Positions 1-64,000 of a stretch of DNA of 64,000 nt are shown in pieces. The stretch lies in the NCBI RefSeq assembly GCF_025264685.1, contig NZ_CP073721.1, positions 7,581,501 to 7,645,500 on the forward strand. The letters are read 5' to 3'. A model generated the notes under the pieces. That model worked only from the letters and a program-made list of their open reading frames with translations, was not told where the DNA came from and did not search any database. The position numbers were made by a program, and so were the translations under genes. Every line of letters begins with the position of its first letter. Position 1 is the first letter of the stretch. The stretch is from Dactylosporangium roseum (GTDB taxonomy: Bacteria > Actinomycetota > Actinomycetes > Mycobacteriales > Micromonosporaceae).

Positions 1-120
1 CAAGGTCAACAGGAAGGCGAACAGGATCTGCACACCGGTCTGAGCGACCCGTAGCTCCTGGAGCAATTCATTCCAATTACGGTCGAAACGCTCATCAGGG
101 GTTTCATCGCGATCCGCCAT
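1..120 (-). CDS. DUF6328-like membrane protein (5' part only)
   Basis: Only the first 40 codons are in the window, reading leftward from ATG at 120; the rest lies beyond the left edge. The visible residues are an acidic start (MADRDETPDERFDRNW), then NELLQELRVAQTGVQ, then the start of a hydrophobic segment (ILFAFLLTL). This matches the N-terminus of the small multi-pass DUF6328 proteins of actinobacteria, whose function is unknown. The gene is divergent from the DUF6401-like gene to its right, with about 80 bp between the two starts. The family call is from memory of the conserved N-terminus. Confidence 0.7.
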   Translation of the reverse strand, partial: MADRDETPDERFDRNWNELLQELRVAQTGVQILFAFLLTL

Positions 121-202
121 GCGGGTGCAAATACCCAGCGAAACAACGGATCGAACCTGACGATCGGCCAGCGAGGGCTGCGCCGTGTCGCGTGATCGGC
201 TT

Positions 203-538
203 ATGGTCGCGAGCGTGAGTGCCCCCTTCGATGAGCTGACCACCGGCCGGCGCGCCTGGATCGCCCGGGCCGGCCTCAGGGAGCTCGCCACCACGATCGG
301 ACGTCCCGGCCGCGAGGCGGTGGCGGCCCGCCCGGACCTTCTGGCGCGCGTTGACCAGCACGCCGCTTCGATCCGCGAGTCGCTCGGCGGCACGCTGCTC
401 GATCCGGTGGCGCTGGCCGGCTATTCGGCCGCCATCCGTGACGCCGCCAGCGAGGCAGGCGACACCCTGGACGACTGGTCCCAGCCGAGCTGGGCGATGC
501 TCCGCCTGCTCGCGGTCTGCACGCTCACCGACCCCTGA
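203..538 (+). CDS. DUF6401-like small protein, copy 1
   Basis: A 111-residue protein of unknown function if it starts at ATG 203; in-frame GTGs at 185 and 215 are alternatives and no strong ribosome site decides. It has no signal peptide or membrane segment and looks helical. Its core (VDQHAASIRESLG, VALAGYSAAIRD, then a W-x-MLRLLAVCTL end) is shared with the gene at 1770-2117, so the two are paralogues 1.2 kb apart. The pattern fits the small DUF6401 proteins of Micromonosporaceae, sometimes labelled natural-product biosynthesis proteins although no cluster is visible here. It ends just before a family-1 hairpin repeat that separates it from the convergent CAP gene. Confidence 0.65.
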   Translation: MVASVSAPFDELTTGRRAWIARAGLRELATTIGRPGREAVAARPDLLARVDQHAASIRESLGGTLLDPVALAGYSAAIRDAASEAGDTLDDWSQPSWAMLRLLAVCTLTDP

Positions 539-550
539 CACCCACTTCCG

Positions 551-627
551 CGTCGATCATGCAGTTGTGGTGCCTGACAAACCCGGCATCCCGGGAGTGT
601 CGAGGCACCACAAGTGCAAGATCGACG
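551..627. repeat. Family-1 palindromic repeat, copy 1
   Basis: An inverted repeat with arms of about 24 nt (left CGTCGATCATGCAGTTGTGG, right arm ending CAAGTGCAAGATCGACG) around a roughly 30-nt asymmetric loop that begins TGACAAACC. It fills most of the gap between two convergent genes ending at 538 and 641. This copy is the most degenerate of five in the window, with mismatches inside the arms. Its loop reads in the same direction as the copy near 31.9 kb and opposite to the other three. A role as a bidirectional terminator is inferred. Confidence 0.85.
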
Positions 628-640
628 GGTTGGGGAGGGC

Positions 641-1273
641 TTAGCGACCGAAGTCCTGGGTCCAGTACGGGGTGCCGTCGGCCTTGTACGCCACGCCGAC
701 GCCGACCGCGACGCTGGAGCAGTTGAGGATGTTGGCCCGGTGCCCCGAGCTGTTGATCCACGCGTTGACCACGTCCTGCGGGGTGCGGTAGCCCCACGCG
801 ATGTTCTCGGCCGAGGCACCGGTCGTGTAGCCGGCACGGGCCTCACGCTGGACGAAGTTGCTGCCGTCGGAGCCGGTGTGCGAGAAGAAGTCTTTCGACA
901 CCATGTCGGTGCTGTGCGCCCGCGCGGCGGTGACCAGGCGGCTGTCGATCCGCAGCGCGCCGCAGCCGTTGGCGGTGCGGTAGTTGTTCGTGAGCGTGAC
1001 GACCTGGTTCTCCAGAACGCTGTAGTCGGTCGGCGCGGCCGGCGTCGGCGCCGGGGTCGACTTCTTCTTTTTCTTCGCCTTCTTCTTCGGCTTCTTCGGC
1101 GTCGCCTTCGTGGCGGCCGTGAGGTCGGCCGAGAGTGTCGCACCGGCCGCCTGGACCGTGGTGACGGCGACGGGTGCGGCGGAGGCGACGGCGGCGACGG
1201 CAAGCGTCAGGCCGAGCGGGGCCACCACGAGGGCGGCGGCGATGGCAGTGGCGCGGCGGGCGAACCGGGTCAC
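641..1273 (-). CDS. Secreted CAP (SCP/PR1-like) domain protein
   Basis: A 210-residue exported protein. GTG 1273 is chosen as start because GGAAGG lies just upstream and a basic-then-hydrophobic signal peptide follows (MTRFARRATAIAAALVV, cleavage likely after ASA near residue 33). Next come a lysine-rich stretch (KKPKKKAKKKKK, about residues 59-71) and a Pro/Thr/Ala linker. The C-terminal 125 residues form a CAP domain with family signatures AHSTDMVSKDFFSHT, AENIAWG and SSGHRANIL. Bacterial CAP proteins are secreted and of mostly unknown function. The polylysine linker could bind anionic wall polymers, which is an inference. It is convergent with copy 1 of the DUF6401-like genes across a hairpin repeat. 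Confidence 0.88.
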   Translation of the reverse strand: MTRFARRATAIAAALVVAPLGLTLAVAAVASAAPVAVTTVQAAGATLSADLTAATKATPKKPKKKAKKKKKSTPAPTPAAPTDYSVLENQVVTLTNNYRTANGCGALRIDSRLVTAARAHSTDMVSKDFFSHTGSDGSNFVQREARAGYTTGASAENIAWGYRTPQDVVNAWINSSGHRANILNCSSVAVGVGVAYKADGTPYWTQDFGR

Positions 1274-1492
1274 GATGGGTGTGCCTTCCGTCAGGGGCTT
1301 GGACACACCTGGCATCGGGCGCATCGCACCGGCCGTGAGCAACTCAACCGGGACGCAACGCTCGGCAACCGACTCGATACCCGTGCGGACGAATCCCTAA
1401 TGGTCCGGCACCTGAAGTTCGGTCAAAGGTTGGAGGGCGGACGGCGCGGGCATTTCTACGGTTGAGGTACCCATCGATGAAGGAGTCCAGTG

Positions 1493-1693
1493 ATGTCCAG
1501 TCTCGTCAGGCCCCGTGACAACCGTTGGATCGCTGGCGTCTGCTCGGGTCTTGCTCGGCGGTTCGGCCTCTCGCCGAACATCATGCGGCTGATCTTCATC
1601 ATCTCGTGCCTGCTGCCGGGCCCGCAGTTCGTCGTCTACATCGTCTTGTGGGTGCTGATGCCGGACGAGTCGAAGGCCCGCAGCTACGGCTGA
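1493..1693 (+). CDS. PspC-domain membrane protein
   Basis: A 66-residue protein that is essentially one PspC domain: LVRPRDNRWIAGVCSGLARR followed by FGLSPNIMRLIFIISCLL and a second hydrophobic stretch ending VLWVLMPDE. PspC proteins are small inner-membrane proteins linked to envelope stress in several phyla; the actinobacterial single-domain forms are poorly characterised. GAAGGAG lies eight bases before ATG 1493; the overlapping GTG at 1490 would add one residue. It stands alone between the divergent CAP gene and the second DUF6401-like gene. Confidence 0.85.
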   Translation: MSSLVRPRDNRWIAGVCSGLARRFGLSPNIMRLIFIISCLLPGPQFVVYIVLWVLMPDESKARSYG

Positions 1694-1769
1694 GTTGCTT
1701 CCTCGGTCGAGCGGGGTGCGGCCCGGGTACCGGGGTCATCCGGCGGGTGGCGCGGCCGAAGTCGACGGC

Positions 1770-2117
1770 ATGTTCAGAGACATGGTCGAAGCCACCCGCC
1801 ACACTGCGGCACGGGCGACGCTCAACGGGTTGATGACCTGGCTGGGCGAGGCCGGCTTGCACGCCGCCGCCTCGTCCGCCGGCCTGCGGGCCGCCGTCGA
1901 CCAGCACGCGGCGGCAGTCCGGGACGCGCTCGGCGATCCCGAACGCGGGCCGAGTGTCGTCGCGCTCGCGGGGTATGCGACCGGCGTGCGCGACACGCTG
2001 ATCGAGGCCGAGTGGCAACTGCCGCCGGTCGCCGAGCTGGACTGGGCGAAGGCGGAGTGGCCGACCCTCCGTCTGGTGGCCGTCTGCGCCCTGGCCCGCT
2101 CAGCCGGCTACCTCTGA
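1770..2117 (+). CDS. DUF6401-like small protein, copy 2
   Basis: A 115-residue protein paralogous to the gene at 203-538; both keep VDQHAA-x-(I/V)R-x-(S/A)LG, VALAGY, IRD/VRD and a terminal W-x-x-LRL-x-AVC-x-L block. Function is unknown and no membrane or export signal is seen. ATG 1770 is preferred because similarity to the paralogue begins shortly after it, but no clear ribosome site is present. Its last codons overlap the end of the convergent MFS gene by 10 bp. The two paralogues bracket the CAP and PspC genes, so either a local duplication was later separated or the order is chance. Confidence 0.65.
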   Translation: MFRDMVEATRHTAARATLNGLMTWLGEAGLHAAASSAGLRAAVDQHAAAVRDALGDPERGPSVVALAGYATGVRDTLIEAEWQLPPVAELDWAKAEWPTLRLVAVCALARSAGYL

Positions 2118-3616
2118 GCCGGCCGCGACGCCCGTCTCCCGCCGAGGAGCAGGCCGAACGCGGCACCCAGCAGGCAGATGACCGCGGTGATCAGGAAGAT
2201 TTCGCGGTACTCCGTGTGAAGCGCGTCCTGCAGGTCCGCCACGTAAGCGTCCATGAGCCGGCGCTGCTCGTCGGCGGGCTTGCCGAACACGAGCGGGAAG
2301 TCCAGCGACGCCGTCAGCTCGTGGAAGCGGTGCAGGCCCCAGGCGGTCAGCGCCGCCACGCCGATCAGCATGCCCATCATCCGGGCCACCACCACGGCCG
2401 ACGACGCGACGCCGTGCTGGTCGCCCGGGGTCACGCGGAGCACGGCACCGGACAGCGGGGCGATGACGAGCCCGAGACCGAACCCGGCGATGACCAGGTG
2501 CACGTCGAGAGCGCGGGACGACAGCCCGTCGGCGATCATGAGGTATCCGGCGGCGGCGACCACCAGCCCGCCGACCGTCACCCACCGTTCGCCGAGCCGG
2601 GCGACCAGCCACCCGCCCAGCACCGCGCCGACCGGCAGCGCCACCAGAAACCGGGTGAGCACGAGCGTCGCCTGCACGCCGGACTTGCCGAGCAGCGTCT
2701 GCGCGACCAGCTCCACATCGACCAACGTCACCATGAGGGCGGCCCCGGCGCAGAAGCTCGCCCCGAGGGTCGCGAAGAACGGTCCCTTGCGGACGTCGGT
2801 GAGGTCCAGCAGCTTCGTACGGGCGCGGAGCTCCCACAGCACGAACAGCACCGCCCCGGCGGCCGCGCCGGCCAGGGTCCACGACCCCCACGGCGGCAGG
2901 ATGGACCGCTCGGGATCCGGGTTGTACAACGCGACGACCGCCGCGCCCAGCACCAGCGCCAGGAGCGTGCCGCCCACGAGATCGGTCTTCCTGGTGCGGC
3001 CGCCGGCCGGCCCGCCCGGCAGCGCCACCCAGACGAGCACGATCGCGATCGCGACCAGCGGGAGGTTGAGCCAGAAGATGCCACGCCAGCCCAGCCATGT
3101 CGCGATCCCGACACCGTAGAGCGGGCCGAGCACGCTGCCCAGTTCCTGTCCGGCGCCGACCGCGCCGAGGACGGTGGCGCGTCGGTGCTCGGCCCACAGG
3201 TCCCCGGCCAGCGCGAGCGTCACCGGCAGCAGCGCGCCACCGGCCAGGCCCTGCACGGCGCGGCCGGACGCCAGCAGCCAGATCGAGTCGCCCGACGCCG
3301 CGGTCAGCGCCGAGCCGGCCGCGAACCCGAGCAGGCAGGCGACGATCACGGGCCGCCGGCCGAAGCGGTCGGAGAGCGAGCCGAGCAACGGCATGCCGGC
3401 GATGTATCCGAGCAGGAACCCGGTGACGACCGGTGTCACCCGTTCCAGCCGGTTGACCGCGATGTGCAGCGCGTCGAGGATGTCGGTGAGCACGCCGACG
3501 ACCACGTAGGCGTCGAGCGCGGCGAGCAGCACCGTAGCGCCGCCGACGCCGATGGCCAGACGGCGCCGCGGCTGCGGCGCCGTCACCTCCGGCGCTGCCG
3601 GCTCACTTCGGAGCAC
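2108..3616 (-). CDS. MFS transporter, P55 (Rv1410c)-like
   Basis: A 502-residue major facilitator with about 14 membrane segments. The cytoplasmic loop motif GSLSDRFGRRP is near residue 80, and a periplasmic insert lies near the C-terminus (about residues 440-470). It begins at GTG 3616, 14 bp inside the end of the upstream lipoprotein gene, so translation is probably coupled. The pairing of an LprG-type lipoprotein with this transporter is the conserved Rv1411c-Rv1410c arrangement of mycobacteria, where the two proteins move triacylglycerol and related lipids to the outer envelope and affect drug tolerance. The same role here is inferred from synteny. Its end overlaps the convergent DUF6401-like gene by 10 bp. 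Confidence 0.85.
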   Translation of the reverse strand: MLRSEPAAPEVTAPQPRRRLAIGVGGATVLLAALDAYVVVGVLTDILDALHIAVNRLERVTPVVTGFLLGYIAGMPLLGSLSDRFGRRPVIVACLLGFAAGSALTAASGDSIWLLASGRAVQGLAGGALLPVTLALAGDLWAEHRRATVLGAVGAGQELGSVLGPLYGVGIATWLGWRGIFWLNLPLVAIAIVLVWVALPGGPAGGRTRKTDLVGGTLLALVLGAAVVALYNPDPERSILPPWGSWTLAGAAAGAVLFVLWELRARTKLLDLTDVRKGPFFATLGASFCAGAALMVTLVDVELVAQTLLGKSGVQATLVLTRFLVALPVGAVLGGWLVARLGERWVTVGGLVVAAAGYLMIADGLSSRALDVHLVIAGFGLGLVIAPLSGAVLRVTPGDQHGVASSAVVVARMMGMLIGVAALTAWGLHRFHELTASLDFPLVFGKPADEQRRLMDAYVADLQDALHTEYREIFLITAVICLLGAAFGLLLGGRRASRPAQR

Positions 3617-4337
3617 TGATGTTCACGGTCGCGTCGAACTCCTTGAAGGTCACGGTGACCGTGCCGCCCTTCGCGTCGCCGACGGCCGGCAGGTCGAACG
3701 TCGCCTTGATCAGCCGCTTGCCGTCCTTGGCGATCCACAGCTTGCCGGGCACGCTGCCGGTGACCCCGGGCACGACGTTGGAGAGGTGCTCGGCGGGGAA
3801 CTTCGCGGAGACGCGGTAGGTGCCCTGGCCCTCGACCGACTCGGCGGCCTCGGTCTTGCCCTCCGTCGCCGTGCCGATCACCTTGGCGATGCCCTTGTCG
3901 GAGTTGAGAATCGCCGACGGGTCGTAGACGGAGGCGGCGAGTGCCAGCGGGAGCTGCTGGTAGCCGCCGGTCGCGCCCTTCAGCCACACGGTCTGCCCGA
4001 CGATCGTGAACGCCATCTCGGCGGTGGTCCCCATCTGCTCGACCTGCGCGGTGCCCTGGGCGCTGCCCTCCTTGGTCAGCACACCCTCGGCACGCTTGAG
4101 GGCCACGCCGGCGATCGTGCCGTCGGCGGTGATGAGGAACTTGGCGGTCTTGATGTCGCCCATCGCCGCCGCGGACTCCTTGAGCAGCCCTTCGGCGGCC
4201 GGCAGGTTGGCATCCGCCGCGTCCGTGCCGTCCTTCTTGTCGGACTTGCTGGTGCAGGCGGTGAGCGTGACGAGCACCGCGGCAAGGGCGGCGACACCGG
4301 CGAGGAGGACCCCGGGGCGGGTCTGGGTGCGGGACAT
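3603..4337 (-). CDS. lprG: LprG/LppX-family lipoprotein
   Basis: A 244-residue lipoprotein with a basic N-terminus, a hydrophobic stretch and the lipobox LTAC, giving lipidation at Cys28. The mature part shows the LppX_LprAFG pattern: a helical start (LLKESAAAMGDIKTAKF) followed by long beta strands such as WIAKDGKRLIKATFDL. Members form a hydrophobic pocket that carries acylated lipids across the envelope. It is the first gene of a two-gene operon, and its last 14 bases overlap the start of the P55-like transporter. A signal-peptide start at ATG 4337 is clear. The downstream partner makes lipid export the most likely role. Confidence 0.88.
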   Translation of the reverse strand: MSRTQTRPGVLLAGVAALAAVLVTLTACTSKSDKKDGTDAADANLPAAEGLLKESAAAMGDIKTAKFLITADGTIAGVALKRAEGVLTKEGSAQGTAQVEQMGTTAEMAFTIVGQTVWLKGATGGYQQLPLALAASVYDPSAILNSDKGIAKVIGTATEGKTEAAESVEGQGTYRVSAKFPAEHLSNVVPGVTGSVPGKLWIAKDGKRLIKATFDLPAVGDAKGGTVTVTFKEFDATVNISAPK

Positions 4338-4384
4338 ACCGGCATGCTAGACCGCTCCGTGAAACGGCGGCTGTGCGCGCGCTC

Positions 4385-4417
4385 AGGGTGTGCGCAGGGT
4401 GTGCGCAGGGTGTGCGC
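4385..4417. repeat. 11-bp tandem repeat, three exact units
   Basis: Three perfect head-to-tail copies of AGGGTGTGCGC lie between the lprG start and the stop codon of the GH3 remnant, with a fourth partial resemblance before them. It is a simple slippage product and no function is seen. Confidence 0.8.
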
Positions 4418-4421
4418 CGGG

Positions 4422-4630
4422 TCAGCGCCCTGCCAGCAGCTCCGCCAACGCGCGGCCTGAGGCGGCCGTCGCGCCGAAGGTCGCGATGTGGACGGTGCCG
4501 CGGGGCTGGGCGGGCACGCCCATCCTCGACGACCACCGCGTCGGGACGCACGGTGAGGGAGGCGCTCAGGCCGTCGGCCATCCAGGGGTACCGGTGCGGC
4601 TCCCCGCACGACCAGGACGAGCGGCGATCA
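4422..4630 (-). pseudogene. Remnant of a GH3 beta-N-acetylhexosaminidase C-terminus
   Basis: Reading the minus strand in three successive frames gives one coherent protein tail. LVLVVR is followed by EPHRYPWMADGL...RPDAVVVE, then by MGVPAQPRGTVHIATFGAT and ASGRALAELLAGR-stop at 4422. This matches the conserved C-terminal end of actinobacterial family-3 beta-N-acetylhexosaminidases. Each frame change is explained by one extra G in a G run (within CGGGGAG and GAGGATGGG). Everything upstream of about 4630 is gone, replaced by the end of the thioesterase gene. It is a decayed fragment with no product expected. The family identification is by motif memory. Confidence 0.65.
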
Positions 4631-5092
4631 ACGGTGCGGACGGATCGTCCAGACGATTGTCATCTCGGTGGTCACCGCGCCGTCGGCGCGCGTGATCTCG
4701 ACCGCCACCGGAAACTCGGGGCGCACCCCGTTGCCGAGCTCGGCCAGCACCTCACCCACGCCGCGACCGAGGGTGGCGGTGGCCCGGACCGGCCCGACGG
4801 CCAGCTTCTTGTAGGCGATGTCGGCCCGGACCGCGAGCGGCGTGCCGAGCGCCAGGTGCGGGCCGAAGGCGGCCGTCACCACCGCCCCGGAGGCGGTCTC
4901 CCCCAGGGCGAACAGTGCGCCCGCATGCGGCCCGGCGACGTGGTTGTGCAGACGTTCCTCGTCGGGCAGCGTGGCGACGGCACGAATGCCGCCGCCGTCG
5001 ATGATCACGTCAACGATCTCGATGCCGACGGTGCGCGCGAACGGCACCGCGGACGTGAGCCCCGCCGCGAGGGCTTTGGCGTCAACAGTCAT
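4628..5092 (-). CDS. Hotdog-fold thioesterase (PaaI/DUF4442-like)
   Basis: A 154-residue single-domain protein with the hotdog signature GPHAGALFALGETASGAVV (about residues 54-72) and a following strand-rich half. Proteins of this group hydrolyse acyl-CoA thioesters or simply bind them; the substrate cannot be told from sequence. The start ATG 5092 has no strong ribosome site, but the alignment covers the whole domain. Its end abuts the GH3 remnant, whose N-terminal part has been lost exactly here. It is followed upstream on the same strand by a membrane protein, 27 bp away, which may form an operon with it. Confidence 0.8.
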   Translation of the reverse strand: MTVDAKALAAGLTSAVPFARTVGIEIVDVIIDGGGIRAVATLPDEERLHNHVAGPHAGALFALGETASGAVVTAAFGPHLALGTPLAVRADIAYKKLAVGPVRATATLGRGVGEVLAELGNGVRPEFPVAVEITRADGAVTTEMTIVWTIRPHR

Positions 5093-5119
5093 GCCGGGAT
5101 GTTACCGGCAAGTAGCAAC

Positions 5120-6151
5120 TCAGGTGAACAGGTCGGCGATCGCGTGGACGATGTTGACGTAGAAGTTTCCCTCGATCTTGCGGAAGACCTCGAACTTCTG
5201 GTGCGGCTCGCCGAAGAACGGCCGCAGCGTCCACGCTAGCTGGGTGCCGACGAAGCCGAACAGCAGAATCCAGACGTTGAGCAGGGCCATGCTCGCCGGG
5301 CGCTCGCCGGGCGGGATCTGGTGGGGCGCCGGCCGCACCGGCGGCTGCGGCCCGACGTGCGGCGGGATCGGGTAGGCGTAGCGGCCGTCGGGCATCAGCA
5401 ACGGCGGGCCGAGGTGCGCCGCAGTCGACTGGGACAGCACGGCCACCTGCGGCGCCGCGCCGTTGCCGATCGTCGCGGGGACGGCCGCCGGCACCAACTC
5501 CCCGTCGCCCTCGCCGCCCGCCGGAGCACCGGCCGGGGCCGGCGACACCGGCACACTCTCCGCGGGAGCCTCGAGCGCGGCCAGCGCGGCCGCCTCGGCC
5601 CGCTCCTGTTCCTCCCGCTGCCGGCGCTTGGCGGCGGCGATCGCCGCGGTGTGCTCGTTGAGCGTGCGCATGCCGACGGTGAGGAACCGCAGGCCGACGA
5701 AGGCGGCGAGCGTCAGGATCCCCACATTCAGGATCTTGAAGAACGAGTAGCTGAACGCGGTGATCAGAAAGAACAGGCTGATCGGCGCGAACGCGAGCGA
5801 CAACACCGACGTGACGGTGATCGTCACCATGACCAGTGCCAATGCCTGCTTCACCTGCAGCCGCGCACCGAACACGAGGTTGAACAGGTAGAGCGTCGGC
5901 AGGCAGATGGCCAGGGTGGTCAGGAACAACAGTGGCAGCTTGAGCGCGGACAGTCCGGCCTGTGCCACGCTGTTGGACGCGCCGAGCACGGCTCCGTAGC
6001 AGGCCAGGGCCACTACGGAGCTGTAGAGCATCTGTCGTGTGAGCTTGCCGAGATCACGTTCCTCGCCGATCTGTCGCCAGATCGAATCCCGGTCGCGCAG
6101 AATCCGCTCGATAATGAGCAGCCCGCCGCCGGACTCGCCGTGAGTCGCCAT
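5120..6151 (-). CDS. Multi-pass membrane protein with central low-complexity region
   Basis: A 343-residue protein with no assigned function. Residues 1-175 contain four or five hydrophobic segments (for example YSSVVALACYGAVLG and LPLLFLTTLAICLPTLYLF). A charged coiled segment follows (AAIAAAKRRQREEQERAEAAAL), then about 80 residues of Ala/Pro/Gly-rich sequence, and a last membrane segment near residue 295. The N-terminal half resembles bacterial membrane proteins sometimes mislabelled actin-binding WH2 proteins. GGGGGAAG precedes ATG 6151 at good spacing. It is upstream of the thioesterase on the same strand; nothing in the context defines its job. Confidence 0.75.
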   Translation of the reverse strand: MATHGESGGGLLIIERILRDRDSIWRQIGEERDLGKLTRQMLYSSVVALACYGAVLGASNSVAQAGLSALKLPLLFLTTLAICLPTLYLFNLVFGARLQVKQALALVMVTITVTSVLSLAFAPISLFFLITAFSYSFFKILNVGILTLAAFVGLRFLTVGMRTLNEHTAAIAAAKRRQREEQERAEAAALAALEAPAESVPVSPAPAGAPAGGEGDGELVPAAVPATIGNGAAPQVAVLSQSTAAHLGPPLLMPDGRYAYPIPPHVGPQPPVRPAPHQIPPGERPASMALLNVWILLFGFVGTQLAWTLRPFFGEPHQKFEVFRKIEGNFYVNIVHAIADLFT

Positions 6152-6206
6152 CGGAGCTTCCCCCTACTCCGTCGAAGTTCGCCGCAGGGTATTCGAGCCA
6201 GATCAC

Positions 6207-7523
6207 TCAGCGCCACCCCACGTCGATGCGTTGTCCCCTTTCGTCGAAAAAGTGCAGTGCTTCCATGCGCACGGCGACCGACAGCGGGTGACCATGAGTG
6301 ACTGCGGGATACGGCGCGAGTCGCACCGCGAGCTCCGCGGGGCGGCGGTGGTGCCGGCCCGGGTCGCTCAGCACGCTCTCTTTCGCGCGGCGCGGACCGC
6401 GGCCGTTGACGCCGGCGCCCACGAGCTCCGCGGAACCCGACCCGCCCCGGCCGGTCAGCCGGCTGACGAAGCGGCGCAGGCCGCCGCCGTTGATCGGCAC
6501 GTCGGTGGGCGGATTGCCGATCTCGTCGACGATCACGGCGGTGGCGCCGATGTCGAGGAACGCGAGCGACTCGTGGCCGTGGTGTTCGAGGTACCGGATC
6601 CGGCCGCGCAGGACGTCGCCGCTCGTCGTGTCGGGCACCGGGGTGAGCGCCTCGGCCCGGACGCCGATGACGATCCGCTCGCCGTGGAAGTGCGCGACCT
6701 GGCGCGAGCGCAGGTCGTTCCACGGCAGGTGCAGGACCTGGTCGCCCATGTGCAGGGCGATGTGCCGGTCGAGGTGCACGTAGACCTCGGCCTCGAGCAG
6801 GTTCATGCGGGGGCTGCCGAGGAAGGCCGCGACGTAGAGCGTCGCCGGCCGGCCGTACACCTGCGTCGGGGTGCCGACGTCCTGGAGGACGCCCTTGCGG
6901 AGGATGGCGACGCGGTCCGCCATGGTCAGCGCCTCGGCCTGGTCGTGCGTCACGTAGATCGTCGTGACGCCCAGCTCGCGCACGAGGCCGGAGATCTCGG
7001 CGCGCAGCTCGGCCCGCAGTCCGCTGTCCAAGTTGGACAGCGGCTCGTCCATCAGGAAGAGCTTCGGGCGCCGCACGATCGCCCGGCCCATCGCCACCCG
7101 CTGGCGCTGGCCACCGGAGAGCTGGCCGGGCTTGCGGGCGAGCACGTCACCGATGCCGAGCGCACTCGCCACCTCGGCGACCTGCTCCGCCCGGGGCTCG
7201 GCGTCGACACCGGACAACCGGAGCGGAAAGCCGATGTTCTCGCCCACGGTCATGTGCGGATAGAGCGCGAAGTCCTGGAAGACCATGGCGACGCCCCGCT
7301 CCCGCGGCGGAAGGTCGTTGGCGAGCTCGCCGTCCATGATGACGGCGCCCGAGGTGGGGTCCTCGAGACCGGCCACCATCCGCAGCAGCGTCGACTTGCC
7401 GCAGCCGCTGGGACCGAGGAGCACCATGAACTCGCCCTGTCCCACGTCGAGGTTCACTCTGTCGACAGCAACGGTGCCATCGGCGAACACCTTCATCACA
7501 TCTTTGAGCGCGACGGTAGCCAC
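6207..7523 (-). CDS. MalK/UgpC-type ABC transporter ATPase (orphan)
   Basis: A 438-residue sugar-importer ATPase. Seen in order: Walker A GPSGCGKST, Q-loop VFQDFALYPH, signature LSGGQRQRVAMGR, Walker B LFLMDEPLSNLD, H-loop YVTHDQ, then a C-terminal regulatory OB-like domain (IVIGVRAEALTPV). The last 80 residues carry an unusual basic, low-similarity stretch (VSRLTGRGGSGSAELVG onward). GTG 7523 is preferred over GTG 7529 because GGAGG stands five bases before it. No permease or binding-protein gene is adjacent. In actinomycetes one such ATPase (MsiK) can serve many sugar importers, and this is the likely role here. Confidence 0.87.
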   Translation of the reverse strand: MATVALKDVMKVFADGTVAVDRVNLDVGQGEFMVLLGPSGCGKSTLLRMVAGLEDPTSGAVIMDGELANDLPPRERGVAMVFQDFALYPHMTVGENIGFPLRLSGVDAEPRAEQVAEVASALGIGDVLARKPGQLSGGQRQRVAMGRAIVRRPKLFLMDEPLSNLDSGLRAELRAEISGLVRELGVTTIYVTHDQAEALTMADRVAILRKGVLQDVGTPTQVYGRPATLYVAAFLGSPRMNLLEAEVYVHLDRHIALHMGDQVLHLPWNDLRSRQVAHFHGERIVIGVRAEALTPVPDTTSGDVLRGRIRYLEHHGHESLAFLDIGATAVIVDEIGNPPTDVPINGGGLRRFVSRLTGRGGSGSAELVGAGVNGRGPRRAKESVLSDPGRHHRRPAELAVRLAPYPAVTHGHPLSVAVRMEALHFFDERGQRIDVGWR

Positions 7524-7684
7524 CGTCACCTCCGCCCCAGGTCAGCAGATCGCGGATCAACCAGTTACCCCGAGTCAAATACTGTGATGAGAGGCACGCA
7601 GCTTGGTCCATCGGGTAAATGACCAGTGTTCAGCGTGTTACCGCGCAACTACCGTTATGGAACCTCGCGGTCGAGAACTCCCGA

Positions 7685-8470
7685 TCAGCCCGCCGGGAAG
7701 TTCACGGTGACGGAGGTGTAGCCCAAGGCCCCCAGGAATTGCTGGAGCATCCGGCGGGTGTTCTCCTCGGCGCGCTTGCCCAGGTCGGCCTGCTTGGCGG
7801 CGTCGCCGATCTTCTGCTCGGCGAGCTTGTAGACCTCCTGGAGCCGGTTCGGATCGGAGCTGAACACGTCACCGATGCGGTTGAAGACGCCGCGCTCCTC
7901 GGAGTAGACGTAGCTGCGCTCGTTGTTGATCCGCACCGGTCGGAGCTGCGGCGCGGGCAGCGTGATCTCGACCGAGCGCCGGTCCTCGGACTCCTTCACC
8001 GCGCCCTGGCCGATGCTCGCGAAGTCGACGTACACCTCGACCGAGCCGGCCGCCACGAACAGGATGCGCTCGTTGAGCAGGAAGTCCGGAATGTACTTCC
8101 GGTCCTTCTGCACGTCGACGATGACCTCGAAGTTGCCCTCGGCCGCGACGTACTGGCTCAGGTCCTGCACCGACTTGAGCAGGGCCGGGCCGCTGCGGTC
8201 GGTCCGCTCCTGGGCGAACGGGTTCTTCAGCTCGGGGAAGAGCCCGACGGTCTTCGCGCCCAGCACCACGGCGACGACCAGACCGATGGTGGCGACCAGC
8301 CAGAAGAGCCCGCGCATCCCACCGCCACCGGCCGCGACCGGGACGACGGTCTCCTTGTCGGGACGGGGCTCGACGGGATCGGTCCGCGGGCCGGTGACCT
8401 CCGGGTATTCCGCGGTCTTGGGCTCCTTCGACGCCTCCACGGAGGCGCCGTTCTCATCGTTGCGGGCCAT
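7685..8470 (-). CDS. DUF4230 membrane-anchored protein
   Basis: A 261-residue protein with a soluble, acidic and Pro-rich N-terminus, one membrane segment at about residues 53-77 (GLFWLVATIGLVVAVVLG) and an external domain. That domain contains LLKSVQDLSQYVAAEGNFEV and a long C-terminal helix ending in QQFLGALGYTSVTVNFP. This is the DUF4230 arrangement; function is unknown. ATG 8470 is followed by a normal cytoplasmic leader. It is on the same strand as the orphan ATPase 160 bp downstream, with a non-coding gap that may hold the ATPase promoter. Confidence 0.85.
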   Translation of the reverse strand: MARNDENGASVEASKEPKTAEYPEVTGPRTDPVEPRPDKETVVPVAAGGGGMRGLFWLVATIGLVVAVVLGAKTVGLFPELKNPFAQERTDRSGPALLKSVQDLSQYVAAEGNFEVIVDVQKDRKYIPDFLLNERILFVAAGSVEVYVDFASIGQGAVKESEDRRSVEITLPAPQLRPVRINNERSYVYSEERGVFNRIGDVFSSDPNRLQEVYKLAEQKIGDAAKQADLGKRAEENTRRMLQQFLGALGYTSVTVNFPAG

Positions 8471-8573
8471 GCTGGACTCCTCGGGAGACTCGTCTCCCTA
8501 ACACGGTAAGGGCGTCCGCAAAACGTTGCGAGTCGATCTCAGCACGCTTTGTCGACGATTCACCCCACCCGCG

Positions 8574-9740
8574 TCAGGAGAACGCGGCGATCCCCGTCAG
8601 CGCCTGCCCGATGACCAGCAGATGGATCTCCGACGTGCCCTCGTAGGTCAGCACCGTCTCCAGATTGGCGGCGTGCCGCATGACGGGATACTCGGCGCTG
8701 ATCCCGTTGGCGCCGAGGATCGTGCGGCACTGCCGGGCGATCGCGAGGGCCTCCCGCACGTTGTTGAGTTTGCCCACGCTCACCTGCTCGGGCCGCAGCA
8801 CGCCCTGGTCGGCACGCCGCCCGAGGTGCAGCGCCAGCAGGTAGCCCTTCTGCAGTTCGACGGCGGCGTCGGCGAGCTTGGCCTGGGTGAGCTGGAAGCC
8901 GGCGATCGGCCGGCCGAACTGCTCCCGCGTGCCGGCGTAGTCGAGTGCGGTGTGCAGGCTGTCGCGGGCCGCGCCGAGTGCGCCCCACACGATCCCGTAC
9001 CGCGCCTCGGTCAGGCACGACAACGGCGCCTTGAGACCGCGGGCCGCCGGCAGTTGGGCGCTCGCCGGGAGCCGCACGTCGTCGAGGACGATCTCGCCGG
9101 TGCAGGACGCGCGCAGCGACAGCTTGTGGTGCACCTCGCGGGCCGTCACGCCGGGCGTGTCCATCGGCACCGCGAAGCCGGAGATCCCGTCCTCGGTCCG
9201 CGCCCAGACGACCGCGACGTCGGCGACCGGCGCGTTGGTGATCCACATCTTGCCGCCGCTGAGGATCCAGTCGCTCCCGTCGCGCCGCGCCCTCGTGCTC
9301 ATCGAGGCCGGATCCGAGCCGTGGTCGGGCTCGGTCAGCCCGAAGCACCCGATCGCGTCGCCGGCGGCCATGCGCGGCAGCCACTCGTCCTTCTGCTCGT
9401 CCGACCCGAATTTCCAGATGGCGAACATGGCGAGCGACCCCTGGACGGACACGAGGCTGCGGGCCCCGGAGTCGCCGGCCTCGAGCTCGAGACAGGCCAG
9501 CCCATAGGCGACGGCACTCGCCCCGGCGCACCCGTATCCGTGCAGGTGCATGCCGAGCAGCCCGACCTTGGCGAACTCGCGCGCCAGGTCGCGAACCGGG
9601 ACCTGGCCCTGCTCATACCACTCGGCCACGTTCGGTCGCACGTGGTCGTCGACCACCCTGCGCACCACGGCGCGGATGGCCAGTTCCTCCTGGGAGTGCA
9701 GCGCGTCGACGTCGAGCAGGTCCAGCGGTCGTGTCGTCAC
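8574..9740 (-). CDS. Acyl-CoA dehydrogenase, glutaryl-CoA dehydrogenase-like
   Basis: A 388-residue FAD-dependent acyl-CoA dehydrogenase. Visible signatures are CFGLTEPDHGSDPASMSTRA (FAD contact), WITNAPVADVAVVWAR, FGRPIAGFQLTQ and the C-terminal TYEGTSEIH, whose Glu at about 367 is the expected catalytic base. The position of that Glu and the SDP sequence after the FAD motif place it near glutaryl-CoA dehydrogenases, which oxidise and decarboxylate glutaryl-CoA in lysine and tryptophan breakdown. The substrate remains an inference. No pathway partner is adjacent; the next gene on the strand is the small conserved protein at 9801. Confidence 0.85.
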   Translation of the reverse strand: MTTRPLDLLDVDALHSQEELAIRAVVRRVVDDHVRPNVAEWYEQGQVPVRDLAREFAKVGLLGMHLHGYGCAGASAVAYGLACLELEAGDSGARSLVSVQGSLAMFAIWKFGSDEQKDEWLPRMAAGDAIGCFGLTEPDHGSDPASMSTRARRDGSDWILSGGKMWITNAPVADVAVVWARTEDGISGFAVPMDTPGVTAREVHHKLSLRASCTGEIVLDDVRLPASAQLPAARGLKAPLSCLTEARYGIVWGALGAARDSLHTALDYAGTREQFGRPIAGFQLTQAKLADAAVELQKGYLLALHLGRRADQGVLRPEQVSVGKLNNVREALAIARQCRTILGANGISAEYPVMRHAANLETVLTYEGTSEIHLLVIGQALTGIAAFS

Positions 9741-9800
9741 GATGCCCAGCTTAGGGGTCGTTCATGCTCGACGACGCCGCCCGTCCGGCATGCCGGGCGG

Positions 9801-10091
9801 CTACGCCACCAGCACCCGGGCATGGATCGACGTGCGTTGCTGGAGCGCCGCCCGCAGGGCGCGGTGCAGACCGTCCTCCAGATAGAGGCCGCCCTCCCAC
9901 TGCACCACGTGCGGGAACAGGTCGCCGTAGAACGTCGAGTCCTCGGCGAGCAACTTGTCCAGGGCCAGCTCACGCTTGGTGGTGATGAGCTGGTCCAGGC
10001 GCACCGGCCGCGGAGGAATCTCGGACCACTGTTTCAACGTCAGCCCATGCTCCGGATAAGGCCGACCGTCGCGGACCGCCTTGAAGATCAT
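9801..10091 (-). CDS. Conserved actinobacterial small protein (VapB-like label in some annotations)
   Basis: A 96-residue protein starting MIFKAVRDGRPYPEHGLT and containing WSEIPPRPVRLDQLITTKRE, LLAEDSTFYGDLFPHVVQW and LYLEDGLHRALRAALQQR. It is highly conserved across actinomycetes in my memory, sometimes annotated as a VapB-type antitoxin. No toxin gene is adjacent, so that label is doubtful; the GLHRAxRAALQQR end resembles ParB-like nuclease-fold proteins. ATG 10091 is chosen because GGGGGGTGAAACG precedes it. It lies 67 bp downstream of the nitroreductase on the same strand. Confidence 0.78.
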   Translation of the reverse strand: MIFKAVRDGRPYPEHGLTLKQWSEIPPRPVRLDQLITTKRELALDKLLAEDSTFYGDLFPHVVQWEGGLYLEDGLHRALRAALQQRTSIHARVLVA

Positions 10092-10158
10092 GAACGTTTC
10101 ACCCCCCTGACCGTGCCAGGGTACCGACCCCGTACGACAGTTCCCGGCCCGCGCGAGA

Positions 10159-10776
10159 TCACAAATCGGTCCTGGTGCCCCACCGACCACGATGAGTGAC
10201 CGTCTCCGAGGCGCGACGGCCCCGTTTCAGGGACGGGGACTTCTTGTCCTCCGCCCGGTAGCCGAGGGTGATGGCACCGATCGGCGTGTAGGCGTCGGGC
10301 ACTTCGAACGCCGACCGGTACGCCTCCGTGCGTGCCGGCGGGATGCCGAAGAAACAGGCGCCCAGCCCCTCGTCGACCGCGCCGAGCAGGACCAGCAGGC
10401 TGGCCATGCCGGTGTCGATGTGCCAGTAGGGCACCGGCCAGCGGGCCTCGTCGCGGTCCGTCCAGCCCTTGTCCGGCTCGGCGTACCGGTCGAGGTACGC
10501 GTCGCGGTGGCTGTGCGGCACGATGATCACCGGCGCGCGGCCCATGCCCTCCAGCCAGTCCGACGGCAGGGCGTCCTCGGGCGTGGTGACCGACCAGAAC
10601 AGCGCGCGGTCCTCGGGCGATGTCAGCGTCAGGAACTCCCAGCCCTGCGAGAAGCCGGCCGACGGGGCGTGCACGGCGTAGCCGAGCAGCTTGTCGACCA
10701 GCTCCGCAGGAACCGTCCGGTCAGGGTCGTAGTTGCGCACCATCCGCCGCCGGCGGATCACCTCGGCAAGCTCCAC
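10159..10776 (-). CDS. Nitroreductase-family FMN protein
   Basis: A 205-residue protein with the nitroreductase fold: N-terminal IRRRRMVRNYDPDRTVP (FMN phosphate contact), LLGYAVHAPSAGFSQGWEF, a central helix GMASLLVLLGAVDEGLGACF, and a C-terminal PIGAITLGYRAEDKKSPSLK. These enzymes use FMN and NAD(P)H to reduce nitro or quinone compounds, or act on F420-like substrates in some actinobacteria. The basic tail (KRGRRASETVTHRGRWG) is typical of the mycobacterial-type subgroup. It lies 9 bp after the aldose epimerase gene on the same strand, so the two may be co-transcribed. Confidence 0.85.
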   Translation of the reverse strand: MELAEVIRRRRMVRNYDPDRTVPAELVDKLLGYAVHAPSAGFSQGWEFLTLTSPEDRALFWSVTTPEDALPSDWLEGMGRAPVIIVPHSHRDAYLDRYAEPDKGWTDRDEARWPVPYWHIDTGMASLLVLLGAVDEGLGACFFGIPPARTEAYRSAFEVPDAYTPIGAITLGYRAEDKKSPSLKRGRRASETVTHRGRWGTRTDL

Positions 10777-10785
10777 GATGTGAGA

Positions 10786-11712
10786 CTAGATCCTGCGGAT
10801 TCCCCAGGTGCCGCGCCAGGTGGTCCCAGGGGCCAGCGTCACCACGTCGCGCCCCGAACGGAAGGCGTCGGGCGGGCAGGTCATCGGCTCGATCGCGAGG
10901 GCCTTGCGCAGGCGGTCGGCCGGGAGCGTGTCCGACGAGTAGACCTGCCACCAGCCGAAGGAGGAGTCCGCCCAGACCGTGACACCGCGCCCGTCGGGAG
11001 CGGTGACCACCACCTGGGAGCCGCCCTCGGCATCCGTGTCCAGCTCGCCGAAGGCCGTGTCCAGGACGGTGCCGCCGAGCCGGCGCCCCTCCGTGAAGTC
11101 GTACTCGCTGCCGGCGACCCGCGCCGCGCCGATCGGCAACAGCCGCGCGTCGACCAGCAGCCGGCTGCGGGCCGGCACGCGCAGCGTCAGGTCGTCGACC
11201 GGGACGCCGGGAATGATCACGTACGGGTGGGTGGCCAGGCCGAACGGCACCGCCGTCCCGCCGACGTTCGTCACCACGTGCGACGCGCGCAGGCCGGCGT
11301 CACTGACCGACCAGGTGGTCCGCAGGCGCAGCGGCCAGGGGTACCCGGGCTGCGGCACCAGGTCGTGCTCGACGGTGACGCTGTCGGGTGCGGCGTCGAC
11401 GAGCCGCCAGCGGGCCCAGTTGACCAGGCCGTGGATGGCGTTGTGCCGCTCCGGCTCGGTGAGCGGCAGCCGGTGCTGCTCGCCGTCGAACGAGAACCGC
11501 CCGTCGCGAATCCGGTTGGGCCACGGCGCCAGGACCTGCCCGGCGAAGCCGATCGAGCGCTCGTCCTCGGCGAAACCGGCGACGACGTCCTCCCCGTCGA
11601 CGGTATAGCTGCGGACACCACCGCCCACCTCGACGATGACGGCCTCGTGGCCGCCCGAGGCGATCGTCCACTGTGTACCCGAAGGGGCGAGCGAAAGCTG
11701 CGCGGTGTCCAT
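10786..11712 (-). CDS. Aldose 1-epimerase family protein
   Basis: A 308-residue galactose-mutarotase-fold protein. Family features are VLAPWPNRIRDGRFSFDG, a substrate-loop His in HNAIHGLVNWARW, the second His in FGLATHPYVII, and the late acid in ALAIEPMTCPPDAF. It should interconvert alpha and beta anomers of hexoses; the exact sugar is unknown, and this cluster includes proteins acting on sugar phosphates. ATG 11712 fits the family N-terminus. It precedes the nitroreductase with a 9-bp gap, and the upstream MFS gene ends 16 bp away on the same strand, so pdxH-MFS-epimerase-nitroreductase could be one transcript. Confidence 0.87.
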   Translation of the reverse strand: MDTAQLSLAPSGTQWTIASGGHEAVIVEVGGGVRSYTVDGEDVVAGFAEDERSIGFAGQVLAPWPNRIRDGRFSFDGEQHRLPLTEPERHNAIHGLVNWARWRLVDAAPDSVTVEHDLVPQPGYPWPLRLRTTWSVSDAGLRASHVVTNVGGTAVPFGLATHPYVIIPGVPVDDLTLRVPARSRLLVDARLLPIGAARVAGSEYDFTEGRRLGGTVLDTAFGELDTDAEGGSQVVVTAPDGRGVTVWADSSFGWWQVYSSDTLPADRLRKALAIEPMTCPPDAFRSGRDVVTLAPGTTWRGTWGIRRI

Positions 11713-11728
11713 GGTCGCGACAATATCG

Positions 11729-12976
11729 TCAGTTTGACCGGTCGGTGTACCGGAGCAGGACAGGGAATGTCAGCCCGAGGATGACCGCGACCGTCGCCGC
11801 GGCAACGCCGCCGCTGACCCACGAGAAAGTGGCGTCGGTCACATCAGCGACGGAACCCGCCCGAAGGTCACCCAGACGTGGCCCTCCGGCGACCACGGCG
11901 AAGAAGACGCCCTGGAGTCGCCCCCGCATCTCGTCCGGAGCGCTGAGGAGCACCGTCTGCCGGTACACACCGCTCACCATGTCCGCCGCGCCCGCGACGG
12001 CCATGAAAGCCACGCACGCCCACAGCCACGGCACCGCTCCGGCCGCCGCCACCGCGAGGCCCCAGCCCACCACCGCGAGCACCAGCGCGACCCCCTGCCG
12101 GTGCACGCGCCCGATCCAGCCCGACGTCAGCCCGGCGAGCGCCGCGCCGATGGCGATCGAGGCGTACAGCCAGCCGAGCGACGTCGCGCCGAAACGCTCG
12201 TCGGCCACGACCGGGAACAGCGCCTTCGGCATCGCCAGGACCATCGCGGCGATGTCGATCGCGAACGTCAGCAGGATGATCTTCGAGCCGGCCAGGAACC
12301 GCAGGCCGTCACGGATGTCGCGCAGGCCGCCGGTCGCCGCCGTGCCGCTCGGCGGGACGCTCGGCAGCCGCAGCGCCGCCCACAGCACGACGGTGAAGAG
12401 CACGGCGTCGATCGCGTACGCGGCGGAGACGTCGAACGCGGCGATGACGACGCCGGCGCCGACAGGTCCGCCGATCGCGGCGATGTTCGACACCGTGAAG
12501 CCCAGTGTCTGGGCCGCGGCGACCTCGTTCTTGTCGATCAACGCGGGGATGATCGCCTGCCGGACCGGGCTGTTGATCCCGAAGCCGGCCGACTGCGCGG
12601 CGACCAGTACGAGCATCAGCCAGACGTTCTCCACGTGCAGCAGCGCCTGCGCGAACAGGCCGAGCGTCGTCACCCACATCAGCGACGAGCTGACGAGCAG
12701 CACCTTGCGCCGGTCGAACGCGTCGGCGATCGCCCCGCCCCAGAGGGAGAACAGGACCAGCGGGATCAGCCCGACGAAGCTGGAGACGCCGACCCAGAAG
12801 GCGGACCTGGTGAGGTCGTAGATCTGCACCGGGACGGCCACCGCCGTGAACTGCACGCCGAAGAAGGAGACGGCGTTGCCGACGAAGATGCGGCGGTACG
12901 CGGCGTGACGCAGGGGGCGGATGTCGATGGCGTGCTTACGGATCCAGCCGGCCGGCTTGCCCGCCGTGACTGTCAC
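11729..12976 (-). CDS. MFS exporter (DHA3/EntS-like)
   Basis: A 415-residue major facilitator with 12 predicted membrane segments, starting with LRHAAYRRIFVGNAVSFFG and containing the loop GGAIADAFDRRKVLL and the central SPVRQAIIPALIDKNE motif of the DHA3 group (relatives export enterobactin or macrolides). GTG 12976 overlaps the pdxH stop as GTGA, a coupled start. The GTG also gives a protein that begins at the family's usual length. Substrate unknown. Position directly after pdxH is probably operonic without a shared function. Confidence 0.85.
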   Translation of the reverse strand: MTVTAGKPAGWIRKHAIDIRPLRHAAYRRIFVGNAVSFFGVQFTAVAVPVQIYDLTRSAFWVGVSSFVGLIPLVLFSLWGGAIADAFDRRKVLLVSSSLMWVTTLGLFAQALLHVENVWLMLVLVAAQSAGFGINSPVRQAIIPALIDKNEVAAAQTLGFTVSNIAAIGGPVGAGVVIAAFDVSAAYAIDAVLFTVVLWAALRLPSVPPSGTAATGGLRDIRDGLRFLAGSKIILLTFAIDIAAMVLAMPKALFPVVADERFGATSLGWLYASIAIGAALAGLTSGWIGRVHRQGVALVLAVVGWGLAVAAAGAVPWLWACVAFMAVAGAADMVSGVYRQTVLLSAPDEMRGRLQGVFFAVVAGGPRLGDLRAGSVADVTDATFSWVSGGVAAATVAVILGLTFPVLLRYTDRSN

Positions 12977-13620
12977 GGGGCGAGTCTCTCGACTCCGTGC
13001 GGGGTGAAGCGCAGGCGGTCGTGCAGTCGGCTGGTGCGGCCCTGCCAGAACTCGACCTCTTCGGGCGCGACCCGGTATCCGCCCCAGTGCGGCGGCGGCT
13101 CGATCACGCCGTCGCCGAACCGCCGCCCGGCCTCCGCGAACCGCCGTTCCAGCTCCTCGCGGGACCGCAGCACACTCGACTGCGGGCTGGCCCAGGCGCC
13201 CAACTGCGCGCCCCTGGGGCGCTTGGCGAAGTACTCCTCGGTCTCCTCGCGTGCGACCTTCTCGACGGTGCCGAGGACGATGACCTGCCGATGGAGGGCA
13301 TACCACGGGAAGACGAGCGACGCGCGGGGGTTGCCCGCGAGGTCGTTGCCCTTGCGCGAGTCGTAGTTCGTGAAGAACGTAAATCCGCGCTGGTCATACC
13401 CCTTGAGCAGCACGGTGCGGGCGGACGGGCGCCCGTCGGCGGAGGCCGTGGCGAGAAGCATCGCGTTGGGCTCGGGAACGTCCGACTCGACGGCGTCGGC
13501 GAACCAGGTGGCGAACTGCGAGAGCCAGTCGTCGGCGAGAGAGTCCTCGGTGAGTTCGCCCGCGTACTCCGTACGCATCCGCGACAAATCTTGCGGTGAT
13601 GTGCTGGGTCTCACGCTCAC
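12973..13620 (-). CDS. pdxH: Pyridoxamine 5'-phosphate oxidase
   Basis: A 215-residue FMN enzyme that oxidises pyridoxamine or pyridoxine phosphate to pyridoxal phosphate. Recognised by SARTVLLKGYDQRGFTFFTN, SRKGNDLAGNPRASLVF, RQVIVLGTVEKV, SPQSSVLRSREELE and the C-terminal PHWGGYRVAPEEVEFWQGR with RLHDRL, all PdxH hallmarks. Full length and complete. It is divergent from citrate synthase across about 160 bp that contain a perfect dyad (13651-13674). The downstream MFS gene overlaps its stop codon by 4 bp. Confidence 0.95.
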   Translation of the reverse strand: MSVRPSTSPQDLSRMRTEYAGELTEDSLADDWLSQFATWFADAVESDVPEPNAMLLATASADGRPSARTVLLKGYDQRGFTFFTNYDSRKGNDLAGNPRASLVFPWYALHRQVIVLGTVEKVAREETEEYFAKRPRGAQLGAWASPQSSVLRSREELERRFAEAGRRFGDGVIEPPPHWGGYRVAPEEVEFWQGRTSRLHDRLRFTPHGVERLAP

Positions 13621-13650
13621 ATCCTTCCTCCGCCGATGTCATATGCGTGA

Positions 13651-13674
13651 AGATGTGTCACGTATGACACATCT
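13651..13674. promoter_or_regulatory. Perfect dyad in the pdxH-citA divergent promoter region
   Basis: Two exact 10-base inverted arms, AGATGTGTCA and TGACACATCT, flank the spacer CGTA. It lies about 30 bp upstream of pdxH and 105 bp upstream of the citrate synthase start. This size and symmetry suit a dimeric repressor or activator; the regulator is unknown. It is too short-looped and lacks a T-tract, so it is not read as a terminator. Confidence 0.7.
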
Positions 13675-13779
13675 GAGCCCCCGTTAAGTCGGCAACGGCA
13701 ACGCACCGGGGTCAAGATGTCAGAGAGAAGACCGGCGGGTAACAAAAAGGTTCGACACCCCGACCCACAGGAGTGCGTG

Positions 13780-14886
13780 ATGTCCGATTTCAAGCCGGGA
13801 CTCGAGGGTGTCATCGCCTTCGAATCCGAGATTGCGGAGCCCGACAAGGAAGGCGGCGCGCTGCGCTATCGCGGCGTCGACATCGAGGATCTCATCGGTC
13901 AGGTTTCGTTCGGTAACGTTTGGGCGCTGCTGGTCGACGGGAAGTTCGGCCCGGGCCTGCCGCCCGCGGAGCCGTTCCCGGTGCCGGTGCACTCCGGCGA
14001 CATCCGGGTCGACGTGCAGTCCGCCGTAGCCATGCTGGCCCCCTACTGGGGACTCGGCCAGCTCCTCGACATCGAGACGGCCCAGGCCCGCGAGGACCTC
14101 GCCCGGGTCAGCGTCACCGCCCTGTCGTTCGTCGCGCAGGCCGCCCGCGGGCTCGGCCTTCCGGCCGTGCCGCAGAAGGAGATCGACAAGGCGTCGACCA
14201 TCGTCGAGCGGTTCATGCGCCGCTGGCGGGGCGATCCCGACCCGCGGCACGTCAAGGCCGTCGACGCGTACTTCATCTCCGCCGCCGAGCACGGCATGAA
14301 CGCCTCCACGTTCACCGCCCGCGTGGTCGCCTCCACCGGCGCCGACGCCGCCGCCTGCATCTCCTCCGGCATCGGCGCCCTGTCCGGCCCGCTGCACGGC
14401 GGCGCGCCGTCGCGGGTCCTCGGCATGATCGAGGCCGTCGAGCGTAACGGTGACGCCGAGGGATACGTGAAGGGCGTCCTCGACCGCGGCGAGCGCCTGA
14501 TGGGCTTCGGCCACCGGGTGTACCGCGCCGAGGACCCGCGTGCCCGCGTCCTGCGCCGCACCGCCAAGGAGCTCGGCGCGCCGCGCTTCGAGATCGCCGA
14601 GGCCCTGGAGAAGGCGGCGCTGGAGGAGTTGCACGCCCGCCGCCCCGACCGCGTGCTCGCCACCAACGTCGAGTTCTGGTCGGCCGTCGTGCTCGACTTC
14701 GCCGAGGTGCCGGCCCACATGTTCACGTCGATGTTCACCTGCGCCCGCGTGGCCGGGTGGAGCGCACACATCCTGGAGCAGAAGGAGCTGGGCCGGCTGG
14801 TCCGCCCGTCGGCGAAGTACGTCGGCCCGAGCCCCCGCAAGCCGCAGGACGTCGAGGGCTGGGACCAGATCCCGCACGACGCGTGA
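13780..14886 (+). CDS. citA: Citrate synthase 2 (CitA-type)
   Basis: A 368-residue citrate synthase condensing oxaloacetate with acetyl-CoA. Active-site regions seen are SGPLHGGAPSRVLGM, MGFGHRVYRAEDPRA and the late ATNVEFWSAVVLDF. The short N-terminus and PGLEGVIAFESEIAEPDKEGG start match the actinobacterial citrate synthase 2 branch rather than the GltA branch. ATG 13780 follows ACAGGAG at normal spacing; an upstream in-frame ATG at 13717 lacks one. It is divergent from pdxH with a dyad between. No other TCA gene is adjacent, and the next gene, serC, has its own start 141 bp downstream. Confidence 0.93.
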   Translation: MSDFKPGLEGVIAFESEIAEPDKEGGALRYRGVDIEDLIGQVSFGNVWALLVDGKFGPGLPPAEPFPVPVHSGDIRVDVQSAVAMLAPYWGLGQLLDIETAQAREDLARVSVTALSFVAQAARGLGLPAVPQKEIDKASTIVERFMRRWRGDPDPRHVKAVDAYFISAAEHGMNASTFTARVVASTGADAAACISSGIGALSGPLHGGAPSRVLGMIEAVERNGDAEGYVKGVLDRGERLMGFGHRVYRAEDPRARVLRRTAKELGAPRFEIAEALEKAALEELHARRPDRVLATNVEFWSAVVLDFAEVPAHMFTSMFTCARVAGWSAHILEQKELGRLVRPSAKYVGPSPRKPQDVEGWDQIPHDA

Positions 14887-16146
<1,260 letters not shown>

Positions 16147-16264
16147 TCAGCGCCGTTTCCCGTTTCTCTCGGCGCGGCGCGCTTTCTTCCAGCTAGGGTT
16201 GCCGTACTGTGGCCGATAGGCGCTGAGTGAAGGCGCCTGCTAGCGGGTGGGACGGAGGCACGCT

Positions 16265-17350
16265 ATGCGGCCTGTGCGATTCGTCGCCCTCTCGGAGGAC
16301 GGTCAGGCGTTCGTCCTGGCCGACGAGGTGGGGCGGCTGCTCGCCCTGCCCATCGACGAGCGCGTCCAGAGCGCGCTCCGCCCCGATCACAGCCACCCGG
16401 CGAGCCCGATCGAGACCGGCGCGTCCCAGCTCGCCCCGCGTGACATCCAAGCCCGCATCCGCTCCGGCGAGTCGGCCGAGGAGGTCGCGCGGGTCGCCGG
16501 CGTGCCGGTCGACCGTGTCCTGCGGTATGCCGGGCCGGTCCTCCAGGAGCGCGCGATGCTCGCCCAGCATGCACGGCGCACCCGGCTGAAGACGTCCGAG
16601 AAGGGCGCGTCGCTCGCCGAGGTCGTCGACACGCGGCTGGGCCAGCACGGCATCGACACCGAGAAGATCTCCTGGGATGCGTACCGGCGCGAGGACGGCA
16701 CCTGGCGGATCACCGCGACGTGGCCGAGCGGCAAGGCGACCGCGCAGGCGGTGTGGGAGCTCGACAAGGCCCGCCAGCTCGTCGCGCCGCACGACGACAT
16801 GGCGCAGTATCTTTGCACCGAGCGGGCGCCGCACATCCTCGGCCAGGAGCCGCCCGCGCCGGAGCGCACCTTGCCGGCCCGCGGCGAGAGCAGCCGCGGC
16901 GACCTGGGCCTGCGCCCCGACGCCGTCCGCACCGGCGGTCACGAGCCGATGCGCCCGGCCGCGCCGGAGCGCCGCCCCGGCGGTCGCGCGCTGGGCAACG
17001 ACCCGATCCGGGCCGGCCGTGACGCGCTGCTGGCGTCGCTCGACCGCCCGTTGGGCCGCAACGCGTCCGACGAGCCGCCCGCGGTGACGCCGCCACCGGT
17101 CCAGGGTGAGAACCGGGCCCGAGGCGCCGCCGCGCTGATCGGCCGCTCGCCGTTCGACGACGACAGCGACCAGAGCAAGGAGATCCCGGCGGTGCCGTCG
17201 CTGGCCGTCCTGCGCCCGCGCCGCAACACGACCTCGGCCGCCGCCGCGGTGGATCAGCCGTCGGCCGCGTCGGAGAAGCCCCGCAAGCGCCTGCCGAGCT
17301 GGGACGATGTCCTGTTCGGCGGCGCACCGGCCGCGCGCGAGACGAGCTGA
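16265..17350 (+). CDS. sepH: Septation protein SepH (DUF3071)
   Basis: A 361-residue cell-division protein. The N-terminal DUF3071 domain (MRPVRFVALSEDGQAFVLAD through about residue 170) holds a helix-turn-helix-like segment (ESAEEVARVAGVPVDRVLRY) and the conserved GTWRITATWPSG strand. A long disordered middle follows, and then the conserved C-terminal peptide LPSWDDVLFGG. SepH binds and stimulates FtsZ assembly in Streptomyces and mycobacteria. ATG 16265 is preceded by GGGACGGAGG. It is a strong marker for an actinobacterial host. Confidence 0.95.
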   Translation: MRPVRFVALSEDGQAFVLADEVGRLLALPIDERVQSALRPDHSHPASPIETGASQLAPRDIQARIRSGESAEEVARVAGVPVDRVLRYAGPVLQERAMLAQHARRTRLKTSEKGASLAEVVDTRLGQHGIDTEKISWDAYRREDGTWRITATWPSGKATAQAVWELDKARQLVAPHDDMAQYLCTERAPHILGQEPPAPERTLPARGESSRGDLGLRPDAVRTGGHEPMRPAAPERRPGGRALGNDPIRAGRDALLASLDRPLGRNASDEPPAVTPPPVQGENRARGAAALIGRSPFDDDSDQSKEIPAVPSLAVLRPRRNTTSAAAAVDQPSAASEKPRKRLPSWDDVLFGGAPAARETS

Positions 17351-17397
17351 CGTTCGCCGCCCCGTGCGGTTCAAGATCGCGCGATAGGTTGGCAGTC

Positions 17398-18384
17398 ATG
17401 GAGTACACGAACCTCGGGCGGACCGGCCTGACGGTCAGCCGACTGTGTCTCGGGACGATGAACTTCGGGCCGAAAACGGCCGAGCCGGACAGCTTCGCGA
17501 TCATGGACCGCGCGCTGGAGCACGGCATCAACTTCCTCGACACCGCGAATGTGTACGGCTGGAAGCTCGGCGAAGGCGTCACCGAGCAGATCATCGGCCG
17601 CTGGCTCGCCCAGGGCGGCGGCCGCCGCGAGAAGGTCGTCCTCGCGACCAAGGTCTACGGCAAGATGCAGGAGTGGCCGAACGGTCAGGGCCTCTCCGCG
17701 CGCCACATCATCGCCGAGGCCAACGCCTCCCTCAAGCGACTACAGACCGACTACATCGACCTCTACCAGATGCACCACATCTCCCGGGCCACGCCCTGGG
17801 AGGAGATCTGGCAGGCGATGGAGGTCCTCGTCATGCAGGGCAAGGTGTTGTACGTCGGGAGTTCCAACTTCGCCGGATGGCACATCGCCGCCGCCCAGGA
17901 GTCGGCGAACCGGCGCGACTTCCTCGGCCTGGTCGCCGAGCAGTGCCTCTACAACCTCATGGCCCGCACGGTCGAGCTGGAGGTCCTGCCGGCGGCCCGC
18001 CGGTACGGCATCGGGATCATCCCCTGGTCACCGCTGCACGGCGGCCTGCTCAGCGGGGCTCTCGCCAAGCTGGCGTCGGGCGCCGCGGGACGCACCGCCG
18101 AAGGGCGTGCGGCCGAGCACCTGGAGAAGCACCGGTCGTCGGTCGAGGCGTTCGAGAAGCTCGCCGCCGAGCTGGGCACCGACCCGGCGAACCTCGCGCT
18201 GGCCTGGCTGCTCGCGCAGGACGGCGTGACGGCGCCGATCATCGGTCCCCGAACGATCGAGCAGCTCGACAACACGCTCGGCGCGCTCGGGCTGCGGCTC
18301 GACGAGGCGACCCTGCAGCGGCTCGACGAGCTGTTCCCGCCCGTCGGCAAGGGCGGCCCGGGGCCTGAGGCCTGGGCCTGGTAG
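17398..18384 (+). CDS. Aldo/keto reductase
   Basis: A 328-residue NADP(H)-dependent reductase with the (beta/alpha)8 fold. Tetrad positions are visible: Asp and Tyr in FLDTANVYGW, Lys in VLATKVYGKM, His in LYQMHH. NADP contacts appear in the C-terminal APIIGPRTIEQLDN. ATG 17398 is preferred; an in-frame TTG at 17389 is an alternative. The substrate is unknown; the sequence belongs with the YhdN/Tas-like broad-specificity group. Convergent with the RNA phosphodiesterase gene, 27 bp apart. Confidence 0.9.
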   Translation: MEYTNLGRTGLTVSRLCLGTMNFGPKTAEPDSFAIMDRALEHGINFLDTANVYGWKLGEGVTEQIIGRWLAQGGGRREKVVLATKVYGKMQEWPNGQGLSARHIIAEANASLKRLQTDYIDLYQMHHISRATPWEEIWQAMEVLVMQGKVLYVGSSNFAGWHIAAAQESANRRDFLGLVAEQCLYNLMARTVELEVLPAARRYGIGIIPWSPLHGGLLSGALAKLASGAAGRTAEGRAAEHLEKHRSSVEAFEKLAAELGTDPANLALAWLLAQDGVTAPIIGPRTIEQLDNTLGALGLRLDEATLQRLDELFPPVGKGGPGPEAWAW

Positions 18385-18411
18385 TCCCGCGACGTCCGGT
18401 GGCGCTGCCCT

Positions 18412-19146
18412 TCACGGGGTCAGTGCCACCGTCGTGATCGACTCGTACTCGGGTCTCGGCCCCATGAAACTGCGCACCAGTCGCACCTCGTCGACGGTCC
18501 ACGACGGTCCTTCGTACGCGTCCAGGGCCGCCAGGTCGGCGGCGAGCTCGGCGGCGGGCAGCCGGTCCCCGGGCCGGGCGATCGTGATGTGCGGCCGGAA
18601 GGGTTTGTGATCGAACGGCACCCGTCGCCGCCGCAGGGCCTTGCGGACGGCGTCCGCGAGACCGGCCAACGCCTTGCGCTCCGCGACCGCGTCCTCTCCC
18701 CCGCGCTCCGCGACCCGGTCCTCTCCCCCGCGCTCCGCGACCCGGTCCACTCCACTGCGCTCCGCGACCGCATCCTCTTCCCCGCGCTCCGCGGCCGCGT
18801 CCACTCCTCCGCGTTCCGCGACCGCATCCTTTCCCCTGGGCTCCGCGGCCACGTCTCTGAGGTCGGCGACCATGATCGTGAATCGGCCCCGGCCGAAGCG
18901 GCTCCCGCCGGTGATCCGCACCGTGGGCGGGCCCACCCGCAGGTCGCGCAGCGCGTCGGCGGCGTCGTCCGCCTGCCCCTCCGTCAGGTCGCCGAGAAAC
19001 GCGAGCGTCAGGTGCCAGCGGTCCGGGGTGGCCAGCCTGGTGGAGCACCCCGGCGGCATGGGGCGCGCGACCGCGAGCCGGGCAACCAGGTCCCCGAAGT
19101 GCTCACGGACATCGGCCGGCGGGTACGCCGCGATGAACAACCTCAA
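18412..19146 (-). CDS. thpR: RNA 2',3'-cyclic phosphodiesterase (2H superfamily) with nonapeptide-repeat insertion
   Basis: A 244-residue 2H phosphoesterase, formerly called 2'-5' RNA ligase. Both catalytic HxTx motifs are present: HLTL (residues 45-48) and HITI (186-189). Members open 2',3'-cyclic phosphate ends of RNA. Usual length is about 180-190; the excess is an insert at residues 106-159 made of six nonapeptides of the form (E/V)D(A/R)VAERGG, encoded by six in-frame 27-bp units. The insert falls between the two lobes, so activity could survive. Start is TTG 19146, overlapping the upstream gene's TGA as TTGA. Confidence 0.88.
   Translation of the reverse strand: MRLFIAAYPPADVREHFGDLVARLAVARPMPPGCSTRLATPDRWHLTLAFLGDLTEGQADDAADALRDLRVGPPTVRITGGSRFGRGRFTIMVADLRDVAAEPRGKDAVAERGGVDAAAERGEEDAVAERSGVDRVAERGGEDRVAERGGEDAVAERKALAGLADAVRKALRRRRVPFDHKPFRPHITIARPGDRLPAAELAADLAALDAYEGPSWTVDEVRLVRSFMGPRPEYESITTVALTP
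18670..18831. repeat. 27-bp minisatellite, six in-frame units inside thpR
   Basis: Six adjacent 27-bp units (162 bp) coding for variants of the nonapeptide EDAVAERGG. Units differ by a few substitutions but never in length, so the thpR frame is kept. The core of each unit on the plus strand is CCGCGCTCCGCGACC. Confidence 0.9.
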
Positions 19147-19673
19147 CGCTGCTGCGCCCCCGCGTCCCGCAGCACCAGCCCGGCGCGCTCCAACTCGCCC
19201 TCCAGCCGCATCCGCTCGAGCTCGAGGTCGGCCCCGGCCAGGTCGTCGAGGAACTCATCGACGCCGAGCTGGCGGCAGGCGACCCGCAGCCCTTCGTCAT
19301 ATGCCCGCTGGACAGCGTTGAACCATACCGGCGACCGCAGGGCGATCCCGCCCCGGAGCCGGTTGAGCCGCCGAAGGTCTCCCGCCACCTGCTCGATCGG
19401 CGGGCAGGCGGGAGCGTGCCGCTCACCGGCGGTGGCTTCGTGGATGCCGCGTCCGAGGCGGCTGAGCTGCCAGCGGCGCCCGAGGCGGGTCTCGGTCCAC
19501 CGCCCGCCGCGCGCAGGCTGATCACGCCGACGCCGCCGGACGATCCGCCGAACGGCACGCCCGACTCGTTCAAGAATTTCGTCGGCGGAGATCAGCAACA
19601 GGCAGACCAGGCACGGCGCCACGGCGATGAGCCCTATGGCGCCGGCGACCAGCAGGCCGTGCGGCACGCCCAC
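19143..19673 (-). CDS. Hypothetical membrane-anchored protein
   Basis: A 176-residue protein not recognised. It has one N-terminal membrane segment (VAGAIGLIAVAPCLVCLLLI, about residues 9-28) followed by an amphipathic, very basic stretch (GRAVRRIVRRRRR), then a soluble helical C-terminal half (QVAGDLRRLNRLR, AVQRAYDEGLRVACRQLG, a long Leu/Glu helix). It overlaps the start of thpR by 4 bp (TTGA), so the two are co-translated. This suggests, without proving, a link to RNA end metabolism. Confidence 0.7.
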   Translation of the reverse strand: MGVPHGLLVAGAIGLIAVAPCLVCLLLISADEILERVGRAVRRIVRRRRRDQPARGGRWTETRLGRRWQLSRLGRGIHEATAGERHAPACPPIEQVAGDLRRLNRLRGGIALRSPVWFNAVQRAYDEGLRVACRQLGVDEFLDDLAGADLELERMRLEGELERAGLVLRDAGAQQR

Positions 19674-20359
19674 GGTTCGAGGCTAAGCCCGCACCAACAA
19701 CGATCGCCACCAATTTGGCGGAACCGATACCTCCCAAGCGGTCGCCGACCGGCAGTGACTCATGCTCGTAGAGTTTTCTTCGGTGTCCCAGGCCGCGAAA
19801 TGCCCCGCAATCGTGAGACTCCGACGCGGCGACCGCAAAATGGACATCACGGCCGGCCAACGGCGGATCGCGTCGCCCGCTCATGATCGAGCAAGGCCGC
19901 GAAGTGCAGCCGTGCGGTCGCCCGTCAATCCCGGCGTTGCGCTACGGGACGATGACGCAGAGTCGTGCGGGGTGGGTCTCTGCCGCTCGCGGTCGCCACT
20001 GCCCCCGGGCAGCGTTCCATGCCGGACAACTCCATGATCATGGGAAAGATCTGGCTATCGGGGCAGCCACATCTTTCCCATGATCATGGAGTTGTCCGGC
20101 CTAGCGGCGGGATTGCGCCGGAACGCGCGCCGACCGACAGCCGCGGTTGCATGCCAACGGGCAAATTACGCGCAAGCGGACGAAAAGGAATCAGTACCGG
20201 CCCGCGCGAGCAGTGAACCAGAGGCCGAAGCACCGCCGCCAGCCGGTCTGGGCACATGCGCGGCGCGGGCCTGGTACAGCGGGGCTCGGTCGGCGGTGCC
20301 CCCTCGCCGCCGCCGACCCAGCCCCGCTACCCGGTTCAACGCGGCAGAGCGTCCGGCGG
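19674..20359. other. Long non-coding region carrying a family-2 repeat
   Basis: 686 bp without a convincing gene between two minus-strand genes. The middle (19891-20125) is a family-2 repeat with a large hairpin. The rest shows no recognisable product, motif or terminator. Short ORFs on both strands change frame relative to the second repeat copy and have no ribosome sites. Confidence 0.6.
19891..20125 (+). repeat. Family-2 dispersed repeat, copy A
   Basis: About 220 bp aligned by eye with the reverse complement of 50785-51007. Shared blocks include GCAAGGCCGCGA, CGGTCGTGCGG-like and CTCGYGGTCGCCRCTG sequence, AGAGATCTGGCT-like sequence and CATCTTTCCCATGATC. The right part is an 80-nt palindrome (20021-20100) with 36-nt arms differing at one base. 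It begins GCCGGACAACTCCATGATC and has an 8-nt loop. No ORF is conserved between copies. Confidence 0.8.
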
Positions 20360-21139
20360 CTACTGGGTCGCGGTGGCCAGCAGACGGCGAACTTCTGCCA
20401 ACGCTTCCTCGTCACCATCCACCCGGACCGGGGACTGCGCATCGGCCGTCGGGGCAGACTCTCGCGCCCACAACCACCGCAACACAGCCACCGGGTCGCC
20501 GCTCACCGTGGCGTCGGAGGATGGCGTGGTCGGGGAAGGGCCGGTGACCGTGACGCCGTCGGGGTCGGTGCGGACCAGCCAGGCGGGGCCGCCGTCCAGC
20601 TTGACGGCGACCGTGCGGCCCTTGGCGGAGGCGAGGTCGGGCTCGAACTCCTCGCGCCAGGTGTGCGAGCCGTAGGCGACGAACAGCTTGAGCACCTCGT
20701 CGATGCCGTCCACCGCCAGGTCGTCGGGGATCGGGGCGACCGGCGCGCCGATGGCGAGCTCGGCGTCGATGCGGTGGATGACGGTCTCCTGAGCCATGCG
20801 GCGAATCCAGAAGCGCACCGTCTGGTCGGGCTCGTGCCAGGTCCACGTGGGCTCGTCGTCGCCGCGCTGGGCGATCTGGTCCGTCAGCTCACCGTATGCC
20901 CGGTCGAGCAGGGCGATCGGCTCCTCGGACTCCAGACCGGCGGGCGGCCACGGGTCCGGCCGCTCGCCTTGCCGAATCGCCGCCGCCTTGTGCAGATAGA
21001 CCTCGCCGACGTGCCGGACCAGGTCGGCCGCCGTCCAGTCCGGACAGCTCGGGACCTGGGCGGTGAGATCTGTCGTGGCGGCAGACCGCAACCGCTGGTA
21101 ATCGTCGGCGAGACACTTCAGCCAACCTGAACGTTCCAT
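20360..21139 (-). CDS. Maleylpyruvate isomerase-family, mycothiol-dependent type protein
   Basis: A 259-residue protein with the DinB-like four-helix metal-binding domain mDMPI_N (CPDWTAADLVRHVGEVYLHK, WIRRMAQETVIHRIDAELA supply the His and Glu ligands). A C-terminal sterol-carrier-like domain follows (AVKLDGGPAWLVRTDPDGVTV, ATVSGDPVAVLRWLWAR). Members include mycothiol-dependent isomerases and many uncharacterised actinobacterial proteins. ATG 21139 is the likely start. It is preceded by the MFS gene on the same strand, 33 bp upstream. Confidence 0.85.
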   Translation of the reverse strand: MERSGWLKCLADDYQRLRSAATTDLTAQVPSCPDWTAADLVRHVGEVYLHKAAAIRQGERPDPWPPAGLESEEPIALLDRAYGELTDQIAQRGDDEPTWTWHEPDQTVRFWIRRMAQETVIHRIDAELAIGAPVAPIPDDLAVDGIDEVLKLFVAYGSHTWREEFEPDLASAKGRTVAVKLDGGPAWLVRTDPDGVTVTGPSPTTPSSDATVSGDPVAVLRWLWARESAPTADAQSPVRVDGDEEALAEVRRLLATATQ

Positions 21140-21172
21140 ACCCACGACTCAACCACAGGGGTACGACATTTT

Positions 21173-22462
21173 TCAGCGGACCGGCTCCAGCACGGGGGTG
21201 TCCACGTGGACGTGCGGGCGGGGGCGCAGGTGAACCCGGACCTTGCCACCGACCTTGCGGAGCTGCAACACGGTCACGATCAGCGCTGCGAGCATGGACG
21301 CCGCGCCGCCGACCCAGATGCCGGAGCGGGGGCCGTAGCGCTCCGCGCACCAGCCGATGACCAGCGCCCCGAGCGGCGTGCTGCCGAGGAAGACCAGGAC
21401 GTACAGCGCCATGACACGGCCGCGGAAGGCGGCGTCGGTCCCGAGTTGGACACGCTGGTTGGCGGCCTGTGCGAAGTACACCATGAAGAACCCGGTCGGC
21501 AGCAGGAGCAGGACCGCCAGGGAGAAGGACGGCGCGAAGCCGACGAGGGTCTCGAAGCCGCCGAACAGCAGTGCCGCGGTGAGCACCAGCCAGATCGACG
21601 GACGCGCAAGGCGCCGCGAGCTGGCCAGCGCGCCGCCGAGGGCGCCGATGGCGATCGCCGTGGTGAGCAGGCCGAAGTACTGCGCGTCGACCTTGAACTC
21701 GACCCGCGCCAGCACGGCGAGGGTGAGCTGGAAGTTGAAGCCGACCAGCCCGATGACCAGCACCAGGAAGATGACCAGGCTGAGATCGGGACGGCGCCGG
21801 ACATATCGCAGGCCGTCGACCGTCCGGGCCTCGCGCGCGGCGATCGTGCGCCGCTCGGCCCGGAACAGTTCGGCGGCGCGCATGCGGATCAGCGACACCA
21901 GGGGTCCGACGCTCAGCGCCGCGGTCAGCAGGAAGATCGGCCCGGTGCGGTCGTCGAGGAGTGCGATGATCATGCCGGCGACGGCCGGGCCGACCACCCG
22001 CGCGGTGTTGAACGTCGCGGACGACAGCGACAGCGCGTTGGGCAGCAGCTCATTGTTGACGAGCTCCGAGACGAACGCCTGCCGCACCGGCGCCTCGATC
22101 GCACTGATCGCACCGAACAGGCCGGCCGTGACGAAGACCCACCAGAGGTTGACCACGCCGGTGACGACCAGCACGCCGAGCAGGGTCGCGACCAGGGCCG
22201 CGGCGGCGTTGGCGATCAGCAGCAGGTGACGCTTGTCGTACCGGTCGGCGAGCTGCCCCCCGTACAACGTCAGGAGCAGCACCGGCGCGAACTGCAGCGC
22301 CGTCACGATGCCCAGCGCGGAGGCCGAGTTGTCGGAGAGTTGCAGGACCAGCCAGTCCTGCGCGGTGAAGAGCATCCACGTGCCGAGCAGTTTGACCAAC
22401 TGGCCGGTGGTGAACAGCCGGTAGTTGCGAACTTTCAGCGAACCGAAGATTGTGCCGCTCAT
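21173..22462 (-). CDS. MFS exporter (DHA3 type)
   Basis: A 429-residue major facilitator with 12 membrane segments, beginning GSLKVRNYRLFTTGQLVKLLG and carrying GGQLADRYDKRHLLL and EAPVRQAFVSELVNNELLPNA, typical of DHA3 drug exporters. The start ATG 22462 overlaps the MarR gene's stop as ATGA. A local MarR regulator plus exporter is a standard drug-responsive pair, so induction by a small-molecule ligand is the reasonable expectation. The C-terminal tail ends RPRPHVHVDTPVLEPVR, rich in His. Confidence 0.88.
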   Translation of the reverse strand: MSGTIFGSLKVRNYRLFTTGQLVKLLGTWMLFTAQDWLVLQLSDNSASALGIVTALQFAPVLLLTLYGGQLADRYDKRHLLLIANAAAALVATLLGVLVVTGVVNLWWVFVTAGLFGAISAIEAPVRQAFVSELVNNELLPNALSLSSATFNTARVVGPAVAGMIIALLDDRTGPIFLLTAALSVGPLVSLIRMRAAELFRAERRTIAAREARTVDGLRYVRRRPDLSLVIFLVLVIGLVGFNFQLTLAVLARVEFKVDAQYFGLLTTAIAIGALGGALASSRRLARPSIWLVLTAALLFGGFETLVGFAPSFSLAVLLLLPTGFFMVYFAQAANQRVQLGTDAAFRGRVMALYVLVFLGSTPLGALVIGWCAERYGPRSGIWVGGAASMLAALIVTVLQLRKVGGKVRVHLRPRPHVHVDTPVLEPVR

Positions 22463-22899
22463 GCGCTGCGACCGATCCGCCCGAGGATCTCGGCCGCCTG
22501 CGCCAGGACGGACCGCTCCTCGGGGGTGAGCGCCATGAGCTGCTTGGCCAGCCACTCGTCGCGGGCACGGCGGTGCTCCACGATCACGGCGCGACCCGTC
22601 TCGGTGGCGGCCAGGATGACCTGGCGGCCGTCGGTCGGGTGCGGGGTGCGCTGCACGAGGCCGCGCTCCTCGAGCTTGGCCACGATCTTGGTGAGCGTCG
22701 GCGGCTGCACGCGCTCGGCTTCGGCGAGTTCACGCGGCGTGAGCGCGCCGTGCAGCTCGAGACTTGTCAGGGCGGAAAGCTGGGTGATCGTGAGATCCCC
22801 GAGCGGGCGGGCCTGGCGCAGTCGCCGGTTGAGGCGGGTGATGCTGTCCCGGAGCGCCGCCGCGAGCTGGGCACCTGCGATTTTGGGAACACGGATCAT
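22459..22899 (-). CDS. MarR-family transcriptional regulator
   Basis: A 146-residue winged-helix repressor: LTITQLSALTSLELHGALTP, recognition region AEAERVQPPTLTKIVAKLEE, wing LVQRTPHPTDGRQVILAATE. ATG 22899 is used; ATG 22914 lies inside the proposed operator. It is translationally coupled to the MFS exporter and faces the divergent DUF2530 gene. Self-repression through the TTAG/CTAA sites just upstream is inferred. Confidence 0.88.
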   Translation of the reverse strand: MIRVPKIAGAQLAAALRDSITRLNRRLRQARPLGDLTITQLSALTSLELHGALTPRELAEAERVQPPTLTKIVAKLEERGLVQRTPHPTDGRQVILAATETGRAVIVEHRRARDEWLAKQLMALTPEERSVLAQAAEILGRIGRSA

Positions 22900-22906
22900 C
22901 ACACTC

Positions 22907-22934
22907 GTTAGCATATCTAATGAGCATGGCTAAC
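22907..22934. promoter_or_regulatory. Probable MarR operator
   Basis: TTAGCATATCTAA is a near-palindrome with TTAG and CTAA ends. The 28-bp span begins GTTAGC and ends GCTAAC, an outer inverted repeat. It sits immediately upstream of the marR start, the classical place for autoregulation. Confidence 0.65.
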
Positions 22935-22971
22935 GACCTGTGGCGGTGATCACGGGGAGTACCGTGGGTGC

Positions 22972-23250
22972 GTGACCACGCCGCCGAAGCCGCTCGACCC
23001 GCCGATGGTGCCGTTCGCACTGGCGGGCATCGCGCTGTGGGTCGTCGCCGGGCTGATCATGCTGCCGTTCCGCGACGAGCTCGCCGACGCCGGCCACGGC
23101 AACTGGTTCGGCATCACGGTCGCCGGCGCACTGTGGGGCATCCCGGGCCTGCTCACCATGATCGTCCACGACCGGAACCGCCGCCGGCGCCGCGCGAAGG
23201 AGGCCGGGGCGTCCGATTCGTTCAAGACGGAGCGCCAGACCGCCCCATAG
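22972..23250 (+). CDS. DUF2530 membrane protein
   Basis: A 92-residue protein with two membrane segments (FALAGIALWVVAGLIMLPF and ITVAGALWGIPGLLTMIV) and a basic cytoplasmic tail (HDRNRRRRRAKEA). This is the DUF2530 family, actinobacterial and uncharacterised. GTG 22972 is the family start. Divergent from marR and followed after 10 bp by a VOC-family gene, which may be co-transcribed. Confidence 0.87.
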   Translation: MTTPPKPLDPPMVPFALAGIALWVVAGLIMLPFRDELADAGHGNWFGITVAGALWGIPGLLTMIVHDRNRRRRRAKEAGASDSFKTERQTAP

Positions 23251-23260
23251 CGTGAGCCGC

Positions 23261-23662
23261 ATGGCACCGAAACTCAACGTGATCGGCATCGTGGTCGCCG
23301 ACATGGGTAGATCGCTCGCCTTCTATCGCCGCCTCGGCCTGGACGTGCCGGACAGCGAGAACGGCAGTCCGCATGTCGAGCACGTGCTCCCCGGCGGCAC
23401 GAAGGTGACCTGGGACACCGAGGAGACCCTCCGTTCCTTCCACCCCGATTGGTCCGCCGTGCCGGGCGCCGGCCGGATCGGGCTCGCCTTCGAGTGCGAC
23501 TCGCCGGAGGAGGTCGACCGGCTGCACGACGAGCTGGTCAAGGCGGGCTACGACAGCGAGCTGGCGCCGTGGGACGCGTTCTGGGGGCAGCGCTACGCCG
23601 TCGTGCACGACCCCGACGGCAACGGCGTCGACCTCTACGCCCTCAACCCGGCACGGCCCTGA
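23261..23662 (+). CDS. VOC (glyoxalase/bleomycin-resistance) family protein
   Basis: A 133-residue single VOC protein of two beta-alpha-beta-beta-beta modules: LNVIGIVVADMGRSLAFYRR at the start and YAVVHDPDGNGVDLYAL at the end, the latter with the usual metal-site Glu replaced by Asp in GVDLYA. Function unknown; relatives include lyases, dioxygenases and antibiotic-binding proteins. ATG 23261 is preferred to GTG 23252. Convergent with the AraC gene six bases away. Confidence 0.85.
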   Translation: MAPKLNVIGIVVADMGRSLAFYRRLGLDVPDSENGSPHVEHVLPGGTKVTWDTEETLRSFHPDWSAVPGAGRIGLAFECDSPEEVDRLHDELVKAGYDSELAPWDAFWGQRYAVVHDPDGNGVDLYALNPARP

Positions 23663-23668
23663 GACGCC

Positions 23669-24451
23669 TCAACCCGGCGAAACCGCGAGGCCCGGCGAAA
23701 CCGCGAGGCCCGGCGAAACCGCGAGGCCGGACGAAGCTGTGACACCGGGTGAGGCCACAAGGCCCAGCACAGCCGTGAGCGGCGCGCCGGCCAGCGCCTT
23801 CACCTCACGCGAGAGGTGGGCCTGGTCGGCATAGCCGGCGACGGCCGCGACCTCGCCGAACGCCATCCCGCCGCGGGCCAGGTCGAGCGCGTCGTTGACG
23901 CGGAGGATGCGGGAGAGCGTCTTCAGCCCGTACCCGAAATGGAACAGACAGCGCCGGTGTAGCTGCCGTTCGCTGAGGCCGACCTCGGTGGCGACCGCGC
24001 CCACCGAGGCACCGGTCCGCAGCCGGGCGACGGCGGCGCCCACCCACGGCTCCGGCGGCCGGACCTCGCCGATCAGCGCCGCCTCGAGGACGGCCGCCCG
24101 GTCGGACGCCTCGTCGAGCATCCCGGCGAGCCGACGGACCCGTCGCAAAGGCCAAAACGCCTCGAGTGGTACGCGCTGATCGCGCAACGCTTCGGCCGGG
24201 ACGCCGAGGATCCCCGGCGCGGTGCCGGGCGCGAACCGGACCGCCGTGAAGCGCCGCCCGGCGGGGCTCCAGGAGAGATGGGCGGTCGTGTCCGGACCCG
24301 CGACGAACAGCTCACCGGTGCAATGGATGACGTCCATGCAGCCGTCGGGCAGGATGCGGCCGGCGCCGTCCTCGCGGACGTGACGCGACCAGACGACGGC
24401 GCCCGGGATGCGCGAGCGCCGCTCGGTGTAGTCGGACTCAGCCGTGACCAT
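23669..24451 (-). CDS. AraC-family transcriptional regulator
   Basis: A 260-residue regulator. The N-terminal sensing half (GRILPDGCMDVIHC, FVAGPDTTAHLSW, RFAPGTAPGILGVPAEAL) matches the DUF6597-type domain found with AraC regulators. The DNA-binding half has GAVATEVGLSERQLHRRC and a second helix-turn-helix, FGEVAAVAGYADQAHLSRE. The C-terminus is odd: it ends in tandem LAVSPG units produced by an 18-bp repeat, so the last 20 residues are probably not structured. Overlaps the end of the DUF3027 gene by 14 bp. Confidence 0.85.
   Translation of the reverse strand: MVTAESDYTERRSRIPGAVVWSRHVREDGAGRILPDGCMDVIHCTGELFVAGPDTTAHLSWSPAGRRFTAVRFAPGTAPGILGVPAEALRDQRVPLEAFWPLRRVRRLAGMLDEASDRAAVLEAALIGEVRPPEPWVGAAVARLRTGASVGAVATEVGLSERQLHRRCLFHFGYGLKTLSRILRVNDALDLARGGMAFGEVAAVAGYADQAHLSREVKALAGAPLTAVLGLVASPGVTASSGLAVSPGLAVSPGLAVSPG
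23673..23726. repeat. 18-bp tandem repeat, three exact units
   Basis: Three exact copies of CCCGGCGAAACCGCGAGG overlap the 3' end of the AraC gene and code, on the minus strand, for LAVSPG repeats just before its stop codon. Confidence 0.9.
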
Positions 24452-25286
24452 AGGGCTCGGCGGGCCCGGCCTCGTCGACCGAACCCGGCGCGCGGCTCAC
24501 CGACACCGACTCGACCTCGCTGTCGTCGAACACGGTGGGCAGCTCGTCGACCGCCTGGACCTGCTCGACCAGCACCTCGGAGTGGGCGCCGCAGCCGTGG
24601 TCGGCGGAGACCACCTGCGCGTCGTCGGGGGCGAACTCGTTGCCGCACACCCCGAACGCCTGCCGCAACGAGCCGGCGAGCTGGAGGAAGAACCCGCAGG
24701 AGGCGCAGCGGGCCAAGGCCGGCGCGGCGACCGAGATGGGCGCGTTGGGGCCGCGGTCGCCGTCATACCAGCGCTGGGCGGCGTCGAGCCGGCCCTCCCG
24801 GGACATCACCCGGACCCGCCCGAGGCCCAGCTCCCAGTTGACCTCTTCGACCGCCGGGTCGTCGGACCGCACGTAGCCAGGCGCGAGCCGCGGGTCGTCG
24901 GGCGGGGTCGGCAGCAGGTCGCCGACGCCCAGGTCACCCGGCTGGAGCCGCTCCTGCCAGGGCACCCACTCGGGCGCGCGCAGGGCATCGGGGCCGGGCA
25001 GCAGCGTCGACTCGCAGATCGTGACCTGCCTGCTGCGGGGAATGCGGGTGACCGTGACCGCCCAGCGCCAGCCGCGGTAGCCGGGCAGGCCGCACTCGAA
25101 GAAGTGTGTGACCAGCCGATCACCTTCCGCGACGACGCCGAGGTGCTGGCCGACGTGGCCGGGATCGACCACGTCGAGGCCCAGCAGGGCGACCTCAACA
25201 GCGTCCGCGCAGACCTGGTCGGGCTTTGCGGCGCGGGTTCCGCGTGTGGGGGCAGTCGAGGCAGTCACCTCTCCATTCTTCCTCAT
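24438..25286 (-). CDS. DUF3027 family protein
   Basis: A 282-residue soluble protein of the actinobacterial DUF3027 family, function unknown. Typical stretches are VCADAVEVALLGLDVVDPGHVG, YRGWRWAVTVTRIPRSR, TLLPGPDALRAPEWVPWQER and a CASCGFFLQLAGSLRQAFG segment with paired cysteines near residue 210 followed by CGNEFAPDD, which could bind zinc. ATG 25286 (MRKNGEVTAS) is chosen over the longer frame. Divergent from the MFS-like gene at 25358. Confidence 0.87.
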   Translation of the reverse strand: MRKNGEVTASTAPTRGTRAAKPDQVCADAVEVALLGLDVVDPGHVGQHLGVVAEGDRLVTHFFECGLPGYRGWRWAVTVTRIPRSRQVTICESTLLPGPDALRAPEWVPWQERLQPGDLGVGDLLPTPPDDPRLAPGYVRSDDPAVEEVNWELGLGRVRVMSREGRLDAAQRWYDGDRGPNAPISVAAPALARCASCGFFLQLAGSLRQAFGVCGNEFAPDDAQVVSADHGCGAHSEVLVEQVQAVDELPTVFDDSEVESVSVSRAPGSVDEAGPAEPYGHG

Positions 25287-25357
25287 CGCCACGCCCTTTG
25301 AGCACGGCGGCCCCGGCGTGCCGCAAGTTGTCGCACCCATGGTTCAGGATGGTGTGC

Positions 25358-27142
25358 ATGTCGGTGATTCGAGGCGTCGCGCAGACCGTGGTGACCACCG
25401 TCCGCGCGGCGCGGGTCGCCACCGTCGGCACCACCAGGGCCGGCCGATTCCTCGGTCGCAACCTGCTGCGTGTCCGCGAGCGAGGTGCCGGCGGCGGCGC
25501 CGGCATGCTGCGCCTGCTCGATCTGCACGCGGCGTCGTGCGCCGGCGACACCCTCGTCGCGCTGGGCCTGGCCGGCACCATCTTCTTCTCGGTGCCGGCC
25601 GGTGAGGCGCGGGACCGCGTCGCGCTCTACCTCGTCGTGACCATGCTGCCGTTCGCGCTGCTGGCGCCGGTGGTGGGCCCCGTCCTCGACCGGTTCCGCC
25701 ACGGCCGCCGATATGCGCTGGCCACCACGATGCTCGGCCGGGCGTTCCTGGCGTTCCTGATCTCCGAGCACCTCGCCGGCTGGGCGCTCTATCCGGCGGC
25801 CTTCGGCATGCTGGTCCTTTCCAGGGCCTACGGCGTGGCCCGCAGCGCGGCCGTTCCGCGGGTCCTGCCGGCCGGTCTCGGGCTGTCCGAGGCCGGCGCC
25901 CGGGCGTCGGTCTTCGGCACGTTCGCGGGCGCGATCGTGCTGCCCGTCGGCCTGCTGGCCGGCCACTTCGGTCCGGAATGGCCGCTGCGGCTGTCGATGA
26001 TCGTGTTCTTCTACGGCATGGTCACCGCGCTCCGGCTGCCGCCACGTGCCGACTCCGACCCGCCGGAGACGATGCCGAGCATCCTGCGCCGCCCGGGGTA
26101 CCGCGGGCCCAAGGTCCTGTCCGGCAGGATCGTCGTCGCCGCGCTGCTCGGCAGCGCCACCTTGCGCGCGCTCTACGGGTTCCTGACCCTGTTCCTGGCG
26201 TTCGCCATCAAGGAGGGGACGCTGCCGGTCCGCCTCGCCTCCTGGGAGTTGTCCGACCAGGCGGCGGTCGTGGCCGTGGCCGGCGCGCTCGGCGTCGGTT
26301 CCTTCCTGGCCACAGCGATCGGCACCCGCCTGCGCATCCACCGTCCGGCGCTGCTGCAGGCGATCGGGATCGTGCTCGTCGCGCTCGTCGCGATCATCGC
26401 CGCCGACCGCAACTCCCTCGGCGCCGTCGCTCTGCTGTGCCTGCTCACCGCGATCGCGAGCGGCCTGGCGAAGCTCGCCGTCGACGCCTCCATCCAGGAG
26501 CGCATCGACGAGCAGGTCCGGGCCAGTGCGTTCGCGCACTCCGAGACGCTGCTCATGGTGGCGTGGGTGCTCGGCGGCGCGGTCGGCCTCATCCCGTTCA
26601 GCGGCCGGTGGGGCATGATCGTCGCGGCCGCGTTCGTCACGCTGGGCGCGGTCCGGGCCCTGTATTCGGCGGTCGTCCTGCGCGGGGAGCGCCTCCACGG
26701 CGCCCCGGCGGAGGAGGCCGGCGCGGTGCAGGATCCCGACGAGACGACCGCGGCCGCCCGGGCCGGCGGAGCAGCCCGCAGCGCAGCGCCGAGCACCACA
26801 CCGCCGCGCACCACCCGGAGCCCGGACTCCGACGCGACGACGGTGCCGCGCCCGGCCGGCGGCGACGCGGCCACCCGGCGGACGGCGCCGCCCGACGCGG
26901 CGACGCGGAAGATGCCGGCGCAGCCGACGGGCGACGGACAACGGCGGTTCGGCTGGCGGCGCACCCGCCGCCTCTCCGACGAGATGCCGCCGCCCGGCAC
27001 ACGATCGCCGGTGGGCGAGACCCGCAAGATGCCCCCGGTCGACGTCGACGAAGGCGTGACGCCCTCGGCGCCGCCCGGCTACACGCTGTATCGCCCCTCG
27101 GGCCTCGACCGCACGAAGCGACTGCCGGACGACAACCACTGA
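25358..27142 (+). CDS. MFS-like membrane protein with long disordered C-terminal tail
   Basis: A 594-residue protein. Residues about 55-440 hold roughly twelve hydrophobic segments with MFS-like loops (GPVLDRFRHGRRYALATT, SIQERIDEQVRASAFAHSE). The last 150 residues are polar and disordered, with repeated Thr-Arg-Lys/Arg clusters (AATRKMPAQP, GETRKMPPVD, DRTKRLPDD). The transporter half resembles conserved actinobacterial MFS proteins next to DUF3027. Start ATG 25358; ATG 25349 is an alternative. The tail motifs could be kinase targets, which is only an inference. Confidence 0.8.
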   Translation: MSVIRGVAQTVVTTVRAARVATVGTTRAGRFLGRNLLRVRERGAGGGAGMLRLLDLHAASCAGDTLVALGLAGTIFFSVPAGEARDRVALYLVVTMLPFALLAPVVGPVLDRFRHGRRYALATTMLGRAFLAFLISEHLAGWALYPAAFGMLVLSRAYGVARSAAVPRVLPAGLGLSEAGARASVFGTFAGAIVLPVGLLAGHFGPEWPLRLSMIVFFYGMVTALRLPPRADSDPPETMPSILRRPGYRGPKVLSGRIVVAALLGSATLRALYGFLTLFLAFAIKEGTLPVRLASWELSDQAAVVAVAGALGVGSFLATAIGTRLRIHRPALLQAIGIVLVALVAIIAADRNSLGAVALLCLLTAIASGLAKLAVDASIQERIDEQVRASAFAHSETLLMVAWVLGGAVGLIPFSGRWGMIVAAAFVTLGAVRALYSAVVLRGERLHGAPAEEAGAVQDPDETTAAARAGGAARSAAPSTTPPRTTRSPDSDATTVPRPAGGDAATRRTAPPDAATRKMPAQPTGDGQRRFGWRRTRRLSDEMPPPGTRSPVGETRKMPPVDVDEGVTPSAPPGYTLYRPSGLDRTKRLPDDNH

Positions 27143-27242
27143 GATCGATCATGCGGCCCCGCGGAAGCGGAGTCGTGAGCGTCACACCGGGCGTTTCGCC
27201 ACTCCGGGTGCGACTCTCGCGGTGCGGGCTAGATTCGGGCTT

Positions 27243-28061
27243 GTGACGCTTTCGCTCGCTTTCTCGCCGTGCCCCAACGACACGTTCGTCTTCCACGCTC
27301 TCGCCCACGGCCGCGTCCCCGGGGCGCCGGCGTTCGACGTGACCTACGCCGACGTCGACGTCACGAACACGGCGGCCGAGCGGGGCGAGTTCGACCTGGT
27401 CAAGGTGAGTTACGCGGCGTTGCCGTGGCTGCTGGACGGCTACACGTTGCTGCCCTGCGGCGGCGCCCTCGGACGCGGCTGCGGCCCGCTCGTGCTGGTC
27501 AAGGACCGGGGCATCACGAGCCTCGGCGGGAAGACCGTCGCGGTGCCGGGTGACCGCACGACGGCCTACCTGCTGATGCGCCTCTGGTCGGCCGGCGACC
27601 CGCCCGCCCGGGTCGAGATCGTGCCCTTCGCCGAGATCATGCCCGCCGTCGCCGCGGGGCGGTTCGACGCGGGACTGGTCATCCACGAGGCCCGGTTCAC
27701 CTTCCAGCGGCACGGGTTGCACGCCCTCGCCGACCTCGGCGAATGGTGGGAGGAGGACACCGGGCTGCCGATCCCGCTGGGCGCGATCGTCGCGCGCCGT
27801 GACCGGGTCGACCCCGAGCAGGCGACCGCCTGGATCAAGGAGTCGGTGCGGCAGGCGTGGGCCGATCCGTCGGCCAGCCGCGACTACGTGCTGTCCCATG
27901 CCCAGGAGATGGAGCAGGACGTCGTCGACCAGCACATCAAGCTCTACGTCAACGAGTTCACCGAGTCGCTGGGGCCCGAGGGCCACGCCGCGGTCGACGC
28001 CCTGCTGACGAGGGCCGAGGAGGAGGGCCTGGTCCCGGCCACCCCGCTCGTCCGGGGCTGA
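27243..28061 (+). CDS. mqnD: 1,4-dihydroxy-6-naphthoate synthase
   Basis: A 272-residue MqnD enzyme of the futalosine pathway; it converts cyclic dehypoxanthinylfutalosine to 1,4-dihydroxy-6-naphthoate on the way to menaquinone. Hallmarks: LAFSPCPNDTFVFHAL, YADVDVTNTAAERGEFDLVKVSYAAL (in pieces), LPCGGALGRGCGPL and HEARFTF. GTG 27243 gives the family N-terminus. The other mqn genes are not in the window, so the pathway is scattered as usual in actinomycetes. A strong terminator follows. Confidence 0.93.
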   Translation: MTLSLAFSPCPNDTFVFHALAHGRVPGAPAFDVTYADVDVTNTAAERGEFDLVKVSYAALPWLLDGYTLLPCGGALGRGCGPLVLVKDRGITSLGGKTVAVPGDRTTAYLLMRLWSAGDPPARVEIVPFAEIMPAVAAGRFDAGLVIHEARFTFQRHGLHALADLGEWWEEDTGLPIPLGAIVARRDRVDPEQATAWIKESVRQAWADPSASRDYVLSHAQEMEQDVVDQHIKLYVNEFTESLGPEGHAAVDALLTRAEEEGLVPATPLVRG

Positions 28062-28076
28062 GCATCCCGAACGTCG

Positions 28077-28105
28077 AATGGGCCCCGCATCGAGCGGGGC
28101 CCATT
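28077..28105. terminator. Bidirectional terminator between mqnD and the cold-shock gene
   Basis: Twelve exact pairs, AATGGGCCCCGC and GCGGGGCCCATT, with a 5-nt loop ATCGA, in the gap between convergent genes ending at 28061 and 28125. No long T-tract, as usual in this GC range. Confidence 0.85.
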
Positions 28106-28124
28106 TCCGTCGCGGAACGCGATC

Positions 28125-28523
28125 TCAGACTTCCAGCTCCCGCGCGACGAGATGAACGGCCTCGGCGACGGTGCGGGACGTCTTCCGGTCCGGGAATCGG
28201 CCCCGCCGCAGGTCGGGCTGGATCTTGGCCTCCAACACCCGAATCATGTCCTCGATCAGGCCGTGCAGCTCCTCCGGAGCCCGGCGGTTGGCGATCGCCC
28301 GGGCCTCCTGCACCGACGGCGGTGCGTCGATCAGCTTGACCTGCAGTGCCTGACTGCCCTTGCGGCTCTCGACCACCCCGAATTCGACCCGCTGACCGGT
28401 CTTCAGCTCACTCACGCCTGACGGCAGGGCCGCCTTGTGCACGAAGACGTCGCCCCCGTCGTCGTTGGTGAGGAACCCGAAACCCTTCTCCTGGTCGTAC
28501 CACTTCACTCGACCCGTCGGCAC
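28125..28523 (-). CDS. Cold-shock protein with C-terminal extension
   Basis: A 132-residue protein. Residues 1-66 are a cold-shock domain: GRVKWYDQEKGFGFLTND with RNA-binding motifs KGFGFL and VFVHKAAL. The remaining 65 residues (ARAIANRRAPEELHGLIEDM, RTVAEAVHLVARELEV) form the helical extension found in the longer actinobacterial cold-shock proteins. It likely binds single-stranded RNA or DNA. GTG 28523 is chosen because GGGGAGCAGGGGCAGC precedes it and it starts the domain. Confidence 0.9.
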   Translation of the reverse strand: MPTGRVKWYDQEKGFGFLTNDDGGDVFVHKAALPSGVSELKTGQRVEFGVVESRKGSQALQVKLIDAPPSVQEARAIANRRAPEELHGLIEDMIRVLEAKIQPDLRRGRFPDRKTSRTVAEAVHLVARELEV

Positions 28524-28587
28524 GCTGCCCCTGCTCCCCAGTCTCGACCCGTCCCGGCCGCACGGCGCCGGTATATGCACAACAAGG

Positions 28588-29226
28588 CTAGTCACCGCTT
28601 CCCGCACGGCCAACCGAGATCATGCGATGGAGAAATGCCGGAAACGGGTGCAGATCCTCGAACACAATTGTCGCGCCGGCGGCCCGGAGTTCGTCGGCCG
28701 AACAGGGGCCGGAGGTCACCCCGACGGCCGGAACTTCCGCCAGAACTCCGGCCTGCATGTCGGCCACGTGGTCACCGATGTACAACGAAGCGCCGACGGC
28801 ACGCAGTACGTCGGCCTTTTGCGCATGGAACACGTCACCGTAGACGTGATCAACCGAAATGCCCAAATGTGCAAGATGGAGCTCGGCCAGCCGACCCAGC
28901 TTCGACGTGATGACCACGATCCGCCCGCCGGCCTCGCGGACGGCGACGAGTGCCTCGAGCGCCCCCGGGAGCGCCACGGATGGTGCGATCGCATGGTCCG
29001 GATACAGCGATCGGTAGATGCTGACGGCTTCTTCGATTCGCTCCGAAGGGAACCATTCCGACATTTCCTGCCGTAGCGGCGGACCCAGTCGACTGACGGC
29101 CAACTCCGCGTCGACGCGCACCCCGGTACGGACGGTAAGCGCTCGCCATGTCGCGGCGATGCCCCGCCGGGTATCGAGCAGCGTCATGTCGAGGTCAAAG
29201 CCAATGACAACGCGATATTGAGACAC
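28588..29226 (-). CDS. HAD-family hydrolase
   Basis: A 212-residue haloacid-dehalogenase phosphatase. Motif I is IGFDLDMTLLDTRRG, motif II VVITSKL (Ser for the usual Thr), the Lys of motif III is in HAQKADVL, and motif IV is LYIGDHVADMQAG. A helical cap follows motif I. Substrate unknown; relatives include phosphoglycolate-type phosphatases. GTG 29226 is the start nearest motif I. Its codons are visibly less GC-rich than its neighbours', and a GH18 remnant lies just upstream, so the segment may be foreign. Confidence 0.85.
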   Translation of the reverse strand: MSQYRVVIGFDLDMTLLDTRRGIAATWRALTVRTGVRVDAELAVSRLGPPLRQEMSEWFPSERIEEAVSIYRSLYPDHAIAPSVALPGALEALVAVREAGGRIVVITSKLGRLAELHLAHLGISVDHVYGDVFHAQKADVLRAVGASLYIGDHVADMQAGVLAEVPAVGVTSGPCSADELRAAGATIVFEDLHPFPAFLHRMISVGRAGSGD

Positions 29227-29278
29227 CCTTAAGGATGCCCAGGCCACAGTGGGTGTGCCAGCGAAATACCCGTAACAA

Positions 29279-29360
<82 letters not shown>

Positions 29361-29446
29361 AGTAACCGCGACCCTGACGGGCGAGGGCGGGCCTTCCACA
29401 GGGCCGCCCTCATTCGTCACCCGGGCCGGATAGCGTATGAGGCGAG

Positions 29447-31816
29447 ATGACGAGTTCGCTTGCCGACCACCTCCGCGCCCTGCCCGACGACGGGCTGATG
29501 GCGCTCATCCGGCTGCGCCCTGACCTGGTGATCCCGCCACCGTCGGACTTCTCGGCCATGGCGCACCGGGCCCAGTCGCGGGTGGCCGTCGCCCGGGCAC
29601 TCGACGGCCTCGACACCTTCACGCTGGAGATCCTCGACGCGCTGCGATACACGCGTGTGGGACACACGACGTCGGTCGAGGCGGTGCTCGCCCTCACGGC
29701 CGCCGCCGGGCTCGAGGCCGCCCGCGTGCGTTGGGCCATCGACCTGCTGCGGTCCTACGCGGTGGTGTACGGCCAGGATCAGGCCCTGCGCATCGCGGGT
29801 GCCGTCGACGAGGTCTGCTCGCCCTACCCGGCCGGGCTGGGCCGGCCCGCCGACGAGCTCGACCCGATGGCCGGGGCCCTGGTCGCCGACGCCGCGGGAC
29901 TGCGCCGCACGCTGATGGCGGCGCCGCCGGCCGCCCGCGCCGTGCTCGACCGGCTCGCCGCCGGGCCTCCCGTCGGTACCGTCACCCCGGCGAGCCTGCA
30001 GCCCGACTCCGACTCGCCGGTCCGCTGGCTGGTCGACCGGCACCTGCTGGTCCCGGTCGGCCGCGACGCCGTCGAGCTGCCGGTCGAGGTGTCGCTCGTC
30101 CTGCGCCGCGATGCCGGGCCGCTCGGCCAGCTACACCCCGACCCCCCGCCGATGGACACCTCGCAGCGGGAGCCCGCCCAGCTCGACCGCGCCGGCGCGG
30201 GCCAGGTCCTCGATCTCGTCCGCAACGCCGAGGCGCTGATCGAGACGATCGGCGCCGAGCCGCCCGCCGTGCTGCGCTCCGGTGGACTCGGCGTCCGGGA
30301 GCTCCGGCGGTACGCGAAGACGGTCGGCGTCGACGAGCCGACCACGGCGCTGCTGGTGGAGATCGTGACCGCCGCCGGTCTGCTGGGGGAGGAGATCGTC
30401 GACACCAAGCGGGTGGAGAGCGTCTTCCTGCCGACGGTGGCCTACGACGCCTGGCGGGCCGGCGGCATCGCCGCCCGCTGGCACCGGCTCGCGGCCACCT
30501 GGCTGACCATGACCCGGGCGCCGTCCATGGTCGGGCAGCGCGACGACCGTGACCGCCCGATCAACGCACTGGCGCCCGAGCTGTCCCGCCCCGGTGCGCC
30601 GGCCCAGCGCCGCGCGGCCCTGCGGGTGCTCGCCGACCTGCCGCCGGGCGCCACCGCGGCGCCCTCTGCGGTGGTCGACACCCTCGCCTGGCGTGCGCCC
30701 CGGCGGGTCTCCCGTGGCGCGTCGGCCGGGATCGAGGCGAGCCTGGCCGAGGCGGCGTACGTCGGGCTCACCGGCTTCGGCGGGCTGACCAGCTACGGCC
30801 GGCTGCTGCTCGACGAGCTCGCCGCCGACGTGGTCGACGCCGACGACCCGCTCGGGCTCAACGCGCCGGAGGGCGGCGTGCTGACCGGCTCGGCCGCACT
30901 GCTCGACACCCTGCTGCCGGCCCCCGTCGACCACGTGCTGCTACAGGCCGACCTGTCCGTGATCGTGCCCGGGCCGCCGGACGCGAGCCTGGCCGGTGAG
31001 CTGGAACTGCTCGGCGTCCAGGAGTCCGCGAGCGTCTACCGGATCACGGCCGACTCGGTCCGGCGCAGTCTCGACGCCGGCTATTCCGCCGCTGACCTGC
31101 ACGCGCTGCTCGCGCGCCGGTCCCGGACGCCGGTGCCGCAGACCCTCACATATCTCATCGACGACATGGCCCGCAAGCACGGCGGCATGCGGATCGGCTC
31201 GGCCAATTCGTACGTCCGCAGCGACGACGAGTCGCTGATCGCCGAGGTGCTCGCCGACCGGCGCCTCCAACCGCTCGCCCTGCGCCGGCTGGCGCCGACC
31301 GTGCTGGCCTGCCGGCACACGCCGGCCCGGCTGCTGGAGGCGCTGCGCGAGGCCGGCTACCCGCCGGTGCAGGAGGACGCGACGGGTGCGGCGATGCTGA
31401 CCCGGCCGAAGGTCCGCCGGGGTCCGCCGCGGCCCACCTGGGCGTACCGCGGCGTGGAGGATCCGGCGGCGGGCGTGCGGCTGTCGGCGCCCCGGCTGGC
31501 CGGGGTGATCGAGCAGATCCGCCGCGGTGACGCGGCCGCCCGGGTGGCGCGGCGCGCGCCGGTGACCGTGCGGGCCAACGGCTCGACGAGCGGGTCGCAC
31601 ACCGAGGCCCTGGAGGTGCTCCAGCAGGCGCTGCGCGACCGCACCCGGGTGTGGGTCGGCTACATCGACGCGCACGGCGCGACGGCGTCCCGGCTGGTGC
31701 GGCCGGTGTCGATGGGGTCCGGCTACCTGCGGGCCGAGGACGAGCGCACGGAGATGCTGCACACGTTCGCCCTCCACCGGATCACCGCGGCGGTCCCGGA
31801 AGACGAGAACTCCTAG
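29447..31816 (+). CDS. Helicase C-terminal-domain (Helicase_C_3) protein with WYL-like end
   Basis: A 789-residue protein without helicase motor motifs. The N-terminal 450 residues are helical, winged-helix-like modules. At about residues 490-600 lies the XPB/Ssl2-type C-terminal domain (VDHVLLQADLSVIVPGPP, YRITADSVRRSLDAGYSA, YLIDDMARKHGGMRIG). The last 70 residues (VWVGYIDAHGATASRLVRPV and onward to FALHRITAAV) look like a WYL ligand-binding fold. Its gene is conserved next to XPB helicase in actinobacteria, as here. The two probably work together in nucleic-acid repair or sensing, which is inferred. Confidence 0.85.
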   Translation: MTSSLADHLRALPDDGLMALIRLRPDLVIPPPSDFSAMAHRAQSRVAVARALDGLDTFTLEILDALRYTRVGHTTSVEAVLALTAAAGLEAARVRWAIDLLRSYAVVYGQDQALRIAGAVDEVCSPYPAGLGRPADELDPMAGALVADAAGLRRTLMAAPPAARAVLDRLAAGPPVGTVTPASLQPDSDSPVRWLVDRHLLVPVGRDAVELPVEVSLVLRRDAGPLGQLHPDPPPMDTSQREPAQLDRAGAGQVLDLVRNAEALIETIGAEPPAVLRSGGLGVRELRRYAKTVGVDEPTTALLVEIVTAAGLLGEEIVDTKRVESVFLPTVAYDAWRAGGIAARWHRLAATWLTMTRAPSMVGQRDDRDRPINALAPELSRPGAPAQRRAALRVLADLPPGATAAPSAVVDTLAWRAPRRVSRGASAGIEASLAEAAYVGLTGFGGLTSYGRLLLDELAADVVDADDPLGLNAPEGGVLTGSAALLDTLLPAPVDHVLLQADLSVIVPGPPDASLAGELELLGVQESASVYRITADSVRRSLDAGYSAADLHALLARRSRTPVPQTLTYLIDDMARKHGGMRIGSANSYVRSDDESLIAEVLADRRLQPLALRRLAPTVLACRHTPARLLEALREAGYPPVQEDATGAAMLTRPKVRRGPPRPTWAYRGVEDPAAGVRLSAPRLAGVIEQIRRGDAAARVARRAPVTVRANGSTSGSHTEALEVLQQALRDRTRVWVGYIDAHGATASRLVRPVSMGSGYLRAEDERTEMLHTFALHRITAAVPEDENS

Positions 31817-31827
31817 CCCCCTCTGGC

Positions 31828-31934
31828 GTCCCCTTTTTTTGCGCGTCGATCTTGCAGTTGTGGTGCCTGACAAATCAGTCATTCTGGGAGCGTCCCGGCA
31901 CCATAACTGCAAGATCGACGCGCAAAAAGGGGAC
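31828..31934. repeat. Family-1 palindromic repeat, copy 2 (extended arms)
   Basis: The core (31842-31922) has arms GCGCGTCGATCTTGCAGTTG and its complement, with a loop starting TGACAAATC. Pairing continues outward through a run of seven T on the left and five A on the right to GTCCCC/GGGGAC, for arms of about 42 nt. It fills the gap between convergent genes ending at 31816 and 31939. Confidence 0.9.
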
Positions 31935-31938
31935 CGGG

Positions 31939-32133
31939 CTAGTCGTCGGGGTCGCTGCGGCGGATCGAGCCGATGATCGACATGACCAGCAAGACGATCA
32001 GGATCGCGCCGAGCGACTCGCTGACGGCCGTCCGCACGTCGGTGTGCGCGACCCGCGAGGAGAGCAGAAACCAGCCGACGGCCGCCGCGAGCGCGGCCAG
32101 CCCGCCGAACGCCAAGGTCACTCTCGGACCCAT
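31939..32133 (-). CDS. Small two-segment membrane protein
   Basis: A 64-residue protein with hydrophobic segments TLAFGGLAALAAAVGWFLL and LGAILIVLLVMSIIGSI, separated by a short polar loop, and an acidic end (RRSDPDD). Not assigned to a family. ATG 32133 is the only start that begins directly before the first segment. Divergent from XPB across 290 bp that contain a 13-bp inverted repeat. Confidence 0.6.
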   Translation of the reverse strand: MGPRVTLAFGGLAALAAAVGWFLLSSRVAHTDVRTAVSESLGAILIVLLVMSIIGSIRRSDPDD

Positions 32134-32158
32134 GCGGTCGAGTCTAGGCCCTGTCCTG

Positions 32159-32207
32159 CCGTGTCCTGCCGGCCATGTCCCGGCTCGGCCTGATCGGCAG
32201 GACACGG
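32159..32207. promoter_or_regulatory. 13-bp inverted repeat upstream of XPB
   Basis: CCGTGTCCTGCCG (32159-32171) and its exact complement CGGCAGGACACGG (32195-32207) are 23 nt apart. A further half copy, CTGTCCTGCC, precedes the left arm. The position is between divergent genes, so it may be a regulator site or an extruded hairpin; the function is not known. Confidence 0.55.
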
Positions 32208-32422
32208 CTTATGGGGTCCCGGGTCGGACGACGCGCCCGCCCCCGATGCGAACGGCCGCCGGCGACGCCGACGGCCCGAACGCGCTCGCCCGGTTCCCGA
32301 CCACCACGACGACGGCCGGCGGCCGTCAATACGCAAGACGCTGGGCGCCCCGTCCACGGTTGCAAATTGCAGGATCATCCCGCTATCTGAGAATGTCGGA
32401 GGTGCGTGCGACACTGGTTGCC

Positions 32423-34063
32423 GTGCCAGAAGGTCCACTGATCGTCCAGTCCGACAAGACCCTGCTGCTCGAGGTCGACCATCCGGACGCGCTCGCGTGC
32501 CGCATGGCGATCGCCCCCTTCGCCGAGTTGGAGCGCTCGCCGGAGCACGTCCACACCTATCGGCTGACCCCGCTGGGCCTGTGGAACGCACGCGCGGCCG
32601 GCCATGACGCGGAGGGCGTCGTGGACGCGCTGCTGCGCTTCTCGCGCTATCCGGTGCCCCACGCGCTGCTGGTCGACATCGCCGACACGATGGACCGCTA
32701 CGGGCGGCTCCAGTTGCTCAACGACCCCGTCCACGGCCTGGTGCTGCACGCACTCGACCGGGTCGTGCTGGTCGAGGTGGCGAAGAGCAAGAAGCTGGCC
32801 GGCATGCTCGGCGCGCACATCGACGCCGACACGATCGTGGTCCACGCCTCCGAGCGCGGCCGGCTCAAGCAAGCGCTGCTCAAGCTCGGTTGGCCGGCCG
32901 AGGACCTCGCCGGTTACGTCGACGGCGAGGCGCACGCCATCGACCTGGCCGAGGACGGCTGGGCTCTGCGGTCCTATCAGCGCGAGGCGGTCGACTCGTT
33001 CTGGGCCGGCGGCTCCGGCGTCGTCGTGCTGCCCTGCGGCGCGGGCAAGACGCTGGTCGGCGCCGCGGCGATGGCGGAGGCGAAGGCGACCACGCTGATC
33101 CTGGTCACCAACACCGTCGCCGGCCGGCAGTGGAAGCGCGAGCTGGTCGCGCGCACCAGCCTGACCGAGGATGAGATCGGCGAATACTCCGGCGAGCGCA
33201 AGGAGATCCGCCCGGTCACCATCGCGACCTATCAGGTGCTGACGACCCGCCGCGGCGGCGTGTTCCCGCACCTCGACCTGTTCGGCGCCCGCGACTGGGG
33301 CCTGATCGTCTACGACGAGGTCCACCTGCTGCCCGCGCCGATCTTCCGGTTCACCGCCGATTTGCAAGCCCGGCGCCGGCTCGGCCTGACCGCGACCCTG
33401 GTGCGGGAGGACGGCCGCGAGGGCGACGTGTTCTCGCTCATCGGCCCGAAGCGTTACGACGCGCCGTGGAAGGACATCGAGGCGCAGGGCTGGATCGCTC
33501 CGGCCGAGTGTGTCGAGGTGCGCGTGACGCTGACCGAGAGCGAGCGCATGGCGTATGCGGTCGCGGAGCCCGAGGAGCGCTACCGCGTGGCCGCCACCGC
33601 CCGCACCAAGCTGCCCGTCGTGCGGGCGCTGGTCGAGCGGCACAAGGGCGAGCAGATCTTGGTCATCGGCGGCTACATCGACCAGCTCCACCACCTCGGC
33701 GAGTTCCTCGACGCGCCGATCGTGCAGGGCTCGACGACCACGAAGGAGCGCGAGCGGCTGTTCGACGAGTTCCGCTCCGGCGAGCTGAAGACGCTGGTCA
33801 TCTCGCGGGTCGGCAACTTCTCGATCGACCTGCCCGAGGCCGCGGTGGCCATCCAGGTCTCCGGCAGCTTCGGCTCACGGCAGGAGGAGGCGCAACGCCT
33901 CGGCCGCGTGCTCCGCCCGAAGGCCGACAAGCGGCAGGCCCACTTCTACACGGTGGTGGCCCGCGACACGATCGACACGGAATACGCAGCACACCGCCAG
34001 CGGTTCCTGGCCGAGCAGGGCTACGCCTACACGATCACCGACGCCGACGACGTCCTCGCATAG
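32423..34063 (+). CDS. XPB/Rad25-type DNA repair helicase
   Basis: A 546-residue superfamily-2 helicase of the bacterial XPB type. N-terminal GPLIVQSDKTLLLEVDH and damage-recognition region, then motor motifs: Walker A VLPCGAGKT near residue 205, DEVH box VYDEVHLLPAP near 296, TATLVREDGRE, and motif VI EEAQRLGRVLRPK. Bacterial XPB unwinds DNA 3'-5'. GTG 32423 is chosen because homologues begin at GPLIVQSDK; ATG 32393 would add ten residues. The Helicase_C_3 protein is encoded just upstream, with a small inverted gene between. Confidence 0.92.
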   Translation: MPEGPLIVQSDKTLLLEVDHPDALACRMAIAPFAELERSPEHVHTYRLTPLGLWNARAAGHDAEGVVDALLRFSRYPVPHALLVDIADTMDRYGRLQLLNDPVHGLVLHALDRVVLVEVAKSKKLAGMLGAHIDADTIVVHASERGRLKQALLKLGWPAEDLAGYVDGEAHAIDLAEDGWALRSYQREAVDSFWAGGSGVVVLPCGAGKTLVGAAAMAEAKATTLILVTNTVAGRQWKRELVARTSLTEDEIGEYSGERKEIRPVTIATYQVLTTRRGGVFPHLDLFGARDWGLIVYDEVHLLPAPIFRFTADLQARRRLGLTATLVREDGREGDVFSLIGPKRYDAPWKDIEAQGWIAPAECVEVRVTLTESERMAYAVAEPEERYRVAATARTKLPVVRALVERHKGEQILVIGGYIDQLHHLGEFLDAPIVQGSTTTKERERLFDEFRSGELKTLVISRVGNFSIDLPEAAVAIQVSGSFGSRQEEAQRLGRVLRPKADKRQAHFYTVVARDTIDTEYAAHRQRFLAEQGYAYTITDADDVLA

Positions 34064-34243
34064 TCCCGCCCGTGGCCGGCCTCCTCTGCGAGGCCGACTC
34101 GGCGCGGCGTGCGGCAGGGTGGCCCGGTCTCGCCGCTCACTGCGCCGGCCCACGACTCATCCAGCACCGGCCGACGCGCCGTCCCTCTCGAGATTTCCAG
34201 CGGTGCCGTCACCGCTGCGAGGCCACAACGCGCAGGAGCCCCG

Positions 34244-34825
34244 CTACGGGCCCTCGGCGATCACCGACAGGGCCTCCTCGACGAGTTGCCAGGGATCGTC
34301 GACGCCGTCATTCTCGACCCAGATCATGATGGCATTGATGAGGGCGCCGACGCAGGCACCCATGAACGCCACCGTCCGGAAGTCGTCCGGTGCCCGGCCG
34401 AGCCGCTCGGCCAGCGGCGCGGCCGTGAACCGGATCGACGACTGCATGTTGTCCAGCAACCGCATGCGCAGGGCCGGCACGGTCAGCGACAGCTTCGCCC
34501 GCTGGAGCACCTGCTCGATCTCGCCAGGGTCAAGATGGCCGAAGGCGCTGGCAAACGCCCGGCGGACCGTGTCGAGCGGCGACAGCTCCGGCGGCGCTGC
34601 GCGGATCGCCTCCACCATCAGGTCGTCGTAGCGGTCCTGGATGACCACGTCCTCTTTGGTCTTGAAGTATCGGAAGAACGTGCTGGGCGAGATCTCCGCC
34701 GCCTCCGCGATCTGCTCCACAGTGGTCGCGTCGTAACCCTGCTGGACGAACAGGCGCACCGCGTGCTCCTGGATCGCCCAGCGGGTCTTCTGCTTCTTGC
34801 GTTCACGCAACCCTGGTGAGCTCAT
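34244..34825 (-). CDS. TetR-family regulator of the adjacent EmrB pump
   Basis: A 193-residue repressor: N-terminal KKQKTRWAIQEHAVRLFVQQ, helix-turn-helix TTVEQIAEAAEISPSTFFRY, then FKTKEDVV, and an all-helical ligand domain ending in WVENDGVDDPWQLVEEAL. The MftR-like spacing is typical of regulators of drug pumps and mycofactocin genes. Start ATG 34825 lies 23 bp inside the end of the EmrB gene, so the two are one transcript and share control by the promoter upstream of the pump. Confidence 0.88.
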   Translation of the reverse strand: MSSPGLRERKKQKTRWAIQEHAVRLFVQQGYDATTVEQIAEAAEISPSTFFRYFKTKEDVVIQDRYDDLMVEAIRAAPPELSPLDTVRRAFASAFGHLDPGEIEQVLQRAKLSLTVPALRMRLLDNMQSSIRFTAAPLAERLGRAPDDFRTVAFMGACVGALINAIMIWVENDGVDDPWQLVEEALSVIAEGP

Positions 34826-36317
34826 CCACCGATTCTTCCGCACTTCCGGACGGCTGAGTACCGGGCAGGAGCAGGGCAGCCAGTACCGCGCCGGCCAGTA
34901 CCACCCCTGCGCAGACCAGCAGGACCGCGCTCATGGCGTCGACGAACGCCCCGCGGGCGGCCAGCGCGAGCGCCTGGTCCCCGGTGCGGGCCGCGACCGC
35001 CACGGCCGACGCCACGGAGTCCTTCGCCACCTCCGGCGCCGGCCCCAACCTGTCCCGGTACACCCCCGCGGTGAGGCTGCCGAGCAGGGCCACGCCGAGC
35101 GCCCCGCCGATCTGCCGCAGTGTCATGGTGATCGCGGTGCCCGAGCCGGCCTCGTCGCGCGGCAACTCGCCCATGACGGCGTCCATCGCCGGGGCCAGCG
35201 CCAGGCCGACGCCGGCCCCGGTGACGGCCAGCCAGGTCGCCACGAAGCCGTACCCGGAACCGCTACCGGTCGTCGCGCCGATCGCCAGGCCTGCCGCGCC
35301 GATCAGCAGCCCGGCCGCGACCGGCACCCGGGTCGGGACGCGGCCCGCGATCCGGGCGCCGAGCGGCGCGCCGACGAACATGCCGACGATCAGCGGCAGC
35401 AGTCGCAGACCGACGCCGAGCGCGTCGTGGCCGAGGACCGCCTGGAGGAACAGGGGCAGGATGAACAACACCCCGAACAGTGCGAACGACGCGATGGTCC
35501 CGGCGGCGGTACCCCATGCGAAGCGCGGCCGCCGGAACAGCCGCAGGTCGATCATCGGCGTGGCCACCCGCCGCTCGACGACGGCGAACGCGGCCAGCAG
35601 GACCAGGCCACCGGCGAGCGCGCCGAGCACGGGGCCGTCGGTCCAGCCCCGGCCGGGCGCCTCGATCGCGCCGTACACGAGCGCGGTCAGACCGATCGTG
35701 GACAGGATCGCGCCGAGGAAGTCGACCGGCTTGGGGATCGCCGCCTTCGACTCGGGCACCAGCAGCCCGACGGCGACGGCCGCGATCACCGCCACCGGGA
35801 TGTTGATGACGAAGATCGAACCCCACCAGAAGTGCTCCAGCAGGTAGCCGCCGATGATCGGGCCGAGCGGCAGGCCGATGCCCGCGCCCACGGTGAGGGC
35901 CGCGATCGCCTTGCCCCGCTCGTGCGGTGCGAACAGGACCGGCAGGATCGCCAGCGAGATCGGCGTCAGGATGGCGCCGCCGACACCCATGACCGCCCGG
36001 GCGGCGATGACCTGCCCGGCGTTGCCGGCGAAGACCGCACCGAGCGACGCGGCCGCGAAGAGGAGCAGGCCGGTCATGAGCATGCGCTTCCGGCCGTACC
36101 GGTCGCCGAGGGCACCCATCGGCAGCAGCAGACCGGCGAAGACCAGGACATAGGCCTCGACGAGCCATTGCAGTTCGTCGTTGCCGGCGTCGAGTTCGGT
36201 CGCGAGCGTGGGCAGCGCGACGTTGAGGATCGTCGTGTCGAAGCCGATGGTGAGCACGCTCAGCACGATCGCGATGAGCGCCCACCAGCGGCGAGGAGCC
36301 GAACTGACAGCAGCCAT
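34803..36317 (-). CDS. MFS multidrug exporter (DHA2/EmrB-QacA type)
   Basis: A 504-residue, 14-segment drug:proton antiporter. Motif D1 VLSVLTIGFDTTILNVALP, motif A GALGDRYGRKRMLM, motif C ILTPISLAILPVLF and GAGIGLPLGPIIGG are all present. It expels hydrophobic compounds; the ligand is unknown. The promoter lies directly before ATG 36317 and overlaps a palindrome suited to the downstream TetR, so the operon looks self-repressed and nearly leaderless. Confidence 0.9.
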   Translation of the reverse strand: MAAVSSAPRRWWALIAIVLSVLTIGFDTTILNVALPTLATELDAGNDELQWLVEAYVLVFAGLLLPMGALGDRYGRKRMLMTGLLLFAAASLGAVFAGNAGQVIAARAVMGVGGAILTPISLAILPVLFAPHERGKAIAALTVGAGIGLPLGPIIGGYLLEHFWWGSIFVINIPVAVIAAVAVGLLVPESKAAIPKPVDFLGAILSTIGLTALVYGAIEAPGRGWTDGPVLGALAGGLVLLAAFAVVERRVATPMIDLRLFRRPRFAWGTAAGTIASFALFGVLFILPLFLQAVLGHDALGVGLRLLPLIVGMFVGAPLGARIAGRVPTRVPVAAGLLIGAAGLAIGATTGSGSGYGFVATWLAVTGAGVGLALAPAMDAVMGELPRDEAGSGTAITMTLRQIGGALGVALLGSLTAGVYRDRLGPAPEVAKDSVASAVAVAARTGDQALALAARGAFVDAMSAVLLVCAGVVLAGAVLAALLLPGTQPSGSAEESVDELTRVA

Positions 36318-36324
36318 ATTTTGA

Positions 36325-36354
36325 GAGTAACTGCCAGTTGAGTCATACTGTCAA
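36325..36354 (-). promoter_or_regulatory. EmrB-TetR promoter with overlapping operator
   Basis: On the minus strand a -35 TTGACA (36349-36354) is followed 17-18 bp later by a weak -10 (GTTACT/TTACTC), placing transcription start at about the ATG of the pump. The palindrome AACTGCCAGTT (36329-36339) overlaps the spacer end and -10, a position where TetR binding would block RNA polymerase. Confidence 0.6.
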
Positions 36355-36372
36355 TAGCGACCGGCAACACAA

Positions 36373-36401
36373 AACGCCCCCGGCCTCGGGCCGGGGGCGT
36401 T
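36373..36401 (-). terminator. Intrinsic terminator of lysC-asd
   Basis: AACGCCCCCGGCC pairs with GGCCGGGGGCGTT around a 3-nt loop, 15 bp after the asd stop. On the minus strand the stem ends in GCGTTTTG, a short U-tract. Confidence 0.88.
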
Positions 36402-36415
36402 GCGGAAGAGGGGGT

Positions 36416-37480
36416 TCAGCCTTGCAGCTCGCGGGACAACAGCTCGGCGATCTGCGCGGTGTTGAGCGCCGCGCCCTTGCGCAGGTTGTCACCCGTGACG
36501 AAGAAATCGAGCGCTCTCGGGTCGTCGACCGAGCGCCGGATCCGGCCGACCCACGACGGGTCCGTTCCGACCGCGTCGATCGGCATCGGGAACTCTCCGG
36601 CGGCCGGATCGTCGACCAGGATGACGCCGGGCGCGTGGCGCAGGACCTCGCGGGCACCCTCGGCGTCGACCTCCGAGCCGAAGACCGCGTGGACCGCGAC
36701 GGAGTGGCCGGTGACGACCGGCACCCGCACGCAGGTCGCGGAGACCTTGAGGTCGGGCAGCCCGAGGATCTTGCGCGACTCGTTGCGCAGCTTCAGCTCC
36801 TCCGACGACCAGCCGCCGTCCCGCAGCGAGCCGGCCCACGGCACCACGTTGAGCGCGAGCGGCGCCGGGAACGGGCCGAGGTCGTCGCCGACCGCCTGGC
36901 GCACGTTGCCGGGGCGCGAGCCGAGGCCGCGGTCGCCACCGACCCGCCGCAACTGGTCGTGCAGCGTGTCGACGCCGTCCTTGCCGGCCCCGGAAACCGC
37001 CTGGTAGGAGGCCAGGACGAGCTCCTTGAGACCGTATTCGCGGTGCAGCGGCGCGAGCGCCACGATCATCGTCAGCGTGGTGCAGTTGGCGTTGGCGATG
37101 ATCCCCTTGGTGCGGTTGCGCACCTGCTCCGGGTTGATCTCCGGCACGACGAGCGGGACGTCGGGGTCCATGCGGAAGGCTGCGGAGTTGTCGACGGCGA
37201 CGGCGCCGCGCGACACGGCGATCGGCGCCCATTCCGCGGACACCTCGTCGGGAACGTCGAACATCGCCACGTCGATGCCGTCGAACACCTCGGGGGCCAG
37301 CTCGTGCACGACGAGCTCCTCGCCGCGCACGACGAGCGTGCGCCCGGCCGACCGTTTCGAGGCGACGAGACGGATCCCGCCCCACACGTTCTTGCGGGAT
37401 GAGAGCAGCTCACACATCACGGAGCCGACGGCTCCGGTCGCACCCACCACCGCCAGGCTCGGCAACTCGTGACCACCCAC
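36416..37480 (-). CDS. asd: Aspartate-semialdehyde dehydrogenase
   Basis: A 354-residue NADP enzyme making aspartate semialdehyde for lysine, threonine, methionine and diaminopimelate. N-terminal LAVVGATGAVGSVMCELL binds NADP; the catalytic Cys133 is in NANCTTL; EINPEQV, YQAVSGAGKDGVDTL and the late substrate-binding VRVPVVTGHSVAVH are present. GTG 37480 is 11 bp after the lysC stop, so lysC-asd is an operon, ending at the terminator at 36373. Confidence 0.94.
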   Translation of the reverse strand: MGGHELPSLAVVGATGAVGSVMCELLSSRKNVWGGIRLVASKRSAGRTLVVRGEELVVHELAPEVFDGIDVAMFDVPDEVSAEWAPIAVSRGAVAVDNSAAFRMDPDVPLVVPEINPEQVRNRTKGIIANANCTTLTMIVALAPLHREYGLKELVLASYQAVSGAGKDGVDTLHDQLRRVGGDRGLGSRPGNVRQAVGDDLGPFPAPLALNVVPWAGSLRDGGWSSEELKLRNESRKILGLPDLKVSATCVRVPVVTGHSVAVHAVFGSEVDAEGAREVLRHAPGVILVDDPAAGEFPMPIDAVGTDPSWVGRIRRSVDDPRALDFFVTGDNLRKGAALNTAQIAELLSRELQG

Positions 37481-37491
37481 GATGACCGAAC

Positions 37492-38757
37492 CTATCGTCC
37501 GGTCCCCGCGTAGACCACGGCTTCCTCGTCGCCACCCAGGTCGAATGCGTCGTGGATGGCCCGGACGGCGACGTCGAGGTCGGTGTCGCGGCACACCACT
37601 GACACCCGGATCTCCGAGGTGGAGATCATCTCGATGTTGACGCCCGCCTCGGCGAGCGCGGCGAACAGCTTGGCCGCGACACCAGGGTTGGACCGCATGC
37701 CGGCGCCGATCAGCGACACCTTGCCGATGTGGTCGTCGAACAGCACGTCCTTGTAGTCGACGCTCGCCTTGATCCGCTCCAGGGCGGCCTTGGCCGTCGC
37801 GCCGTCGGTCTTCGGCAGCGTGAAGGAGATGTCGGTACGGCCCGAGCTCTCCGTCGACACGTTCTGGACGATCATGTCGATGTTGGTCTCCGCGGCCGCG
37901 ACCGTCTGGAAGATCCGCGCGGCGACACCGGGCTGGTCGGGAACGCCGACGATGGTGATCTTCGCCTCGCTGCGGTCGTGCGCGACGCCGGTGATGAGCG
38001 CTTGCTCCACGGAAAGGTCCTCCATCGATCCGGTGACCATGGTGCCGTTGGCGGTTGAGTACGAGGAACGGACGTGGATCGGCAGCGAGAAGCGCCGCGC
38101 GTATTCGACGCTGCGCAGGTGCAGCACCTTGGCACCGCACGCCGCCAGCTCGAGCATCTCCTCGTAGGTGATCTGCTTGATGTGCCGGGCGTTCTTGGCC
38201 ACCCGCGGGTCGGCGGTGAAGATGCCGTCGACATCGGTGTAGATCTCGCACACGTCGGAGTTCAGCGCGGCGGCGAGCGCCACGGCGGTGGTGTCCGAGC
38301 CGCCACGGCCGAGCGTGGTGATGTCCTTGGTGTCCTGCGACACACCCTGGAAGCCGGCGACGATGGCGATCGCGCCCTCGTCGAGCGCGGCCCGGATCCG
38401 GCCCGGGGTCACATCGATGATCCGGGCCCTGCCGTGGGTCGACGTGGTGAGCACGCCGGCCTGGCTGCCGGTATACGACCGGGCCTCGTATCCCAGGTTG
38501 TTGATCGCCATGGCCAGCAGCGCCATGGAGATGCGCTCACCGGCGGTGAGCAGCATGTCGAGCTCGCGGCCCGCCGGGGCCGGGCTCACCTGCGACGCGA
38601 GATCGAGGAGCTCGTCGGTGGTGTCACCCATGGCGGAAACCACCACGACGACCTCGTTGCCGGCCTTCCGCGTGTCGACGATCCGCTCGGCGACGCGCTT
38701 GATGCGCTCGGCGTTGGCGACGGACGATCCGCCGTACTTCTGCACGATCAGCGCCAC
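37492..38757 (-). CDS. lysC: Aspartate kinase
   Basis: A 421-residue aspartokinase, the entry enzyme of the aspartate pathway. Kinase signature [31 protein letters not shown] and [13 protein letters not shown], then two ACT domains ([36 protein letters not shown]) that bind lysine/threonine for feedback control. GTG 38757 follows GAAGGAG. As in corynebacteria, an internal in-frame start at ATG 38025 ([15 protein letters not shown]) would make a separate regulatory beta subunit; this second start is inferred from the family. Confidence 0.94.
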
Positions 38758-38975
38758 GCCGTCGAGCTCCTTCCGCCTCTTCGGGTCCGGCCGCACCTCG
38801 TTGTGCCGCTCCTGCTGGGTCAGATCCTGTCAGGTCGCCCGTTCGGGCGAGGTCGACGCAGCCGAGCGTACCGGCGTGAGGTTCCACTCGGCAGTAGCGT
38901 TCCACGATCCGGCCGTCCCGCGACGCCTGGTGTGGCGTTGCACGATCCCGGCACCCGACGGGCGAGAATACGCGG

Positions 38976-39791
38976 GTGCTTTCGCGTCGGGTCGGGGTTA
39001 CCGCGATCACTGTGACCGCCGGCACGGCTCTCGCCGTGATGACCGGCGTGCTCGTCGCCGCTTGCAGCTCCACCGGGGCACCGGTGACCGCGGTGAGCTC
39101 CGAGCCGGCCCCCGTCCAGGCCGACCCGCGGGGGCTGCTCGCCGGCCGGGTCGCGGTCGCCAAGGATCAGCGGTACGTCGCCGCGTACGCACTCACCGTC
39201 TCCGGCAAGGCGCCGCGCTCGATCCTGGTGTCGATCGCGACGGACCGCACCTGGCGGGTCGACATCCAGGGCGGCGCGCTCGGCGGCACCGCGGACGTGG
39301 CGATCGCCGGCCGGCCCGAGGGGCAGTACCAGTGCCAACTCAACCCGGCCAGCGGCTGCGTCAAGATCGCCCCGGCCGGCAAGAAGCTGCCGGCCGCCAA
39401 CGATCCCCGCATCCAGTACGTCTTCGTCGCCTGGCTCGACGTCCTGCTCGACCGGCAGGTGCCGCTCTCGGTGGCACCCGCCGACCCGCTCGCCGGCACG
39501 TCGGCACCCTGCTTCGCCGTCGAGCCGGGGGTCACCGCGATCCAGCCGCCGATCGACCCGGGCGTGTTCTGCTACAACGACAAGGGCATCCTGACCGCGG
39601 CGAAGCTTCCCTTCGGCCAGTTGGCGCTGACCGGCGAGGTGATCGGCGCGCCCTCGACCATCTCGCTGCCGGGCCCCGTGGTCGACGGCGCCCCGCTGCC
39701 GACGACCGCACCGCCGTCGCCGTCGCCGAACCCGTCCGGCTCCCAACTGCCGAGATCGGTTTCGCCGAGCCGGTCCAAGGGCGTAGCCTGA
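38976..39791 (+). CDS. Predicted lipoprotein, uncharacterised
   Basis: A 271-residue exported protein with a lipobox ending VAAC at Cys30. The body has no recognised domain but contains RYVAAYALTVSGKAPRSIL, a cysteine pair region (QYQCQLNPASGCVKIAP) and CFAVEPGV. It ends in a Pro/Ser-rich tail of about 40 residues. GTG 38976 opens a good signal peptide. Divergent from lysC; leuA follows after 158 bp with its own leader. Nothing indicates the role. Confidence 0.78.
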   Translation: MLSRRVGVTAITVTAGTALAVMTGVLVAACSSTGAPVTAVSSEPAPVQADPRGLLAGRVAVAKDQRYVAAYALTVSGKAPRSILVSIATDRTWRVDIQGGALGGTADVAIAGRPEGQYQCQLNPASGCVKIAPAGKKLPAANDPRIQYVFVAWLDVLLDRQVPLSVAPADPLAGTSAPCFAVEPGVTAIQPPIDPGVFCYNDKGILTAAKLPFGQLALTGEVIGAPSTISLPGPVVDGAPLPTTAPPSPSPNPSGSQLPRSVSPSRSKGVA

Positions 39792-39798
39792 CCTCGAC

Positions 39799-39867
39799 AT
39801 GTGGCAGACGTTTCTTCTTCGTCGCCGCGACGAGGCCACTCAGGCCGGCACCTCGTCGCGGGGATGA
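39799..39867 (+). CDS. leuA leader peptide (22 codons)
   Basis: ATG TGG CAG ACG then TTT CTT CTT CGT CGC CGC encodes MWQTFLLRRRDEATQAGTSS plus RG and stops at 39867, 82 bp before leuA. Two adjacent CTT codons, rare in such GC-rich DNA, followed by three Arg codons are what a leucine-sensing leader needs. Known actinobacterial leuA genes carry leader peptides with attenuation or pseudoknot control (LEU element). Translation itself is inferred. Confidence 0.65.
   Translation: MWQTFLLRRRDEATQAGTSSRG
39817..39863 (+). promoter_or_regulatory. leuA leader hairpin (attenuator part)
   Basis: CCGCGACGAGG within the leader ORF pairs perfectly with CCTCGTCGCGG about 20 nt later. The left arm directly follows the CTT CTT codons, so a ribosome stalled there for lack of leucyl-tRNA would hide it and change folding downstream. 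The alternative structure was not worked out. Confidence 0.6.
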
Positions 39868-39907
39868 CACGCGCGTCTGCGCTCCTGCCGGTCGATCCCC
39901 CTCGTAG

Positions 39908-41656
<1,749 letters not shown>

Positions 41657-41669
41657 GTTCCTGATCGTC

Positions 41670-41708
41670 CGGCGGGGTCCGGCCTCGATGGGAGGCCGGA
41701 CCCCGCCG
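41670..41708 (+). terminator. leuA terminator
   Basis: A perfect 17-bp stem, CGGCGGGGTCCGGCCTC and its complement, around the loop GATGG, 13 bp after the leuA stop. Very stable, without a long U-tract. Confidence 0.9.
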
Positions 41709-41805
41709 TCATGGGCCCGGCCGCAGGACCGTCCCGGGCACCGGGGACAGCCGTCCGGGCTGCCGGGTCTCTTCCTCAGGGGGTGAAAGTGTCGGGAATC
41801 CCATC

Positions 41806-42534
41806 GTGGCGATTCCTGCGACAGGTGCGTTGATACAGCACAGTAGGGGCGTGCGCCCCTCAAGAAACGGCAAAGCCGTCCTCCTCTCGCTCGCGCTCGC
41901 GGCGGTGCTGACCGGCGCCGGTAGCTGCGAGGTCTCCTCCACGCCCGGCTCAGCCGGGCCGACGACCGCCCCGACGGGCGGCGCCACCACCGGCGGCGGC
42001 ACCTCCGGCAACGCCGGTGCGGCGCTGGACTCCCTCACCGTGGCTTCGGCCGGGTCGATGTCGGGCTACAGCCGCGAGAAATTCACGCACTGGATCTCAC
42101 AGGGCAACGGCTGCGACACGCGCGACGCGGTGCTCAAGCGCGACGGCAAGAACGTCAAGGTCGCCGACGGTTGCAAGATCACAAGCGGTAGCTGGTACAG
42201 CCCCTACGACGACAAGACCCTCACCAATCCGCAGGACCTCGACATCGACCACATGGTCCCGCTGGCTGCGGGCTGGCGGTCCGGTGCCAACAAGTGGACC
42301 GACGAGCAGCGCAAGCAGTTCGCGAATGACATGACCCGGCCGCAACTGTTCGCGGTTAGCCTGCAGTCCAATCGGGCAAAGGGCGACCAGGACCCGTCGA
42401 CGTGGAAGCCGCCGAACCGGGCCTACTGGTGCACCTACGCGCAGGACTGGGTCACGGTCAAGAGCTTCTACAAGCTGACCGTGACGCAGGCCGAGAAGAC
42501 GGCGCTGGCAGACATGCTGGCGACTTGTAAGTAG
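41806..42534 (+). CDS. Exported HNH (DUF1524-type) nuclease
   Basis: A 242-residue secreted protein. Hydrophobic signal VLLSLALAAVLTGAGSCEV, possibly a lipoprotein with Cys at GSC; then a Gly/Thr/Pro linker; then an HNH domain with DIDHMVPLAAGWRSGANKW, RPQLFAVSLQSNRAKGDQDP and the end WVTVKSFYKLTVTQAE. Secreted actinomycete nucleases of this type digest external DNA. GTG 41806 or the closer GTG 41851 could start it; the second gives a more usual signal length. It lies between leuA and a low-complexity gene. Confidence 0.85.
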   Translation: MAIPATGALIQHSRGVRPSRNGKAVLLSLALAAVLTGAGSCEVSSTPGSAGPTTAPTGGATTGGGTSGNAGAALDSLTVASAGSMSGYSREKFTHWISQGNGCDTRDAVLKRDGKNVKVADGCKITSGSWYSPYDDKTLTNPQDLDIDHMVPLAAGWRSGANKWTDEQRKQFANDMTRPQLFAVSLQSNRAKGDQDPSTWKPPNRAYWCTYAQDWVTVKSFYKLTVTQAEKTALADMLATCK

Positions 42535-42555
42535 ACCGCGGAAGGGACGGCAGAG

Positions 42556-43188
42556 ATGGCAGAACCAGGGCTCGGACAGGCATCCGCCGGCTCGCCGCCG
42601 TCGGCCTCGGCCGCCCCGGCCGGGGCAGGCTCTCCGGCCGGGGCCGCAGCCGGCTCCCCGGCTACGGCTGCGGCTGCGGCTGCGGCAGGCTCCCCGGCTA
42701 CGGCTACGGCTACGGCTACGGCTGCGGCAGGCTCCCCGGCTGCGGTGACCACGGCGCAGGCCGACTCCGCTGGCGCGGCGGGCGCGCGCGGTGCCGGCAC
42801 CGCGCGGGGTGTGGCCTCGGACGCCACGGCCGACCGCCAGGCCTCCGGCCCAGCGGACCCGGCCGCCGCCGCACCCGCCGGGTCACCCCCGGCCTCGGCG
42901 GATGCCGGCGCCGCGACCCCACCCCCGGGAGCCGCGCCGAACTTCCTCCAGTCCGACGTCATGGCCGGCCCGGGCGGCGTGATGACCGACGAGGTCGGTG
43001 TCATCACCGGCGAGTTGACCCTGCGCACGGAGGTCGACGCCGACGGCGCCGTCGTCGTGCGGGTCCAGTACAAGGACGCCGAGGAGTGGTACGTGGTGAC
43101 GGGCGCCCGCGCCCACCTCAACGACCCGGCGGACCTCTCGGCCGTGCACACCGTAGTCACCGGCATCCTGGACCGCCCCAACGGCTAA
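42556..43188 (+). CDS. Low-complexity protein with conserved C-terminal domain
   Basis: A 210-residue protein. Residues 1-125 are almost only Ala, Gly, Ser, Pro and Thr, created by short GGCTNC-type repeats. The last 75 residues are ordered: GVMTDEVGVITGELTLRTEV, VVVRVQYKDAEEWYVVTGA, LSAVHTVVTGILDR. That domain resembles small conserved actinobacterial proteins near recR; no function known. ATG 42556 lies after GGAAGGGACGG. The gene ends just before a family-1 hairpin. Confidence 0.75.
   Translation: MAEPGLGQASAGSPPSASAAPAGAGSPAGAAAGSPATAAAAAAAGSPATATATATAAAGSPAAVTTAQADSAGAAGARGAGTARGVASDATADRQASGPADPAAAAPAGSPPASADAGAATPPPGAAPNFLQSDVMAGPGGVMTDEVGVITGELTLRTEVDADGAVVVRVQYKDAEEWYVVTGARAHLNDPADLSAVHTVVTGILDRPNG
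42655..42745. repeat. GGCTNC hexamer-type microsatellite in the low-complexity gene
   Basis: Runs of GGCTAC and GGCTGC with the longer phrase GGCAGGCTCCCCGGCT repeating three times. It codes for Ala/Thr runs separated by GSPA. Slippage-prone; length likely varies among strains. Confidence 0.85.
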
Positions 43189-43197
43189 GTCCACCTG

Positions 43198-43275
43198 CGC
43201 GATCTTGCAGTTGCGGTGCCGGGACACTCCAAGAATGCCCGGTTTGTCAGGCACCACAACTGCAAGATCGACGCG
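43198..43275. repeat. Family-1 palindromic repeat, copy 3
   Basis: Left arm CGCGATCTTGCAGTTGCGG, right arm CACAACTGCAAGATCGACG, loop reading GGGACACTCC...TTTGTCA, the reverse of copies 1 and 2. A 12-nt direct duplication (AGATCGACGCGT twice) extends its right edge. It lies between the convergent low-complexity gene and recR. Confidence 0.9.
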
Positions 43276-43322
43276 TAGATCGACGCGTAGCAAGGCGGGG
43301 GCGCTGAACCGGCGTCCGGCGT

Positions 43323-43916
43323 TCAGATCGCCCTGCGGCCCTCGAACGCTCGGCCGAGAGTGATCTCGTCGGCGTACTCCAGATCGCCACCCACCGGCAG
43401 CCCGCTCGCCAGCCGGGTCACGGTGAGCCCCATCGGCTTGACCATCAGCGCCAGGTAGGTGGCGGTGGCCTCGCCCTCGGTGTTGGGATCGGTGGCCAGG
43501 ATGAGCTCCTTGCAGGTGCCCTCGGCCAGCCGGGTCATCAGCTCACGGATGCGCAGGCTGTCGGGTCCGATGCCCTCCAGCGGGTTGATCGCGCCGCCGA
43601 GCACGTGGTAGCGCCCGCGGAACTCTCCGGTCCGCTCGATGGCCACGACGTCCTTGGGCTCCTCGACGACACAGAACACCTCGTCGTTGCGGCGCGGGTC
43701 GCGGCAGATCCGGCAGAGGTCCGCCTCGGCGACGTTGTAGCAGCGGGTGCAGAACCGCACGAGGTCCTTCACCCGCTGCAACGCCTGCGCGAGCCGCTTG
43801 ACGTCGGCGGTGTCGGCCGACAGCACGTGAAACGCGATGCGCTGTGCGCTCTTCGGCCCGACCCCGGGCAGCCGCCCGAGCTCGTCGATCAGGTCCTGGA
43901 TGGCGCCTTCGTACAC
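43323..43916 (-). CDS. recR: Recombination protein RecR
   Basis: A 197-residue RecR, part of the RecFOR loader of RecA at gaps. It has the helix-hairpin-helix start ([20 protein letters not shown]), the four-Cys zinc finger [20 protein letters not shown], and the Toprim domain ([37 protein letters not shown]). It follows ybaB by 12 bp in the conserved dnaX-ybaB-recR operon. Confidence 0.96.
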
Positions 43917-43928
43917 GCCCGGCGCCCG

Positions 43929-44273
43929 CTAGAAACCGGGCAGCCCGAGGCCGCCGCCCAGGCCGCCGAGCCCGGCGGTGAGCGGGCCCATCTTCTCCTC
44001 GGTCAGGTCCTTGGCCGCCTGCGCCGCGTTGTGCAGTGCCGCGACGATGAGGTCCTCGAGCGTCTCGATGTCGTCCGGGTCGACCGCTTTAGGGTCGATC
44101 TTGATGCTGACGACCTCACCCGTGCCCCGCACGACGGCCGTGACGAGGCCACCGCCGGCCGTGCCGGTCAGCTCGGCCTCGGCGAGCTCCGCCTGCGCGG
44201 CGGCCATCTGCTGCTGCATCTTCTGCGCCTGCTTCATCATCTGCTGCAGGTTGGGCTGTCCACCGGGGCGCAC
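43929..44273 (-). CDS. ybaB: YbaB/EbfC nucleoid-associated protein
   Basis: A 114-residue DNA-binding protein forming tweezer-like dimers. A long first helix (NLQQMMKQAQKMQQQMAAAQ) is followed by the strand core GGLVTAVVRGTGEVVSIKID and a C-terminal Gly-rich tail. GTG 44273 is the start. Its place between dnaX and recR is conserved throughout bacteria. Confidence 0.94.
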   Translation of the reverse strand: MRPGGQPNLQQMMKQAQKMQQQMAAAQAELAEAELTGTAGGGLVTAVVRGTGEVVSIKIDPKAVDPDDIETLEDLIVAALHNAAQAAKDLTEEKMGPLTAGLGGLGGGLGLPGF

Positions 44274-44315
44274 AGTGTGCTCCTTTGAAGTCTCTGAGTT
44301 TGGAGACCAGCTTAG

Positions 44316-46928
44316 TCAGCCGGTGGTCTCCCCGATCTTCTCCGCGCCGAGCGCCTCCGTGAGCAGCCGGAGCGCGGCCTCTTCACTGGTCTCACGCACG
44401 ACAGTGGCATCGTCGAGCAGCTCATCCCCCGGGTCCAGGCCGGGAAACCGCGGGTCGGCCACAGGCGAGTCGTAGTCCGGGTCGAACGGCGGCTCGTCCG
44501 CCACCGCACCGTCCCAGGCGGACTCCGCCGCACCGGCCGTGCTCGCCTGGGCGGCCGCCGATCGGCGCTGCCCGCTCGCCGCGGCCCTGGCCGCCTCCCG
44601 GGCCATCTCGATCGCGGTGCTCCCACCCGTTCGCGGCCGGCCGGCCGGACCGGTCGGGACCGGCGATCCGGCGCCGGGTCTGCTTCCCGCACCCGTTCCA
44701 GCCGCAGTCCCGCCCCGGACCGCCGCGCCCGGGTCGGCGAGAACACTCGCCGCGGTGGCCACACCGCCCGGGGTCACCGGCGTCGGCCACCCCTCGGCCA
44801 CGCCCGGCGCCGAGGCCGGTCCCGCAGCACCCCCGGGGGTCGCCGGCGTCGGCCATCCTCCGCCAGGAGCCGCCTGTGCCGGCCGCCCTCCGCCCGGGGC
44901 CGCTGACGGAGCGCCGCCGAGGGTCGCCGGTGTCGGCCACCCCTCGGCCGAACTCTGCGCAACAGCCGATCGTGCGGCACCGCTGGGTGTCGCGGGAGTG
45001 GGCCAGTCCCCACCCGCACCGGCGTCTCCGCCGTTCGAGCCACCCGGGCCCCCACCAGCAGCGCTCATGCCGCCCGCGGCGGCCACAGCGACAGCGCCCG
45101 CACCCACTCCACCCGGAACAGCGGGTGTGGGCCATTCTCCGGCCGCCTGCGCCCCGACACGCGACCCGCCGACCGGCTCACCGATCGATGCCGGGCCGGC
45201 CTGGTGCGGGGCCTGGGCCGGGCCGGGAGGCGCCGACGGGCCCGACGGCTGCGGCGTGGGCTTCGGGGTCGCCGGCCTGCTGCCGCCCCCGCCGCCCGGC
45301 TGGCCGCCGACCTCGCAGCGCACCTGCCAGCGGCCGCCGAGCAACTCCTGCAGCGCGCTGATCAGCACGTCGGGCGAGTTGCTGAGCATGTTGGCATGGG
45401 TGACGTACTTGAACCCGAGCACCAGCGTGCTGCCCTCGACATCCTGCACGGTCGCCTCGCGCACGATGGCCGCGGCCTTCTTGCTCTTGCCGCTGACCAG
45501 CGTCAGCACGTCGGCCCAGACCCGGCGGACGGCCGCCGCGTCGAGCCCACCAGCGCCGGGGGCCGCCGCGGGCGCCGGACCCGGGGCGGGGGCCGGCCGC
45601 TGCACGGGAGCCGACTCAACCGGGACCGAAGCCTGGACGGGAGCCGGGACCGGGACCGGAGCCGAGGCCGGGACCGGAGTCGAGGCCGGAGATGCCGCCG
45701 GGGCAGGGCCAGCCGCCGGGGCCGGAGAATACGCCTCAGCCGGCACAGCGGGGGCCGGGACTCCGCCGGCCATCAGCCGCCGCTCCATGCGCTCCAGACG
45801 CTGCAGCAGCGCAGCGCTCGAATCGTCGGCGCCCGGCAGCAGCATGCGCGCCGTGATGAGCTCCAGCAGCAGCCGCGGCGCGGTCGTCCCGCGCATCTCG
45901 GTCAGCCCGTTGTGGACGATGTCGGCGAACCGCGACAGGCTCGCCTGGCCCAGTTGGGTCGCCTGTGCGCTCATCCGCTCCAGTTGGTCGTGCGGGGCGT
46001 CGAGCAGGCCCTTGTCGACAGCGTCGGGGACCTGCTGCAGCACGATCAGGTCGCGCAACCGCTCCAGCAGGTCGGAGGCGAATCGGCGGGGATCGTGCCC
46101 GGCCTCGACCAGACGATCGATCACGCCATAGGCACCGCGGCCGTCGTCGGCGGCGAGCGCGTCACACATTTCGTCAATCAGTGAGACATCCGTCACACCG
46201 AGGAGAGCGACGGCGCGGCCGTAGGTGACCCCCTCGGGGCCCGCGCCGGCGATGAGCTGGTCGAGCACCGAAAGGGTGTCACGGGCACTGCCGGCACCGG
46301 CCCGCACGACCAACGGAAAAACGGTGGGCTCGACCGTGACGCCTTCCGCGGCGGTCAACTGCTCGAGATATGGCCGGAGGACACCCGGCGGGATCAGCCG
46401 GAACGGGTAGTGGTGCGTCCGGGACTTGATCGTCCCGAGCACCTTCTCCGGCTCGGTGGTCGCGAAGACGAACTTCACGTAGTCCGGCGGCTCCTCGACC
46501 AGCTTGAGCAGCGCGTTGAAGCCGGCGGACGAGACCATGTGGGCCTCGTCGATGACATAGACCTTGAAGCGGCTCGACACCGGCGCGAAGATCGCGCGCT
46601 CGCGCAGGTCGCGAGCGTCGTCGACGCCACCGTGGCTGGCCGCGTCGATCTCGATGACGTCGATCGAACCGGCACCGTCCGGAGCCAGGTCGCGGCACGA
46701 CTGACACTCGCCGCACGGCTCGGGTGTCGGGCCGCGCTCGCAGTTGAGCGAGCGGGCGAGGATGCGGGCACTACTGGTCTTGCCGCAGCCGCGGGGGCCC
46801 GAGAAGAGATACGCATGGTTGAGCCGGCCGGATCGCAGCGCCTGCGACAGCGGCTCGGTGACGTGCTCCTGCCCGATGACCTCGGCGAACGTGCGCGGCC
46901 GGTATTTGCGATACAGCGCGAGCGCCAC
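44316..46928 (-). CDS. dnaX: DNA polymerase III subunit gamma/tau
   Basis: An 870-residue clamp-loader subunit. Residues 1-230 are the AAA+ domain: YRKYRPRTFAEVIGQEHV, Walker A FSGPRGCGKTSSARIL, zinc-binding CGECQSC, Walker B VYVIDEAHMVSS. Domains II-III follow. Residues about 410-790 are Pro/Ala/Gly-rich and hold five WPTP-type motifs at about 598-717. The end is acidic (PPFDPDYDSP, DPGDELLDD). GTG 46928 follows GGAGGG at seven bases. The SRP RNA and a tRNA are encoded next to it. Confidence 0.95.
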   Translation of the reverse strand: MALALYRKYRPRTFAEVIGQEHVTEPLSQALRSGRLNHAYLFSGPRGCGKTSSARILARSLNCERGPTPEPCGECQSCRDLAPDGAGSIDVIEIDAASHGGVDDARDLRERAIFAPVSSRFKVYVIDEAHMVSSAGFNALLKLVEEPPDYVKFVFATTEPEKVLGTIKSRTHHYPFRLIPPGVLRPYLEQLTAAEGVTVEPTVFPLVVRAGAGSARDTLSVLDQLIAGAGPEGVTYGRAVALLGVTDVSLIDEMCDALAADDGRGAYGVIDRLVEAGHDPRRFASDLLERLRDLIVLQQVPDAVDKGLLDAPHDQLERMSAQATQLGQASLSRFADIVHNGLTEMRGTTAPRLLLELITARMLLPGADDSSAALLQRLERMERRLMAGGVPAPAVPAEAYSPAPAAGPAPAASPASTPVPASAPVPVPAPVQASVPVESAPVQRPAPAPGPAPAAAPGAGGLDAAAVRRVWADVLTLVSGKSKKAAAIVREATVQDVEGSTLVLGFKYVTHANMLSNSPDVLISALQELLGGRWQVRCEVGGQPGGGGGSRPATPKPTPQPSGPSAPPGPAQAPHQAGPASIGEPVGGSRVGAQAAGEWPTPAVPGGVGAGAVAVAAAGGMSAAGGGPGGSNGGDAGAGGDWPTPATPSGAARSAVAQSSAEGWPTPATLGGAPSAAPGGGRPAQAAPGGGWPTPATPGGAAGPASAPGVAEGWPTPVTPGGVATAASVLADPGAAVRGGTAAGTGAGSRPGAGSPVPTGPAGRPRTGGSTAIEMAREAARAAASGQRRSAAAQASTAGAAESAWDGAVADEPPFDPDYDSPVADPRFPGLDPGDELLDDATVVRETSEEAALRLLTEALGAEKIGETTG

Positions 46929-47057
46929 CAGCGTCCCTCCGTTCGCGTGATGGTCGGTGTGCCAGAGCCGGGACCACGGTACCCCCACCGGCCGACAAAT
47001 TTCCGCTGCCACCACCGCCGCCCGACCCGCCCGGGCCAGGAAACATGAAGGCCACCC

Positions 47058-47158
47058 GTGCACCCGTCAGAGCTCACTTATCCTTGCTGCCTTCCGGCCC
47101 TGGGGAGGTTCGTAAGATGACGCCGCACGAGTGGCTTGGACACCACAATACCCGGTGC
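47058..47158 (-). ncRNA. ffs: Signal recognition particle RNA (bacterial small type)
   Basis: The minus strand contains the SRP core GGGCCGGAAGGCAGCAAGG followed by ATAAGTGAGCTC, and before it GTGGTGTCC and ACGAACCTCCCC. This is the helix 8 domain with the GGAA-type tetraloop that binds Ffh. The ends pair (GCACC near 47155 with GGGTGC near 47063). Ends are estimated to within a few bases. Location beside dnaX is the usual actinobacterial one. Confidence 0.95.
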
Positions 47159-47192
47159 GCGAGCGTCGCAAGCGATGGGTATCCTTGCGCAC

Positions 47193-47277
47193 GGAGGATT
47201 CGCCTAGAGGCCTAGGGCGCACGCTTGGAAAGCGTGTTGGGATAAAACCCTCACGAGTTCGAATCTCGTATCCTCCG
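47193..47277 (+). tRNA. tRNA-Ser (anticodon GGA)
   Basis: Acceptor GGAGGAT pairs with ATCCTCC; anticodon stem CACGC/GCGTG encloses TTGGAAA with anticodon GGA; a long variable arm (GGGATAAAACCC) marks a class-II tRNA; T-loop GTTCGAATC. CCA is not encoded. A strong terminator follows at 47295. Confidence 0.97.
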
Positions 47278-47294
47278 CACCGCCTAGCAGGCAA

Positions 47295-47329
47295 AACGCC
47301 GGGCGCCCCTGCCAGGGGCGCCCGGCGTT
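47295..47329 (+). terminator. tRNA-Ser(GGA) terminator
   Basis: A perfect 16-bp stem AACGCCGGGCGCCCCT with its complement around the 3-nt loop GCC, 18 bp after the tRNA. Confidence 0.9.
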
Positions 47330-47563
47330 GCGGTGTCAGGAGCCCGTCCGAGGCCCGCCGGCTCCTCCACCCGCCTCGGCGTAGGTCGTGCCGCGGTGTC
47401 CCCCGGCCGCTTGATCTCGACCGTGTTCCGGCGAGAGCGAGCCGGCCATGCCACGCCAGACGGTCCGACGCCCGCAGGGGTTCCCGGAGTCGTACCTGGT
47501 GAGACCGGCGTTTGCGCAGCTCACAGCGGTCTGCTACCTGCTGGACCGCCACTGGTAATACCG

Positions 47564-47585
47564 CAATCTGCGATATCGCAGATTG
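47564..47585. promoter_or_regulatory. Motif A: perfect 22-bp palindrome
   Basis: CAATCTGCGAT followed directly by its exact reverse complement. It shares CAWTCTGCGATA with the sites at 48312 and 50546 upstream of the XRE and the second DUF6232-like gene. Zero-spacer symmetry suits a dimeric helix-turn-helix protein. Confidence 0.7.
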
Positions 47586-47657
47586 TCATCTAGCGTCTCG
47601 GGATGCGGCATGCGACCATATGGATACGAGCCATCAGGGCCCGTGGGGTGGAAACGC

Positions 47658-47687
47658 AACAGCACCCGGCGGCTACCGGGTGCTGTT
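47658..47687 (+). terminator. Terminator between motif A and the DUF6232-like gene
   Basis: AACAGCACCCGG pairs with CCGGGTGCTGTT around CGGCTA, followed by TG; a U-rich stem end for plus-strand reading. It stands about 100 bp upstream of the ATG at 47789, so it either ends an upstream transcript or works as an attenuator. Confidence 0.75.
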
Positions 47688-47788
47688 TGTCGCTTCCTCC
47701 TCAACGCTCACGCGGAGGGGCAGCGGTGATACCCGACGTAATCCTTACGCATCCAGACCCCTCCCGCAATACCGAGAACGGAGGGAAG

Positions 47789-48073
47789 ATGCGGATGTTC
47801 TACCGAAGTGCGGACATCCTGGTGACCAGTGAACACTTCGTCATCCTCCGGCCCCGCGAGATCCGGTTCCGGCTGGAGTACCTCCACGACGCCTACATCG
47901 TCCGCCACAGCGGCCGGTTCCGGGCGCGCCAGGAGATCCGGGCCCGGTACGGCCGGTCCGACGTCCTGCTGTTCAGCACTACGGATGCGACCACGTTCGG
48001 TCACGTACGGCGAGCGTTGATCCGCGCGCTCGAGCACCGCGAAGATTTGCGAGCCCGTGCACTTTCCGCATGA
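47789..48073 (+). CDS. Compact DUF6232-like protein (no membrane hairpin)
   Basis: A 94-residue soluble protein. Residues 4-40 (FYRSADILVTSEHFVILRP and onward) and 50-83 (RARYGRSDVLLFSTTDATTF then GHVRRALIRALE) match the two ends of the 158-residue protein at 49990. The transmembrane hairpin between them is replaced by about nine polar residues (SGRFRARQE). Proteins with this YxxxDxxVTS...LLFxTxDAxxFGxVxRAL pattern are DUF6232-like; function unknown. GGAGGGAAG precedes ATG 47789. A hairpin terminator follows. Confidence 0.75.
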   Translation: MRMFYRSADILVTSEHFVILRPREIRFRLEYLHDAYIVRHSGRFRARQEIRARYGRSDVLLFSTTDATTFGHVRRALIRALEHREDLRARALSA

Positions 48074-48086
48074 AGTCGCTGGCCAG

Positions 48087-48122
48087 GGTCGCCTGCGGAG
48101 CCGTTCACCCGCAGGCGACCCA
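48087..48122 (+). terminator. Terminator of the compact DUF6232-like gene
   Basis: GGGTCGCCTGCGG and its exact complement, 13 bp, with a 10-nt loop, 14 bp after the stop codon. The remaining 260 bp up to the XRE gene hold motif B and no recognisable gene. Confidence 0.85.
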
Positions 48123-48311
48123 CTGTGAGTAGGTCACGATCCGCTACAAAGCTGGAAGACAGGTGGCAATTCCCGCGACTGAGCGTCAGACTGTCTGCGG
48201 CCCAACACGGCCTCCGCTCGTCCGGCATGATCCGCCACAGATGGGGCATCCGGCGAGCGACACGTTCCAGCTTTGCATCCCAACCGCTCGCCGGGCCCGT
48301 ATGGTGAGCTG

Positions 48312-48327
48312 CATTCTGCGATACAGC
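48312..48327 (+). promoter_or_regulatory. Motif B upstream of the XRE regulator
   Basis: CATTCTGCGATACAGC, 55 bp upstream of the XRE start and in the same orientation as the gene. Compare CATTCTGCGATATAGC (reverse strand, 50546-50561) and CAATCTGCGATATCGC (47564). Fourteen of sixteen positions agree among the first two and the consensus. Confidence 0.65.
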
Positions 48328-48382
48328 TACTCGACATACCCCACCTAGTCGTATACCAGGTCCAACGAGGGGCACAAGCGTC

Positions 48383-49264
48383 ATGAACTCGGGTGAGACG
48401 CCCGCGGTCGCACGCCGGCGGGTTCGGCTGGCGATCCGCGACGCGCGCAACGCCAGGAGTTTCACGCAGACCGAGGTGGCCGACGCCATGGAGTGGTCGC
48501 TGTCCAAGGTAATGCGGATCGAGAGCGGCGAGGTGACGATCTCGCAGAACGATCTGCGCCCCCTGCTGGCGTTCCTGGGCATCCGCGACCGCGCGGTGGT
48601 CGAGTCGCTCGTCCAGTCGGCGCGGGTGTCACGTCAGCGCCGCTGGTGGGACGAGGCGCGGTTCAAGAACATGCTCACCGCGGCCACGAAACAACTGATC
48701 GCTTATGAGGCCGAAGCGACGGTCATCCGGCACTTCTATCCGATGTTCTTCCCCGGCGTTCTGCAATCCGAGGCGTATGCCCAGGGAATCATGGGACAGT
48801 ACACACATGAGCTGAGTCAGAAGGAGATCGAGGCAAGGATTCAGGCGCGTCTCCGCCGCAAGGCCGAATTGCTGCAACGCATCCCTCGGCCCAAGGTCTT
48901 CACCCTGCTCGACGAATCCGTGTTGCTGCGCACCATCGGAGTGGGACAGCGCGCACTGGGCGAGCAGTTGGCCGAGGTCTCCGAGGCCATCAAGGACGGC
49001 TGGCTGGTCGCGCGAATCCACCCGTTCGACAACCCGCACCCGGGAATCGGGACATTCGAGATCCTCTATCTGGGCTCCGAGGAGCTCGCCCACGCGGTGT
49101 TGTACCGCGAGAGCCTCACCCTGGACGAAATCGTGGACGACCACAGCCGCATCAAACAGCACCGCGACCTCTGGGACCGGATGTGGGACGCGGCCATCGA
49201 CGCGGAGCGTTCGGCGGAGATGATCGCGACGCGCGCCAAAGAGCTGCTCGGGGCCGACCAATAG
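48383..49264 (+). CDS. XRE-family regulator with DUF5753 domain
   Basis: A 293-residue protein. Helix-turn-helix at about residues 15-65 (FTQTEVADAMEWSLSKVMRI, ESGEVTIS), then the DUF5753 ligand/interaction domain (IRHFYPMFFPGVLQSEAYA, KVFTLLDESVLLRTIG, LYLGSEELAHAVLYRES). This is the WhiJ-like type that in Streptomyces is encoded with DUF397 proteins and affects development and antibiotic production. DUF397 genes follow directly. It probably binds the shared TCTGCGATA motifs, which is an inference. Confidence 0.9.
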   Translation: MNSGETPAVARRRVRLAIRDARNARSFTQTEVADAMEWSLSKVMRIESGEVTISQNDLRPLLAFLGIRDRAVVESLVQSARVSRQRRWWDEARFKNMLTAATKQLIAYEAEATVIRHFYPMFFPGVLQSEAYAQGIMGQYTHELSQKEIEARIQARLRRKAELLQRIPRPKVFTLLDESVLLRTIGVGQRALGEQLAEVSEAIKDGWLVARIHPFDNPHPGIGTFEILYLGSEELAHAVLYRESLTLDEIVDDHSRIKQHRDLWDRMWDAAIDAERSAEMIATRAKELLGADQ

Positions 49265-49342
49265 TCTTCGAGCGCCACGCTCGGAGGTTGAAAGGGGCCG
49301 CCGTGCTCACTGCGGGCCCGATAAGGAAAGGGTGAGAATATA

Positions 49343-49543
49343 GTGCAACAAGCGGACACGCGTCTGGAGTGGCGCAAAAGCGAATTCTGTGGGTCCAGCG
49401 CCTGCGTTGAAGTCGCCCAGCATGCCGACTCGCTTCTTGTGCGTGATTCAAAGAACCCGAACGGGTCGGTGCTCACCTTCGATCGTGCGGAGTGGGACGC
49501 GTTCGTTGCCGGTGTAAGGGCTGGAAACTTCGACTTCCAGTAG
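49343..49543 (+). CDS. DUF397 protein, copy 1
   Basis: A 66-residue DUF397 protein: LEWRKSEFCGSSACVEVAQH, LLVRDSKNPNGSVLTFDRAEW, DAFVAGVRAG. DUF397 proteins (BldB relatives) pair functionally with XRE/DUF5753 regulators. GTG 49343 follows AAAGGGTGAG, 78 bp after the XRE gene on the same strand, the standard arrangement. Confidence 0.9.
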   Translation: MQQADTRLEWRKSEFCGSSACVEVAQHADSLLVRDSKNPNGSVLTFDRAEWDAFVAGVRAGNFDFQ

Positions 49544-49603
49544 GCTCACCCTGTCGGTTGAGCGCGAGGTGACCTTCCTCGTTGAAGGCCTTCGCGCTCA
49601 ACC

Positions 49604-49810
49604 TCACCGCGCTTCCGTGCGCAGCCCGCCACTGCGGAGCTCGACCATGAATGCGGCCCAGTCGCTCTTGCTGAAGGAGAGCACTTCCCCCCGCTCTTCC
49701 TTCGAGTCGCGGACGAGCAGGGTATCCCCCTGCTCGGCGACCTCGACACACGCATTTGTGCCGCACCAGGCACTTCGGCGCCAGCTCAGTTCGCCGTTGT
49801 TCTCGGCCAT
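49604..49810 (-). CDS. DUF397 protein, copy 2
   Basis: A 68-residue DUF397 protein: LSWRRSAWCGTNACVEVAEQ, LLVRDSKEERGEVLSFSKSDW, AAFMVELRSGG. It is convergent with copy 1 and about half identical to it. GGGGAGGGCCC precedes ATG 49810. Two DUF397 genes for one XRE gene are unusual; this one may have its own partner elsewhere or act as a competitor. Confidence 0.9.
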   Translation of the reverse strand: MAENNGELSWRRSAWCGTNACVEVAEQGDTLLVRDSKEERGEVLSFSKSDWAAFMVELRSGGLRTEAR

Positions 49811-49989
49811 GGGCCCTCCCCTCACCCTGGGACCTGAATCTTCAGCATACGTAGTGGCATGGGCGCCGCCACACGGAAATACGGGATATGGCACGAGGTG
49901 AATGCCTTATAAGGCCACAAAACGGGCGGTCCAGAGATGAATGAATGCCCGCCGGGCGGGAATGCCCAGCGAGCGATCATTCTCAATAC

Positions 49990-50466
49990 TCACAGCGTCC
50001 GGTCGAGCCTCCGGAAAGCCTCGCCATAGCCGGCCCGGTCCAGTCGCTCCACGCTGGCGGCGTTGGCCGCGAATGCGCGCAGCAGGCTCCGGCGAACCCG
50101 GTTGAACACGATGGCATTGGTCGATGCGAACAAGGTCACTTCAGCGCCCGAATAGATCGCCTTGAGCGACCACGTCACAGGCCCCAGAATGCGCAGGGCG
50201 CGGCCCGCCACCGGCGGCACCGCGATCACCACGGCTGCCACCAGGTAGCCACCGGGCCCGTGGACCAACGACCAGCCGGCCACCGCCCCCACGGCGGCCA
50301 GCGTCCCGACGACCAGAAACGCGAACAGCGCCGGACGACAGTCGTCGTGCTCGACGCGCACGCCTTCCAACGCCTCCAGGTCGTAGACCTGGGGGTCAGG
50401 TTTCCAGATGGCGAAGACGTCGTCGGTGATGACGACGTCGTGGCCCTGATAGAAGACGGTCGGCAT
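49990..50466 (-). CDS. DUF6232-like membrane protein
   Basis: A 158-residue protein with DUF6232-like ends around a transmembrane hairpin (about residues 46-67 and 72-90: LFAFLVVGTLAAVGAVAGW, LVAAVVIAVPPVAG). N-terminal VFYQGHDVVITDDVFAIWKP and C-terminal LKAIYSGAEVTLFASTNAIV then FNRVRRSLLRAF align with the compact protein at 47789. ATG 50466 follows AAGGGGGGAACTT. Motif C lies 80 bp upstream on the same strand. Function unknown. Confidence 0.75.
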   Translation of the reverse strand: MPTVFYQGHDVVITDDVFAIWKPDPQVYDLEALEGVRVEHDDCRPALFAFLVVGTLAAVGAVAGWSLVHGPGGYLVAAVVIAVPPVAGRALRILGPVTWSLKAIYSGAEVTLFASTNAIVFNRVRRSLLRAFAANAASVERLDRAGYGEAFRRLDRTL

Positions 50467-50545
50467 AAGTTCCCCCCTTAGCCCCGCCGTTTCGGCCCCT
50501 TATCAGTATGAGTAGCCGCGTCACAGATCGCCAGGCCCCAAGGTG

Positions 50546-50561
50546 CTATATCGCAGAATGG
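50546..50561 (-). promoter_or_regulatory. Motif C upstream of the DUF6232-like membrane protein
   Basis: On the minus strand CATTCTGCGATATAGC, 80 bp upstream of ATG 50466 and oriented toward it. Nearly the same sequence precedes the XRE gene. Confidence 0.65.
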
Positions 50562-50784
50562 CGTACGCCAACCGGCCGTGCCACTCCATACGTCCTGATC
50601 GATCTTCCCTGCTCAGTGCCAGCTCCAGGGTCACCCCGAGCCACGCCCAGGGCAACGCATTTCACACGGGGGTCGCCCGCGGAGCGGAGCCGCTCATGAC
50701 CGCCGTCCTGACGCGAGCCCCGCGAAGTTCAGCCCAACAAACAACCCCACTCGGGCGCGGGTCTCGCGAGGTGTGCCGGCGCCC

Positions 50785-51007
50785 GTTCCGCCGCCACGCC
50801 GCTCGACCTCAGATCATGGGAAAGATGCGGCTGCCCCGGCAGCCAGATCTCTCTCATGATCTGGAGTCGCCCGGCTTGGACCCGCCGCCCCGGGTCCAGC
50901 GGCGACCACGAGCGACAGACACCACCCGCACGACCGGGCGTCACCGTCCGGCAGAGCAACACCGGGGTGGACAGACGGGCGCGCGGCTGAACTGGTCGCG
51001 GCCTTGC
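50785..51007 (-). repeat. Family-2 dispersed repeat, copy B
   Basis: Reverse complement aligns with 19891-20125 over about 220 bp with small gaps. Shared landmarks are GCAAGGCCGCGA, GTCGTGCGGG, GGTCGCC, AGATCTGGCT and GGGGCAGCC followed by CATCTTTCCCATGATC. It contains the same large hairpin, here with several mismatches in the stem. Confidence 0.8.
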
Positions 51008-51187
51008 GTCCTGACGACCGAAAGTTCGCTGGCTGCGGGCGGGATTCCAGAAAATCGCCGACCGACCCTTGACGCGAGAAGCGGCCGGGCCGGATGACCT
51101 GCGAGGCAACTGCGACGAAGTACGACAAAAGCCGAACGCCCGGCTACCTCCAACGGAAGATTCCGGGCGCTTCTGCTGGCCAGAGTG

Positions 51188-51274
51188 CGGTGGCGCGGGG
51201 ATTCGAACCCCGGGAGGACTTGCGCCCTCACACGCTTTCGAGGCGTGCTCCTTAGGCCACTCGGACACGCCACC
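51188..51274 (-). tRNA. tRNA-Ser (anticodon CGA)
   Basis: On the minus strand acceptor GGTGGCG pairs with CGCCACC; anticodon stem CACGC/GCGTG encloses CTCGAAA with anticodon CGA; long variable arm; T-loop GTTCGAATC. CCA is not encoded. Its 3' end faces the 3' end of tRNA-Ser(GGA) 3.9 kb away, with the accessory segment between. Confidence 0.97.
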
Positions 51275-51342
51275 GCCGAAGACCTTACCCGACCCCTCAT
51301 CCCCATCCCCACAGGGGCTCACCATTTGGCAGGATCGTGGCC

Positions 51343-52050
51343 ATGAGCACGCACATCGGCGCCGAGCCGGGCGACATCGCCGAGCGGGTACTCCTTCCCG
51401 GGGACCCGCTGCGGGCGAAGTGGATCGCCGAAACGTACCTCAAGGATGCCCGCTGCTACTCGACCGTTCGGAACATGCTCGGGTTCACCGGAATGTACGA
51501 CGGCGTCGAGGTGTCCGTCCAAGGGTCGGGCATGGGGATGCCGAGCGCCAGCATCTACGCACACGAGCTGATCAACGACTACGGCGTCAAGAAGCTTGTC
51601 CGCGTCGGTAGCTGCGGCGCGATCGTCGCGTCGCTCCGACTGCGTGACGTCGTGGCCGCCATCGGGTCGAGCACCGACTCGAACATGAACCGGGCCCGGT
51701 TCGACGGCCTGATCGACTACGCGCCGGTGGCCGACTTCGAGCTGTTGCGCCGGTCCGTCGACGCCGCGGCGGAGAAGGGCATCTCCATGCGGGTCGGGCC
51801 GGTCCTCGCCGCCGACGCGTTCTACACGGACCGGCCGGACCTCTACGACCGGCTCGCCGACTACGGGGTGCTCGCGGTCGAGATGGAGTCCGCCGCGCTC
51901 TACACGATCGCCGCCCGCTTCGGGGCCCAGGCCCTCACGCTGCTGACCGTCAGCGACCACATCAAGACCGGCGAGCGGACCACCGCGCAGGATCGGGAGC
52001 AGACGTTCGGCCAGATGGTCGAGATCGCCCTGCAGACGATCATCGCCTGA
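51343..52050 (+). CDS. deoD: Purine nucleoside phosphorylase (DeoD type)
   Basis: A 235-residue hexameric-type phosphorylase that splits purine nucleosides with phosphate. Signatures: [67 protein letters not shown] and the late LTVSDH. ATG 51343 is the family start. A terminator follows 15 bp after the stop. Confidence 0.95.
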
Positions 52051-52065
52051 GCGGTCAAGGGAAGA

Positions 52066-52089
52066 GGGGGCCCGGGTGTGCGGGCCCCC
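52066..52089 (+). terminator. deoD terminator
   Basis: GGGGGCCCG pairs with CGGGCCCCC around a 6-nt loop GGTGTG, 16 bp after the stop codon. Confidence 0.85.
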
Positions 52090-52213
52090 GTTCAAGACGA
52101 CAACACCTCCGTCGGCGACAAGCGCGCCGCCCGCATGGCCGGGCACAGCCCGGGCGACCGCTGGAACGGAAGGCGGCCGCACCGTGATGGTGACCCTGCC
52201 CACAAAAAACTAA

Positions 52214-52225
52214 CCGACCGGTCGG
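52214..52225. promoter_or_regulatory. TetR operator before the TetR-thioesterase operon
   Basis: CCGACCGGTCGG is a perfect 12-bp palindrome within ACTAACCGACCGGTCGGAC, the classic TetR-family site form, 24 bp upstream of the regulator's ATG. It sits in a locally AT-rich strip (AAAAAACTAA before, TTTTTG after) that should hold the promoter. Confidence 0.75.
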
Positions 52226-52249
52226 ACTTTTTGTTGGTACGGTCTGGGC

Positions 52250-52894
52250 ATGGTCCCTGGCGCCACCACCGACGGCCGGCTCGCCCGCGGCGAGCGGTCC
52301 CGCGCCGCCGCGCTCGACGCCGCCGTCGTCCTTGCCACCGAGTCCGGCCTCGACGGGCTCTCGCTGAGCCAGCTCGCCGACCGGCTCGGGGTGAGCAAGT
52401 CCGGACTCTTCGCGCACTGGCGCACCAAGGAGGAGTTGCAGCTCGCCGCGGTGGCGCACGCACAGGAGCGCTTCACGAACACGGTGGTTCGCCCGGCCCT
52501 GCGCGCGCCGCGAGGCATCCGGCGGCTGTGGGCCTTGCACGAGTCGCGCCTCGCGGACGTCTCGTCGGGCGCGCTGCCCGGCGGCTGCTTCTTCACCAAC
52601 ACGCAGTTCGAGTTCGTCGCACGGCCCGGCAGCGTCCAGGACGCGCTGTCCGGCGCACTGGCGGCCTGGCACGTGCTGCTGGAGCGGCTGATCGTCGAGG
52701 CCGTCGAGCTCGGCGAGCTGCGTGACGACGTCCACCCGGCGCAGCTTGCCTTCGAGCTCAACGCGTACGGCACCGCGGCGGTCTACGAGTCGCGGCTGCT
52801 GGACGAGGTCCAAGTCTTCACCTACGCGTGGACGGCCGCCCTCGTGCGGCTCCGCGGTCTGAGCCCGACACCGTCTCTCCTTCCGGAGGTCTGA
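52250..52894 (+). CDS. TetR-family regulator
   Basis: A 214-residue repressor: ERSRAAALDAAVVLATESGL, helix-turn-helix LSLSQLADRLGVSKSGLFAH, WRTKEELQ, and a TetR_C-type ligand half (ALPGGCFFTNTQFEFVARPG). It forms an operon with the thioesterase that starts four bases after its stop, and probably represses both through the palindrome at 52214. An acyl-CoA ligand would fit the partner, an inference. Confidence 0.88.
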   Translation: MVPGATTDGRLARGERSRAAALDAAVVLATESGLDGLSLSQLADRLGVSKSGLFAHWRTKEELQLAAVAHAQERFTNTVVRPALRAPRGIRRLWALHESRLADVSSGALPGGCFFTNTQFEFVARPGSVQDALSGALAAWHVLLERLIVEAVELGELRDDVHPAQLAFELNAYGTAAVYESRLLDEVQVFTYAWTAALVRLRGLSPTPSLLPEV

Positions 52895-52898
52895 TCCG

Positions 52899-53345
52899 AT
52901 GCACGGTCACGTCCAGCCCTTCGAGGTCCACTTCGACGACCTCGACGCGATGGGCATCGTCCACAACGCGCGCTACGCCGTCTTCCTCGAGCGCGCCCTG
53001 TCCCAGTGGTGGGCCTCCCGCGGCCACTCCTACGCCGGCGGCCGGCCCACGACCTCCGACGTGATGCACGCCGTCGCGGAGTATTCGATCTCGTACCGTT
53101 CGCCGGTGCGCGGCACGGGCGAGATCGGTGTGCACTTCTGGGTCGAGACCCTCGGCGAGAGCAGCGCGGTGTACTGCTTCCGCATCCTGTCCGCCGACGG
53201 GCAGACGGTGCACGCGGAGGGCCGGCGCGTCAACGTCAAGCTCGACCCGCGGACGCTGCGGCCGGCCCCGTGGAGCGACGACGCCCGCTCGGCGGTGCGG
53301 GAGCTACTCGCGGTGCCGGTGGAAGAACTCGCGCAGCAGCACTGA
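52899..53345 (+). CDS. Acyl-CoA thioesterase (4HBT/YbgC-like)
   Basis: A 148-residue hotdog thioesterase with the YbgC/4HBT active-site loop HFDDLDAMGIVHNARYAVFLE (Asp at about 17), then YSISYRSPVRGTGEIGVHFW. It releases acyl chains from CoA. CGGAGG precedes ATG 52899. Its last 42 bp overlap the end of the convergent tadA gene. Confidence 0.87.
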   Translation: MHGHVQPFEVHFDDLDAMGIVHNARYAVFLERALSQWWASRGHSYAGGRPTTSDVMHAVAEYSISYRSPVRGTGEIGVHFWVETLGESSAVYCFRILSADGQTVHAEGRRVNVKLDPRTLRPAPWSDDARSAVRELLAVPVEELAQQH

Positions 53346-53735
53346 CGACTCGGCCTCCAGCACCCCGCCGATCACCTCCGGCCGGTGGGTGAGCCGCCGG
53401 TCGCGCATGACGTCCCACAGCGAGCCGGCGGCTCCCGTCTTGGGCTCCCAGGCCCCGAAGACGACGGTGCCGACGCGGGCCAGCACGACGGCTCCGGCGC
53501 ACATCGTGCACGGCTCGACGGTGACGACGAGGACGCAGTCCTCGAGCCGCCACTCCCCGCGCCGCTGGGCGGCCCGCCGGAGCGCCAGCAGCTCGGCGTG
53601 GGCGGTGGGGTCCCCGGTCTTCTCCCGCTCGTTGTGCGCGGCGCCGAGCTCCTGCCCGTCGGGCCCGAGGACGACCGCCCCGATGGGCACGTCGTCCCCG
53701 GCGCCAGCCGCCACGTCGAGCGCCCGGCGCATGGC
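53304..53735 (-). CDS. tadA: tRNA adenosine-34 deaminase
   Basis: A 143-residue zinc deaminase that turns A34 of tRNA-Arg(ACG) to inosine. Motifs: VPIGAVVLGPDGQELG, zinc ligand and proton shuttle TAHAELLAL, and VEPCTMCAGAVVLAR with FGAWEPKTGAAGSLW. ATG 53735 follows GAAGGGGCC; the frame is open upstream to a possible start at 53849, but that stretch is low-complexity. It overlaps the thioesterase gene end by 42 bp. The deaminase-associated protein is encoded just upstream. Confidence 0.93.
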   Translation of the reverse strand, partial: AMRRALDVAAGAGDDVPIGAVVLGPDGQELGAAHNEREKTGDPTAHAELLALRRAAQRRGEWRLEDCVLVVTVEPCTMCAGAVVLARVGTVVFGAWEPKTGAAGSLWDVMRDRRLTHRPEVIGGVLEAESSVLLREFFHRHRE

Positions 53736-53875
53736 CCCTTCCCACCGCCGCACCCGGTCCTCCCTCCGCGCCCCGGCACCGTCCCGGCGCTCGCCTCCAG
53801 CGGCCCGCGCTCGGAGCAGGCCGCCGGCGGCGGTCACGTCCGGGGACATACTGCCGGCGGCCCGGGCAGGCGCGC

Positions 53876-54394
53876 TCAGGCGTCCCGGAGTTCCTCGATC
53901 TCGTCGCCCGCGCCGACGGCCTGGCAGATCTCGGCCGTCAGGTCGGCCGGGAGCATGCCCTCCTGGGCGCACAGCTCCAGCAGGCGGCCGCCCGACAGGC
54001 CGAGATCGGCGAGCAGCTCGGGGTCGCCGACCGGCTCGACCTCCGGCTCCGCCGACGGGCGCTCCTCCTCATCCTCCTCGGACGGCTCCTCGTCGACCGC
54101 GGCGACCTCCGGCAACTGCTCCTCGATGTCGCCGAGGAGGATGGCGCCCAGGCGCGACTCCTCGGCGAACACCGAGTCGGAGCCGAAGACGCGCAGGTCC
54201 TCTCCCTCGTCGAGGCGCAGGATCGCCAGGTAGGCATCGTCGGACTCGACGAACAGCAGCGACACCGACGCCTCAGCGTCGACGTCGCGCAAGCGATCGG
54301 TGATCTCTTCGATGTCGGCGGCGCCACTGAGGTCGAGCTCGGCAGCAGCCCAGCCCTCGGCGCCACGCGTGACAGCGGCAGCGAAGTACGACAC
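53876..54394 (-). CDS. tRNA adenosine deaminase-associated protein
   Basis: A 172-residue acidic protein regularly found next to tadA in actinobacteria. It begins MSYFAAAVTRGAEGWAAAEL, has VSLLFVESDDAYLAILRLDE and FGSDSVFAEESRLGAILLG, an acidic low-complexity middle (DEEPSEEDEEER) and an end with LGLSGGRLLELCAQEGMLP. Function unknown. The gene is 140 bp upstream of the tadA start on the same strand. Confidence 0.88.
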   Translation of the reverse strand: MSYFAAAVTRGAEGWAAAELDLSGAADIEEITDRLRDVDAEASVSLLFVESDDAYLAILRLDEGEDLRVFGSDSVFAEESRLGAILLGDIEEQLPEVAAVDEEPSEEDEEERPSAEPEVEPVGDPELLADLGLSGGRLLELCAQEGMLPADLTAEICQAVGAGDEIEELRDA

Positions 54395-54477
54395 GGTCCC
54401 CCCGGTCGGTGCTCGTCGTTACGCGTGAACACTATTCGAGCGAGTCACCGGTTGGCGGTGAAGGCCCCCGGATGTGT

Positions 54478-54645
54478 TTAGTCGGCGAGTCGTCGCCGGT
54501 TTGCGATCAGCGCTCGGAGGCGGTCGGCACGCAGCCGACGGGGACGGAACCGCTCGCGGAGCGCCTTCGCGTCCGCAAGCTCAACCAGCAGCGCGAGCCG
54601 CCGGCGACGCCGCTCGGGGTCGAGCCGCTGCAGCCTCAAAGCCAT
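54478..54645 (-). CDS. Possible small basic protein, unrecognised
   Basis: A 55-residue ORF from ATG 54645: MALRLQRLDPERRRRRLALL then VELADAKALRERFRPRRLRA. It is very Arg/Leu-rich and helical. No clear ribosome site and no family known to me; it could be spurious. An in-frame TTG at 54705 would add a short hydrophobic segment. Confidence 0.35.
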   Translation of the reverse strand: MALRLQRLDPERRRRRLALLVELADAKALRERFRPRRLRADRLRALIANRRRLAD

Positions 54646-54743
54646 GTTGCTGAGCGTGATGCTCGCCGCAATCCACGTCAAGAGCACACGCCAAAGTCCG
54701 CGCAACGGCTACCCAGCGTCGCTCGCCCCATCCAGGAACGTGG

Positions 54744-55310
54744 CTACCAGAGCAGCCAGTCACCACCGGCCATCCGGTAGCCGACGACAAGGCCGGCGAT
54801 CGCCACCGCGACCCCGCTGGCGATCGCCACGCCGACCGCGACACCCCGGTCGCCGAAGCGGGCGAGGACCGCCGAGGCGCCCCAGGCGAGGATGCCCGCG
54901 ATGAGCGTCAGCCAGATATACCCCCGGGCCGAGGTCGCCAGCAGCCCGAACAACAGCATCCAGCCGGCACCGACGGCGGCGCCGGCGGTGACCATGGGGC
55001 TGCGCACGGGGAGCGGCTCGCGATAGGTGGGCCTGGGCTGGCTCACCACGAACACGGGCGGGCGCAGCGCACCCTGCCATGCCCCGTGTTGCGCGGCGGG
55101 CGTCGGCGGGCGGGAAGCACTCATCCGCGGCGGCGGTCCGATCACCGGCGGGCCCATCGCGCCGGGCCATGACTGCCGCGCCGCGCCCACCGGAGCGGGC
55201 ATGCCGGCCGTCACCGGACGGGGCCAGCCGGCCGTCGCGGGTGCCGCCTGCCCGGCAGGCGCGGGACCGGACGCGTCCGGCTCCCTCCACTGCGACTCGC
55301 TCACTGCCAC
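54744..55310 (-). CDS. Membrane protein with proline-rich N-terminus
   Basis: A 188-residue protein. Residues 1-100 are Pro/Ala-rich and probably disordered in the cytoplasm; then three membrane segments (SPMVTAGAAVGAGWMLLFGL, YIWLTLIAGILAWGASAVL, GVAVGVAIASGVAVAIAGLV) and a short end. Such proteins are common and uncharacterised in actinomycetes. GTG 55310 is the start. No neighbour suggests a role. Confidence 0.7.
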   Translation of the reverse strand: MAVSESQWREPDASGPAPAGQAAPATAGWPRPVTAGMPAPVGAARQSWPGAMGPPVIGPPPRMSASRPPTPAAQHGAWQGALRPPVFVVSQPRPTYREPLPVRSPMVTAGAAVGAGWMLLFGLLATSARGYIWLTLIAGILAWGASAVLARFGDRGVAVGVAIASGVAVAIAGLVVGYRMAGGDWLLW

Positions 55311-55381
55311 AAAAAGCAGCTTAGCCCGGCCGTCCGAGCGGGACGACCGGGCCGCAGCCCGCGACTACCGGCTGCCGAATG

Positions 55382-56530
55382 TCATCCGAACAGGGCGAGG
55401 CGCTTCTGACTCACGCCGCCGATGGTCGTGAACTCCCCGGTGGCGGCGACAAGGCCGAGCCGCGGGTCGGCGACGAGCGCCCGCACACCGGCGATCCCGT
55501 TGGCCTGTGGCGCCCAGTCGAGCAGCTTGCCGTCCTTGTCCGCGGCGGCGAGCTTGACCCGGGAGACCGAGCCGTCGGTGCAGGCGCCCTTGGCACCGTT
55601 GTTGCCGGTGGTGCAGGCCTTGTCGAAATGGCCCCCGATGTACGCCACCCCGCCCATCGTGGCGACGGCCTGGACGTCACCGTCGAAGACCCTGGTCCAG
55701 CGGGCATTGCCGGTGGGGGTGAACGCGATCGCGCGGCCGCCCTGGCCGCCCATGCCGGCGTAGACGGTGCCGTCGTCGCCGACGGCCACAGCCAGTACCA
55801 CCGCTGATGGCCGCGGCAGGAAACCCTTGTCCAGCGATCCGCTGACCGGGTCGACGGCGGTGAGCCGGAGGGTGTTGCTGACGCCGTTGGTCTTGTGGAA
55901 CGAGCCGCCGAGGTAGACCCGGCTCGCGGTCACGGCCAGCGTCTCGACCCGGTCGTCGGTGGTGGGCGCCCAGCGGGTGTCCAGCGCGCCGGTCGCGATG
56001 TCGAACGCGGCCAGGTTGGTGCGCTCGGCGGCGTCGATGGCGGTGAACCGCCCGCCGATGTAGAGCCGGCCACCGCCGACCCCGACGGCGACCGGCGCGC
56101 CGCCGGAAACCGAGTGGCTGAACGCGCTGACGGCGCCCGTGGTCGCGTCGAGCTCGGCGATCGAGTCCCGTTTCACCCCGGACACCTTCAAAAAGTCACC
56201 AACCACATACACAGAGTTACCGGCAGTGGCGAGCCCGCGAACCGTGGCGTCGGCCGCGGGAGCCCAGTCGAGCAGGGCTCCGGTGCGGGCGTTGAAGGCC
56301 GCGAGCCGGGTCCGCGGGTAGCTCTTGCCGCTCACGATCGCCTTGCTGAAGGACCCGCCGACGAAGACGGTATCGCCCAAATAGGCCGCTGACCACACGG
56401 TTCCGTCGAACGACGGGGACCGCAGAGGGCTGCGCTCCACGACGGCGGCACCCGCCGCCTGGGCGCCGGCCAGCGCGGCGGCCGTGGCGGCGGCCACTAC
56501 GCAGAGAGCGGTTTTCAGGATGAGTCGCAT
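55382..56530 (-). CDS. Secreted beta-propeller (delta-60 repeat) protein
   Basis: A 382-residue exported protein. Signal peptide [20 protein letters not shown] with cleavage near AGA-AVV. The rest consists of six or seven blade-like repeats of the form (V/L)Y(V/I/L)GG(S/R/H)F...L(A/T)A(F/V/A)(D/N)...G(A/S/K)LLDWAP, the delta-60/DUF5122 pattern. Extracellular propellers of this type usually bind carbohydrate or protein; no catalytic residues are recognised. Divergent from tyrA. Confidence 0.83.
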
Positions 56531-56625
56531 GGAGCACACCGTAACGACTCGTAACTGACGAAAACGCCACTAATCGGGTCGCATAAGGCGTTCGGCGGGA
56601 CGTCCCGAGCCGAAAGGGTGATCCG

Positions 56626-57651
56626 GTGGTGTGCGACAGTTCCGCAGTGCGTGATGCGACGTTGAACGTGGCGGTCATCGGTCTCGGGCTGATCGGCGGA
56701 TCTGTCCTGCGGGCGCTCGCGGTGCACGGGCACCGGGTCAGCGGCTACGACGCCGACCCGGCCACCCGGGCGACCGCCCGCACCGCCGCCGCGCAGGCAC
56801 CGGCCAATGCCCGCTGGCACGTCACCGGCACCATCGCCGACGCGGTCCGGGACGCGGATCTGACCGTCGTCGCCGTGCCGCTGCCGTCGGTCGGCGCGGT
56901 CTTCGACGAGCTGGCCTCCCTCGCGTACGTCGGCGTCGTCACCGACGTGACCTCGGTGAAGGGGCCGGTCCGCGACCTGGCGCTCGACCGGCTGCGCACC
57001 GGCGGCCAGTCCCTGGCGACGTTCATCGGCGGGCACCCGATGGCCGGCCGGGAAACGTCCGGTTTCACGGCGGCCGACCCGCGGCTGTTCGAGGGCTGCG
57101 CCTGGGTGCTGTGCCTGACCGGGGACGGCGCCGGCATCCGCGACTGGCTCGAACTCGCGGCGCTGGTCACCGGCCTGGGCGCCCGGGTCGTGCCGGCCAC
57201 CGCCGACGAGCACGACCACGCCGTGGCGGCGATCTCGCACGTGCCGCACCTCGTGGCGGCGGCCATGGCGGCACGGGTGGCCAGCGACCCGCTCGCCGGC
57301 ACGCTGGCCGCGGGCTCGTTCCGCGACGGCACCCGGGTCGCCGCGGCCCGGCCGGAGCTGACCGCGGCGATGTGCGGCGGCAACGCGCCGGCGGTGCTGG
57401 CCGCCCTGGACGCCGTGCTCGCCGACCTCAACGCCGCCCGGGCGATCCTCGACGGCTCAGACCCGATCGGCGCGCTGACGCCTTGGCTGACACCCGGCTA
57501 CACCGCCCGGCTGGCCTGGCCGCCGCGGCCCGGCGAGACCGCCGACCTGCCGGCCCGGGCGGACGTGCTGCTCCGCCTGGGCCGGGTCGGCGGCTGGATC
57601 GAGTCGGTGTCGACCGATCGCAAGACCGTCCACGCGGCCCGCCCGTCCTGA
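56626..57651 (+). CDS. tyrA: Prephenate dehydrogenase
   Basis: A 341-residue enzyme of tyrosine synthesis. NAD-binding start LNVAVIGLGLIGGSVLRALA, VVTDVTSVKGPV, the active-site FIGGHPMAGRETSGF, then DEHDHAVAAISHVPHLVAAA. There is no ACT domain and no fused chorismate mutase, the short actinobacterial form. GTG 56626 is used; GTG 56647 is a plausible later start. It ends 13 bp before a family-1 hairpin. Confidence 0.93.
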   Translation: MVCDSSAVRDATLNVAVIGLGLIGGSVLRALAVHGHRVSGYDADPATRATARTAAAQAPANARWHVTGTIADAVRDADLTVVAVPLPSVGAVFDELASLAYVGVVTDVTSVKGPVRDLALDRLRTGGQSLATFIGGHPMAGRETSGFTAADPRLFEGCAWVLCLTGDGAGIRDWLELAALVTGLGARVVPATADEHDHAVAAISHVPHLVAAAMAARVASDPLAGTLAAGSFRDGTRVAAARPELTAAMCGGNAPAVLAALDAVLADLNAARAILDGSDPIGALTPWLTPGYTARLAWPPRPGETADLPARADVLLRLGRVGGWIESVSTDRKTVHAARPS

Positions 57652-57664
57652 CCCACCCTCCTTG

Positions 57665-57741
57665 CGTTGATCTTGCAGTTGTGGTGCCGCGACACTCCCG
57701 CGATGTCCGGGTTCGCCAGCACCACAACTGCAAGATCAACG
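57665..57741. repeat. Family-1 palindromic repeat, copy 4
   Basis: Arms CGTTGATCTTGCAGTTGTGG and its complement around a loop CGCGACACTCCC...TTCGCCA. Base pairs at the arm ends are T-A where copies 1-2 have C-G, so pairing is kept. Its right arm contains the mtnA stop codon (TGA of GTTGATC read on the minus strand). Lies between convergent tyrA and mtnA. Confidence 0.92.
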
Positions 57742-58701
57742 GGGTGGGGCGGGGCGCCAGACGCGCCGGTCGGTGACGATCGCGGTCACCAGCGACGCCG
57801 GGGTCACGTCGAACGCGGGGTTCACGGCCGACGTGCCCTCGGGGGCCGCCGCGCCGACCACCTCGGCCGAGCCGCGGTCCTCGATCTCGACCTTGTCGCC
57901 GCTCGGGGTGTCCGGGTCGACGGTCGACTCCGGCGCCACGCAGATGAACGGGATACCGGCCGCCGCCGCGCCCAGCGCGTGGGCGTAGCTGCCCACCTTG
58001 TTCACCACGTCGCCGTTGGCGCAGATCCGGTCCGCGCCCAGGATGACCGCGTCGACCTCGCCGCGGGCCATGAGGAACGGCCCGGCCGAGTCCACCGCCA
58101 GCCGGTGCGGCACGCCGGCCCGGCCCAGCTCCCACGTCGTCAGCCGCGCGCCCTGGAGCAGCGGCCGGGTCTCGCTCGCGATCACACCGGCCAGGGCGCC
58201 CCGGCGGTGCAATTCGAACACCACCGCCAATGCCGTGCCCTCGACCACCGTCGCCAGCCCGCCGGTGTTGCAATGCGTCAGCAGCCGGGCGCCCGGGCCG
58301 CACAACTCCTGCACCAGGTCGGCGCCCCGCCGCCCCATTTCCGCCGAACTCGCGATTTCCTCGTCCCGCACCCGCAATGCCTCTTCGAGCACCGCGTCGA
58401 AAGACGGCAACAACGCCGCCGCCCGTCGCGCGCCGCGGGCCAGGTTCACCGCCGTCGGCCGTGCGGTCTCCACGAGGTGTACGGCCTGAGCCCGCGCCTC
58501 GCCGTCCGCGTGTTGCCTGGCGGCCAGCGCGACCCCCAACGCACCCGCCACCCCGAGCGCGGGAGCGCCACGCACCGCCAGCCGCTGGATCGCCTCGACG
58601 AGCTGCTCGACGGTCGTCAGCCGCAGGAAGACCATCTCCTTGGGCAGGAGGGTCTGATCTACGACGACAACCGCGTCGTCAATCCAGTCAATGGTGCGCA
58701 T
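57736..58701 (-). CDS. mtnA: S-methyl-5-thioribose-1-phosphate isomerase
   Basis: A 321-residue isomerase of the methionine salvage pathway. Signatures: VRGAPALGVAGALGVALAA, the catalytic Cys in LLTHCNTGGLA, ETRPLLQGARLT, the catalytic Asp in VILGADRICANGDVVNKVGS and PFICVAPESTVD. ATG 58701 is the start. The stop codon lies inside a family-1 repeat. No other salvage gene is adjacent. Confidence 0.94.
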   Translation of the reverse strand: MRTIDWIDDAVVVVDQTLLPKEMVFLRLTTVEQLVEAIQRLAVRGAPALGVAGALGVALAARQHADGEARAQAVHLVETARPTAVNLARGARRAAALLPSFDAVLEEALRVRDEEIASSAEMGRRGADLVQELCGPGARLLTHCNTGGLATVVEGTALAVVFELHRRGALAGVIASETRPLLQGARLTTWELGRAGVPHRLAVDSAGPFLMARGEVDAVILGADRICANGDVVNKVGSYAHALGAAAAGIPFICVAPESTVDPDTPSGDKVEIEDRGSAEVVGAAAPEGTSAVNPAFDVTPASLVTAIVTDRRVWRPAPPR

Positions 58702-58807
58702 CAATGGTCCGTTCCCGATGGCCGCGCCGGGTGAAGCGCGGGAATTCGTCCGTTCGGTTTTGTGAAAGTCCCGACGCCTGACGTTGACGAGCGTACATTC
58801 GGGATTC

Positions 58808-59254
58808 ATGAGCACCGTATTGGCGCTCGCGACAGTCCCCGTCCTCATGGCCGCCGGACTGCTCGCGTTGATGAAGGTCCCGACACATCTCCAGCTCACC
58901 GTGACCGACACCGCGCTGATCATCGAACCACAGGGACTCGACCGCTGGTGGACCCGCCGCGAGCGGATCGAGGTGCCGCTGACCACGGTCAGCTCCATCC
59001 GCATCGTGCCCCGGTCCGAGACGCCCGCGCTCGGCGGCCGGCACGGCGGTCTGCACCTCGACGGCATCATCACGGCCGGCGTCTTCGGCGGCACGTTCTG
59101 GGATGTGCGGCGCGGCGACCAGCTTCTGATGATCCGCTGCCACCCGGGCTCGGAGTTCACCACGCTGGTGCTGCAGTTCGCCAACCCGTTCGCCACGCTG
59201 ACCCGCACCCGGACCGTGGTCGCGCACAAAGGCTCGCGGAGCACTAGCGTCTGA
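58808..59254 (+). CDS. Membrane-anchored PH-like domain protein
   Basis: A 148-residue protein with one N-terminal membrane segment (VLALATVPVLMAAGLLALM) and a strand-rich domain (LQLTVTDTALIIEPQGLDR, VPLTTVSSIRIVPR, HLDGIITAGVFGGTFWDVR, LMIRCHPGSEFTTLVLQFAN) like bacterial PH domains. Function unknown. ATG 58808; divergent from mtnA. The PHP gene follows four bases after its stop, so the two form an operon. Confidence 0.78.
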   Translation: MSTVLALATVPVLMAAGLLALMKVPTHLQLTVTDTALIIEPQGLDRWWTRRERIEVPLTTVSSIRIVPRSETPALGGRHGGLHLDGIITAGVFGGTFWDVRRGDQLLMIRCHPGSEFTTLVLQFANPFATLTRTRTVVAHKGSRSTSV

Positions 59255-59257
59255 CGC

Positions 59258-60301
59258 ATGCCAACCGCTCGCGACCCGCTGGCCGATCTGCGACGCATCG
59301 CGTTTCTGCTGGAGCGGGCCCACGAGAAGACCTATCGCGTCCGTGCGTTCCGGGGCGCCGCCGCCGTGCTGGCCAAGCTGCCGGAGGGCGAGATCGCCAC
59401 CCGTGCCGCCGCCGGCAAACTGACCGAGCTGGCGGGCGTCGGCGACGTGACGGCACGCTGCGTGGTCGAGTCGCTCAACGGCGAGGAGCCGGTCTACCTG
59501 CGCCGGCTCGAGTCCACCGCCGGTCAGGACCTCGACGCGGAGACCGCCGCCCTGCGCGCCGCGCTGCGCGGCGACTGCCACGCGCACTCCGACTGGTCCG
59601 ACGGCGGTTCGCCGATCGACGAGATGGCGCTGGCCGCCGCCGAGCTCGGCCACGAGTACCTCGTGCTGACCGACCACTCGCCGCGCCTGACCGTGGCGCG
59701 TGGGCTGTCCGCCGAGCGGCTGGCCGAGCAGCTCGACGTCGTCGCCGAGATCAACGCCGGCTTCGCGGGCCTCGACATGTCGTTTCGCATCCTCACCGGT
59801 ATCGAGGTCGACATCCTCGCCGACGGGTCGCTCGACCAGACCGACGAGTTGCTGGCGCGGCTCGACGTCGTGGTGGGCTCGGTGCACAGCAACCTCAAGG
59901 ACGAGTCCGCGGTCATGACCAAGCGGATGGTCACCGCGCTGACCAATCCGCACCTGGACATCCTTGGCCACTGCACCGGGCGGCTGATCACCGGCGGCCG
60001 CGGCACCCGGGGCGAGAGCCAGTTCGACCCGGCGGCCGTCTTCGGCGCGGCGGTCGAGCACGACAAGGCCATCGAGATCAACTCGCGGCCGGAGCGGCTC
60101 GACCCGCCGAAGCGGCTGCTGCGGATCGCGCTCGAAACGGGCTGCCGGTTCTCGATCGACACCGACGCGCACGCGCCGGGCCAGCTCGACTGGCTACCCA
60201 ACGGCTGCGCGCGCGCCGTCGCCTGCGGTGTCCCGGCTGACCGCATCGTCAACACGATGCCCGCCGCCGGCCTGCTCGCGTGGACGGCCTCGCACGGCTG
60301 A
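59258..60301 (+). CDS. PHP-domain phosphoesterase with PolX-like helical N-terminus
   Basis: A 347-residue protein. Residues 1-90 resemble the helix-hairpin-helix 8-kDa region of PolX (IAFLLERAHEKTYRVRAFRG, LTELAGVGDVTARCVVESL). Residues 105-345 are a PHP metallophosphoesterase: GDCHAHSDWSDGGSP, YLVLTDHSPRL, GIEVDIL, VVVGSVHSNL, LDILGHCTGR, SIDTDAHAP supply the metal ligands. The polymerase palm is absent. Relatives are DNA-repair nucleases or histidinol-phosphatase-like enzymes. Its last 108 bp overlap the convergent EamA gene. Confidence 0.87.
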   Translation: MPTARDPLADLRRIAFLLERAHEKTYRVRAFRGAAAVLAKLPEGEIATRAAAGKLTELAGVGDVTARCVVESLNGEEPVYLRRLESTAGQDLDAETAALRAALRGDCHAHSDWSDGGSPIDEMALAAAELGHEYLVLTDHSPRLTVARGLSAERLAEQLDVVAEINAGFAGLDMSFRILTGIEVDILADGSLDQTDELLARLDVVVGSVHSNLKDESAVMTKRMVTALTNPHLDILGHCTGRLITGGRGTRGESQFDPAAVFGAAVEHDKAIEINSRPERLDPPKRLLRIALETGCRFSIDTDAHAPGQLDWLPNGCARAVACGVPADRIVNTMPAAGLLAWTASHG

Positions 60302-61201
60302 GAACAGGCCCTGCGAGGCGGCGACGCCGGCCAGGACGATGATCCCGCCCACCGGCTGGTGCCAGGTCAGCGTCTCGCCGAGGAAGACGGTGCCGGCGAC
60401 CGCGGCCACGAACGGCGGCAGGTAGGTGACCATCGAGCCGGTGGTCACGCCCGCGGTCCGGACGACGTGGAAGTTCAGGGCGAAGGCGATGCCGGTACCG
60501 AAGACGCCCAGGGCGACGACAGCGAGGTACACGCGGGGCGAGTGGCCCAGCGGGTTCGGCGGGGCACCGGCGATCAGCGGGGCGGCGATCAGCAGGTGGA
60601 GGGTCGACATGACGAGCTGGCCGATCGAGAGCTGGAGCGGGGTCATGTCGAAGTGCTTCATGAGCCAGCGCGTGTAGTTGAACGCGATGCCGTAGCAGAG
60701 GACCGCGCCGAAGAGCATGACCTGACCGGTCAGCGAGCTGCCGCCGACCCCCTCCCAGACGCCGAGGACGACGAGCACCCCGGCGAAGCCGATGAGCAGG
60801 CCGCTGAGCTGGCGACGGCCGGGGCGCTCGCCGCGCACCGCGATCAGGGTCACCAGCAGCGTGGTGAGCGGCGCGGTGCCGTTCCAGATGCCGGCCAGGA
60901 CCGACGGCACCCGCTGCTCGGCGTAGCCGAACAGGGTGAAGGGGATGGTGGTGGCGAACAGCGAGAACACGAAGAGGTGGCCCCACAGCCGGGCACCGCG
61001 GGGCAACGGCAGGCGACGCAGGGCCAGGTAGCCGAGCAGTGTGAGCGCGCCGAGCGCGACGCGGTAGCCGGCGATGTAGACCGGCTCCAGCTCGACGAGC
61101 GCGTCCTTGATGAACATGAAGCTGGTGCCCCAGATGAGCGCGACCGCCAGGAAGGCGGGTAACCAGCGGTTCACCGGAGCGTCAGGGGTGCGGCTCGACA
61201 T
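60194..61201 (-). CDS. EamA-family (DMT) transporter
   Basis: A 335-residue transporter with ten membrane segments in two EamA repeats: LPAFLAVALIWGTSFMFIKD at the start of the first and VMLFGAVLCYGIAFNYTRWL of the second, ending LVFLGETLTWHQ-like and GGIIVLAGVAASQGL. Substrate unknown, often metabolite export. The natural domain ends near residue 300; the last 35 residues are read antisense to the PHP gene and are probably a tail of little function. Confidence 0.87.
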   Translation of the reverse strand: MSSRTPDAPVNRWLPAFLAVALIWGTSFMFIKDALVELEPVYIAGYRVALGALTLLGYLALRRLPLPRGARLWGHLFVFSLFATTIPFTLFGYAEQRVPSVLAGIWNGTAPLTTLLVTLIAVRGERPGRRQLSGLLIGFAGVLVVLGVWEGVGGSSLTGQVMLFGAVLCYGIAFNYTRWLMKHFDMTPLQLSIGQLVMSTLHLLIAAPLIAGAPPNPLGHSPRVYLAVVALGVFGTGIAFALNFHVVRTAGVTTGSMVTYLPPFVAAVAGTVFLGETLTWHQPVGGIIVLAGVAASQGLFSAVRGRPREQAGGGHRVDDAVSRDTAGDGARAAVG

Positions 61202-61334
61202 GGGCCTTACTTTGCTCCGCGCGGGGCGTCGCCGTCGCGCGGATTTCGGACCTTGAAACGCAGGTCAAGCCACCCGTTGGGAATTGGCCTGCGCCCGGAC
61301 CGCGGCGGAGCGCCCTGTCGCGTAGGGTCGGCGC

Positions 61335-63005
61335 GTGGGATCTATCGATGACATCGCCGACCGCTATGTCGAGCAGTGGGCGCCCCTCGACCCGATCGGG
61401 GCGACCTTCGTCGGAGTGGCCGGCCACGACGACCAGTTGACCGACCTGTCGCCCGAGGGCTTCGCCGCACTCGCCGACCTCGACCGGCGCACCCTCGCCG
61501 AACTCGACGCGCAGACCCCGGCCACGGAGACCGAGCAGGTCGCCCAGGAGGCCATGCGGGAGCGCCTCGGGCTCGCCCTGGAGCGGTTCGAGGCGGGCGA
61601 CATCACCAGCGACGTCAACGTGATCTCCAGCCCGCTGCACGGCGTGCGCAGCTCGTTCGACCTCATGCCGACGGAGGGCGAGGAGGCCGCCGCCAACATC
61701 TCGGCCCGGCTCGCCGCGGTCCCGCAGGCGCTCGCCCAGTGGCAGCGGACGCTGCTGCACGAGGCGCAGCGGGGCAACGTGGCACCGGCCAAGCAGATCA
61801 TCGAGGTGGCCAAGCAGTGTGCGGTCTGGGCCGACCCCGAGGGCGACAACTTCTACCCGGACCTGGCCGCCCGCATCGGCACGGACAGCCCGGCGCTCGC
61901 CGCCGACCTGGCCCGCAACGCCGAGGCGGCGCGCGCGGCGACCGTGGCGACCGGCGAGTTCCTGCGCCGCGAGCTGGCCCCGCTGGGCCGGCCGAAGGAG
62001 GCCGCCGGCCGTGAGCGCTACCGGTTGGCGTCCCGTTACTTCCTCGGCGCGACCGTCGACCTCGACGAGGCGTACCGGTGGGGGTTCGAGGAGCTCGCCC
62101 GGCTGGAGAGCGAGATGCGCACCGTGGCCGACAAGATCGTCCCGGGTGGCGGCATCGACGACGCGGTCGAGGCGCTCGACACCGACCCGGCCCGCACGAT
62201 CCACGGCAAGGAGGCGTTCCGCGACTGGATGCAGGAGCTCGCCGACACCACCGTGCGGGAGCTCAACGGCCGGCACTTCGACATCCCGCCGCAGGTCCAG
62301 CCGATCGAGTGCATGCTCGCGCCGACGTCCGACGGCGGCATCTACTACACCGGCCCCAGCGAGGACTTCTCCCGCCCGGGCCGCATGTGGTGGGCCGTGC
62401 CGCAGGGCATCGACAGCTTCTCGACCTGGCGCGAGGTCACGACGGTCTACCACGAGGGCGTCCCGGGTCACCACCTACAGATCGGCCAGACGTATGTGCG
62501 GGCGGAACTGCTGAACCGGTGGCGGCGTATCCTGGCGTGGTCGTCCGGGCACGGTGAAGGCTGGGCGCTCTACGCCGAGCGGCTGATGGACGAGCTGGGC
62601 TATCTCTCCGACCCGGGTGACAAGCTCGGCATGCTCGACGGGCAGGCGTTCCGCGCCACCCGCGTCATCGTCGACATCGGCATGCACCTGGAGCTGGAGG
62701 TCCCCCGCGACAACCCGTTCGGGTTCGCCCCCGGCGAGCGGTGGACGCCCGAGCTGGGCTGGGAGTTCCTGCGGGCGCACTGCCGGGTCGAGGAGAAGAG
62801 CCTGCGGTTCGAGCTCAACCGGTATCTCGGCTGGCCCGGGCAGGCCCCCTCGTACAAGCTCGGCGAGCGGGCCTGGCTGGCCGCCCGGGACGAGGCACGG
62901 GCCCGCAAGGGCGCCGACTTCGACCTCAAGGCGTTTCACCGCGACGCGCTCAACCTCGGCTCGCTCGGGCTCGACCCGCTGCGAGCAGCCCTAGCCCGCC
63001 TGTAG
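61335..63005 (+). CDS. DUF885-family metallopeptidase-like protein
   Basis: A 556-residue DUF885 protein. The C-terminal half carries a gluzincin-type site: VYHEGVPGHHLQIGQTY with HEGxPGHH, and the third ligand Glu in SSGHGEGWALYAERLMDELG. No signal peptide, so cytoplasmic. The N-terminal half is helical and supports the active-site channel. Peptide substrates are inferred. GTG 61335 fits the family start. A family-1 hairpin follows. Confidence 0.88.
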   Translation: MGSIDDIADRYVEQWAPLDPIGATFVGVAGHDDQLTDLSPEGFAALADLDRRTLAELDAQTPATETEQVAQEAMRERLGLALERFEAGDITSDVNVISSPLHGVRSSFDLMPTEGEEAAANISARLAAVPQALAQWQRTLLHEAQRGNVAPAKQIIEVAKQCAVWADPEGDNFYPDLAARIGTDSPALAADLARNAEAARAATVATGEFLRRELAPLGRPKEAAGRERYRLASRYFLGATVDLDEAYRWGFEELARLESEMRTVADKIVPGGGIDDAVEALDTDPARTIHGKEAFRDWMQELADTTVRELNGRHFDIPPQVQPIECMLAPTSDGGIYYTGPSEDFSRPGRMWWAVPQGIDSFSTWREVTTVYHEGVPGHHLQIGQTYVRAELLNRWRRILAWSSGHGEGWALYAERLMDELGYLSDPGDKLGMLDGQAFRATRVIVDIGMHLELEVPRDNPFGFAPGERWTPELGWEFLRAHCRVEEKSLRFELNRYLGWPGQAPSYKLGERAWLAARDEARARKGADFDLKAFHRDALNLGSLGLDPLRAALARL

Positions 63006-63015
63006 CCCCTCCCCC

Positions 63016-63098
63016 GCGCGTTGATCTTGCAGTTATGGTGCCGGGACACTCCCCGAATGCCCGGTTTGTCAGGCACCACAACTGCAAGATCAACGCGC
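63016..63098. repeat. Family-1 palindromic repeat, copy 5
   Basis: The most perfect copy: arms of 27 nt, GCGCGTTGATCTTGCAGTTA and onward, with one mismatch, around a loop GGGACACTCC...TTTGTCA. It lies between the convergent DUF885 gene (end 63005) and the secreted-protein gene (end 63128). Confidence 0.93.
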
Positions 63099-63127
63099 GA
63101 CGGGGCGACGGGGCGACGGGGCGACGG
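63098..63127. repeat. 8-bp tandem repeat beside copy 5
   Basis: Three exact CGACGGGG units and a partial fourth fill the space between the repeat arm and the stop codon of the next gene. Confidence 0.85.
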
Positions 63128-64000
63128 TCAGTGGGGGGCGTAGGAGATGTCCAGTGCGGGGGCGGTCAGGACGTTCGACGACACGTAGACCAGCTCGATG
63201 TCGCACTTGGTGTAGAAGCCGGGCAACGGGATCGGCGGCGGCGGCGTCGACGGAGTGAACGTCATCGGCAGGATGCCGAGCACGTTCGCGGAGAACCGCG
63301 TCGTGTAGAACTTCACGTTGCCTTCGACCGTCAGCGACGAGCTCTTGGTGATGAGCGGCTTCGGCGCGCCCGGGGTCCGCAGCTCGAAGGGTGTCGAGGT
63401 CGACTTCTTCATGCTGAAGGCGAGCACCTTGACCTTGCTGCCGTCCTTCTTCGTCAGCTCGGCGACACCGTCGTAGGCGAGGTTGTCCATCGTCATCACG
63501 TCGGCCCTGAGGATCGACGGCGCGGCGGCGACGTGCGGCTGTCCGGGGGCGACCTCGGCCTTCTTGTTGTTCGGCGACTTGTCCGGCGACGGCGAGGCGT
63601 TCGACGGGACGCAGCCCGGGCTCTTCGACGGCGCCTTGGAGCCGGACGGCTGCGGCACCGGGCTCTCGCTGGGGGCCGCCTGCGTTTCGGGTTCCTTCTT
63701 CGCGCCGCCGCCGAAGAGGTTTCCGAACCAGTCGAGCAGACCCGGGCCCTTCGCTTCGGCTTTCGTGGGTGACGGGCCGGGGCTCACGCTCGCGCTCGGG
63801 CTCGCCGTAGTGCCCGGTGCGGCCTCGCCCGACGGTTTGGTGCTGGCCTTCACGCTGGGGCCGGCGCACGGGGCGGCGTACGCCTCCCCGGGCCGATGGG
63901 CGGCCCCGACGACCGCGGCGATGACGGCGACGGCCAGCAGGAGGCCGCCGAGTCCCCGGTGCCTGGGCAGCCCGCCGGCGCCGTCCGGCGGGCGCTGCTC
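63128..64000 (-). CDS. Secreted or membrane-anchored protein, 5' end beyond the window
   Basis: The frame stays open to the right edge, so the start is missing. The first visible residues (EQRPPDGAGGLPRHRGLGG) lead into a membrane/signal segment (LLLAVAVIAAVVGAA) and AYAAPC. About 110 Pro/Ser/Lys-rich residues follow, then a strand-rich domain (SILRADVMTMDNLAYDGVAE, VKFYTTRFSANVLGILPMTF, FYTKCDIELVYVSSNVL). The C-terminal domain recalls actinobacterial DUF6230/DUF6114-associated proteins, a weak assignment. A GTG at 63853 would give a version without the membrane segment and is not preferred. Confidence 0.7.
   Translation of the reverse strand, partial: EQRPPDGAGGLPRHRGLGGLLLAVAVIAAVVGAAHRPGEAYAAPCAGPSVKASTKPSGEAAPGTTASPSASVSPGPSPTKAEAKGPGLLDWFGNLFGGGAKKEPETQAAPSESPVPQPSGSKAPSKSPGCVPSNASPSPDKSPNNKKAEVAPGQPHVAAAPSILRADVMTMDNLAYDGVAELTKKDGSKVKVLAFSMKKSTSTPFELRTPGAPKPLITKSSSLTVEGNVKFYTTRFSANVLGILPMTFTPSTPPPPIPLPGFYTKCDIELVYVSSNVLTAPALDISYAPH

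Follow-up and report, generated by a model that had tools for sequence, protein, structure and literature searches.

Our results point to a functional RNA 2',3'-cyclic phosphodiesterase, ThpR, that carries a coding minisatellite of variable copy number in the surface loop that joins strand 5 to helix 5, and we consider it likely that this minisatellite is simply tolerated, with no need to invoke a separate function. The gene lies in a 64-kb stretch of the Dactylosporangium roseum chromosome, hereafter the window, and the features discussed below are collected in Table 1.

Identity and conservation of the enzyme

In a profile search the thpR product passes the curated cut-off of TIGR02258 (88.1 bits against 65.7), and the Pfam family LigT_PEase (PF02834) matches it at 73.8 bits. 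It belongs by its model to the 2H phosphoesterase fold, since the first Foldseek matches are Escherichia coli LigT entries, with a TM score of 0.78 over the target. The histidine and threonine columns of HxTx are invariant in ThpR alignments and both motifs are kept here, as are 24 of the 25 columns that do not vary among 16 relatives; the sole departure, a glycine replaced by serine in a GGG stretch, is common to D. fulvum. The reading frame is unbroken. This degree of conservation suggests that the product is a functional ThpR, and the assignment made in the original prediction stands, with the TIGR02258 cut-off exceeded and both motifs present. Of 354 family genomes, 347 match TIGR02258 with an E value of at most 0.001, 306 of them above the cut-off, and all seven genomes of the genus have a ThpR match. 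To our knowledge, the cellular role of ThpR is poorly understood.

The stop codon of an upstream gene on the same strand overlaps the TTG start of thpR. Its 176-residue product has no match in Pfam or NCBIfam, and its N-terminus looks membrane-like by eye. Relatives of this protein turned up in 55 of 68 loci scanned; both genes could be located in 46 loci, and in 45 of these the relative lies within 400 bases upstream of ThpR on the same strand. The protein is a conserved neighbour of ThpR.

Table 1. Coordinates of the thpR gene, its repeat units and its upstream neighbour within the window
Feature	Position	Strand	Basis or remark
thpR, RNA 2',3'-cyclic phosphodiesterase (2H phosphoesterase)	18412..19146	-	244 aa, TTG start
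Second HxTx motif, HITI, residues 186-189	18580..18591	-	Sequence
Six in-frame 27-bp units	18664..18825	-	Tandem Repeats Finder and reading in the thpR frame; score far above codon shuffles
Two identical neighbouring units (27/27)	18691..18744	-	Unit comparison
Degenerate seventh unit, VAAEPRGKD	18826..18852	-	Unit comparison
First HxTx motif, HLTL, residues 45-48	19003..19014	-	Sequence
Uncharacterised 176-aa protein	19143..19673	-	Stop overlaps thpR TTG start

Structure of the repeat array

Tandem Repeats Finder (TRF) places the strongest tandem array of the window at 18676-18855, with a period of 27, 6.7 copies, 81% matches, no indels and a score of 227. The six complete units encode, by rising coordinate, the peptides AVAERKALA, RVAERGGED (twice), AVAERSGVD, AAAERGEED and AVAERGGVD, and the degenerate seventh matches the last unit at 17 of 27 bases and the five others at 18-22 of 27. 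Apart from the identical pair, which appears from its sequence to be the most recent duplication or conversion, units 1 to 6 agree pairwise at 18-24 of 27 bases, that is, with 3-9 differences. The array qualifies as a coding minisatellite, its head-to-tail units being of constant length, divisible by three and in frame, and the real gene scores 234 against a best score of 96 across 2000 codon shuffles. The residue composition (A, E, R, G, V and D) is preserved across units, and the insert has a net charge of -6 over 60 residues. Two further arrays occur in the window, at 23673-23728 (18 bp x 3.1, 100% matches) and at 42652-42745 (42 bp x 2.1).

Part of what the original prediction had proposed for this repeat is borne out. 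The 27-bp units are indeed read in the thpR frame and the insert is charged; an extension of 54 residues had been estimated, and the measured excess is close to that figure, at about 57 residues (72 between fixed anchors, against 15 in ordinary relatives). The count of six units also agrees, but the range given for them, 18670-18831, is shifted by 6 bp relative to the frame.

Loop length among relatives

Between fixed anchors, this loop spans 12-19 residues in 44 of 47 ThpR rows, and the three outliers all belong to Dactylosporangium: 36 residues in a third species of the genus (G003), 36 in D. fulvum and 72 in the present genome. The count leaves out 15 loci missed by the motif search and six duplicates from the genus (L002, L068-L072); it includes one genome twice (L018 and L089) and one locus from outside the family (L030). 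A search of viral contigs gave two loci, one of which was used.

Of the named relatives, D. fulvum NRRL B-16292 (L066) is nearest, with about 95% DNA identity and the same gene order; three pieces of the locus align, of 3737 bases at 95.9%, 2723 at 95.0% and 960 at 91.8%, and the genes on either side are the same. Its loop contains about two related nine-residue units, RDEDTAAER RDEGVAAES, of which the middle one is closest to the unit at 18772-18798 (21/27) and the last one to the last unit here (19/27). Copy number hence differs between close relatives, with about two units in D. fulvum against six to seven here, a difference between species that amounts to 36 residues, or four units in frame. 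Since the loop is 36 residues longer despite flanks that are 95-96% identical in the two longest pieces, loop length changes fast. The array probably began as some two units before this species split from D. fulvum and then grew here, although shrinkage in D. fulvum may be the alternative.

Elsewhere in the genus, G003 has a 21-bp duplication of unrelated sequence in the same loop, G005 and G006 have no insert and the loop of G002 is slightly long; G001 has no insert either, as judged solely from two match coordinates that leave no room for one. All length differences observed in the genus are of whole codons. Taken alone, the repeats of D. fulvum and G003 are weak, with TRF scores of 84 and 82 that codon shuffles can reach (up to 96), and their common loop position is the main argument for them.

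Position of the insert in the fold

Alignments place the insert directly after strand FTIMVAD and before helix LAGLADAVRKAL, beyond which comes the second HxTx strand. In the numbering of E. coli LigT this is the segment between strand 5 and helix 5, because helix 5 is followed there by strand 6, which bears the second motif. The AlphaFold2 model of the thpR product, built on a shallow alignment of four sequences, has a mean pLDDT of 62.9. Among ten-residue blocks outside 101-150, 13 of 20 score 71-89, the low-confidence stretches of the core (pLDDT below 50) being 26-36, 87-93 and 191-193. Over insert residues 97-149 pLDDT falls to about 30-40, and no confident repeat fold was found in the insert in this four-sequence model. 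A predicted helix (145-173) starts in the last repeats and continues into helix 5, so that the helical character attributed earlier to the insert holds for this prolongation of helix 5 but not for the low-confidence remainder. The D. fulvum enzyme is modelled alike, with a strand at 89-96, low confidence over 98-120 and a helix at 112-137.

According to work on LigT (PMC5283653), the catalytic residues lie where strands 2 and 6 begin; the loops between helix 5 and strand 6, strand 8 and strand 9, and strand 4 and strand 5 are flexible and near the active site. The strand 5-helix 5 loop sits at the opposite end of both elements from this catalytic and flexible end and hence probably faces away from the active site. 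The insert had been described as lying between the two lobes, which is correct along the chain, where it falls between the HxTx motifs, but in the fold it occupies the strand 5-helix 5 loop; for that reason the suggested role as a spacer holding the lobes apart seems unlikely. Better suited to it would be the loop that follows helix 2, which varies in other genera.

Selection on lobes and repeat units

Compared with D. fulvum, the lobes differ at 7 of 179 residues, with a dN of 0.020, a dS of 0.150 and hence a dN/dS of about 0.13; the values for the neighbouring aldo-keto reductase are similar (dN 0.020, dS 0.131). The lobes are under purifying selection. For the six units, the pooled estimates are dN 0.258 and dS 0.226, figures that are imprecise and of low power, since they come from 15 pairs of 27-base units that are not independent of one another. 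When the other five frames are read, dN/dS between units ranges from about 0.5 to 1.7, and the true frame is not distinguished from them. With this low power, purifying selection on the unit sequence was not detected by dN/dS between the six units. Differences at codon positions 1, 2 and 3 number 21, 41 and 24 in the pairwise comparison of units 1 to 6, and 8, 3 and 17 in the lobes against D. fulvum. These sequence comparisons show that the enzyme is kept and that the repeat peptide shows no visible conservation.

The original prediction had taken the equal length of the units as a sign of selection on frame, an argument that finds no support, because head-to-tail duplication of 27 bp yields equal lengths by itself, and the substitution figures give the true frame no advantage over the other five. 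The only frame selection required is that total length stays a multiple of three.

The process that best accounts for these observations would begin with a G+C-rich 27-bp unit that gains and loses copies through slippage or unequal recombination. Changes in copy number that keep the frame would survive as the loop is exposed, probably facing away from the active site, and the two catalytic lobes would still fold despite its growth. The selection measured on the lobes would thereby extend to the total frame, with the downstream second motif, which the enzyme needs, presumably acting as the filter. The repeat peptide itself would drift as an acidic and mostly unstructured loop, with its last units predicted to prolong helix 5. 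Against such a neutral reading, the opening of a near-fixed loop in three species of one genus could reflect a lineage-specific use, and the whole-codon length differences and the preserved composition of the units also weigh against it.

Alternative explanations

The main competing possibility is that the repeat forms a selected acidic spacer or partner-binding arm, which through its length or charge would regulate the access of RNA or bind another protein, and we regard it as improbable, though less so than the other alternatives. It draws on the net charge of -6, on the lengthening of the loop in three species of the genus by way of two different repeat units, and on the long in-frame repeat linkers found at another loop of ThpR in other genera. 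In those genera the loop after helix 2 spans 17 to 234 residues between anchors, and several such loops carry in-frame tandem repeats with unrelated units of 15-144 bp; the long linkers are those of L080, L077, L081, L075, L076 and L091. The loci concerned were chosen for a weak or split match to the family model, so their frequency is biased.

On the other hand, the unit sequences of the present array show no sign of purifying selection, 36 residues of length have changed at about 5% DNA divergence, and the repeats of different lineages look unrelated. A nine-residue unit would, by geometry, turn some 180 degrees per repeat on a helix and would leave no continuous face or coiled-coil stripe, and most of the insert is predicted to be unstructured. 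The partner-binding role that had been proposed is hence possible but unsupported. As regards ThpR at large, arrays scoring at least 50 were no denser in the gene than in its flanks (5 in 16.5 kb of ThpR, 30 in 73.5 kb of flanks), a count made on 28 of the 30 loci that matched best in the search for relatives. Arrays scoring at least 75 are somewhat denser in ThpR in those 28 loci (4, against 10 in the flanks), and three of these four are the Dactylosporangium loops of the present analysis. The 19 loci with weak or split matches show 16 arrays in 13.9 kb of ThpR against 18 in 49.3 kb of flanks; this excess comes from a sample biased towards inserts, and therefore no overall repeat enrichment in ThpR is claimed. 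An extended version of the selected arm can be entertained as speculation, and we give it slightly less credence still: one Dactylosporangium lineage would have opened a near-fixed ThpR loop and would use the repeat number for quick adjustment of an acidic and disordered arm by helix 5, tuning contact with RNA or a partner, while other genera would do likewise through the helix-2 loop, making ThpR a recurrent host of tunable linkers.

An error of assembly or sequencing, with a wrong unit count, is very unlikely. Two units are identical over 27 bases, and the contamination of the assembly is estimated at 5.5% (4-12% in six other members of the genus), but all remaining pairs of units 1 to 6 differ by 3-9 bases and could thus be placed by reads, the chromosome carrying thpR is a single contig of 8.22 Mb, and related units occupy this loop in D. 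fulvum, whose genome was assembled separately.

Little can be said for a decaying thpR in which the repeat marks lost constraint, to which we assign marginally less weight again. The gene can evidently be lost: seven of the 354 family genomes lack a TIGR02258 match, two of them less than 80% complete, and ThpR is split over two frames in L096 (G324) and L094 (G253), through either pseudogene formation or sequencing error. In L096 the frame change falls within the same strand 5-helix 5 loop. The thpR gene studied here, however, does not have the appearance of a decaying gene, as had already been anticipated, for its frame is whole, lobe dN/dS stays near 0.13, and both HxTx motifs and all but one of the invariant columns are kept; unless decay set in very recently, the state of the lobes argues against it.

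That the DNA itself matters, either as a minisatellite that is mobile or dispersed or as a regulatory element, the peptide being incidental, is extremely improbable: the unit is G+C rich, the other frames are equally open and similarly variable, and an 18-base pattern of the unit core has 269 genomic matches with up to two mismatches against 142 for a reversed control, an excess that may reflect codon usage, but all three exact matches fall within the array and the genome has no second one (next-best match 39 bits, against 381 for the array).

Searches of the genome with the array and with the 18-base unit pattern led us to reject a dispersed repeat family, and plasmid carriage was rejected after a plasmid search without a match. 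In a sample of this genome totalling 800 kb (40 stretches of 20 kb, all outside the window), TRF reports seven arrays scoring at least 200, all with periods divisible by three, and 184 scoring at least 50, of which 145 have such periods, both being counts at the DNA level irrespective of genes. Strong arrays are therefore common in this genome and the thpR array is of an ordinary type there. Locus L143 (G000) contains, at 16230-18158, a 276-bp tandem array of seven copies with a score of 2469, whose unit appears, by eye, to resemble a repeated signalling domain.

Comparison with known systems

The reading we prefer, a tolerated coding minisatellite in a functional ThpR, makes this array a known sort of feature and a modest curiosity. 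Its interest lies in the natural series that it completes within one genus and one enzyme, from no insert through a short insert and about two units to six or seven, which could serve to gauge how much loop growth a small catalytic fold tolerates. Should the arm do something, a handle on ThpR would be gained; otherwise, the case shows once more that units of equal length in a coding array do not amount to evidence of selection on the repeat. A literature search, covering mostly material short of full texts and part of PMC6821194, brought up no account of repeats in ThpR.

With E. coli LigT (PDB 5LDM) the Dactylosporangium enzyme shares TIGR02258, both HxTx motifs and, according to Foldseek on the predicted model, the fold; it differs in the roughly 57 extra residues encoded by 27-bp tandem units in the strand 5-helix 5 loop. 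The repeat-bearing ThpR proteins of other genera (the six long linkers named above and L086) are alike in having a loop lengthened by in-frame tandem repeats, but theirs lie after helix 2 and their units look unrelated. More generally, prokaryotic tandem repeats with units divisible by three that encode amino-acid repeats have been described for repeats of more than 30 nt (PMC6749651), and coding tandem repeats with units divisible by three have been described in Bacillus (PMC8161180). The thpR array resembles such repeats in being a short intragenic array with a unit that is a multiple of 3 nt, encoding a peptide repeat seen in one or two species, and differs from them in its 27-nt unit, in its small RNA enzyme host and in occupying a loop whose length otherwise hardly varies.
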